Positions 1-37,005 of a stretch of DNA of 37,005 nucleotides are shown piece by piece. The stretch is from the NCBI GenBank assembly GCA_017503645.1, contig JAFVSR010000107.1:1-37005 (forward strand), given 5' to 3'. How positions within the stretch are numbered: position 1 is the first letter of the stretch; every line of letters starts with the position of its first letter. A model generated the notes under the pieces. The model searched no databases. It saw only the letters and a program-made list of their open reading frames with translations, and was not told where the DNA came from. Source of the DNA: Bacteroidaceae bacterium. GTDB taxonomy: Bacteria > Bacteroidota > Bacteroidia > Bacteroidales > Bacteroidaceae. A program made the translations under genes and the position numbers.

Positions 1-78
1 CCCTTCGTCAAACCAAAGATAGCGATTGCGGTCTTATTTTTATTCTGCCGGGGTAAAAACTTGTTCTTATATTGGTTT

Positions 79-140
79 GAGCGACAAAAAGGAGATAAAA
101 GAATTAGGATTAAACAAAGAAAAGCTCACGGGCCACCGAG
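79..140. repeat. Imperfect direct repeat, copy R1
   Basis: About 60 bp repeated in the same orientation at 280-339. The best-conserved part is the last 34 bases (107-140), which differ from the partner at two positions and end in CTCACGGGCCACCGAG. The upstream half is an A-rich stretch that aligns more loosely. The two copies bracket the palindromic repeat at 187-269. No coding function is visible. What the repeat does is unknown; it may be the remains of a duplicated 3' flank or of a small mobile element. Confidence 0.7.
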
Positions 141-186
141 GAGTTTGGAGCAAGCACCCAAGTTTTGCATGTGAAGCGGTGCTCAC

Positions 187-269
187 AGGGCACACACAAA
201 ACCTCCTCAGTCTTGTGGCTTCGCCACAAGCCGGCTCCTCCTAATGAGAAGCAGTTTAATGCCCCTACA
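187..269. repeat. Palindromic intergenic repeat, copy 1
   Basis: An 83-bp element whose second copy lies at 6625-6705. It begins AGGGC and ends GCCCCT, so its tips are complementary. The centre is a hairpin, CTTGTGGC-TTC-GCCACAAG, followed by a second one, CTCCT-aatg-AGAAG, which is imperfect here. The two copies share nearly all flanking bases but differ in the central stem, and each still pairs perfectly. This points to selection or a mechanism acting on structure. It is probably a non-autonomous REP/MITE-like repeat; no transposase is present in the window. Confidence 0.8.
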
Positions 270-279
270 GCAGGCGACT

Positions 280-339
280 GCGCGATGAAAGAACGTATAA
301 AAATAAGATTAAACAAAGAAAGGCTCACGGGCCACCGAG
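280..339. repeat. Imperfect direct repeat, copy R2
   Basis: Partner of the repeat at 79-140. The core at 306-339 matches with two substitutions. It ends about 20 bp before the stop codon of the converging lysozyme gene, so on the minus strand it would lie in the 3' untranslated region of that transcript. Nothing else is visible between 1 and 361: the open frames there run across repeats and have no homologue I recognise. Confidence 0.7.
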
Positions 340-361
340 AACCATATAGTAAATTAAATGC

Positions 362-1210
362 TTATTTCAGCCGCAGACTTTCGAGCTGTTGGCGGCTGCC
401 GTTAAAGATATTTATATCCACATTCTCGGGGATACCCGGCACCTCACCCATATCGGAACATTGCCATATGAGCCACTCCACATCGGCATCGAGTGAGTCT
501 ATGTAGTAATGTGCCACCCAAGAGGGGTAACGGGCGAAGAAGGGGTCGGTGAGGTAACGCGATTTATACTTGCGATAGGTGTAGAGCAGGGGTTTCACTC
601 CATAGTGCTCCTCTATGCATTTTATGAATACTTTAAGTTCCTGTATGAACTTTGTCTTGTTTTTTGGCTTCTCCTCTATGTCTATCATAGGGGGGAGGTC
701 GCCCTTTTGCAGGTTGGCTGTCTTTATGAACATACGTGCCTGTGCCGCTCCTGTGGAGTGGGGGCTGAAGTAGTGGTAGGCACCACGCAGGAAGCCGTGC
801 TTGCGGGCGTTCTCAAAGTTTTCCTGGAAACTGACATCGGTGAAGTCGCTGCCCTCGGTTGCCTTCATATATACAAAGGATATGGGGGCGGTGGTGGGGT
901 TCTCGTTGCGTAATTTTTCCCAGTCGATGATGCCTTGGTGGCGCGATATGTCTATGCCATAGACTGAAAAGCCCGATGGGAGGCATATCTCGTATTGCTT
1001 GTGTCCGTAACAGGGACGGAAGCGGTAGAAATAGGGCCTGAAGAAGAAGAGGTACGACAGGTAGAGCGCTGCGGCGGCCACAAGTATTATGGTTGTGACA
1101 AAGAGCCATTGCGGCATCTCCCTGCGCTTTACAGAGGGTGACGATGAACGGCGGGCGGAAGTTCTCTTCCGTCCGCCGGTTCTCTGTGCTATCTTTTTTC
1201 TTTCTGCCAT
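362..1210 (-). CDS. Membrane-anchored GH25 lysozyme (muramidase)
   Basis: A 282-residue protein. The first 30 residues are very basic (many Arg, Lys and Ser) and are followed by one hydrophobic helix at about 34-57, so the protein is an inner-membrane protein with the enzyme domain outside the cytoplasm. The GH25 domain covers about 84-275. It shows GIDISRHQG (Asp87), YMKATEG (about 114-120), GAYHYF and PPMIDIEE, whose Asp177 and Glu179 are the expected catalytic acids, and ends with VDINIFNG. The family cleaves the MurNAc-GlcNAc bond of peptidoglycan. It starts 19 bp after the pfp stop codon on the same strand and is probably co-transcribed with it, although no functional link is evident. 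Family assignment is firm; whether the role is wall remodelling or attack on other bacteria cannot be told. Confidence 0.9.
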   Translation of the reverse strand: MAERKKIAQRTGGRKRTSARRSSSPSVKRREMPQWLFVTTIILVAAAALYLSYLFFFRPYFYRFRPCYGHKQYEICLPSGFSVYGIDISRHQGIIDWEKLRNENPTTAPISFVYMKATEGSDFTDVSFQENFENARKHGFLRGAYHYFSPHSTGAAQARMFIKTANLQKGDLPPMIDIEEKPKNKTKFIQELKVFIKCIEEHYGVKPLLYTYRKYKSRYLTDPFFARYPSWVAHYYIDSLDADVEWLIWQCSDMGEVPGIPENVDINIFNGSRQQLESLRLK

Positions 1211-1229
1211 TCAGGCTGTTGAAAATAGA

Positions 1230-2876
1230 TTATTTCTGCTGCTCGAGTGCGAGAGTCTTTGTTGTCTGGTCGCATACCTCTGTGGGGCCGAAGTACTGGA
1301 TGGGGCCGGGATATACGTAGCAAGTCTCTTTTGCCCAAGTGTCGCGGTTGGCAGCGAATGCCTTGAAGGGAGCACCCTCGAGGTCAACCAATGCCTTCTG
1401 GATAACGGGCTTCATCTCGCCGTGGCGACGCTCCATATTCATCATCATAGTGATGGGGATACCGCCGGCAATCCACTCGGCTGCGGGAGCTGTGGTGTTG
1501 CGGATAGATGACATATAGCCTGTTTTGCCTGCTGCAATGAGCTGCGATGCATTGTAACCGAGTGCATAGCAGTAGTCGGCATCGTAGTTAGAGGGAGCTG
1601 CGCAACGGCCCTCGTAGCCGAAGAAGTGGTGCTGGGGGTTGAAAGAGCCTGTGTACTTGCCCTCTTTCTTCCAAGCGGCCAACTTGTTGCCTACCATTTC
1701 GGACAACAGTTTCTCTGTCTCAATGAGCGATACCTGTACGTTGCCGTGGGGGTCGCGGTCCATTGTGAGCTGGCGTGCAACGCCTGCGGGGAGGCTTGCG
1801 TATACCTCGCCGTTCTCTTTTGAGAGGTGGTCGATGATGTACTGGCGCTTGTCGGCTGCCTCAACAGCGGCATACTCCTCGCCTTTGACTGCCAACAGGT
1901 CGTTGAGTTCGGCAATGAGCGACTTCATAGCGGGGATGAACTCGATGAGGCCCTCGGGGATGAGTACTGTACCGAAGTTGTTGCCTGCTGCTGCGCGTGA
2001 TGCCACAGCCTCGGCAATAGAGGTGACGATGTTGTCGAGCGAAAGGGCTTTCTTCTCAACCTCCTCGGAGATGATACAGATGTTGGGCTGTGTCTGCAAT
2101 GCGCACTCAAGAGCGATGTGTGAAGCCGAACGGCCCATCAGCTTGATGAAGTGCCAGTATTTGCGTGCCGAGTTACAGTCGCGCTGTATGTTACCGATAA
2201 CCTCTGAATATACTTTACAAGCGGTGTCGAAACCGAATGATGTCTCGATGTAGGCGTTCTTCAAGTCGCCGTCGATGGTCTTGGGGCAACCGATTACCTG
2301 AACACCGGTGTTCTTTGCTGCGTAGTACTCTGCAAGCACGCAGGCGTTGGTGTTTGAGTCGTCGCCACCGATGATTACAAGTGCCTTGATGTCGAGCTCC
2401 TTGATAATCTCCAAGCCTTTGTCGAACTGCTCGGTTTTCTCAAGTTTTGTGCGGCCCGAACCGATGATGTCGAAACCACCTGTGTTGCGGTATGCGTCCA
2501 TAATCTCGGAGGTAATCTCCATATATTTGTGGTCAACCAAGCCACCGGGGCCCATAAGGAAACCAAAAAGACGGCTGTTGGCGTTGAGCTTCTTAACGCC
2601 GTCAAAAAGACCGGCAATTACGTTGTGTCCGCCGGGGGCCTGACCACCCGAAAGGATTACACCTACATTGATTGCGGGGTATTCAACAGCCTCGCCACCC
2701 TTTTCGAATGTTACGATGGGCAGGCCGTAGGTGTTGGGGAACATCGATTTGATGGCCTCTTGGTCGGCTACCGACTGGGTAGCTGCACCTTCACTGATTT
2801 TAACAACCTCTTTCAATGCTTGAGGTAACTTGGGCTGATACTCAGCTCTTGCTTGTTGTAATGCGCTAATTTTCAT
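1230..2876 (-). CDS. pfp: Diphosphate--fructose-6-phosphate 1-phosphotransferase
   Basis: A 548-residue cytoplasmic glycolytic enzyme that reversibly phosphorylates fructose-6-phosphate using pyrophosphate. It has the long, plant-beta-like PFP form common in Bacteroidales. Visible motifs are [11 protein letters not shown] (about 77-87), GGDDSNTNA (170-178) and PKTIDGDL (198-205), then MGRS (247-250). The second Asp of GGDD, in place of the Gly of ATP-dependent enzymes, and the Lys before TIDGD are the accepted marks of pyrophosphate use. The start ATG is preceded by a 230-bp divergent region shared with the gene at 3108. The lysozyme gene follows closely downstream. The assignment is secure. 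Confidence 0.96.
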
Positions 2877-3020
2877 ATCTTAAATAAATAAGTTAGTGTT
2901 ACTCTGAATCCAAACTATTCGCAAATTTCGCTTTTTTTTATGAGATGTAAAAGAGGTTTGCCGTTTTTTATCGCTTGCGGGGTAAATTATTTTGAAAAAT
3001 TATTCTATTTGTTGTAAATA

Positions 3021-3051
3021 TTGTTTCTTTTCGCAGAAAAGTGTATCTTTG
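3021..3051 (+). promoter_or_regulatory. Bacteroidales-type promoter
   Basis: TTG (3021-3023), 20 bases, then TATCTTTG (3044-3051). This matches the Bacteroidales sigma consensus of a TTTG-like -33 box and TAnnTTTG at -7. It places the transcript start near 3057, about 50 bases before the ATG at 3108. It therefore rules out the longer in-frame TTG start at 3021, which is the -33 box itself. Confidence 0.75.
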
Positions 3052-3107
3052 GCAACAGAGATTGCACCGGGCAATCTTGTTGTTACAAAACCAAAAAATA
3101 TAGTATT

Positions 3108-3380
3108 ATGGCAAGCAGAAGAAATTTGAAAAAGGTTATCACTTTTGTTGTGGATGATTTGGCTACCGAGGCTTTCTTGCTTTCGTATGATGCGAAGGGA
3201 GATACCGAGGCGTGGGTTAATGTGTTTAACAAGATATTCAACCTCAACAACGAATATATAGCCCGCGTGAACCACGTGGAGCCGGGTATGCCTGCGAAAA
3301 AATATTTCAACGCATTGTGCGACTCATTCAACAAGGATGCAAGAGCTATTCTTGCCGAAATAGGCGAACTTACAAAATAA
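3108..3380 (+). CDS. Small conserved protein of unknown function
   Basis: 90 residues, beginning MASRRNLKK. I do not recognise a named domain. The protein is soluble, with no signal peptide or membrane segment, and appears largely helical; residues 10-35 mix hydrophobic and acidic positions (ITFVVDDLATEAFLLSY). Start choice: a good promoter at 3021-3051 excludes the upstream in-frame TTG. The gene ends nine bases before the ATG of the large amidase-like gene at 3390, so the two are almost certainly one transcript. My impression is that proteins of this size and opening sequence are common in Bacteroidales, but I cannot assign a role. Confidence 0.85.
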   Translation: MASRRNLKKVITFVVDDLATEAFLLSYDAKGDTEAWVNVFNKIFNLNNEYIARVNHVEPGMPAKKYFNALCDSFNKDARAILAEIGELTK

Positions 3381-3389
3381 CAAGTGGTT

Positions 3390-6320
3390 ATGCTTAAAAG
3401 GGTATCGGCCTTTGCGGCCTGCCTGTTTTGTGTAGCGGTTTTGTCGGCGCAGTCGGTCGATAAAACCGTTACGCGTTCCATAGAGAAATTCTTTGCGGCC
3501 TACACTCCCAAAACGGTGTATGTGAAGAATTGCGGGTTGGAGCGCAGGCGCAACAATGTTGTTGTGAACAAGAGGGCGCGCAAGATTACAATATATGCCA
3601 ACCAGAATTTTGCCGCGCAGGTGTTCACCCCTGCCGTGGTGCAGGATATTTATGCGGGTATAAAGAAGGCGTTGCCGCCGGCCTATGCAAAGTACAAGAT
3701 TGAGGTGGTGGCGGCGCGCAGGCCCATAGAGGAGCTTGTACCCAACAATCTGCGCGAGAGAACACTCGACAAGAGCCGCTTGTGGGGTGGGGTGGATTAT
3801 GCCGGTGAGCCGTGGGTGAGGAATGTGTCTAAGCCTTATGTGGCACGCCGCGGCCTCGATGGGCGGCATCTGGCGCTGTGGCAGAGCCACGGCCGCATAT
3901 ACAGGGCCGACAAGGGGCGCTGGCAGTGGCAACGGCCGTCGCTCTTCTGCACCACCGAGGACCTCTTTACCCAGTCGATTGTGTTGCCATTCCTTATGCC
4001 GATGCTGCAAAACGCAGGTGCAGTGGTTTACACGCCGCGCGAGCGCGACACGCAAAGGTTGTGCGTGGTGGTGGATAATGATACTTTGTGCGGTGCTTCG
4101 CGCTATGTGCAGGAGGCCGAAAAACGGCGCTCTTGGGATGTGGCCGGTGCGGGCTTCAAACCGCGTGCGGGCTACTATGTGGATGGCGAGAATCCCTTTA
4201 TGCAGGGTACGGCAGCCTGTGTGGAGGCTGCCGACGGCGGAAAGCGCACGGCTGCCGTGGCGCGCTGGGTGCCCGAGATTCCTGCCGATGGTGCCTATGC
4301 AGTTTATGTGTCGTACAAAACAATGGAGAACTCCGTGCCCGATGCGCGCTACAGCGTGCTGCACAGCGGTGGTGTTACCGAATTCAGGGTGAACCAGCGT
4401 ATGGGTGGAGGCACATGGGTGTATCTTGGTACCTTTCGTTTCAAAGGGGGCGTGAACGAGAATCAGGGCGTGGTGCTCACGAACAGCAGCGACTACAAGG
4501 GTGTGGTTACTGCCGATGCGGTACGTTTTGGCGGTGGTATGGGGCTTGTGGCCCGTGGCGACAGTCTGCCGCAGACAAGCGGCTTGCCGCGTTACCTCGA
4601 GGGTGCCCGTTATGCATTGCTCTACAGTGGTTTCCCATACGAGGTTTACACCCCCAGCGAGGGTGAGACCGACTACAACGACGATATAAACTGCCGCTCG
4701 CACGCGGTGAACCACTTGGCGGGTGGCTCGGTCTATAACCCCGACACGTTAGGGCTTAATGTGCCCATAGAGCTTTCGTTCGGGTTCCATTCCGATGCGG
4801 GCATTTCAGCCGAGGATAACATAATAGGTTCGCTTGGTATTGTTACCACCGATTTTAATGGTGATACTATTGAGGCGGGCCCTTCGCGTTATATGTCGCG
4901 CGACGTTGTGAGCAACTTGCTCATAGATGTGAAGCGCGACCTTGAGGCGCGTTATGGCAAGTGGCAGGTGCGCGGTATTCTCGACCGCAGCTACAGCGAG
5001 TCGCGTCTGCCTGTGGTGCCGTCAATGATATTCGAGTCGCTATCGCACCAGAATTTTATGGATATGGTCTACGGGCATAACCCCGATTTCAAATTTACGC
5101 TTGCCCGTGCGGTGTATAAATCGTTGCTGAAGCAGGTGAACTACATACACGGCAACGGTAACTATGTGGTGCAGCCTCTGCCTGTGAAGGATTTCTCGCT
5201 GTCGCTCGATGAGGGGCGCGAGAAGGTGCGCTTGCATTGGCAGCCTGTGGAGGATGTACTTGAACCCACTGCCTCGCCCACCTCATATATTGTATATACA
5301 AAGATTAACGATGGCGATTTTGATAACGGTCGCGTGGTAAGGGGCAATAGCTGCGAGGTGCCACTGCTCAAGGAGGTTCAGTACAGTTTTAAGGTGGCGG
5401 CGCTTAACGAGGGTGGCGAGAGTTTTCCGTCGGAGGTGCTGTCGGCCTATGTGGCTGCCGAGGAGGGGCCGCTGGCGCTTATTGTGAACGGCTTCCACCG
5501 CCTGAGCGGCCCAGCCGAGGTGTTCACAGCATCGAAGGCGGGCTTTGATATGGACAACGATGCGGGCGTGGCATATATGAACACTGCCGAGTATGGCGGC
5601 CGCCAGCTCGACTTTGAGCGCGCGAACATTGGCTTTGAGGATGGCTTGGGGCTCAGTGGCAACGACTTCGAGGGGCTGCTCATTGCGGGCAATACCTTTG
5701 ACTATCCCTGCCTGCACGGGGCTGCTATGGCGGCTAATGCTATTTCGTTTGTGTCGTGCAGCAGCGAGGCGGTGATGGATGGCTTTGTGTCGCTTACAGG
5801 CTACGATGTGGTCGATTACATCGCAGGTGTGGAAAAGCAGGGCGAGCAGGGCTCACTGCTTGGGTACAACCGTCCGTATAAGACCTTTCCCGTGGAGATA
5901 CAGAACAAATTGGTGTCGTACCTTGCAGCGGGTGGCAGGTTGTTTGTGAGCGGTGCTCACATTGCAAGCGATATGAGCAAGAATGATGAAGACCGTAATT
6001 TCATACGCTCGCTGTTGAAATTCGAATATGGCGGCTCTGTTGCCGATGTTACCGAGGATAGAATTTTTGGCTCTAATTTGTTGCTGCCTGTATATCGCAC
6101 GGTGAACGAGGAGAGCTATGCGGTGCAGCGCCCCGATGTGCTTGTGCCTGCACCCGATGCTTTTGTGGCGTTTGTGTATGAAAAGAGCAAGAAGAGTGCA
6201 GGCGTGGCCTATGCGGGCAAGTATCGTGTGCTTGCCACGGGATTCCCCTTTGAGGCTGTTGCCGATGAGGATATGCGCCGCAGCCTTATGGGCTCGGTTA
6301 TGCGTTTCTTGCTCAAGTAA
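3390..6320 (+). CDS. Secreted amidase-like protein with inserted golvesin-type domain
   Basis: 976 residues from the ATG at 3390; the GTG two codons upstream is less likely. Residues 1-20 are a signal peptide ending LSAQS. The next part resembles an N-acetylmuramoyl-L-alanine amidase (Amidase_3) fold: WQSHGRIY supplies a His and TTEDLF a Glu. This fold is interrupted at about 230-390 by a beta-rich golvesin C-terminal-like domain (VPEIPADGAYAVYVSY ... TADAVRFGG). It then resumes with SFGFHSDAG, carrying the second His, and SMIFESLSHQ, carrying the expected catalytic Glu. A fibronectin III-like domain follows at about 610-710. Last comes an alpha/beta domain resembling class I glutamine amidotransferases (LALIVNGFHR ... 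AGGRLFVSGAHI). Relatives are often labelled 'xanthan lyase', which I think is misleading. The likely role is periplasmic or surface peptidoglycan or polymer processing. Confidence 0.8.
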   Translation: MLKRVSAFAACLFCVAVLSAQSVDKTVTRSIEKFFAAYTPKTVYVKNCGLERRRNNVVVNKRARKITIYANQNFAAQVFTPAVVQDIYAGIKKALPPAYAKYKIEVVAARRPIEELVPNNLRERTLDKSRLWGGVDYAGEPWVRNVSKPYVARRGLDGRHLALWQSHGRIYRADKGRWQWQRPSLFCTTEDLFTQSIVLPFLMPMLQNAGAVVYTPRERDTQRLCVVVDNDTLCGASRYVQEAEKRRSWDVAGAGFKPRAGYYVDGENPFMQGTAACVEAADGGKRTAAVARWVPEIPADGAYAVYVSYKTMENSVPDARYSVLHSGGVTEFRVNQRMGGGTWVYLGTFRFKGGVNENQGVVLTNSSDYKGVVTADAVRFGGGMGLVARGDSLPQTSGLPRYLEGARYALLYSGFPYEVYTPSEGETDYNDDINCRSHAVNHLAGGSVYNPDTLGLNVPIELSFGFHSDAGISAEDNIIGSLGIVTTDFNGDTIEAGPSRYMSRDVVSNLLIDVKRDLEARYGKWQVRGILDRSYSESRLPVVPSMIFESLSHQNFMDMVYGHNPDFKFTLARAVYKSLLKQVNYIHGNGNYVVQPLPVKDFSLSLDEGREKVRLHWQPVEDVLEPTASPTSYIVYTKINDGDFDNGRVVRGNSCEVPLLKEVQYSFKVAALNEGGESFPSEVLSAYVAAEEGPLALIVNGFHRLSGPAEVFTASKAGFDMDNDAGVAYMNTAEYGGRQLDFERANIGFEDGLGLSGNDFEGLLIAGNTFDYPCLHGAAMAANAISFVSCSSEAVMDGFVSLTGYDVVDYIAGVEKQGEQGSLLGYNRPYKTFPVEIQNKLVSYLAAGGRLFVSGAHIASDMSKNDEDRNFIRSLLKFEYGGSVADVTEDRIFGSNLLLPVYRTVNEESYAVQRPDVLVPAPDAFVAFVYEKSKKSAGVAYAGKYRVLATGFPFEAVADEDMRRSLMGSVMRFLLK

Positions 6321-6361
6321 GCAGGGTTCACCTGCAAAAGTTGTGGGTTTGCTCTAAATTC

Positions 6362-6555
6362 TCAGTGCTGATTATCGGGTATTTTCTCATTAACCATAAT
6401 TCTTTCTCTCCTTTTGGTACTTTGAATAAAGCACTCTCGCTCGGCAATTCGTAAGTAAACTTACATTGCGCTCGCTTAATCGTGCTTTTCTATCGGCATA
6501 GAAAGTACATAAAAAATATAACCAAATTGAGAGAATGCCCGATAATCAGCACCGA
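6362..6555. repeat. 194-bp nested inverted repeat
   Basis: The outer arms, 6362-6389 and 6528-6555, are complementary apart from three positions; two of these would be G-U pairs if the plus strand were RNA. Further in, GGTACTTT (6416-6423) faces AAAGTAC (about 6501-6507), and AAAGCAC (6427-6433) faces GTGCTTT (about 6482-6488). The centre carries GCAAT-tc-GTAAGT-aa-ACTTAC-ATTGC (about 6444-6469). The whole stretch can thus fold into one long hairpin. It encodes nothing. It lies between the amidase-like gene and rpmH, with no transposase nearby. It resembles a MITE or a structured RNA element. Confidence 0.75.
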
Positions 6556-6624
6556 AAACTATAAAGCAAGACAATATCATCCATAGAATACTGCACCAGT
6601 GTAACAGAAGCAACATTATTTATT

Positions 6625-6705
6625 AGGGCGCACACAAAACCTCCTCAGTCTTGCGAAGAGCGCAAGCCGGCTCCTCCTAATGAGGAGCAGTTTAATGCCC
6701 CTACA
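6625..6705. repeat. Palindromic intergenic repeat, copy 2
   Basis: An 81-bp second copy of the element at 187-269, in the same orientation. The central stem is CTTGCG-AAGAG-CGCAAG instead of CTTGTGGC-TTC-GCCACAAG. The downstream small stem is perfect here, CTCCT-aatg-AGGAG. The complementary tips AGGGC and GCCCCT are kept. It sits 70 bp beyond the nested inverted repeat, so this gene-free gap appears to be an accumulation site for repeats. Confidence 0.8.
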
Positions 6706-6778
6706 ACATATGAAACTTATTATGGGGTATTCCCCTATACTTTACAGGTGAGCCGTGAACAGTTGCGTTTATCGTAAA

Positions 6779-6818
6779 AAAAACAGGAGTTTACCACCAA
6801 AGGTAAACTCCTGTTTTT
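6779..6818 (-). terminator. Intrinsic terminator of rpmH (works both ways)
   Basis: A perfect 17-bp stem (6779-6795 with 6802-6818) around a six-base loop, core ACAGGAGTTTACC. It has A runs on the left and T runs on the right, so it can stop transcription from either side. It lies 42 bp beyond the rpmH stop codon. Confidence 0.9.
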
Positions 6819-6860
6819 GCAAAATCTTATGCTGACATTGCAATTCGCATTGCGTAGCAA

Positions 6861-7022
6861 TTACTTTTTCTTGCCGTTGTACTCGTCAGATACTGTAAGT
6901 TTCTTACGTCCTTTTGCGCGACGAGATGCCAATACGCGACGGCCGTTCTTTGTGGCCATTCTCTCACGGAAACCGTGCTTGTTCTTTCTCTTTCTGTTAG
7001 AGGGTTGGAATGTTCTTTTCAT
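6861..7022 (-). CDS. rpmH: 50S ribosomal protein L34
   Basis: 53 residues, beginning [18 protein letters not shown] and continuing [20 protein letters not shown], the unmistakable L34 signature. The protein is a very basic component of the large ribosomal subunit. It ends in a short extension ([12 protein letters not shown]) typical of Bacteroidetes L34. It is transcribed alone: a near-perfect promoter lies at 7078-7108 and a strong terminator at 6779-6818. The usual neighbours elsewhere (rnpA, dnaA) are absent here, as is normal in this phylum. Confidence 0.97.
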
Positions 7023-7077
7023 CGTCTTATATTATTTTATATGTTTTGCTCAAAATGTGCTTTTGCCATTCAGCTTG

Positions 7078-7108
7078 CAAAATTAGTGCTTTTTTTTTAT
7101 TTGGCAAA
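7078..7108 (-). promoter_or_regulatory. rpmH promoter
   Basis: Read on the minus strand: TTTG (7105-7108), 19 bases, TAATTTTG (7078-7085). It matches the Bacteroidales consensus at every defined position and lies 56 bp from the rpmH ATG. The predicted transcript start is near 7071. Confidence 0.85.
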
Positions 7109-7164
7109 GATTTTAACACCCATTTTTCTCTTTGGCACAATAAATTTAGAATTTACGGCATATA

Positions 7165-7200
7165 AATATAATCGCTTGCCACCGGGCAAGCGATTATATT
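7165..7200 (-). terminator. Terminator after ridA
   Basis: A perfect 16-bp stem, AATATAATCGCTTGCC with its complement, around the four-base loop ACCG. It lies 21 bp beyond the ridA stop codon and ends the ilvA-ridA transcript before the rpmH promoter. Confidence 0.85.
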
Positions 7201-7221
7201 TGTTGGTTGTAGTTTGCGCTA

Positions 7222-7596
7222 TTAGATTTCTGCAATAACCTCAACCTCTACAAGTACGTCTTTGGGCAACTGCTTTACAGCCACGCAAGAGCGTGCGGGT
7301 TTCTCGGTGAAATATTGTGCATACACTGCATTGAAGGCTGCAAAGTCCTCCATATTCTTCAAGAAACAGGTTGTTTTAATTGCTTTCTGGAATGAGCTGC
7401 CTGCCTCGGTGAGCACTGCGTCGAGGTTTTTCATTACCTGTGTTGCCTGTGCTTCGATGCCCTCGGCCTCCACCTCGCCTGTTGCGGGGTTGATGGGTAC
7501 CTGGCCCGATGTGAAGAGAATGTTACCACATACTATGGCCTGTGAATAGGGGCCGATTGCCGCAGGGGCGTTGTCTGTATGAATCTTTTTAATCAT
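7222..7596 (-). CDS. ridA: RidA family enamine/imine deaminase
   Basis: 124 residues, the usual length for the Rid/YER057c/UK114 family. RidA hydrolyses the 2-aminoacrylate and 2-aminocrotonate released by PLP enzymes such as threonine dehydratase, preventing damage to other PLP enzymes. Family landmarks are visible: IGPYSQA (14-20), FTSGQVPINPATGE (28-41), Arg102 in PARSCVAV, which binds the substrate carboxylate, and Glu117 in LVEVEVIA. It follows ilvA by only five bases, so the enzyme that makes the toxic enamine and the enzyme that removes it are made together. Confidence 0.95.
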   Translation of the reverse strand: MIKKIHTDNAPAAIGPYSQAIVCGNILFTSGQVPINPATGEVEAEGIEAQATQVMKNLDAVLTEAGSSFQKAIKTTCFLKNMEDFAAFNAVYAQYFTEKPARSCVAVKQLPKDVLVEVEVIAEI

Positions 7597-7601
7597 AGCT
7601 G

Positions 7602-8810
7602 TTAAAGTTTATTGTTTTCTAAAATTCTGAATCCTGCTTTAAGGAGGGCTTTGTTTATCTCATCGACCTGTGCAAAGTTGCGTGTCTCCATATTTACGCG
7701 CAAGAAGCAGCCGTTGATATCCATACTTGCGTTGGCGCGCTCGTGGTGCACCGATATTACGTTGCCACCGAGCTCTGCTATAATCTGCGAAATCTTGAGC
7801 AGCTGGCCGGGCTTGTCGAGTAGCTCTATTGTGAGTGCGTATGAGCGACCTGCTGTGAGGAGGCCTCGCTTGATTACGCGGTCGAGGATTGTAACGTCGA
7901 TGTTACCGCCCGATACCACACACACAACCTTCTTGCCTTTGATGGGTACCTTGTTGAACATTGCGGCGGCCACGGCTACGGCGCCGGCACCTTCGGCAAT
8001 GAGTTTCTGCTTCTCTATGAGCGAGAGGATAGCCGATGATACCTCGTCGTCGGTTACTGTTACCACATCGTCAACATATTTGCTGCAGATGGCAAATGTG
8101 TTCTGTCCGGGCTCCTTAACGGCGATACCGTCGGCAATGGTTGCCACGCCGGGCAGGCGCTCTATCTTCTTGTGCTTTATTGAATTGAACATACTGGGCG
8201 CACCGCTCGACTGAACACCATATACTTTTATTTTGGGGTTGAGCGATTTTATGGCATAGGCAACACCCGAAATGAGACCGCCACCGCCAATGGGCACAAT
8301 GACTGCATCCATATCCTTCAGTTGGTCGAGCAGCTCCAAGCCAATGGTTCCCTGGCCTGCAATCACATCCTCGTCGTCAAAGGGGTGGATGAATGTGTAG
8401 CCGTGCTCATCGCGCAACTGCAAAGCCTTTTGGTAAGCGTCGTCGTAAACACCCTCTACAAGGCATATTTCGGCACCGTAATTCTTGGTGGCCTCAATCT
8501 TGGAGATGGGGGCGCCGTCGGGGAGGCAGATGGTAGACTTAATGCCGTTCTTGGTGGCTGCAAGAGCAACACCCTGTGCGTGGTTACCTGCCGAGCAGGC
8601 GATAACGCCTTTCTTCTTCTCCTCCTCGGATAGCTGTGAAATCTTGTAGTATGAACCACGTACCTTGAACGAACCTGTCAGCTGCAGGTTCTCGGGTTTT
8701 AGAAATACCATTGCATCGGGGTTGATGTTAGGGGCCTGGATAAGGTCTGTTCGGCGAATAACATCTTTCAATACATACCGTGCGTGGTATATTTTGTCGA
8801 GTGTCAGCAT
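7602..8810 (-). CDS. ilvA: Threonine ammonia-lyase (threonine dehydratase)
   Basis: 402 residues from the ATG at 8808-8810. Converts threonine to 2-oxobutanoate and ammonia, the first step towards isoleucine. The PLP lysine is Lys49 in LTGSFKVRGSYYK; the phosphate-binding glycine loop is PIGGGGLISG. A single ACT-type regulatory domain (about 325-402, ALTIELLDKPGQLLKISQII) follows the catalytic domain. This short one-ACT form is intermediate between the degradative TdcB type and the long biosynthetic IlvA. Start choice: an in-frame ATG at 8852 would add 14 residues (MVVNLRKTNLKNKH), but a -7 box at 8838-8845 lies downstream of it. It is paired with ridA. Confidence 0.93.
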   Translation of the reverse strand: MLTLDKIYHARYVLKDVIRRTDLIQAPNINPDAMVFLKPENLQLTGSFKVRGSYYKISQLSEEEKKKGVIACSAGNHAQGVALAATKNGIKSTICLPDGAPISKIEATKNYGAEICLVEGVYDDAYQKALQLRDEHGYTFIHPFDDEDVIAGQGTIGLELLDQLKDMDAVIVPIGGGGLISGVAYAIKSLNPKIKVYGVQSSGAPSMFNSIKHKKIERLPGVATIADGIAVKEPGQNTFAICSKYVDDVVTVTDDEVSSAILSLIEKQKLIAEGAGAVAVAAAMFNKVPIKGKKVVCVVSGGNIDVTILDRVIKRGLLTAGRSYALTIELLDKPGQLLKISQIIAELGGNVISVHHERANASMDINGCFLRVNMETRNFAQVDEINKALLKAGFRILENNKL

Positions 8811-8837
8811 ATGTTTGTTTTTTAAGTTTGTTTTGCG

Positions 8838-8845
8838 CAAATTTA
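8838..8845 (-). promoter_or_regulatory. Probable -7 box of ilvA-ridA
   Basis: Minus-strand TAAATTTG fits TAnnTTTG. No convincing -33 box is seen 19-20 bases upstream, so the promoter is either weak or activator-dependent. The predicted start is about 20 bases before the chosen ATG. Confidence 0.45.
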
Positions 8846-8954
8846 CAACCATTTTCTTTTATTCCTAATGTTGTGGCGATTTATTTTTTGCTATTGAGTT
8901 GCTTTTATCGTTAAAAGCAATTGTTGCCATTGAAAAAGCCAATGAATAAAAGGG

Positions 8955-8983
8955 TTTTTCTTCGTGGGAAGTTGTTAATTTTG
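8955..8983 (+). promoter_or_regulatory. Probable nhaA promoter
   Basis: TAATTTTG (8976-8983) is a full match to the -7 consensus. A T-run (8955-8959) sits at the -33 position without the G. The ATG of nhaA is 40 bases downstream. Confidence 0.6.
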
Positions 8984-9022
8984 CCACTCGATTAGCAACT
9001 GATATTATAACAGAGAGTAATT

Positions 9023-10366
9023 ATGGGTAATTATAGTTTCAAGAGTATGTTTAAGAAATATGTATCGTCGAGCGCTGTGCTGGTGGTGTTTTCTTTGCTT
9101 GCTCTTGTGTGTGCCAACTCGCCGTTGAAGGAGTGGTATTTCGATTTCTGGAGCACGCCGGTGTCGGTGTCGGTGGGCGATTTCAATCTATTCAGCCATA
9201 ACGGGCACGCAATGTCGCTCATTGCCGTGATAAACGATTTTCTTATGGCTCTATTTTTCCTTACCGTGGGCCTGGAAATTAAGAGGGAGATTCTTGTGGG
9301 TGAGCTCTCGTCGCGTCAAAAGGCGATGTTGCCCATCATAGGTGCGTGCGGCGGTATGCTTGTGCCTGTGCTGCTGTTTTGGCTTGTGTGTCCGCAGGAT
9401 GCCGATATGTTGCGTGGTATGGCTATTCCTATGGCCACCGATATTGCCTTCTCGCTTGGCGTTCTTTCTCTCTTTAGTACAAGGGTGCCTGTGGGGTTAA
9501 AGGTGTTTCTCGCTGCCCTTGCCGTGGCCGACGACCTTGGCGGTATCATTGTGATAGCGCTCTTCTATTCGTCGCAAATAGATTTTGCCTATCTGCTTAT
9601 GGCGCTTGCCTGTGTGGCGTTGCTCATATTAGGCAACATACGCAGGGTGGGTAAAAAGTCCTTCTACCTGGCAGCGGGCATGCTGCTGTGGTATGCAATG
9701 CTCAATTCGGGTATTCACGCCACCATTGCAGGCGTTATTGTGGCGTTCTGCGTGCCGGCATCGCTGCGCAAGGGGTCGGCTTATTATATAGAGCGCATAC
9801 GCAATAACATAAACTGCCTGCCGGTACACGAGGTCACAGGCAAACACAACACGGTGGTGCTCACCCACGACGAGATACATATATTAAAGAGTATAGAATC
9901 TGCTGCCGATAAATTGATAAGCCCGTTGCAGGACCTGGAAGATGGTATGAACAGCTTCATAGGGTACGTGGTTATTCCATTGTTTGCCTTTGCCAATGTG
10001 GGTATTGACCTTGCGGGAATGACCATAGGCACGCTGTTCACAGGTGCGGCTTTGCCTGTTATGGTGGGCCTTGTGGTGGGCAAGTTTGTGGGTGTGTTCT
10101 CCTTCTCGTGGATTGCAATAAAGTGTGGGTTGGTTTCTCTGCCGCAGGGTAGTGACTGGCGCTCTTTTGCATCGGTGTGTATGCTTTGCGGCATAGGGCT
10201 CACGGTCTCCATCTTCATTGCCGATCTCTCGTATGCCTCGCTCCAGGGCGGTGCGGCTGTTCTTGGACAGGCTAAACTGGGCATCCTGTGCGGCTCGTTC
10301 ATATCGGCATTGTTGGGCGTTTTATTGCTTAACAGATATCTGCCCAAGAATATTCAGCGTAATTGA
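9023..10366 (+). CDS. nhaA: Na+/H+ antiporter NhaA
   Basis: 447 residues with about 11-12 hydrophobic segments; an inner-membrane antiporter that exports Na+ (or Li+) in exchange for protons and helps with pH and salt balance. Diagnostic motifs are FFLTVGLEIKREILVGELS (about 78-96), MATDIAFSLG (137-146) and AVADDLGGI, whose adjacent Asp170-Asp171 correspond to the ion-binding pair of E. coli NhaA. It is somewhat longer than the E. coli protein because of a hydrophilic loop at about 255-305 (GKHNTVVLTHDEIHILKS), as seen in many Bacteroidetes homologues. Transcribed alone, with its own promoter and a shared terminator at 10385-10420. Confidence 0.96.
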   Translation: MGNYSFKSMFKKYVSSSAVLVVFSLLALVCANSPLKEWYFDFWSTPVSVSVGDFNLFSHNGHAMSLIAVINDFLMALFFLTVGLEIKREILVGELSSRQKAMLPIIGACGGMLVPVLLFWLVCPQDADMLRGMAIPMATDIAFSLGVLSLFSTRVPVGLKVFLAALAVADDLGGIIVIALFYSSQIDFAYLLMALACVALLILGNIRRVGKKSFYLAAGMLLWYAMLNSGIHATIAGVIVAFCVPASLRKGSAYYIERIRNNINCLPVHEVTGKHNTVVLTHDEIHILKSIESAADKLISPLQDLEDGMNSFIGYVVIPLFAFANVGIDLAGMTIGTLFTGAALPVMVGLVVGKFVGVFSFSWIAIKCGLVSLPQGSDWRSFASVCMLCGIGLTVSIFIADLSYASLQGGAAVLGQAKLGILCGSFISALLGVLLLNRYLPKNIQRN

Positions 10367-10384
10367 ATTTATTGCTGTTTAATA

Positions 10385-10420
10385 TACAACGGGGGTGCGA
10401 ATATTCGCACCCCCGTTGTA
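10385..10420. terminator. Bidirectional terminator between nhaA and sialidase
   Basis: A 36-base perfect palindrome: TACAACGGGGGTGCGAAT followed directly by its reverse complement. It lies 18 bp after the nhaA stop codon and 14 bp before the converging sialidase stop codon, so it serves both transcripts. Confidence 0.88.
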
Positions 10421-10434
10421 TTGTCTATGTGGTA

Positions 10435-13400
10435 TTAAAATACCACAACTTTTTCTCCTTGCGATGTTATGTATATACCACGTTTAAGTGTGTTCACTCT
10501 GTTTCCTTTAAGGTCGTAGAACTCTGCCTCGCTCTTTTCTGTTTCTATGCCGTTGATAGATGTGGCAGTGCTCTTTATTAACGGCAGGGTGGTAGCCTCG
10601 GCTGTGGTTGTGTAGTAGGCGTTGTTCGATGTTATGCTGCCTGTTGAGCTTGTGCGTTTTGTGAATTTGCCGCTATTCAGCCTATATACATCGCTGCCGC
10701 TTACGCTTTTGCCTTTGAGTACCCCTTTAAGATTGTTGGTGCCATCGTAGGGCTCGGCTGCACCGCCTATGGCCACTGTGTAGCTGCCGCTTGCGGCCTC
10801 CAAAATAACGGGTGTGCCGGCTGCTATGGTGCTTGAACCATATTCGGTGATGGGGATATACTCCACACCATCGTTGTCCTTCTCCACGGCGCCTGCAACA
10901 TAGGCTGTAACGCCGTCGGGCAGTGTCATTGTAAAGGGCATACATACGGCTGCCACCTCGTTAATGGTCATTGTGTATTCGGTGGCGGGCTCTATGTACC
11001 ACAATGATGCATCGGCAGTGGCTGTCCACGGAACAAGGCGGGTGTTGTCGCCTGCAAGGTGCAGGCCCACGTTGCCGCCTGTCTTGTTGGTGCAGATGAT
11101 GGAACTTTGTCCGGTGCTGCTGCTCTGAATCTTCCACTTGCCGGCATTGGCGGTGTCGGTGGTTACCGTGGGTTGCGTTTCGTTTGCTCCGAGAGGGCCT
11201 AAATAGTATTCGTAGTTACCGTTGTACAGGTAATACTCGTCGGCTCCTTCGCTTGTGGGTATAAATGTGAACAGGTGGTTTATGCTCTTTGAGGTGGCCG
11301 CTGCGGTTATGCGGCTATCCTCGGGTTTTAGGTATAATGTGCCACTGCTGCGCTCTTTATTGCGTATGCGATACCATTGGTGGGGCTCCACTTCGTAGCG
11401 CTCCAAATTTGCTATGGTGGCATTCAGGGCTTCGTAATTGCTCTGCTGCGGGGTGGTCTTGTACTCCTCGATGGCTGCTTCGAGTTGCTCGAATGATTCG
11501 GGTTTTATGCATCCTATGTATGTGCCCTCGTCGCCTGATTGCAGGGCGTCGCTCTTTGCATCTATCCCCTCTAATACGATGGCATTGCGGTCGGCTGTTT
11601 CGTCGTATATGTATGTGCTGTCGGTTATATACTCTATGCTATAGTTTTTATATACAATTGTGTAGCCACCGCCGTTTGTGCCGTATGTGTCTTCCTCGTA
11701 GAGGAATCCTATGTTGTTGTCCTTTTGCAGTGTCATTGTGGAGTATGCACTCGATAGGTTGCTTGCTTGGTGGCGCCCGTTCCAGTCGGCTGCAAAGGCC
11801 TGGGGTGAAATGAAGTCGGCAAGTGTTTCAAGCTCTTTATAATATATGCCTACATTTGCACGGCCCGAACCCAGAGGTACCGATTGCAGTGCCAGATACA
11901 CCTTCTTGTCATCGGCCTTGCGACGTGCGGGAACAAACATTATCTCGCCGTTTGTGGAGTTGCTAATGGCTGTAGTGCCATTATTGCTGTTGCCCGAGAA
12001 TTGCGATGTGCCCCAAGAGCCCTCGGCTTTTTTGCTGTCGGTGTAGGTGAATATGTTGAAGTAGCGGCCGCCCGTTGTGCGCGAACTTATGATTACAGAA
12101 CCATCGGGTAGCTCGTCGGCCTTAGGCTCGTCGCCACCGCCGGGTATGGGGCTCACTTCGCCACCGCCAAGCACGGTCCACTGCCTGCCGAAGTCGTCGC
12201 TGTATAGTACAAAATTAACGTGTGTGCCGTTTACGTTTTTCACAAGTACGGCGCAGTAAATGCGGTAGTAGTCGCCCACTTTTATGTATTGGCTCTGCGA
12301 TATTTTTCCCGAGCCTACGAACATTGCGCGTACCGGGCCGTGCGATGTGTTGTCGAACTGTGCATATATGCTCTCGCTGCGGTCCACGGGTTCGCTCCAA
12401 TTAACACCGTAGTCGTCGCTGTAGAAGTGTGCTATACCTTGGTGGCAGTGGCGTTGGCCGGCCGGGAACGAAACGTTGCCCGAACAGCTTATAACCAATA
12501 CACGGCTGCTCTCACGGTCGGCCACTATGCAGGGGTCGCCAAAACCAACGTGCATAGAGTCGGGCGACTGTGCACCCTGTCCGCGTATAATGTCGAAGAT
12601 GTCGCCCCAGGTTTTTCCGTTGTCCTTGCTTATGCGTGCACGCAGGTCGATGCGGCCGTTGTTTGCCATACCTATGTCGGCGCGGCTGTGGCGGTAATCG
12701 GCAACAGCTATGATGTCGCCGTTAGACGCTGTGGCAATGGCCGGAATACGGTAGGGTATGGCTTGCGATGTGAGGGTGGGGAATACATCGAATGAGGGCT
12801 CGGGAGCAATGACGTTTGGTTTAATTACTATGCGGAAGTTACTGAATGTTATGCCCTTGTTGGCACCGCTCTGTGTGAACGATGCTGTGCGTTGAGGCTC
12901 CTCGATAATCACTTTTACGCTCTGCTTGGTTCCCGATGTGCTGTATGTCTTTCCATCGACTGTGAGGGTGAGTGAATAGGTCTCGTTCTCGGTGTTTACA
13001 TAGTCGAAGCTATATTCTGCTATGCACATATCCTCGGGGGCTGTGAGCGTGTATGTGCTGCTGCCTCCTGTGCCCGAATAGCCGGCGATGTTGTCACCCA
13101 CGGCCTTCATGTTGTTGTAGCCGGTGTTTATGCTCAGCCCTTCAATCTCGCTGCTCTCCCATTTTGAATGCCACGTTTTGCCTGCGTTGCTTGCAGTGAA
13201 CGAGCCGGTTGAGGCAAGCACCTCTGTCGAGCCTTCGCCCATAGTGAAGTATATAGTGGAGCCTGCATCTGCTCCCTCGGCCCAAAAGGCAAGCATTCCT
13301 CTGTTTCCAAAATTATTCACGGCGTAATCGGTGCCGTGTATCTTCATTATGTAGCCATCGACATTCTCAATTTTATCGGTGGAGGTAAAATCCCACAGCC

Positions 13401-13800
13401 CAATGTATCCGGCGGGTAGTTCGTTGGCAGGTTGCATTGTGGGGTAGGTACTGCCACCTGTGCCGCTGAATCCGTTAATATTGCTCATTGTGGTGTGCGA
13501 TGCAAGTACCTTGGTAGGGCCTGCCTGTTTGTTGTATATGGCATAGCCATCGGTGTCGTTGCCTACAAAACACCACAAATCGCAATCTTCGTATTGCGTG
13601 GTGGCTCTTCCAAGAGCAATGTGCTCGGCACCATCATTGTCCGAAATTATCTTGCCACCGGTGCCAATGGCCATAGTGTACCAAGTGGTGCCGGCTGCAA
13701 ACGTTCCGTTCTCGATGGCGGTTACTTTGAATGGTGTAGCAGCGTTGATAAATGCCACACAACATAGTACCGTTAATAATGTGAGTAGAGATTTTTTCAT
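10435..13800 (-). CDS. Secreted multidomain sialidase (GH33)
   Basis: 1121 residues. Signal peptide at about 1-20 (CCVAFINA). Residues 25-190 and 195-330 are two accessory beta-rich regions, the second probably carbohydrate-binding. The sialidase propeller spans about 338-720. It shows the YRIP motif (Arg351), ADYRHSRAD (Asp368), and three Asp boxes: SKDNGKTW (391-398), SDDYGVNW (461-468) and SDDFGRQW (534-541). The active site also has GGGDEP (Glu558), a likely triad Arg579 and the probable nucleophile Tyr686 in SSAYSTM. The C-terminal third holds another beta-rich lectin-like region. The last 40 residues (FYDLKGNRV ... GIYI) resemble Bacteroidetes secretion/sorting tails. It releases terminal sialic acid from host glycans outside the cell. 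No sialic acid catabolism genes are nearby. Confidence 0.92.
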   Translation of the reverse strand: MKKSLLTLLTVLCCVAFINAATPFKVTAIENGTFAAGTTWYTMAIGTGGKIISDNDGAEHIALGRATTQYEDCDLWCFVGNDTDGYAIYNKQAGPTKVLASHTTMSNINGFSGTGGSTYPTMQPANELPAGYIGLWDFTSTDKIENVDGYIMKIHGTDYAVNNFGNRGMLAFWAEGADAGSTIYFTMGEGSTEVLASTGSFTASNAGKTWHSKWESSEIEGLSINTGYNNMKAVGDNIAGYSGTGGSSTYTLTAPEDMCIAEYSFDYVNTENETYSLTLTVDGKTYSTSGTKQSVKVIIEEPQRTASFTQSGANKGITFSNFRIVIKPNVIAPEPSFDVFPTLTSQAIPYRIPAIATASNGDIIAVADYRHSRADIGMANNGRIDLRARISKDNGKTWGDIFDIIRGQGAQSPDSMHVGFGDPCIVADRESSRVLVISCSGNVSFPAGQRHCHQGIAHFYSDDYGVNWSEPVDRSESIYAQFDNTSHGPVRAMFVGSGKISQSQYIKVGDYYRIYCAVLVKNVNGTHVNFVLYSDDFGRQWTVLGGGEVSPIPGGGDEPKADELPDGSVIISSRTTGGRYFNIFTYTDSKKAEGSWGTSQFSGNSNNGTTAISNSTNGEIMFVPARRKADDKKVYLALQSVPLGSGRANVGIYYKELETLADFISPQAFAADWNGRHQASNLSSAYSTMTLQKDNNIGFLYEEDTYGTNGGGYTIVYKNYSIEYITDSTYIYDETADRNAIVLEGIDAKSDALQSGDEGTYIGCIKPESFEQLEAAIEEYKTTPQQSNYEALNATIANLERYEVEPHQWYRIRNKERSSGTLYLKPEDSRITAAATSKSINHLFTFIPTSEGADEYYLYNGNYEYYLGPLGANETQPTVTTDTANAGKWKIQSSSTGQSSIICTNKTGGNVGLHLAGDNTRLVPWTATADASLWYIEPATEYTMTINEVAAVCMPFTMTLPDGVTAYVAGAVEKDNDGVEYIPITEYGSSTIAAGTPVILEAASGSYTVAIGGAAEPYDGTNNLKGVLKGKSVSGSDVYRLNSGKFTKRTSSTGSITSNNAYYTTTAEATTLPLIKSTATSINGIETEKSEAEFYDLKGNRVNTLKRGIYITSQGEKVVVF

Positions 13801-13835
13801 TTTTACATAATTATGGTTAATACTTTTTCATTTTG

Positions 13836-13843
13836 CGAATATA
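13836..13843 (-). promoter_or_regulatory. Possible -7 box of the sialidase gene
   Basis: Minus-strand TATATTCG resembles the TAnnTTTG/TAnnTTCG box, 36 bp before the ATG. No clear -33 box is visible. Confidence 0.35.
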
Positions 13844-13942
13844 TGGTAATTTAACTTAAACATTTATATAAATATAGTGAAAAAGTGTTGCCGAGAAATG
13901 CTCTTTGCTCTGCACGATGTTAATATATTATAATATGTAACA

Positions 13943-13970
13943 GAGAGGGGTGGTGTGTCTGCCCCCTCTC
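13943..13970 (-). terminator. Weak hairpin after the 99-aa gene
   Basis: GAGAGGGG (13943-13950) pairs with CCCCTCTC (13963-13970). It lies just beyond the stop codon of the minus-strand gene at 13980. There is no strong U tract, so termination efficiency is uncertain. Confidence 0.5.
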
Positions 13971-13979
13971 CGTTTGAGA

Positions 13980-14279
13980 TTAGTTTTCTCTCGTTTCGGT
14001 AGAAACCTCATAGCAATATACTATTTTCGAGTTTTCGTTGCCGCCGCCGGTGCCACCCTGCATACCTGCCTCAATAAAATGTCTTTCCACTCTGCGGGCC
14101 GTGTCGGCATCGTCGGCAGGCAGGTATATCCACCAGTAATCGCGTCGCGGCACCCGGTGAAAACCAAACAGCCGCCTCTCCACGTCGTTGGTTATTCCAA
14201 TGTAAAGCCTCTTGGCCGCGCTCTTCCCATACTCGCGCCTGTAATTCTCAATCTTTCTTTTAATTTCGTCGAATTTCAT
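13980..14279 (-). CDS. Small GIY-YIG-like protein
   Basis: 99 residues from MKFDEIKRK. The first 20 residues form a charged helix. Then KRLYIGITNDVERRLFGFH resembles the second half of a GIY-YIG nuclease core (YIG, then an Arg-rich helix). ARRVERHFIEAGMQGGTGGG carries a Glu in a place consistent with the family. The first GIY strand is not clear, so the domain is diverged or truncated. Start choice: the open frame continues upstream to 14447, but that part runs through the tRNA gene and its terminator and cannot be coding. The family is, as far as I recall, common in Bacteroidetes genomes and phages, without known function. Confidence 0.7.
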   Translation of the reverse strand: MKFDEIKRKIENYRREYGKSAAKRLYIGITNDVERRLFGFHRVPRRDYWWIYLPADDADTARRVERHFIEAGMQGGTGGGNENSKIVYCYEVSTETREN

Positions 14280-14376
14280 AGTAATATATTTTGTGTTTAC
14301 TGCAAAATTATGCTGCCAATGGGCGGGTGGGGTTGCGAAATTGACAATTTGTGCGGGCTGCGAGGGGTGTAAATAT

Positions 14377-14415
14377 ACAACAACAGGAGGAAAGCGCGCT
14401 TTCCTCCTGTTGTTG

Positions 14416-14416
<1 letters not shown>
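14377..14416 (-). terminator. Terminator directly abutting tRNA-Arg
   Basis: A perfect 40-base palindrome with arms ACAACAACAGGAGGAAAGCG and its complement. Its first base on the minus strand is the tRNA discriminator A. The transcript would therefore fold into the terminator immediately after the tRNA, leaving the 3' tail to be trimmed and CCA added. The following bases are only moderately U-rich. Confidence 0.8.
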
Positions 14417-14489
<73 letters not shown>

Positions 14490-14528
14490 AACCTTGTGTT
14501 GTGCAAAGTTTTTTTTGCTTTGCGGGTG

Positions 14529-14560
14529 CAAAGATAGTGTGTTTCTTCGTTTATGCCAAA
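14529..14560 (-). promoter_or_regulatory. tRNA-Arg promoter
   Basis: Minus-strand TTTG (14557-14560), 20 bases, TATCTTTG (14529-14536). A full consensus match, about 40 bp before the mature tRNA 5' end. Confidence 0.85.
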
Positions 14561-14582
14561 TTTATGCGCGCTTTTTTAAGGA

Positions 14583-14620
14583 AAAAGCCACCTGCAGGGC
14601 TTTACGTGCAGGTGGCTTTT
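14583..14620 (-). terminator. Terminator after the Crp/Fnr gene
   Basis: A perfect 14-bp stem, AAAAGCCACCTGCA (14583-14596) with TGCAGGTGGCTTTT (14607-14620), around a ten-base loop. It lies 17 bp after the stop codon. Confidence 0.85.
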
Positions 14621-14637
14621 GCTCTTTTATGGCAAAA

Positions 14638-15303
14638 TTATCTGATGTGCGGAATAAGTTTTTCAAACTCGGGTATGTAAATCTCCTTGCGGCTTAGCAC
14701 TATGAGCCCGTTGCCTTGCAGGTTGTTCAGTGCCCTGGATATGTTGAGGCGTGTTTCGCACAACAGCGCGGCAAGGCGTTCCATCTTTATGTTCACCTTT
14801 TTGCAGCCGTGAGTGGTTTCGCACCGCTTGGCAATGAATGTAATTATGCGCCCCTCGATGGTGGTGGGGGTATAGCCCCAAATGGCATCGTTGAGCAACT
14901 GCACCCTGCGACTTATGAGGTTCATAAAATTAAGGGTGAAGATCTCTTGTTTGGTAAATTCGCTGAAGAAGTATTCTTTCCCTATCGTGAGGGTGGTGCA
15001 GGTGCCTTTGGTGCTGTAGCTGCGGGTGTATGCGGTGCTGTATCCGAACATTGAGTATGGCTCTATGGCATAGGGTGCCTTGTGCTCTTCTTCAATGGAG
15101 TATGTGCCATCGGGGGCATAGGCGTGCGATACTATTTCGCCTTTGGTTATGAGTATGAAGCTGCGGCACTCGTCGCCTTTCTTGCAGAGTGTCTCTTTGT
15201 CGCCGTGGTTGTGGTACTCGAGTTTCACCTTGTCGAGTATGGCTGTGATATTGTCTTTGCTCATACCCTGGAAATAGGGCAGGCATAAGAGGTTTTCGTA
15301 CAT
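14638..15303 (-). CDS. Crp/Fnr family transcriptional regulator
   Basis: 221 residues. An N-terminal cyclic-nucleotide-binding-like beta barrel (about 15-125: GDECRSFILITKGEIVSH) is followed by a dimer helix and a winged helix-turn-helix (about 150-205), with the recognition region LAALLCETRLNISRALNNLQ. There is no N-terminal Cys cluster of the FNR type. The cAMP-pocket Arg-Ser pair is not evident, so the ligand is unknown. It is a stand-alone gene. A perfect TTAAGTT-N4-AACTTAA palindrome lies at 15368-15385, 65 bp before its start, a reasonable autoregulatory site. The target genes cannot be inferred from position. Confidence 0.9.
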   Translation of the reverse strand: MYENLLCLPYFQGMSKDNITAILDKVKLEYHNHGDKETLCKKGDECRSFILITKGEIVSHAYAPDGTYSIEEEHKAPYAIEPYSMFGYSTAYTRSYSTKGTCTTLTIGKEYFFSEFTKQEIFTLNFMNLISRRVQLLNDAIWGYTPTTIEGRIITFIAKRCETTHGCKKVNIKMERLAALLCETRLNISRALNNLQGNGLIVLSRKEIYIPEFEKLIPHIR

Positions 15304-15367
15304 ATGTCAGCAGTTTTTATGTTATAACTATTTTCTTATGAAAAAAGTATAATTACAATGTTGGTTT

Positions 15368-15385
15368 TTAAGTTTTTTAACTTAA
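15368..15385. promoter_or_regulatory. Candidate operator, TTAAGTT-N4-AACTTAA
   Basis: A perfect 7+7 inverted repeat with a four-base spacer, the same 18-base overall geometry as Crp/Fnr half-site pairs. It lies between the divergent Crp/Fnr-type gene and miaA, 65 bp from the former and about 70 bp upstream of the miaA -33 box. Being AT-rich, a chance palindrome cannot be excluded. Confidence 0.45.
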
Positions 15386-15453
15386 TTATTGTTGTGCGCT
15401 CCTTTGCTGCTGCCCTCCTGCTTTGTGCAATGTAAAATTTGTGGATGATTTAT

Positions 15454-15484
15454 TTTGCTATTGTGCCGAACTTGCTTAACTTCG
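15454..15484 (+). promoter_or_regulatory. miaA operon promoter
   Basis: TTTG (15454-15457), 19 bases, TAACTTCG (15477-15484). It matches the consensus except C for T in TTTG, a common variant in this window. The miaA ATG is 29 bases downstream. Confidence 0.75.
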
Positions 15485-15513
15485 CATCATTGTTATATAT
15501 ATAATATAGGCAT

Positions 15514-16461
15514 ATGCCTTGCCCGATGAATGTAGATGAAATGAAATATGATATGCTGGCGGTGGTGGGCCCCACGGCTTGTGGCAAAACGGCTCTTGCA
15601 GTGGAGCTTGCTTTGTCGCTTGGCGGCGAGGTTATAAGTGCCGACAGTCGCCAGGTGTATCGTGGTATGGATATTGGCACGGGTAAGGATTTGGCCGAGT
15701 ATTCCCGCAATGGCATTTCTGTGCCTGTTCACCTTGTGGATATCGTGGATGCGGGTGAAAAGTACAATCTGTTTGAGTTCCAGCGCGATTTCCTTTCGGC
15801 ATACGATGATGTGACCTCACGCGGTGCGCTTCCCGTGCTGTGTGGCGGTAGCGGTATGTATGTGGAGTCGGTGCTGCGTGGCTACAGGCTCATCCCCGTG
15901 CCCGAGAACGCCGCTTTGCGTGCAAGGCTCGAGGAGAAGAGCCTCGAAGAGCTCACCGCCATTCTTGCGGGGTATAAAACGCTGCATAACAACACCGATA
16001 CAGATACGAAGAAACGTGCCATACGCGCAATAGAGATAGAGGAGCATTATGCATCGTGCCCGGTGGAGGAACGCTCCTTTCCTGCCATACGCACCCTCAC
16101 CGTGGGGGTTGATGTGGATAGGGAGGTGCGCCGTCATAGAATCACAGCCCGCCTGTTGCAAAGGTTGCAGGAGGGGCTTGTCGAGGAGGTTGAGGCTCTG
16201 CTTGCATCGGGCATCACTGCCGAACAGTTGATATACTATGGGCTTGAATATAAGTTCGTGACAATGTATGTGACCGGCAAGATGAGTTACGATGATATGG
16301 TACGCGGGCTTGAAATTGCCATCCACCAGTTTGCCAAGCGGCAGATGACCTGGTTTCGCGGAATGGAAAAACGCGGCACGCACATTCATTGGATTGATGC
16401 TTCGTTGCCCCGTGCCGAGCAGGTGGAGTTGATAAAGAATTTGATGTATGACAAAAAGTAA
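15514..16461 (+). CDS. miaA: tRNA dimethylallyltransferase
   Basis: 315 residues. Transfers a dimethylallyl group to A37 of tRNAs that read UNN codons. The P-loop is GPTACGKT (19-26), followed by ISADSRQVYRGMDIGTGK (41-58), in which Asp44 is the expected catalytic base, and CGGSGMYV. The C-terminal half reads YYGLEYKFV and QFAKRQMTWFRG. The GLEYKFV segment is diverged from the usual GY+E pattern of MiaA. Bacteroidales commonly carry two paralogues, and this looks like the shorter, more diverged one. First gene of a compact operon; its last 14 bases overlap the next gene. Confidence 0.93.
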   Translation: MPCPMNVDEMKYDMLAVVGPTACGKTALAVELALSLGGEVISADSRQVYRGMDIGTGKDLAEYSRNGISVPVHLVDIVDAGEKYNLFEFQRDFLSAYDDVTSRGALPVLCGGSGMYVESVLRGYRLIPVPENAALRARLEEKSLEELTAILAGYKTLHNNTDTDTKKRAIRAIEIEEHYASCPVEERSFPAIRTLTVGVDVDREVRRHRITARLLQRLQEGLVEEVEALLASGITAEQLIYYGLEYKFVTMYVTGKMSYDDMVRGLEIAIHQFAKRQMTWFRGMEKRGTHIHWIDASLPRAEQVELIKNLMYDKK

Positions 16462-17395
16462 GATAAGCAGGCATCGTTGGGGGTTGATATATTGCCCCAA
16501 ATTGGGCTCCCTCTCGCCACGCAAACGATGGAGGGAGATACGCGAGTATCTGCGTGAAAAGCACGTGGAGTATGACTGCATACAGTCCGAGGATTACAGC
16601 TCGCTTGAACGCCAGGCCAAAATGCTTGCCGACAATGGCTACGAGACCATTGTGGTAGTGGGTGGCGACGGTGCTTTGCAGGATGTTGTGAATGGCATTA
16701 TGGCATCGGATAATTATAACAAAGTGTCGCTTGGCATAATTCCCAATGGAATTGCCAATGACTATGCCTCGTACTGGGGCTTGCCTATGAAGGATTACAA
16801 GGCGGCCGTGGATTGCATAATTACGCATCGCGCACGCAAGGTGGATGTGGGCTGTTGCCACTATACAACCGATGCCGGTGAGCAGAAACGCTATTTTCTG
16901 AATGTGCTCAACATCGGGCTCACGGCCAGGGTGGTGGAGATTGCCAACCAGAAGAGGTTTATTTTTGCCAAGCTCGGCTCTATTGTAAGAGGTCTCTTTC
17001 AACTGCTTTTCTTCCGCCAGAGCTACAGGATGAAATTCAGGCTCAACAACCAGTCTGTTGACAAGAACTTTATGATGCTTTGTGTGGGTAACTCGCGTGG
17101 CTATGGTATGACACCCAGCGCGGTGCCCTATAACGGATGGCTCGATGTGTCGGCCATTAAGATGCCTAAGTTGTTTGGTATGATTGAGGGGCTTATGATG
17201 GTATATCGCCGCAAGATTATGAACTACGAACTAATGGAGCCCTTCCGCACAACCGAGGTGCTTATAGAGGATGTGGGCGGCGCTCACGTTGGTATCGACG
17301 GGCGTATGTTCCACCCCACATTCCCAATGAAGGTTGCCGTGATGCCCGAGGTTGTTAATTTGATTATTCCTACTAAAATAAAAACCAATAAATAA
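16448..17395 (+). CDS. Diacylglycerol-kinase-family lipid kinase
   Basis: 315 residues, starting inside the end of miaA (14-base overlap, +1 frame), which suggests translational coupling. The DAGK catalytic fold (YegS/BmrU/LCB5 family) shows VVGGDGALQDVVNG (70-83), the nucleotide-binding GGDG motif. It also shows IPNGIANDYA (98-107), where most members have P-x-GT-x-NDFA, so Gly-Thr is replaced by Gly-Ile. VDVGCC follows. No signal peptide; soluble, presumably acting at the inner leaflet of the membrane. The substrate (diacylglycerol, a sphingoid base or another lipid) cannot be told. Bacteroidales make sphingolipids, so a sphingoid base is possible but unproven. Confidence 0.85.
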   Translation: MTKSKISRHRWGLIYCPKLGSLSPRKRWREIREYLREKHVEYDCIQSEDYSSLERQAKMLADNGYETIVVVGGDGALQDVVNGIMASDNYNKVSLGIIPNGIANDYASYWGLPMKDYKAAVDCIITHRARKVDVGCCHYTTDAGEQKRYFLNVLNIGLTARVVEIANQKRFIFAKLGSIVRGLFQLLFFRQSYRMKFRLNNQSVDKNFMMLCVGNSRGYGMTPSAVPYNGWLDVSAIKMPKLFGMIEGLMMVYRRKIMNYELMEPFRTTEVLIEDVGGAHVGIDGRMFHPTFPMKVAVMPEVVNLIIPTKIKTNK

Positions 17396-17396
17396 T

Positions 17397-18200
17397 ATGA
17401 CAATAAGAGATTTGACATCTACCGAGAATTTCTTTCTCTTGGCAGGCCCCTGTGTTATTGAGGGCGAGGATATGGCTATGCGCATAGCAGAGCGTGTTGT
17501 AAGTATGACGAGTGACAGGAATATTCCCTATGTATTCAAGGGCTCTTATCGCAAAGCCAACCGCTCGCGTATCGATTCGTTTACCGGAATTGGTGATGAG
17601 GCGGCATTGCGCGTGTTGCGCAAGGTGCGTGAGACGTTCAATGTACCCGTGGTAACCGATGTCCACTCGGCCGATGAGGCTGAAATGGCTGCCGAGTATG
17701 TGGATATTCTGCAAATACCTGCATTCCTCTGCCGTCAGACCGACCTGCTTGTGGCTGCGGCAAAAACCGGTCGTGTGGTGAATATAAAGAAAGGACAGTT
17801 CCTCTCGCCCGAGGCTATGAAGTTCGCAGCCGAGAAGGTGGTTTCCGAGGGCGGTGCAGGGCAGGTGATGCTCACCGAGCGCGGTACCACATTCGGCTAT
17901 CAGGATTTGGTGGTCGATTTTCGCGGAATTCCGCTGATGCGTTCATTCGGCTATCCTGTAGTGATGGATATAACCCACTCGCTGCAGCAACCCAACCAGA
18001 CAGCCGGTGTTACGGGTGGTATGCCTCAGATGATTTCCACTATAGCGAAGGCTGCCATTGCTGTGGGTGCCGATGGCCTGTTCATTGAAACACACGAGAA
18101 TCCCGCAGTGGCAAAAAGCGATGGCGCAAATATGCTGCGCCTCGACCTGCTTGAGGATTTGCTCGACACGCTTTTGAGGGTGCGCGCAGCTGTGCGATAA
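17397..18200 (+). CDS. kdsA: 3-deoxy-8-phosphooctulonate synthase
   Basis: 267 residues. Condenses phosphoenolpyruvate with arabinose-5-phosphate to give Kdo-8-phosphate, for the lipopolysaccharide core. Motifs: LLAGPCVIEG (14-23), FKGSYRKANRS, VVTDVHS, KKGQFLSPEAM and FIETHENP. Cys19 in AGPC marks it as the metal-dependent class rather than the metal-free E. coli type, where Asn stands here. It starts one base after the stop codon of the lipid-kinase gene, so the operon continues without a break. The downstream outer-membrane protein fits an envelope theme. Confidence 0.96.
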   Translation: MTIRDLTSTENFFLLAGPCVIEGEDMAMRIAERVVSMTSDRNIPYVFKGSYRKANRSRIDSFTGIGDEAALRVLRKVRETFNVPVVTDVHSADEAEMAAEYVDILQIPAFLCRQTDLLVAAAKTGRVVNIKKGQFLSPEAMKFAAEKVVSEGGAGQVMLTERGTTFGYQDLVVDFRGIPLMRSFGYPVVMDITHSLQQPNQTAGVTGGMPQMISTIAKAAIAVGADGLFIETHENPAVAKSDGANMLRLDLLEDLLDTLLRVRAAVR

Positions 18201-18224
18201 TTTAATTCTTCCCTCGTGCAAGCA

Positions 18225-20372
18225 ATGATAAGGCGGCTATACCTTATTATATCTATATGGGCATTTTTGTCGGTGCCCTTGTTTGGCAGCGTCACCGATG
18301 ACGCTGCCAAGCGCGTTATGGATGCGTATGCCGCCCGTCTGCTTGCAGGTGATTTCCAGGTGGGAGAGCTATTTGGCGAGCTGTATATAAAAGAGTATGT
18401 CGATGTGAAGAAACAGAGCCTTGTGCTCAATATCATCCCCGACCTTGCCCGTTTCGACTCCGAGAAGCAGAAGTATCTGTCAGAATTTTTCTATGAGATA
18501 CATTATGTGGACAACGCAGTGCCCGACATAAGGCGCAGGGCGCATCTGACATCCTACAAAAGAGGCAATGGCGAGATTGACAGGGTGCTCTATTATATGA
18601 ACCCCGATTTTCTGCACGAGAAACTTTTCAAGGCGCAGTATCTCTCACCAATCTATCCCACCAACTATAATTATTACAACTATACTATCGATAGCACATA
18701 CAATGCCCCCGACGGCGGGTGTAAAATTCTTTTTACACATAAATTCGATAATATAAAGCTGCTTACAAACGGGTGGGTGGTCTTTGATGCGGGCCACGCG
18801 GTACGCTCTTTCTATGCCGAGGGATGGGACGAGCAGAGTCGCTTTTCCATAGAGTGCCGTATGGGTGACGAGGGGCTCGAGCGTTTTGTGGTGAAGGATT
18901 TGTCGTTGAAGATATTCTACGATTTCGCCCTAAACAAACTCGATATAGATGTTGATGCACGGTACACCTACTCCTCGCTCTCCACAGCGCTTAACAATTA
19001 TAACAATAAAAGCCGTTTCGACCTTACCGGTCTGCTCAATGCCGATTGGGACACTCTTTCCGTGGAAACTCCCGATGTCTATGTGACGATGCATCGTCCT
19101 TGCCCGCTGACGGCAGCCGATTCCCTTATATATATAAAGAAAGGTGTAATACAAACCGACACCGTTGCTCTGTGGGGAAATTCGGACAAACCTAAAAGAA
19201 AGAGCGACAAGGTGCTGCGTTGGCTATGGGACGTGGGTGATGAGATGATTAGCAGCCACCACCTGAATTGGGGCGATAGTGACCTTAAGGTGTATCCGCT
19301 CATAAACCCTTCCTATATGCGATACAGCACAGGCGAGGGTGTGACATACAAATTTGCATTGAACCTGCAAAGCCGTATGGGTAAAAAGCACGGTTTCTCC
19401 TTGAAACCTATGCTTGGCTATAGCTTCAAACGCAATGAATTCTATTGGGGCGTAAACGGCTATTATGTTTTCGATCCGCGCCACAGGGGAATGGTGCAGG
19501 TGAACGCGGGGCGCGAAAACAGCATATACAGGGAGTTTGAGGTTGAAAAGATAAAGGACCTTGAGTTTCCCGATATACGTTTCTCCGAAATGGCTTTTAC
19601 CTACTACCGCGATTCGCGCTTTGCTGTAAATCTTCAGCGCGAGTGGTTCAATGGCTTTGATGTGCAGCTTGGTGTGACATACTACTATCGCTCACTCTAT
19701 GGCAATGCCGTGGGGCAAATTGTGGATGGCGAGAAGATAAAACGGAAATATCGCAGTTTTGCTCCGCACTTGCAACTCATATGGCACCCCGGGATGTACC
19801 ACTATTACGATGGTGACAAAAAGGTGAACCTCGGTTCCCGTATGCCGCGCTTTTCGCTCGACATCGAACAGGGTGTGCGCGGTCCGCTCGATTCGAAAAG
19901 TGTTTACACCCGCGCCGAGTTCGATGTGCAATACAAGCATCGCCTCTCCAGCAGTGCCACGCTTAATACCCGCTTGGGATTTGGCGGCTATTTGTATGAA
20001 AAGGATTTGTATTTTATAAACTACACGTTTCTTAAAGATAATATCCTGCCGCTGGATAAGGATGATGAGCTGAGCGGTGTTTTTCAACTGCTCGACGGCG
20101 AATGGTACAATTCGGCCAACAGATATTTCAGAGCCAATGCCGCCTATGTGTCGCCGTTCCTCGTGTGGCAGAAGATGCTCCCGCAAGTTAAATTCATAAA
20201 GAACGAGATGCTCTTCTTCAATTTGCTTTTCATATCGAAACTGCACCCCTATTGCGAGGTTGGCTATGGTGTGGAAACACCTTACGTCGATTTGGGAATC
20301 TTCGCCGGTTTCGAGAATACCTCATTTCATAAAATAGGCTGTAAAATAACAATTTCGCTATTCGAAGATTAA
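18225..20372 (+). CDS. DUF5686-type outer-membrane protein
   Basis: 715 residues from the ATG at 18225; a GTG nine bases earlier is the alternative. A signal peptide covers about 1-22 (SVPLFG). The middle part (FKAQYLSPIYPTNYNYYNY, DGGCKILFTHKFDNIKLLTNGWVVF) resembles the globular part of DUF5686 proteins. From about residue 340 there are alternating strands rich in Tyr and Phe (GVTYYYRSLYG, GVETPYVDLGIFAGFENTSF) ending in a strand with terminal acidic residues, as in an outer-membrane beta-barrel. The carboxypeptidase-regulatory-like N-terminal domain often fused to this family is missing. Function unknown. It begins 24 bp after kdsA. Confidence 0.75.
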   Translation: MIRRLYLIISIWAFLSVPLFGSVTDDAAKRVMDAYAARLLAGDFQVGELFGELYIKEYVDVKKQSLVLNIIPDLARFDSEKQKYLSEFFYEIHYVDNAVPDIRRRAHLTSYKRGNGEIDRVLYYMNPDFLHEKLFKAQYLSPIYPTNYNYYNYTIDSTYNAPDGGCKILFTHKFDNIKLLTNGWVVFDAGHAVRSFYAEGWDEQSRFSIECRMGDEGLERFVVKDLSLKIFYDFALNKLDIDVDARYTYSSLSTALNNYNNKSRFDLTGLLNADWDTLSVETPDVYVTMHRPCPLTAADSLIYIKKGVIQTDTVALWGNSDKPKRKSDKVLRWLWDVGDEMISSHHLNWGDSDLKVYPLINPSYMRYSTGEGVTYKFALNLQSRMGKKHGFSLKPMLGYSFKRNEFYWGVNGYYVFDPRHRGMVQVNAGRENSIYREFEVEKIKDLEFPDIRFSEMAFTYYRDSRFAVNLQREWFNGFDVQLGVTYYYRSLYGNAVGQIVDGEKIKRKYRSFAPHLQLIWHPGMYHYYDGDKKVNLGSRMPRFSLDIEQGVRGPLDSKSVYTRAEFDVQYKHRLSSSATLNTRLGFGGYLYEKDLYFINYTFLKDNILPLDKDDELSGVFQLLDGEWYNSANRYFRANAAYVSPFLVWQKMLPQVKFIKNEMLFFNLLFISKLHPYCEVGYGVETPYVDLGIFAGFENTSFHKIGCKITISLFED

Positions 20373-20418
20373 AGAAATTGCTACTTTTTATGATTTTTTA
20401 AAAAAAGTTGCACACTTT

Positions 20419-20450
20419 TTTGTTATTCAATTTTATAATACTTACATTTG
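20419..20450 (+). promoter_or_regulatory. Glycogen operon promoter
   Basis: TTTG (20419-20422), 20 bases, TACATTTG (20443-20450): every defined base of the Bacteroidales consensus is present. The first gene starts 43 bases downstream. The promoter separates the glycogen genes from the kdsA operon. Confidence 0.88.
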
Positions 20451-20493
20451 AGAGGTGATAAGTAAATTAGTCTAATTATATAAATTAAACGAG

Positions 20494-22446
20494 ATGAGTT
20501 ATTTGCGATTCGAAAAAACGCTGATGACGAACTTGGAAGAGTCGTTGCAAAAGGAGATTTTGAGGACAAACCGTTCGGGTGCTTATCATTGTTCGACAAT
20601 TGTCGATTGCAATACCCGTAAATATCACGGTTTGCTGGTTGTTCCTATCCCACAGCTCGATGACGAGAACCACGTGCTGCTGTCGTCGCTCGACGAGACG
20701 GTAGTTCTGCACGGTGCGGAATTTAACTTGGGATTGCACAAGTACAATGCCGACAACTTCAGTCCCCGCGGTAACAAGTACATTCGTGAGTTCGCCTGGG
20801 AGCGTGTCCCCACCACCATATACAACGTGGGTGGCGTGTGGCTTAAAAAAGAGAAAGCCTTTGTGCATCACGAGAACAGAATTCTTATTCGTTACACCTT
20901 GTTAAAGGCAAACACCCCTGTTACATTGCGCTTGCGCCCCTTCCTGGCGTTCCGCAGCGTGCGTGAATATACACACGAGAACAGCATTGCCGACCGCAGC
21001 TACAAGGAGGTGGAGAATGGTATAAGTATGCGTATGTATGCCGACTACCCCGACCTCTATATGCAGCTGAACAAGAAAAACGAGTTTGTTTATCAGCCCG
21101 ACTGGTATCGCGGTATCGAGTATGTGAAAGAACTCGAGCGTGGTTACGACTTTAACGAGGACCTCTTTGTTCCCGGTTATTTCGAGGTTAAGATGAAGGC
21201 CGGTGAGAGCATTGTGTTCTCGGGCGGTGTGGCTCCTATGACCACACGTACTATGAAGGCGGCCTTTGAACACGAGGAGCAAATTCGCGATCCGCGCGAT
21301 AACTTTATGCACTGTATGCAGTGTGCCGGCAACCAGTTCTTCAATGTACAGGGAGAGCACATCTACATTCTTGCAGGTTATCCCTGGTTCAAGTGCCGTG
21401 CCCGTGACCTCTTTGTGTCGTTGCCCGGTTTGGCATTGTCGCAGGGCCACTATGATGAGTTCGAGAAAGTTATGAAAACTGCAAGCATTGCCATCGACGA
21501 TTTCATAAACGACCGTGTGAGCAATGTGAAGATTTACGAGATGGAGCACCCCGATGTGCTGTTGTGGGCTGTTTGGGCTTTGCAGCAGTATGCCAAGGAG
21601 TGCAGTATGGAGGCTTGCCGCGATAAGTATGGCGACCTGCTGATGCGCATCTTCGACTTCATTCGCAATAACAAACACAACAACTTGCGCGTTGCGCAAA
21701 ACGGCTTGCTGTGGACCAATGGCAAGGACAAGGCAGTTACCTGGATGAACTCTACGGTGAACGGCCGTCCCGTTGTTCCCCGCACGGGCCACGTGGTGGA
21801 GATAAACGCATTGTGGTACAATGCACTTGTGTTCACACAGCAGATGGCCGAGCTTATGCACAACCAACCTGTGCTCGACTCGCTTGTACGCCTCATTCCT
21901 CTCGCAGGCGCAGCATTTGTCGAGGTGTTCCTCAACGAACACGGTTATCTCTACGACTATGTCGATGGTGACTATGTAGATTGGAGCGTACGCCCCAATA
22001 TGATATTTGCCGTTGCTCTCGACAACTCTCCTCTCAATTCAAAACAGAAGAAAAAAGTTCTCGATATTGTTACCCGCGAGCTTCTCACACCGCGCGGTTT
22101 GCGTTCGCTCTCGCCCAAGAGTGTTGGTTACAACCCCAACTATGTGGGCCCGCAGATACAGCGCGACTACGCATACCACCAGGGTACAGCTTGGCCTTGG
22201 CTCGGCGGTTTCTATTACGAGGCTTATTTGAAGATATATAAACTGAGCGGTATCTCATTCGTGGAACGCCAGATGGTGGGCTTTGAGGATGAGATTGTAC
22301 AGCACTGCGTGGGTTCTATCCCCGAGGTGTTCGATGGCAACCCGCCGTTCAAGGGACGTGGTGCCGTGGCGTTTGCAATGAACGTGGCACAAATCTTGAG
22401 AACAAGCCAGCTGCTCAAACAGTATGAATCTAAATTGGAGGGATAA
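20494..22446 (+). CDS. Glycogen debranching enzyme-like protein (GH133)
   Basis: 650 residues. An N-terminal GDE_N beta domain (about 15-250) is followed by a C-terminal (alpha/alpha)6 amylo-alpha-1,6-glucosidase domain (about 275-640). Recognisable GDE signatures are LILAGYPWF-like YILAGYPWF (291-299), VEINALWYNAL (435-445), YDYVDGDYVDWSVRPNMIFA, GTAWPW and IPEVFDGNPP (609-618, Glu611 a likely general base). Two departures stand out. TWMN (416-419) stands where I expect TWMD, whose Asp I take to be the general acid. CRARD (301-305) replaces the usual GRD context. It may remove branch stubs from glycogen, or may bind rather than cut. First gene of a three-gene glycogen operon; five bases separate it from the next gene. 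Confidence 0.88.
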   Translation: MSYLRFEKTLMTNLEESLQKEILRTNRSGAYHCSTIVDCNTRKYHGLLVVPIPQLDDENHVLLSSLDETVVLHGAEFNLGLHKYNADNFSPRGNKYIREFAWERVPTTIYNVGGVWLKKEKAFVHHENRILIRYTLLKANTPVTLRLRPFLAFRSVREYTHENSIADRSYKEVENGISMRMYADYPDLYMQLNKKNEFVYQPDWYRGIEYVKELERGYDFNEDLFVPGYFEVKMKAGESIVFSGGVAPMTTRTMKAAFEHEEQIRDPRDNFMHCMQCAGNQFFNVQGEHIYILAGYPWFKCRARDLFVSLPGLALSQGHYDEFEKVMKTASIAIDDFINDRVSNVKIYEMEHPDVLLWAVWALQQYAKECSMEACRDKYGDLLMRIFDFIRNNKHNNLRVAQNGLLWTNGKDKAVTWMNSTVNGRPVVPRTGHVVEINALWYNALVFTQQMAELMHNQPVLDSLVRLIPLAGAAFVEVFLNEHGYLYDYVDGDYVDWSVRPNMIFAVALDNSPLNSKQKKKVLDIVTRELLTPRGLRSLSPKSVGYNPNYVGPQIQRDYAYHQGTAWPWLGGFYYEAYLKIYKLSGISFVERQMVGFEDEIVQHCVGSIPEVFDGNPPFKGRGAVAFAMNVAQILRTSQLLKQYESKLEG

Positions 22447-22451
22447 GCGAT

Positions 22452-23714
22452 ATGAAAGTATTAATGTTCGGTTGGGAGTTCCCGCCTCACATCTCGGGCG
22501 GACTCGGTACAGCAAGTTACGGACTGACCAAGGGCTTTGTTCAGCAAGGTGATGTGGAGATTAAGTTCTGTATCCCCAAGCCCTATGGCGACGAAGATAA
22601 CAGCTTTTTGAGAATCGTCGGAATGAACTCCGTGCCCATTGTGTGGAAGAACGTAGACAGAGACTATGTAAATTCGCGCATTGGTGCGGTGATGACACCC
22701 GATGAGTATTATCGCTATCGCGAACACATATATGGCGATTTCAGCTATATGCACACCAACGACCTGGGTTGTATGGAGTTTGCCGGTGGTTACCCCGAAA
22801 ATCTTCACGACGAGATTAACAACTACTCTATAATTGCAGGAGTGGTTGCCCGCACCGAGGAGTTCGATATCATCCACTCGCACGACTGGCTCACATACCC
22901 CGCAGGTATCCACGCCAAGCAGGTGTCGGGCAAGAAACTTGTGATACACGTTCACGCTACCGATTTCGACCGTAGCCGTGGTAACGTGAACCCCACCGTT
23001 TATGCCATTGAGAAAAATGGTATGGACAATGCCGACCACATCCTGTGCGTGAGTGAGCTCACACGTCAGACCGTTATCACCAAGTATCATCAGCACCCCG
23101 ACAAGGTGTCTACCCTGCACAACGCGGTTACTCCTTTGTCGCAGGAGATTCTGGATATCGTTCCCAAGAAGATTCCCGGTGAGAAGGTGGTTACCTTCCT
23201 TGGCCGTATAACAATGCAGAAGGGCCCCGAGTATTTTGTTGAGGCTGCTGCAATGGTGCTCAAACGTACAAAGAATATCCGTTTCTGTATGGCCGGTAGC
23301 GGCGATATGATGAACGATATGATACGCCTGGCTGCGCAACGCGGAATTTCGGACCGTTTCCACTTCCCAGGATTTATGCGAGGACGTCAGGTTTATGAGT
23401 GCCTGAAAGCGAGTGATGTGTATATAATGCCCTCGGTAAGTGAGCCGTTCGGTATCTCTCCGTTGGAGGCTATGCAGTGCGATGTGCCCACAATCATTTC
23501 AAAACAGTCGGGTTGTGCCGAGATTCTCGACAAGTGTATCAAAACCGACTATTGGGATATTCACGCAATGGCCGATGCCATCTACTCAATCTGTAACAAC
23601 GAGTCGTTGTATGAGTATTTGAAGGTTGAAGGTCGCAACGAGGTGAACCAAATCACTTGGGAGAACGTAGCTCTTAAACTGCGTAAGGTATATGAAAAAG
23701 TAATGGGTTGGTAA
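22452..23714 (+). CDS. Glycosyltransferase, glycogen-synthase-like (GT4/GT5 type)
   Basis: 420 residues with the GT-B fold. The N-terminal half starts KVLMFGWEFPPHISGGLGTA, with the glycine loop GGLG at 16-19. The C-terminal half has GRITMQKG (251-258), with basic residues contacting the nucleotide sugar, and EPFGISPLE (331-339), the E-x7-E motif. All the residues needed for catalysis appear to be present, in contrast to its neighbours. It probably elongates glycogen from UDP- or ADP-glucose in the cytoplasm. It follows the debranching gene by five bases and precedes the GH57 gene by 20. The genomic trio is, to my knowledge, conserved in Bacteroides. Confidence 0.9.
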   Translation: MKVLMFGWEFPPHISGGLGTASYGLTKGFVQQGDVEIKFCIPKPYGDEDNSFLRIVGMNSVPIVWKNVDRDYVNSRIGAVMTPDEYYRYREHIYGDFSYMHTNDLGCMEFAGGYPENLHDEINNYSIIAGVVARTEEFDIIHSHDWLTYPAGIHAKQVSGKKLVIHVHATDFDRSRGNVNPTVYAIEKNGMDNADHILCVSELTRQTVITKYHQHPDKVSTLHNAVTPLSQEILDIVPKKIPGEKVVTFLGRITMQKGPEYFVEAAAMVLKRTKNIRFCMAGSGDMMNDMIRLAAQRGISDRFHFPGFMRGRQVYECLKASDVYIMPSVSEPFGISPLEAMQCDVPTIISKQSGCAEILDKCIKTDYWDIHAMADAIYSICNNESLYEYLKVEGRNEVNQITWENVALKLRKVYEKVMGW

Positions 23715-23734
23715 AATTTTAAAAGACGAATAAT

Positions 23735-25117
23735 ATGAAAACAATTTGTTTCTATTTCGAGATTCATCAAATCAGACAGTTGAAACGTTATCGTTTCTTC
23801 GATATTGGTAGTGACCACTACTACTATGACGATTACGCAAACGAGAGCGCAATTACAGAGATAGCAGAGAAATCGTACATCCCCGCATTGACAACATTGC
23901 TGGAGATGGTAAAGGAGAACGATGGTGCTTTCAAGGTAGCCTTCTCGGTATCGGGCGTGGGCTTGGAGATGCTTGAGCTATATGCTCCCCAGGTAATAGA
24001 ACTTTTGCACGAGATTAACAAGACCGGTTGCTGCGAGTTCCTCTGCGAACCCTACTCACACGGCCTCTCTTCACTTGCATCACGCGAGGTGTTTATGGAG
24101 GAGGTTCAGCGTCAGAACCGTAAAATCAAGGAACTCTTTGGCAAGAAACCCAAAGTGTTGCGCAACTCGGGCCTTATCTACTCCGACGAGATTGGTGAGA
24201 TGGCAGCCTCTATGGGCTTCAAGGGTATGCTCTCAGAGGGTGCAAAGCACATCCTTGCTTGGAGAAGCCCCCACTTTGTTTACAACTGCGCTACAGCGCC
24301 TAACCTCAAGCTCCTGTTGCGCGACTATAAGTTGTCCGACGATATCTCGTTGCGTTTCTCTAACCCCAAATGGAGCGAGTATCCATTGTTTGCCGAGACT
24401 TATGTAGACTGGATTGCCCAGCTTCCCGAGGAGGATGAGGTTATCAACATCTTTATGAATCTCCACGCACTTGGTGTATCGCAGCCCTTGTCATCGCACA
24501 TCCTGGATTTCCTCAAGGCTATCCCCGCTTGTGCAAAAGACCGCGGCATCTCGTTCTCTACACCTTCGGAGATTATTGACAAGCATAAGTCTGTAGGTTC
24601 GTTGGAGGTTTCTTATCCCCTCTCTTGGATGGACGAGGAGCGCGACGCAAGCTCTTGGTTGGGTAACTCATTGCAGCGCGAGGCTTTCGACAAACTGTAT
24701 AGCTTGGCAGAGCGTATCTCGCTCTCTGATGATAAGAAGTTGAAACAGGATTTCGACTATCTGCAGGCAGCCGAGAACCTTCGCTTTATGACAACAAAGC
24801 AGAATGGTATCATTACCGAGCGCAGCATCTATGAGTCTCCATACGATGCGTTCACCAACTATATGAACATCCTTGGCGACTTTATGGCACGTGTACGTGC
24901 ACAGTATCCCGAGGAGATGGATAACGAAGAGCTTGGTGCATTGCAGCAGATGATAGAGAACCAGGAGGTTGAAATCGTTCAGCTCGAGGCTGAGGTTGAG
25001 AGCCTTAAGGCAAAACTCGCCACAAAGGCAAAAAAGGCAGCCAAGGCCGTTGAAACTGCCGAGGAGCCCGCTAAAGAGGCTAAACCCAAAGCTGCAAAGG
25101 CAAAAAAGGAGAAGTAA
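23735..25117 (+). CDS. GH57 alpha-amylase-like protein, probably catalytically altered
   Basis: 460 residues. Opens FYFEIHQIRQLKRYRFFDIG, the GH57 region 1 (normally HQP). CEFLCEPYSHGLSSL (100-114) is region 2. In region 3 the family pattern RNTELIY is here RNSGLIY (143-149), placing Gly146 where the nucleophile Glu is expected. In region 4 the pattern FMDYETFG is here FMNLHALG (240-247), placing Asn242 where the acid/base Asp is expected. Both catalytic residues thus seem to be lost. Residues 400-430 form a predicted coiled coil; the last 30 are almost all Lys, Ala, Glu and Pro. It could bind glycogen without cutting it. It is the last gene of the operon, followed by a terminator. Confidence 0.85.
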   Translation: MKTICFYFEIHQIRQLKRYRFFDIGSDHYYYDDYANESAITEIAEKSYIPALTTLLEMVKENDGAFKVAFSVSGVGLEMLELYAPQVIELLHEINKTGCCEFLCEPYSHGLSSLASREVFMEEVQRQNRKIKELFGKKPKVLRNSGLIYSDEIGEMAASMGFKGMLSEGAKHILAWRSPHFVYNCATAPNLKLLLRDYKLSDDISLRFSNPKWSEYPLFAETYVDWIAQLPEEDEVINIFMNLHALGVSQPLSSHILDFLKAIPACAKDRGISFSTPSEIIDKHKSVGSLEVSYPLSWMDEERDASSWLGNSLQREAFDKLYSLAERISLSDDKKLKQDFDYLQAAENLRFMTTKQNGIITERSIYESPYDAFTNYMNILGDFMARVRAQYPEEMDNEELGALQQMIENQEVEIVQLEAEVESLKAKLATKAKKAAKAVETAEEPAKEAKPKAAKAKKEK

Positions 25118-25139
25118 TAGTTCCTTGTAAATAATCGCC

Positions 25140-25165
25140 GTGGGCAGTGCTATAGCGCTGCCCAC
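25140..25165 (+). terminator. Terminator of the glycogen operon
   Basis: GTGGGCAGTGCTA pairs with TAGCGCTGCCCAC (13 bp, one G-T pair, no unpaired loop bases as drawn) and is followed by a run of seven T. It lies 22 bp after the GH57 stop codon. Confidence 0.9.
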
Positions 25166-25201
25166 TTTTTTTATATGCAACTGAACGTGGGGTGGATATA
25201 C

Positions 25202-25233
25202 AAAAAATGCAGTACCGCGGTACTGCATTTTTT
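25202..25233 (-). terminator. Terminator of the DUF4270 transcript
   Basis: A perfect 32-base palindrome with arms AAAAAATGCAGTACCG and its complement. On the minus strand it ends in a T run. It lies 20 bp beyond the DUF4270 stop codon and faces the glycogen terminator. Confidence 0.88.
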
Positions 25234-25253
25234 TGTATTGGGTGTTCTCCGTT

Positions 25254-26621
25254 TTATTTGTAACGGCTGCTCACAACCTCAACTTCGATGGGGCGGTTGT
25301 CGCCGCCCTGCAACCTCATATTGCTTAATTGGGTGTAGTGCTTTACCTTCACAAGGTTGCCGTAACCGTCGGTTATGGCATTTATGGGGATGAGTACCAC
25401 CTTCTCCCAATCGGCATCGGCCTCGCCTGCTTCATACTCGCTGTAGCAGTGCTTTATAAGTTTGGCTATGTTGCCGAATGTGTAGCGGTTGCTGTTGCTC
25501 GTGATTGTGGTGTAGAACGATGTGATGTTGTCGCACACCTTGTTCTTTTCGAAGAACTCTGTCATATCCTTCTTGCGCACCATAAGCAGGGTGGTGGGCG
25601 GGTTGAAGTCGTTGTTCTCGTCGGCACGGAAGCCTGCAAATTCTATCTTCACCGAGTTCAGCGTGTCGCCTGCGCACTCCTCCATAATCTCGTCTATTGG
25701 CAGCTCCACCTCGGTAAATATGCCTGCCGGTGTCTTTATGTATGTGGCATCGGTGTTGCTCATATAGGGTGTGAGGTCGCCATTGTCGAACTTGTTAAGC
25801 TGCAATACCTCCTTGTTTGAATAGAAGGGGGTGAAGAGGGTTTCTATGGAATCCTTCTCGCCCGAACTGCTCTTGATGTAGTGGCTGAATGCAACCTCCA
25901 ATCTTGTGCGATAGACATTGATGAGTGTGCCGTCGCCTTGCGAGTTCTTTACATAGATGCCTTTGAACACGTTGTTTATGAAAACCTCGGAGTTCTCAAA
26001 ATCTGCGGGGTTGGCATAATATTGCTGAATTATGCGTGTGCCTATCTCGTTGGGCAATGCAATCTCAATGTTGGCGTCGTAGTTGGCCTCGGTCAGGGAG
26101 TCGTGCAGGGCATAGTCCTTTGCGCTGTAAACTTTTGTGGCAATGGGTGCTTTGCTACGGTCGTAATACTCTCCAAAGTCTATATCGGTGTAGTAGCTCA
26201 CGCCCTCGGCAACAACCTTGTCGAGCTCGTAAACCTCGCATTTCATAGCGTTGTTCTTGTCGCCTGTTATGCTGTCGTAGAATATGCGCAGCTTGGTGTA
26301 CACAGCACTGTTGTCTATAACGCCCTCTTTGGGGAAGGCTTCGTTGTCGCCGCTGGCAAACTGTGTGAGGAAACTTGCCTCGAAGGTCGTGTTGTGCTGT
26401 GGCTCGGTGTAGCGCCCCAGATACATATAGTCCGACTTGTTTATGATGGAATTGCCTGCATCAATGGATTTGCTTTTCGCATAGAAAATCTTTTTGCTTG
26501 CAGTAACAATGTCTTTATCGGGTACAATACTGCTTCCAATCGTCGCAGTTTCATCATCACATCCTGTGAAAGTTAGTATTGCAATGGTTGCAAATAAGAA
26601 AAACGAGATGTACTTTTTCAT
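25254..26621 (-). CDS. DUF4270 family lipoprotein
   Basis: 455 residues. Signal peptide with a lipobox-like LTFTGC and Cys21, so it is probably lipid-anchored, at the outer membrane or cell surface; DDE follows the Cys, an acidic stretch. The opening ATIGSSIVPDKD is typical of DUF4270. The rest is beta-rich (for example DNSAVYTKLRIFYDSI, LNSVKIEFAGF). Function unknown; members are widespread in Bacteroidetes. It lies 87 bp downstream of the GT5-domain gene in the same direction and shares its promoter. My recollection is that this pair and the divergent panC-panD are a conserved arrangement in Bacteroides. Confidence 0.85.
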   Translation of the reverse strand: MKKYISFFLFATIAILTFTGCDDETATIGSSIVPDKDIVTASKKIFYAKSKSIDAGNSIINKSDYMYLGRYTEPQHNTTFEASFLTQFASGDNEAFPKEGVIDNSAVYTKLRIFYDSITGDKNNAMKCEVYELDKVVAEGVSYYTDIDFGEYYDRSKAPIATKVYSAKDYALHDSLTEANYDANIEIALPNEIGTRIIQQYYANPADFENSEVFINNVFKGIYVKNSQGDGTLINVYRTRLEVAFSHYIKSSSGEKDSIETLFTPFYSNKEVLQLNKFDNGDLTPYMSNTDATYIKTPAGIFTEVELPIDEIMEECAGDTLNSVKIEFAGFRADENNDFNPPTTLLMVRKKDMTEFFEKNKVCDNITSFYTTITSNSNRYTFGNIAKLIKHCYSEYEAGEADADWEKVVLIPINAITDGYGNLVKVKHYTQLSNMRLQGGDNRPIEVEVVSSRYK

Positions 26622-26708
26622 ACGGTTATCTATAATCCGGTAGTCTTTTGTAACTCTCGATGGGTTATACTCTTTTATTGAATGTAGCCCACTGTTCGTT
26701 ATTTGTTA

Positions 26709-27518
26709 TCAAATGATTGTTTCATAGAAATTGTTGCAAGCCTCGGCATACTCCTCGTCGGTAGCTTTGGGCATTACGGGCTTGCCAAGCGATTTTGCAT
26801 ACTCTATGAGTGCGGGCGATACGTTGTCGCCGTTCACTATCACGCCGTCGCTGTATCTTATTGCCAGTTTTGCAAGCTCCTCATACGATGTGGGCTCGGC
26901 TGTTCCGTCGAGCAGGTCGATGCTCATATCCCTGTGCAGTGTTTTCTGTGCAAAGCCTTCGGGGAATGTGTCGTTGAAATTGTCATCGTAAAGCGAAATA
27001 ACCACCTTTGAATTGCGGAACGAAGGCTCCTCCTTGTAGGCGCTCTTTACATAAAGGGCGGTGAGGGCTGTTATCCAGCCGTGGCAGTGGATGACATCGG
27101 GGCACCAATTGGTCTTTTTGACGGTCTCAAGAACACCGCGTACAAAGAATATTGCGCGCTCGTCATTGTCATTGTATTCTTTTCCGTTCTCGTCGGTTGT
27201 CATACGGCGGTTCTGGAAATAGTCGTCGTTGTCAATGAAATATACCTGCATTCTTGCAGCCTGCAGCGATGCCACCTTAATAATGAGCGGGTGGTCGGTG
27301 TCGTCTATGATAAGGTTCATACCCGACAAACGCTGCACTTCGTGCAATTGGTTGCGTCTTATGTTTATGGTTCCCCATCTGGGCGTGAATACTCTTATCT
27401 CTTTACCACTATCTTGTGTGGCTTGTGGAAGACTGCGGCCTATGTTGGCTATTGTCGATTCTGGTACAAATGGTGTAATTTCCTGAGTAATAAATAATAC
27501 TTTGTTTGCTTTCATCAT
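26709..27518 (-). CDS. Stand-alone N-terminal domain of glycogen/starch synthase (GT5-like)
   Basis: 269 residues from the ATG at 27516-27518. KVLFITQEITPFVPES, then IANIGRSLPQA and EIRVFTPRWG (40-49), clearly match the start of GT5 synthases; DVIHCHGW (141-148) matches the end of that domain. A full synthase is about 480 residues. The C-terminal nucleotide-sugar domain with its E-x7-E motif is absent. The ADP-glucose-binding K-x-GG loop after PF is replaced by VPESTIAN. The protein can hardly be a synthase. The start is fixed by the promoter at 27558-27589, whose -7 box overlaps the longer in-frame start. It may regulate or scaffold glycogen synthesis. Confidence 0.85.
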   Translation of the reverse strand: MMKANKVLFITQEITPFVPESTIANIGRSLPQATQDSGKEIRVFTPRWGTINIRRNQLHEVQRLSGMNLIIDDTDHPLIIKVASLQAARMQVYFIDNDDYFQNRRMTTDENGKEYNDNDERAIFFVRGVLETVKKTNWCPDVIHCHGWITALTALYVKSAYKEEPSFRNSKVVISLYDDNFNDTFPEGFAQKTLHRDMSIDLLDGTAEPTSYEELAKLAIRYSDGVIVNGDNVSPALIEYAKSLGKPVMPKATDEEYAEACNNFYETII

Positions 27519-27557
27519 TTTTCTTTCCTTTTCCGCAGGTATATTACGCGGCTTTTG

Positions 27558-27589
27558 CAAAGTTACTAAAAAACCGCCATAGTAGCAAA
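27558..27589 (-). promoter_or_regulatory. Promoter of the GT5-domain/DUF4270 operon
   Basis: Minus-strand TTTG (27586-27589), 20 bases, TAACTTTG (27558-27565): full consensus. It lies 39 bp before the chosen ATG, and its -7 box overlaps the alternative start codon at 27558-27560, which is therefore not used. Confidence 0.88.
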
Positions 27590-27688
27590 TTTATGCTCTT
27601 TTTTAAGCGTTTTTAGGGCTAAAAAGCCTTTGATTTACAGATATTAACGCATTTTTAACAGCCTGTAACAGTGAACTGTGTCGCTACC

Positions 27689-27716
27689 GCTTGTGCGCGC
27701 CGCATTGTGCGCAAGC
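27689..27716. other. Hairpin between divergent operons
   Basis: GCTTGTGCGC (27689-27698) pairs with GTGCGCAAGC (27707-27716), 10 bp with two G-T pairs, loop GCCGCATT. It has no T run. It lies between the divergent promoters of the GT5-domain and panC operons. It may be an operator or a chance structure. Confidence 0.4.
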
Positions 27717-27785
27717 ACGTAAATTTTCTTTTATTTATTTCTTTTTATGGTTATTTGTTTGTTACTTTGCAGTCCAAAATTGCGA

Positions 27786-27893
27786 ACATAGTGCTGCGCT
27801 CGCTGCAAAAAGCGGGGTAAACTTGGTGTGTTTCACCCGTATGCACTATGTATGCAGTACGAAACGGTAAAACAGGCAAAATTTTTGTTTTAC
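27786..27893 (+). promoter_or_regulatory. Structured panC leader (candidate cis-regulatory RNA)
   Basis: The likely -7 box TTACTTTG lies at 27762-27769, leaving about 170 nt of untranslated leader. P1: ACATAGTGC (27786-27794) pairs with GCACTATGT (27843-27851). Inside it, P2: CGCT (27801-27804) pairs with AGCG (27811-27814). P3: GGGTAAAC (27815-27822) pairs with GTTTcACCC (27830-27838), with one bulged C. P2 and P3 abut, making a three-way junction. A further hairpin, GTAAAAC (27867-27873) with GTTTTAC (27887-27893), stands between the junction and the ATG. I recognise no known riboswitch class. Confidence 0.4.
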
Positions 27894-27945
27894 ACACATA
27901 AATATTGAAAAACATAGTTTCCATTTTTATCACACAAAGTTAGAA

Positions 27946-28785
27946 ATGAGAGTAATAGATACAATCAAAGAACTGCGCGAGGTACTCGATGTGTGCCGTT
28001 CCAACGGACAGAAGATAGGTCTTGTACCCACAATGGGCGCTCTGCACAAGGGGCACGCTTCGCTGGTGGAGGCCGCAGTAAAAGAGAACGATGTGGTGGT
28101 GGTGAGCATCTTTGTGAACCCCACACAATTCAACGACAAGAACGACCTTAAGAACTATCCCCGTACCTTAGAGGCCGACTGTGCCTTGCTCGATACCGTG
28201 GGTGCAACCATAGCCTTCGCTCCATCGGTAGAGGAGATGTATCCCACACCCGATAATCGCGAATTCTCATTTGCACCGCTCGATACGGTTATGGAGGGTG
28301 CTTGCCGCCCCGGCCATTTCAATGGCGTGGCGCAAATCGTTAGCAAATTGTTCTATGCTGTGGAGCCTCACAATGCATATTTTGGCGAGAAGGATTTCCA
28401 GCAACTTGCGATAATACGTGCTATGGTGCGTATGTTGGATATTAAGGTAAATATCGTTCCCTGCCCCATTGTGCGCGAGGCCGACGGCCTTGCAATGAGC
28501 AGCCGTAACACCCTGCTTACAGCCGAGGAGCGTACACGTGCGCTCACAATATCGCGCACTCTCTTTGCCAGCCTTCCCTATGCAAAAGAGCATACACTTG
28601 CCGATACAAAGGCGTTTGTGGAGCAGGCTATAAACGACACTCCCGGGCTCGACCTCGAGTACTTCCAAATAGTGGATGGCAACACTTTGCAACCTATTGC
28701 CGAGTGGGCCGACAGCAACTATCCCGTTGGCTGTATAGCTCTTTTCTGTGGCAAGATACGTCTTATCGATAATATAAAGTATTAG
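27946..28785 (+). CDS. panC: Pantothenate synthetase
   Basis: 279 residues. Joins pantoate and beta-alanine with ATP to give pantothenate (vitamin B5), the precursor of coenzyme [17 protein letters not shown] (25-40) carries the HIGH-like motif (His34, His37). FVNPTQF and FGEKDFQQL are the substrate-site motifs, and LAMSSRN is the KMSKS-equivalent loop. It is of normal length and intact. panD follows four bases later, so the enzyme that supplies beta-alanine is made in the same transcript. The long upstream leader is described separately. panB and panE are not in this window. Confidence 0.97.
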
Positions 28786-28789
28786 TAAA

Positions 28790-29140
28790 ATGTTTTTGCA
28801 GGTTATAAAATCGAAAATTCATTGCGCCACGGTCACCGAGGCCAATCTTCATTATATGGGTAGCATAACCATAGACGAAGCTCTTATGGAGGCCGCCGGT
28901 ATGGTCGAGGGCGAAATGGTCCACGTTGTTAACAACAGCAACGGCGAGCGCATCGTTACCTATATCATAAAAGGAGAGCGTGGTTCGGGCGTTATCTGTC
29001 TTAATGGTGCAGCCGCTCACAAGTTCAGCCCCGGTGATGTGGTGATTATTATGGCATACGCCATAGTCACCCCCGAAGAGGCGGCAGCCAACAAACCGCG
29101 TGTGATAATTCCCGAGAAGGGTACCAATCGTTTGATATAA
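28790..29140 (+). CDS. panD: Aspartate 1-decarboxylase
   Basis: 116 residues. A pyruvoyl enzyme that makes beta-alanine from aspartate for PanC. The proenzyme cuts itself between Gly24 and Ser25 ([10 protein letters not shown]), the Ser becoming the pyruvoyl group. Thr57-like and Lys9 ([10 protein letters not shown]) positions also look normal, as does [13 protein letters not shown] (75-87). Immediately downstream of panC. A bidirectional terminator closes the operon. Confidence 0.97.
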
Positions 29141-29163
29141 GTAAATATCCTTTTATTAGATAC

Positions 29164-29199
29164 AAAAAAATCTCCGAGCTGCGGCTCGGAGATTTTTTT
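29164..29199. terminator. Bidirectional terminator between panD and GH20
   Basis: A perfect 16-bp stem, AAAAAAATCTCCGAGC with its complement, around loop TGCG, with A and T tracts on both sides. It lies 23 bp after the panD stop codon and 22 bp before the converging GH20 stop codon. Confidence 0.92.
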
Positions 29200-29221
29200 G
29201 TGCTTTATCTGTTACCAATGC

Positions 29222-31204
29222 TTATTTCGTGCATTTGTTTGTAACCTTAAGGTTTGTAACCTTGCTGTTGAACATACCTGCCTTCTTCAAGGGGAATACA
29301 AGTGTGCGTACATAGTACATCTTATCCTTGCCCTCGTTGTGGTAGATTGTCTGCTTGTTGAGAGTCTCAACGAGCTTGCCGTTTACAAAGAGGTATGTCT
29401 CCTGCTCGTTACCGCTCACGGTGATAGTGGCCTTCTCGCCGGGGAACAGCTGGTAGTTGAATGTGTTCAGGTAGCCGTCGCGTGCAAAGCCAAGCATTCC
29501 CGAAATGGGGTCGCTCAAGTAGAACTGTGCATCGCCCGAGCAGAACAATACGGTACCGCGTTTCTCTTTTGCTGCTTCAATGTCGAATGTGACGGTGTAG
29601 TTGAAACCAATCTCCTTAACGTCGTTCTCGCTGCCGGGGACAACCTTGTCGAGTGCAAGTATAGTCTTGGTGTCACCGCTGAAGCGACCTGCGATGTTCA
29701 ATCCCGGGGCATCGCTCAACACTGTGCGTGTGTTGTTGAACTGCTCGAAGGGTAGTTTGGTGTTGGCACCTGTCCACATCTTCACGGCCATTGTCTGCAT
29801 TGCGGGATATACACGGTAGTGAACATCCTTTGCGCTGATACCGTTGCCGGGGTGGTCGTTCCATACAGCGAACATACCGCCCTTAATCTGCGGATGACGC
29901 TCGTCGAACTTCTTGTCGCCGATGGTTGCGGGTGTCCAGCTCTCATAGAGATATTTGCAGTTGAGGTAATCGTAATAGTAGCCTGCTGCGGGTACAATAT
30001 ATACAAGACCATCGGGGATGCTTATGAGGTCGTAACCTTGCTCCATCATTGCATCGGGCTGTGCATAGGGGTTGTGCCAAGCTGTCAATATCACATTCTC
30101 CGATTTCACGGGTGTTTCGCCGTTTGCGTGTGTGAGCGCACCCCAGGCAACTGCCTGCTTGCCATATTTCTCTACAAGACGTATGCAGTGGTCGGTGAAG
30201 TAGCGGAACTTCTCAACAACAGCCTTGTCGCGGTTAGAATATTCGTCGGTACCCACATTCACACGCTTGCCGCGGAACACGGGCTCGTCGCCTTTGAGGT
30301 ACTCATCGAAAAGCGAATCCACAAACTGGTATGTCTCCTCTTTGAAGAGGTCGAGGTGGTCCATACCATAATCCTTGCTGGCAATCTCGGGGCGGAATTT
30401 TGAGAATGCAAGCGAGTGGGCGGGCACGTCAATCTCGGGGATAATCTCCACAAAGAGGCCCTCGGCAAGTTTCTGCAGGTCTATGAACTCCTGTTTTGTG
30501 TAGTAACCGTCGCGTGCTGTGAGGTTGGGGAAGTACTCGCTTTCAAGGCGGAATGCACTGGGTGTCTTGTTCCAGTCGTGGTTGAAGAACTGTTTGAAGG
30601 CATTGTCGTTTAAGTGAATCTGGAAAGTGTTCATCTTGTAGTACGACATAAACTGAACATATTCGCGCAAGAAGTCGATTGTAAAGAACTTGCGACCGCA
30701 GTCGAGCATAAAGCCACGCACTGCATAGTCGGGCCAGTCTTTTATTGTTCCTTTGGGAAGCTCGCTGCCGTTGTTCTGCTCAAGAATCTGCAACAGGGTA
30801 CGTGTGCCACAGAATACACCTTGAGCGGTGGGTGCGGCAAGTGTCACTTTGTCGTCGATGGTAATTTTGTAGCCCTCGTCGCCAAGTTTCTTGTCTTTCT
30901 TTGTTGCAAGTACAATATCGCCCTTGCTTGCTTTGCCGGCAACCACAGCAACCTCCTTGCCGAACATTGCTTTGATGTCGGCTGCAAATTGGTTGGCTAC
31001 CTGCTCCATCTGAACATCTTTCTTGCCATAGACAATCTTTGTCTCAGGGGTGATGGCGAATGTGCCTGTTGCTCCCTGCCACTCACGCAACTCGGGAATT
31101 ACAAAAGGTTTCTCGTTCTTCACTGCCTTGTCGCCTGCGGCAAAAAGGGCTGTCGAAAACAGTACACTTACAAGGGTAAGTAATAGAAAAAAGCGTTTCT
31201 TCAT
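29222..31204 (-). CDS. Beta-N-acetylhexosaminidase (GH20)
   Basis: 660 residues. Signal peptide 1-23 (FSTALFAAG), so exported to the periplasm or surface. A GH20b-type alpha/beta domain (about 33-155) precedes the catalytic barrel (about 158-480). The barrel has RGFMLDCGRKF, FQIHLNDN (194-201), EIDVPAHS and VNVGTDEYS, where Asp320-Glu321 are the substrate-assisted catalytic pair. Residues about 500-655 form a beta-sandwich resembling a concanavalin-like lectin domain. It removes terminal GlcNAc or GalNAc from host glycans or chitobiose. Only 20 bp separate it from the biotin carrier gene upstream, so it is probably read on the methylmalonyl-CoA transcript although unrelated in function. Confidence 0.93.
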   Translation of the reverse strand: MKKRFFLLLTLVSVLFSTALFAAGDKAVKNEKPFVIPELREWQGATGTFAITPETKIVYGKKDVQMEQVANQFAADIKAMFGKEVAVVAGKASKGDIVLATKKDKKLGDEGYKITIDDKVTLAAPTAQGVFCGTRTLLQILEQNNGSELPKGTIKDWPDYAVRGFMLDCGRKFFTIDFLREYVQFMSYYKMNTFQIHLNDNAFKQFFNHDWNKTPSAFRLESEYFPNLTARDGYYTKQEFIDLQKLAEGLFVEIIPEIDVPAHSLAFSKFRPEIASKDYGMDHLDLFKEETYQFVDSLFDEYLKGDEPVFRGKRVNVGTDEYSNRDKAVVEKFRYFTDHCIRLVEKYGKQAVAWGALTHANGETPVKSENVILTAWHNPYAQPDAMMEQGYDLISIPDGLVYIVPAAGYYYDYLNCKYLYESWTPATIGDKKFDERHPQIKGGMFAVWNDHPGNGISAKDVHYRVYPAMQTMAVKMWTGANTKLPFEQFNNTRTVLSDAPGLNIAGRFSGDTKTILALDKVVPGSENDVKEIGFNYTVTFDIEAAKEKRGTVLFCSGDAQFYLSDPISGMLGFARDGYLNTFNYQLFPGEKATITVSGNEQETYLFVNGKLVETLNKQTIYHNEGKDKMYYVRTLVFPLKKAGMFNSKVTNLKVTNKCTK

Positions 31205-31224
31205 AATATAGTTATTTACAGGGG

Positions 31225-31656
31225 TTATTCAAGTACTATCAGTGCAGCGCCGTCGGCCACGGTGTCGCCTTTTTTCACAGCTATGGATACCACCTTGCCG
31301 TCGCGGTCGGCATTTATGTTGTTCTCCATCTTCATAGCCTCCAACACCACAACAGTGTCGCCCTTCTTCACCGTGTCGCCCACGTTTACTTTTACGTCGA
31401 TGATTACACCGGGCAGGGGAGTCTTTATGGCGTTGCCGCTCACGGGGGCAGCGGCAGGCGCTGCTGCGGGTGCAGGTGCTGCCGCAGGTTTCGCAGCCAC
31501 GGGTTTTACTTTTACCACGGGTTTCTCCTCTTTGGGCTTTTCCCACTCCACGTTATACTCTGTGCCGTTTACGGTCACTTTGGCTGTTGTTTCGCCTGCC
31601 TCTTCAATGGCAACGCAATACTGGTTGCCGTCTATTGTATACTTGTACTCTTTCAT
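31225..31656 (-). CDS. mmdC: Biotin carboxyl carrier subunit
   Basis: 143 residues. An N-terminal beta segment (1-40) is joined by an Ala/Pro/Lys linker (about 50-72) to a biotinyl domain with VLEAMKMENNI, in which Lys109 carries biotin. This is the gamma subunit layout of sodium-pump decarboxylases (methylmalonyl-CoA or oxaloacetate) and of some acyl-CoA carboxylases. It carries the carboxyl group removed by MmdA. Gene order mce-mmdA-small protein-mmdC supports the methylmalonyl-CoA assignment. The expected next gene, for the membrane beta subunit, is absent. Confidence 0.88.
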   Translation of the reverse strand: MKEYKYTIDGNQYCVAIEEAGETTAKVTVNGTEYNVEWEKPKEEKPVVKVKPVAAKPAAAPAPAAAPAAAPVSGNAIKTPLPGVIIDVKVNVGDTVKKGDTVVVLEAMKMENNINADRDGKVVSIAVKKGDTVADGAALIVLE

Positions 31657-31662
31657 ATTTGC

Positions 31663-31809
31663 TTATCTGTTAAGGTTGTTCCAATTTTTGTTTACATAGG
31701 TTATGGTGAGCACGCCGCTCTCCTCGTCGTGTATGTTGTTGCCGAGGAAATCGCTCATTGCCATTGAAATTGCTGCCACCACAGCACCGTCTATCTTCTT
31801 CTCTTCCAT
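31663..31809 (-). CDS. 48-aa MmdE/OadG C-terminal-like subunit
   Basis: 48 residues: starts MEEKKIDGAVVAAIS and ends WNNLNR. The AAIS and LTITYV segments resemble the soluble C-terminal part of the delta/OadG subunit of biotin decarboxylases. The N-terminal membrane helix of that subunit is missing. Veillonella methylmalonyl-CoA decarboxylase has a comparable extra small epsilon subunit (MmdE) that resembles the tail of delta; I think this is its counterpart. It starts 12 bp after mmdA and ends six bp before mmdC, which argues strongly that it is a real gene. It probably holds the complex together. Confidence 0.75.
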   Translation of the reverse strand: MEEKKIDGAVVAAISMAMSDFLGNNIHDEESGVLTITYVNKNWNNLNR

Positions 31810-31821
31810 AGTTCTATTGTT

Positions 31822-33375
31822 TTACAAAGGAATGTTACCGTGTTTTTTCTTGGGCAGGTCTTGTCGTTTGCCTTGCAGCTGTGCCAATGCGCGTATTACG
31901 CGGAAACGGGTGTTGCGTGGCTCTATCACATCGTCGATGTAGCCATATTTCGCAGCCTGATAGGGGTTTGCAAACAGGCGGTTGTATTCTGCCTCTTTCT
32001 CGGCAATGAATGCCTTGGGGTCCTCGGCCTCTTTGGCCTCTTTGGCATAGAGCACCTCGGCCGCACCGGCTGCACCCATAACCGCAATCTCGGCGCTGGG
32101 CCAAGCGTAGTTGAGGTCGGCACGCAACTGCTTGCAGGCCATAACGATGTGCGAACCGCCATAGGACTTGCGCAGTGTTACCGTTACTTTGGGCACTGTG
32201 GCCTCGCCGTATGCGTATAGCAACTTGGCACCGTGCATAATGACTGCGTTGTACTCCTGTGCGGTGCCGGGGAGGAACCCGGGAACGTCTACCAATGTTA
32301 CTATGGGTATGTTGAATGCATCGCAGAAACGTACAAAACGGGCACCCTTGCGCGATGAATTACAGTCGAGCACGCCTGCATAGCGACAGGGCTGGTTGGC
32401 CACGATACCCACCGACTTGCCGTTCATACGTGCAAAGCCCACGATGATGTTCTGTGCATAATCGCGGTGTATCTCAAGGAACTCTCCGTTATCTACTATC
32501 TCGCCTATAACCTGGTACATATCGTATGCCTGGTTGGGGTTGTCGGGGATAATTTCGTTTAGAATATCGCTCTTGCGGTCGATGGGGTCGGTGCAGGGAA
32601 CATCGGGCACGCTCTCCATATTGTTCTGCGGTATGTAGCTGAGCAGTTTGCGTATGAGTGCAAGGCCCTCTTCCTCGGTTTGTGCAGTAAAGTGTGTTAC
32701 GCCCGACTTGCTTGCGTGCACGCTGGCACCGCCAAGCTCCTCCTGTGTCACCACCTCGCCCAATACGGTTTTCACCACCTTGGGGCCGGTGAGGAACATA
32801 TATGATGTTCCCTCGGTCATAATGGTGAAGTCAGTGAGCGCGGGTGAATACACTGCACCACCTGCGCAGGGTCCGAAGATTCCCGAAATCTGGGGAATAA
32901 CTCCCGATGCCATAATGTTGCGCTGGAATATCTCGGCATAGCCGGCAAGGGCGTTTATGCCCTCCTGGATGCGTGCGCCGCCACTGTCGTTGATGCCCAT
33001 GACGGGCGCGCCCATCTTCATTGCCATATCCATCACTTTGCATATCTTCTGTGCCATTGTCTCGGATAGTGAGCCGCCTGTTACTGTGAAGTCCTGTGCA
33101 AATACATAGACCAAACGGCCATCTATTGTTCCGCTACCCACAACAACACCGTCGCCCAGGAACTGCTTTTTTTCCTGGCCGAAATTGGTGCATCGATGTG
33201 TGACAAACATATCCATCTCCTCAAAGCTGCCTTTGTCGAGTAGCATATCTATGCGCTCGCGGGCAGTGTATTTGCCCCTTTCGTGCTGTTTCTCTATTGC
33301 TTTCTCTCCGCCACCCAGGCGCGCTTTGGCGCGTAGGGCTACCAGCTCTTTGATTTTTTCAAATTGCTTGCTCAT
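31822..33375 (-). CDS. mmdA: Methylmalonyl-CoA decarboxylase / propionyl-CoA carboxylase carboxyltransferase subunit
   Basis: 517 residues, normal for this family of biotin-dependent carboxyltransferases. Moves CO2 between methylmalonyl-CoA (or propionyl-CoA) and biotin. Landmarks are [22 protein letters not shown] near the N terminus (quoted in part: [15 protein letters not shown]), then [13 protein letters not shown] and [16 protein letters not shown], the acyl-CoA oxyanion-hole glycines. [12 protein letters not shown] and [11 protein letters not shown] follow in the C-terminal half. It lies 89 bp after mce in the same direction. With the carrier protein and small subunit it forms the core of the succinate-to-propionate path. 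Decarboxylase versus carboxylase direction cannot be read from sequence. Confidence 0.92.
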
Positions 33376-33464
33376 AATGAATTCTTTTAATATATCCCCG
33401 TGCGGTCCGGCCTGCTCATAGTGGTGCCGGCTATGCGGGGCTGTTTCGTTTTATATATTATCGT

Positions 33465-33881
33465 TTACTCTTTTTTGGGGTTTTCGCACAGCTCGGTGAG
33501 CACGCCTTGCGTTGCTTTGGGGTGCAGGAATGCTATGTGCAATCCCTCGGCACCGCAGCGGGGTGCCTTGTCAATGGTGCGTACCTCCTTTTGCTCACAC
33601 TCGGCAAGGGCGTTTGCCACGCCATCCTCTACTGCGTATGCTATGTGATGGATGCCTTCGCCACGGTTTTCAATGAACTTTGCGATGGTGCTTTCGGGCG
33701 ACGTGGGCTCCAGTAGCTCTATCTTTGTTTCACCCACTTTAAGGAAAGCTGTGCGCACCTTCTGGTCCTCAACACTCTCTATGTTGTAGCACTCAAAGCC
33801 AAGTACCTGCTCGTAATAGGGGAGTGCCGCTTCAATGCTTCTCACGGCAATGCCCAAGTGCTCTATTTTCGAAATCTTCAT
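33465..33881 (-). CDS. mce: Methylmalonyl-CoA epimerase
   Basis: 138 residues, one glyoxalase/VOC-type domain pair. Interconverts the R and S forms of methylmalonyl-CoA, linking the mutase to the decarboxylase. The start KIEHLGIAV (His8), the GIHHIAYAV block (His78/His79) and VLTELCE (Glu130) give the expected metal ligands. It is the first gene of the minus-strand methylmalonyl-CoA operon, with a TATCTTCG box upstream. The mutase genes are not in the window. Confidence 0.95.
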   Translation of the reverse strand: MKISKIEHLGIAVRSIEAALPYYEQVLGFECYNIESVEDQKVRTAFLKVGETKIELLEPTSPESTIAKFIENRGEGIHHIAYAVEDGVANALAECEQKEVRTIDKAPRCGAEGLHIAFLHPKATQGVLTELCENPKKE

Positions 33882-33935
33882 ATACTATATTTTATAATTA
33901 AGGTATATAATATGGTAATTTGTCACTTAATTATG

Positions 33936-33943
33936 CGAAGATA
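33936..33943 (-). promoter_or_regulatory. Probable -7 box of the mce-mmd operon
   Basis: Minus-strand TATCTTCG, identical to the box of the divergent acyl-CoA synthetase promoter, 55 bp before the mce ATG. No clear -33 box. The rest of 33882-34223 is AT-rich and shows nothing further. Confidence 0.5.
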
Positions 33944-34135
33944 AACAATAAAAAGAATTAATGCCCCTTTTTGTTATATAATTTTGCTTATTTTATAAAA
34001 ATAGATAGAGATGTTGATGTGTGTTGCAGTCTTTGTTTTTTTGCAAATTAAAGAACCCTTTTTGTTCAAAAAGTTCATCGTTATTGTCCAAAATGTGCAC
34101 ATTTGCGTGCAAATTGTGAAATAACCCCTCCTAAA

Positions 34136-34168
34136 TTGGGCTTATATTTATAGTTTTTTGTATCTTCG
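34136..34168 (+). promoter_or_regulatory. Probable promoter of the acyl-CoA synthetase gene
   Basis: TTG (34136-34138), 22 bases, TATCTTCG (34161-34168). The spacing is slightly long. The start codon is 56 bases downstream. Confidence 0.55.
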
Positions 34169-34223
34169 CACCAGCAAAAATCGAAAGGGTGTCACAGGCA
34201 CTTTTTCCTAAATTATAAAAGTT

Positions 34224-36131
34224 ATGAAGAAAACATTAGTAGATCTTTTTGAGGAGTCTGTTCGTTTGTATCCCAACAACACATTCCTTTTGGAGAAAAC
34301 AGGTAAAGAGGGTTTCAAACCTACAACCTACACACAGGTGAAAGAGCAAGTATATCGCTTGGGTGCAGGCTATCAGGCGCTTGGCGTTAAGAAGGGCGAC
34401 AATATGGCTCTCTTGAGCGAGGGTTGCAATATGTGGGTTATAGGCGAGCTTGCAATGTTCTATGCAGGTGCTGTAAACGTGCCCCTCTCCATTAAACTGG
34501 AAGAGAGCAACGACTTGCTTTTCCGTCTCATCCACGGCGATGTTAAATTCATTCTTGTATCTAACCATCAGCTTAAAAAGGTACGTGCCATCAAGGATAA
34601 ACTCACCGAGGTGAAAAAGGTTATCGTATTTGGCGAGGTTAAGGGCGGCCTTGAGGATGGCGAAATTGCTCTTGACGATGTTCTCAAACTTGGCGACGAG
34701 TTCCTTGCATCGCACACAATGGAGGAGTTCCTGAGCATTGCCAACTCTATTCAGAACGACGATTACGCTACAATTACATACACCAGCGGTACCACAGCCG
34801 ACCCCAAGGGCGTTGTGCTCACTCACCGCAACTACACGTCTAATGTGGAGCAGGCGCTCACGCTTGTGCACATTGACGAGTCTTGGCGCACACTTATCAT
34901 TCTGCCCCTCGACCACTGCTTTGCACACGTTGTAGGTTTCTACATTATGATGTCGCGCGGTGCCACTGCAGCCACAGTTCAGGTGGGCCGCACTCCGCTG
35001 GAGACATTGAAGAACATTCCTTCTAACATAAAGGAGGTTCGTCCTCACTTCATCCTGTCGGTTCCCGCACTTGCAAAAACCTTCAAAAAGAACATCGAGG
35101 GTGCCATTCGTGCCAAAGGCGAGACAACCGTCAAACTCTTCAACCTTGGTATGAAGACACGCCAGATATACTTTGGCGACAGCAACCTTGATTTCAAGGG
35201 TTGGAGATATCTGTTGAAGCCTGCCGTGTGGTTGTTCGACAAACTTATCTTCTCAAAGGTGCGCGAGAACTTTGGCGGCGAGCTCCGTTTCTTCGTAGGT
35301 GGCGGTGCTTTGCTCGACAAGGAGTTGCAGAAGTTCTATGTGGGCGTGGGTATGCCTATGTACCAGGGCTATGGCCTTTCCGAGGCAACTCCCGTAATCT
35401 CGTCTAACGGCCCCGAGCGTTACCGTTTCGGTTCAAGCGGTAAGTTGGTTGAGCCCATTGAGCTTAAGATTTGCGACAGCGACGGCAAGGAGTTGCCCGT
35501 GGGCGAAATGGGTGAGATAGTTGTAAAGGGTGAGAACGTGATGGCAGGCTACTGGAAGAACCCCGAGGCCACAGCCGACACTGTGCGCGACGGTTACCTC
35601 TACACCGGCGACCTTGGTTATATGTCACCCGAGGGCTTGCTCTATGTAAAGGGCCGTTTCAAGAGCCTTCTTATCTCTAACGATGGTGAAAAGTACAGCC
35701 CCGAGGGTATCGAGGAGGCATTTGTGAGCAAGTGCCCCACAATAGACCAGGTGATGCTCTACAACAACCAGTCGCCCTGCACCAGTGCGCTCATCGTTCC
35801 CAACAAGGATAACATAAAGCGTGCATTGGAGGCCAAGAAACTTACACTCGATACCGAGGAGGGCCGCAAGGCTGCTCTCGACCTCATAAAGGCCGACATC
35901 GATATGTTCAAGAAGGGTGGTGAGTTCGACGGTATGTTCCCCGGTGTGTGGTTGCCCAGCTGCTTTGCTGTGCTTGCCGAGCCCTTTACCGAGCAGAACC
36001 AGATGATTAACAGTACAATGAAGATGGTTCGCCCCAAAATCGAGAAGGCTTACAAGGTGCGTATCGATTATATGTACACAGCCGAGGGTAAACAGCTCTA
36101 TAACGAACAGAACCTTGATGCGTTGAAATAA
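34224..36131 (+). CDS. Long-chain acyl-CoA synthetase (AMP-forming)
   Basis: 635 residues. Activates a fatty acid with ATP to acyl-AMP and then to acyl-CoA. The P-loop-like motif TYTSGTTADPKGVVLTH (185-201) and YQGYGLSEATPVIS (adenine and acyl site) are plain. YTGDLGYM and VKGRFKSLLISNDGEKYSPE close the adenylation core and lead to the mobile C-terminal domain. It belongs to the FadD/bacterial long-chain family by size, and substrate length cannot be told. Transcribed alone, divergently from the methylmalonyl-CoA operon, with a terminator at 36150. Confidence 0.92.
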   Translation: MKKTLVDLFEESVRLYPNNTFLLEKTGKEGFKPTTYTQVKEQVYRLGAGYQALGVKKGDNMALLSEGCNMWVIGELAMFYAGAVNVPLSIKLEESNDLLFRLIHGDVKFILVSNHQLKKVRAIKDKLTEVKKVIVFGEVKGGLEDGEIALDDVLKLGDEFLASHTMEEFLSIANSIQNDDYATITYTSGTTADPKGVVLTHRNYTSNVEQALTLVHIDESWRTLIILPLDHCFAHVVGFYIMMSRGATAATVQVGRTPLETLKNIPSNIKEVRPHFILSVPALAKTFKKNIEGAIRAKGETTVKLFNLGMKTRQIYFGDSNLDFKGWRYLLKPAVWLFDKLIFSKVRENFGGELRFFVGGGALLDKELQKFYVGVGMPMYQGYGLSEATPVISSNGPERYRFGSSGKLVEPIELKICDSDGKELPVGEMGEIVVKGENVMAGYWKNPEATADTVRDGYLYTGDLGYMSPEGLLYVKGRFKSLLISNDGEKYSPEGIEEAFVSKCPTIDQVMLYNNQSPCTSALIVPNKDNIKRALEAKKLTLDTEEGRKAALDLIKADIDMFKKGGEFDGMFPGVWLPSCFAVLAEPFTEQNQMINSTMKMVRPKIEKAYKVRIDYMYTAEGKQLYNEQNLDALK

Positions 36132-36149
36132 TGTATATTACACGATATT

Positions 36150-36180
36150 GCAGCCGCCCCTTTGTGGCGGCTGCTTTTTT
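36150..36180 (+). terminator. Terminator after acyl-CoA synthetase
   Basis: GCAGCCGCC (36150-36158) pairs with GGCGGCTGC (36166-36174), a 9-bp GC-rich stem with loop CCTTTGT, followed by six T. It lies 18 bp after the stop codon. Confidence 0.92.
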
Positions 36181-36228
36181 ATACGTATATCATTAAACCT
36201 TTTTCATTATATACAATCAAATAATCAG

Positions 36229-36260
36229 CAGGTGGTTCTGAAATTATGGTTCGCCACCTG
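36229..36260. promoter_or_regulatory. Inverted repeat CAGGTGG-N18-CCACCTG upstream of the Cys-rich gene
   Basis: A perfect 7+7 inverted repeat ending 41 bp before the ATG at 36302. There is no T run on the plus strand, so it is not a terminator for what follows. It could be an operator or a 5'-UTR hairpin. No consensus promoter is obvious in 36181-36301. Confidence 0.4.
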
Positions 36261-36301
36261 TGACAAAAGAAAGTAAATACAACTGTAAAAACTGACAAAT
36301 T

Positions 36302-36841
36302 ATGAAAGCGAAATTCTTAATGATTCTTGCCGCTGCAGTGATGATGAGCGGCGTAGTATGTGCACAAGAGAAAAAGCAGGCTCCCACTCCCGAGCAGAGA
36401 ATAGAGAAACGCGTACAGCGTATGCAGAAGAAACTTATGCTCGACGATGCCACCGCGGCCAAGTTTGCCCCCATTTACAAGGAGTATCTGCAGGCAAAAT
36501 TTGCAGCACGCCCTGTTTGCAAAAAGTGCGATAACCCCACCGATGCGCAGATAAAGGAGAACATAGGCAAGCGCATTGATGCACAGCAAAAGGCTCTTGA
36601 CGTAGAGAAGAAGTATTACAAGAAACTATCGTCGGTTCTCACAGGCCGCCAGTTGCAACTGATATTCTGCAAGGATAACAAGAAGGCAGCCTTTGGCAAG
36701 AACAAGAGAGCGCCTTACGGCAAGGGGTACAGACAGGCACCCTGTTTCAGAGGGAACAAAGGCGCCAAGTGCCCCCTTAAGAAAAACTGCTGTCCCAAGG
36801 CTGCCTGCCCCAAAGCAGCTGCGGCACCTGTAAATAAATAA
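36302..36841 (+). CDS. Exported Cys-rich, Spy/CpxP-like protein
   Basis: 179 residues. Signal peptide about 1-21 (AAAVMMSGVVCAQ). The middle (about 28-120) is helical and highly charged. It contains EQRIEKRVQRMQKKLMLDD and LTGRQLQLIF, the latter like the LTxxQ motif of Spy/CpxP periplasmic proteins. The C-terminal 60 residues are basic and unusually rich in Cys: eight Cys in the mature part, at 73, 76 (CKKC), 123, 148, 157, 163, 164 and 169. This suggests metal binding or disulphides in the periplasm. No sensor kinase or metal pump is adjacent. Possible role: periplasmic chaperone or metal-responsive protein; confidence in a specific role is low. Confidence 0.75.
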   Translation: MKAKFLMILAAAVMMSGVVCAQEKKQAPTPEQRIEKRVQRMQKKLMLDDATAAKFAPIYKEYLQAKFAARPVCKKCDNPTDAQIKENIGKRIDAQQKALDVEKKYYKKLSSVLTGRQLQLIFCKDNKKAAFGKNKRAPYGKGYRQAPCFRGNKGAKCPLKKNCCPKAACPKAAAAPVNK

Positions 36842-37005
36842 TGGCAACGCTGCTACATAAATTCAAGAAGATGACTAAAAAGTGTATTTTTGCGTTACGC
36901 TTGCCTTCAAAATCCTCATTTACGCTTAGTAAACTGCGGTTTTTCAGGCTGCGCAAGCCTTAAACTACATCTTTTTATTCATCTCCCTGCAAAATGAGGC
37001 TGCTA
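36842..37005. other. Window end, no supported gene
   Basis: 164 bp. A 40-codon frame (36841-36963, MATLLHKFKKMTKKC...) begins on the last base of the previous stop codon but is very basic, lacks a clear Shine-Dalgarno separate from the upstream gene, and I do not recognise it. A small perfect hairpin, AGGCT-GCGCA-AGCCT, is present near 36948-36962. The sequence resembles low-conservation intergenic DNA. Confidence 0.4.

Follow-up and report, generated by a model that had tools for sequence, protein, structure and literature searches.

Catalysis-lacking look-alikes of GH57 enzymes are already known. The alpha-amylase-like GH57 group is nearest to the alpha-amylases, has a typical length of 443 residues and has one or both catalytic residues replaced; 126 members are listed, 66 of them bacterial (PMC6037648). 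According to the same source, logo position 12, which is Arg in most alpha-amylases, is not occupied by Trp or another aromatic amino acid in this group, and the Tyr-Tyr that closes region 5 ranks first in importance among the features of the alpha-amylase logo; in its sections on these proteins the source gives no function for the group and defers detailed analysis of the ‘like’ groups (PMC6037648). A 2024 Chem Rev review asks, in its passage on these proteins, whether archaeal GH57 amylase and amylase-like proteins could be missing branching enzymes (PMC11046441). Bacteroidetes are described as having no GlgC, yet 27 strains of B. fragilis make intracellular polysaccharide (PMC10395257, relevant section). 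In B. thetaiotaomicron, BT_4303 belongs to GH133, and BT_4305 was tabulated in 2026 as GH57 with Glc alpha1-4 (PMC12834350, tabulated entries). The literature we searched, in which subscription papers are few, offered no functional study of GH57 amylase-like proteins, no order-wide history of catalytic loss and no report of GH57 ‘pseudoenzymes’. We here analyze a GH57 gene in a 37,005-nucleotide stretch of DNA from a Bacteroidaceae bacterium (the window). To the known group we add the stepwise loss of the catalytic residues across the order, the operon and the selection on the gene.

Catalytic positions and family signatures

The gene lies at positions 23735-25117 on the forward strand, an unbroken frame with an ATG start and a TAA stop that encodes 460 aa and matches PF03065 (GH57) over residues 6-290 (E = 3.5e-58; 197.6 bits against a curated cut-off of 21.2). 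This profile match leads us to expect the GH57 fold, a (beta/alpha)7 barrel with a helical bundle. NCBIfam has no family for the protein at E <= 0.001, only weak scattered matches at E <= 0.1, and a PDB search with the single window sequence returned one chain, a protease at E 0.85, which we took as chance. Residues 88-163 also match PF01522 (E 2.3e-5; 24.8 bits against a cut-off of 23.1), from which a polysaccharide deacetylase-like activity could be read. However, 47 of 49 family members match PF01522 (E <= 0.01), so that the match is not peculiar to the lineage without catalytic residues and most likely reflects a related barrel fold; we rejected this reading as highly improbable.

Competent GH57 alpha-amylases have a Glu nucleophile at logo position 15 and an Asp proton donor at logo position 20. 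In the window protein, region 3 (RNSGLIY, residues 143-149, 24161-24181, forward strand) has Gly at the nucleophile position 146 (codon GGC), and region 4 (FMNLHALGVS, residues 240-249, 24452-24481, forward strand) has Asn at the acid/base position 242 (codon AAT). The register is fixed by 99 homologues from other lineages, in which the two columns are Glu and Asp and the motifs mostly read RNTELI and FMDYETFG. When 49 relatives were combined into a profile, residue 349 of Thermotoga AmyC (PDB 2B5D) fell in the family's Asp column, in a match with a whole-sequence E of 1.4e-4 whose three stretches are individually not significant. D349 is the acid/base residue of AmyC and H10 its polarizer, according to the source's account of the active site (PMC6616209). 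Judged by its motif, His11 of the window protein may be the counterpart of H10. A sequence-only reading of the window had proposed that both catalytic residues are replaced, and the alignment of regions 3 and 4, with E and D in the homologues where the window protein has G and N, upholds both the claim and the positions. Glu105 was considered as a substitute catalytic residue and rejected: of the homologues with Glu146, 94% have Glu105 as well, and because the two occur together in active-type homologues Glu105 is not a replacement. We consider it very probable that the protein is catalytically inactive. Its substituted catalytic pair in an alpha-amylase relative, together with Arg143 at logo position 12, fits the alpha-amylase-like GH57 group without catalytic residues, a group that the sequence-only reading had mentioned and to which these features now support membership. 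A 2011 paper on alpha-amylase-like GH57 proteins reportedly includes Bacteroides.

The rest of the family signatures, previously described as intact, are not. At position 13, P is replaced by I, so that HQP becomes HQI (HQL in about one-third of the window genus), D-Y-E at positions 242-244 of region 4 becomes N-L-H, and in region 5 (LQAAENLRF, residues 343-351, 24761-24787, forward strand) active-type homologues have D-H and Y-Y where the window protein has E-N (347-348) and R-F (350-351). Across lineages, the D of DYETF changes to E or N, the Y to L and the E to S, C, H or others, followed by A; SDHFYY becomes SNNFRF in Bacteroidaceae and AENLRF or similar in the window genus, ETYSHS becomes EPYSHG, the TE of region 3 becomes SS or SG, and three residues are missing after position 356. 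Tyr is found at each of positions 350 and 351 in 91-93% of homologues with E and D, and competent alpha-amylases have Tyr-Tyr at logo positions 35-36, which by our own placing of the logo on the window sequence are Arg350-Phe351. We compared the commonest residue at each of the 149 positions that are at least 90% conserved across the 99 homologues having the catalytic pair: it is unchanged at 142 of them in the sister lineages, at 113 in other Bacteroidaceae and at 106 in the window genus. The 43 positions altered in the genus lie in many cases inside GH57 signatures, and H11, Q12, E101, E105, H109, W176, W213 and W298 are among those retained.

The protein ends in a tail that is coil-like and rich in Lys, Ala and Glu by composition (residues 392-460, 24908-25114, forward strand). 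This tail had been regarded as a C-terminal addition, a view that does not hold because such tails are common among homologues keeping both catalytic residues: 76 of 99 have at least 20 residues beyond position 391 (median 74, n = 99, with 5 frames running up to the end of the available DNA), and the Lys share of the tail is similar.

Distribution and history of the replacement

The 315 loci sampled gave 263 distinct GH57 sequences, once a fragment, 19 duplicates and another copy of the window gene had been removed. Gly146 and Asn242 are found in all 32 distinct sequences of the window genus, and Ser and Glu occupy these positions in all 74 other Bacteroidaceae-type sequences; 71 of these 74 were drawn from the 80 best among 594 confirmed matches, which cover Bacteroides, Phocaeicola, Paraprevotella, Mediterranea and others, and the remaining three are L041, L058 and L181. 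This uniformity means that the replacement is not a sequencing error. The 74, all without both catalytic residues, include the GH57 proteins of B. fragilis (L156) and P. vulgatus (L125). In the sister lineages (n = 44), Glu146 is retained in 41 sequences and Asp242 in none; the three that have lost Glu as well are L228, L235 and L244. The other lineages contribute the 99 sequences with both residues and 14 without one or both. One genome of another Bacteroidales family (G438) has two GH57 genes, L181 (S/E, Bacteroidaceae type), which is 66% identical to the window protein, and L214 (E/N, sister type), which reflects either horizontal transfer or assembly contamination.

The Glu at position 242 in these 74 sampled sequences is an argument for a remaining or new enzyme, in which this residue in the S/E relatives, or another acidic residue, would run a different alpha-glucan reaction. 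E101 is conserved in all five sequence groups and E105 in four of five, which also favors it. However, the window genus has Gly146 and Asn242, E105 is present in active-type homologues too, and D347 and H348 of region 5 are replaced; we regard such an enzyme as unlikely. No second GH57 that could supply the lost activity was found in the window's genome (86% complete) by protein or Pfam search. Within the 61-genome set, the GH57s with both catalytic residues in the same operon are 39-50% identical to the window protein.

We built a large tree, with the motif columns excluded, from 7 of the 32 genus sequences, 14 of the 74 of the other Bacteroidaceae type and all 157 others, in total 178 of the 263. 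At least 9 changes are needed on it for the nucleophile, 6 for the acid/base residue and 10 for either. The 7 genus, 14 other Bacteroidaceae-type and 44 sister sequences form a clade of 65 that is wholly without Asp (SH-aLRT 100). In a more careful tree of 52 rows, the Asp-less clade (32 rows) and the Bacteroidaceae type (8 rows) both have support of 100/100, and both sit on long stems. The trees thus support a first step in which the acid/base Asp was probably lost in the ancestor of one large Bacteroidales clade, and in the simplest order the nucleophile Glu would then have changed to Ser or Gly at the base of the Bacteroidaceae, along with the changes in region 5. No root was inferred, and we take the direction to be loss rather than gain because 99 sequences outside the clade have both residues. 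The trees also support smaller, apparently separate losses elsewhere in the order, in the 14 sequences outside the clade without one or both residues (for example L063, L064, L066, L230, L264, L305, L307, L308 and L314).

The glycogen operon and selection on its third gene

A match to TTTG-N20-TACATTTG, which we take to be the Bacteroides-type promoter consensus, is located at 20419-20450 (forward strand) and ends 43 bases before the first operon gene; the whole window has 4 matches to the pattern against 0.64 expected, and 4 were reached in 1 of 100 shuffles. The first gene encodes a glycogen debranching enzyme of 650 aa (20494-22446, forward strand; GDE_N E 1.9e-82, GDE_C E 2.3e-70), presumably of family GH133. 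The second encodes a GT4-type, glycogen-synthase-like glycosyltransferase of 420 aa (22452-23714, forward strand; Glycos_transf_1 E 1.7e-33), with an EX7E motif (E331-E339). The GH57 gene is third, the intergenic gaps are 5 and 20 bases, and a strong intrinsic terminator with an 11-pair stem and a T run follows at 25140-25165 (forward strand). The promoter and terminator attributed to the operon from the sequence are both in place, the former as a consensus match. The family number GH133 for the debranching enzyme also comes from the tabulated entries of PMC12834350. Inspection by eye showed a perfect 32-base palindrome flanked by A and T runs at 25202-25233, where GH57 and DUF4270 converge; it resembles a bidirectional terminator, in addition to the one at 25140-25165. 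The DUF4270 protein (25254-26621, reverse strand) scores 311.8 bits with the NCBIfam BamH model, under its cut-off of 670.

GT4 is immediately upstream of GH57 and in the same direction in 145 of 149 scanned loci, some of which overlap; three of the four loci without GT4 start at a contig edge and the fourth (L083) has approximately 0.9 kb upstream without GT4. The debranching enzyme precedes GT4 in 104 of the 149, and the others mostly have too little upstream DNA. A GH133-GT4-GH57 glycogen operon with GH57 third is widespread in Bacteroidales.

The median dN/dS of GH57 in the window genus is 0.048 (269 pairs with dS of 0.15-1.6), compared with 0.021 for the adjacent GT4 (210 pairs). Other Bacteroidaceae give 0.121 for GH57 (114 pairs) and 0.062 for GT4 (170 pairs). 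All four values were obtained by simple counting where dS is high, and the active-type group was set aside because its 14 pairs are near-saturated. GH57 is under strong purifying selection, although at approximately twice the dN/dS of GT4 in both sets it is held less tightly. The gene is present in 60 of 61 genomes (own genome counted) and in 268 of 295 genomes of the order; the 27 without a GH57 match imply that it is dispensable there or absent from the assembly. A pseudogene or relic on its way out might be suspected from the loss of both catalytic residues and a dN/dS above that of GT4, but the intact frame, the dN/dS of 0.048, the retention across genomes and the preserved operon argue so strongly against decay that we rejected it as a very remote prospect, in agreement with the sequence-only reading.

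GT3, GT35 and GlgB-like genes in the same genomes

Outside the family, 24 genomes of the order (G037-G060) were examined, and 18 of them have a fused GT3-GT35 gene of approximately 1340-1450 residues, in many cases directly after GH57. In four sister genomes GT3 (approximately 550 residues) and GT35 (approximately 855) are separate genes on a different contig from GH57, and they are also separate in the window genus. A GT35 search in genomes of the clade gave 31 with a match, 30 with frames of 850-879 residues and one (G595) of 1107. G040 (L064) has GT35 adjoining GH57 and no GT3 match in the genome, and G047 (61% complete) has neither gene. Two lineages, f5 (L064, L277, L290) and f121 (L225, L306, L307), have a GT35 of approximately 860 residues beside a GH57 with altered motifs. 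The window's own genome (86% complete) has neither GT3 nor GT35; GT35 is over cut-off in 54 of 61 genomes. In a table of 78 rows, 23 have both catalytic residues and the fusion, 43 have lost catalysis and are unfused, 10 have lost catalysis and are fused, and 2 have both residues and are unfused, counts that outside the 65-sequence clade become 23, 4, 10 and 2; G595 and G622 (no GT35 match) were omitted, G526 (1312 residues) was counted as fused, and G455, G466 and G552 were unused, their GH57 not having been fetched. In five independent pairs the traits agree in 1 or 2 and disagree in 0 (1 in some draws), with which a sign test cannot reach significance. The link between loss of catalysis and the unfusing of GT3-GT35 is only a hint, given that it is not significant once shared ancestry is counted.

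The GlgB model has some match in 57 of 61 genomes, a match at E < 1e-50 in 54 and none over the curated cut-off. GlgB-like GH13 genes (E < 1e-50) are present in 42 of 44 genomes with a residue-lacking GH57 (37 of the window genus, for which residue states were carried over from the sequences read, 4 sister and 3 others; the two without a match are 63% and 55% complete) versus 11 of 16 with both residues. Three genomes of other families have no GlgB-like match (G045, G048 and G052) and two have weak ones (G053 and G060), and all five have GH57 with both catalytic residues. Two of the former three are 96-99% complete. In these three the intact GH57 may be the branching enzyme. The contrast hints that the intact GH57 may have a function, perhaps branching, in which GlgB can replace it, and only hints, since 37 of the 44 genomes represent one genus. 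In the window genome, the GlgB-like match (G000:C70:9272-11107) has one TAG inside the matched stretch.

A proposed role and comparison with known systems

With core, operon and strong selection kept while the catalytic pair is gone, the protein acts most likely by binding. We propose, with a probability of roughly 0.55, that it serves the neighboring glycogen enzymes as a subunit that lacks catalysis and binds glucan or a partner, and the glycogen binding or regulation suggested by the sequence-only reading is plausible. The GH57 barrel would have no hydrolase or transferase activity but would still bind alpha-glucan chains, or the two neighboring enzymes, through its retained conserved residues. 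As an accessory subunit it would hold glycogen chains for GT4 and the GH133 debranching enzyme, or tune them, and the loss of catalysis would perhaps be tolerated since a GH13 branching-enzyme relative is present. The retained positions could, however, serve folding alone, and since 43 of the 149 conserved positions have changed, many in signatures, glucan binding in the old cleft may be lost too. A regulatory or structural protein without glucan binding, in which the barrel surface and the tail make only protein contacts with GT4, the debranching enzyme or another protein, is a less probable but real contender: regions 4 and 5 are replaced beyond the catalytic pair and the tail is kept, whereas H11, Q12, E105, H109 and several Trp are retained and the tail is shared with lineages that keep the catalytic residues.

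Extending the proposed subunit role to the order, the glycogen-operon GH57 of one large Bacteroidales group might have become, over two steps, an obligate subunit of a glycogen machine of GT4 and GH133 with no catalysis of its own, for example a chain holder or priming factor. We offer this as a tentative idea with the odds against it; if true, it would go some way towards explaining glycogen synthesis and remodeling in Bacteroidota that have no GlgC. The living intermediates with Glu kept and Asp lost (41 of 44 sister sequences) are a clear case of how an enzyme may become a subunit.

Bacteroidales GH57s with both residues are likewise found directly after GT4. Unlike the window protein, they mostly have RNTELI, FMDYETFGEH and SDHFYY, and in most of the genomes examined GT3-GT35 is fused (approximately 1400 residues), often right after GH57. 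In B. thetaiotaomicron, BT_4303 and BT_4305 represent two families of the window operon and are two locus tags apart, with BT_4304 presumably a glycosyltransferase. The activity label for BT_4305 looks doubtful because the sampled Bacteroidaceae-type relatives (74 of 74), which stand in here for the BT_4305 sequence itself, are without both catalytic residues. Hence, a GH57 annotation or a Glc alpha1-4 label may mislead predictions of carbohydrate use for common gut bacteria.
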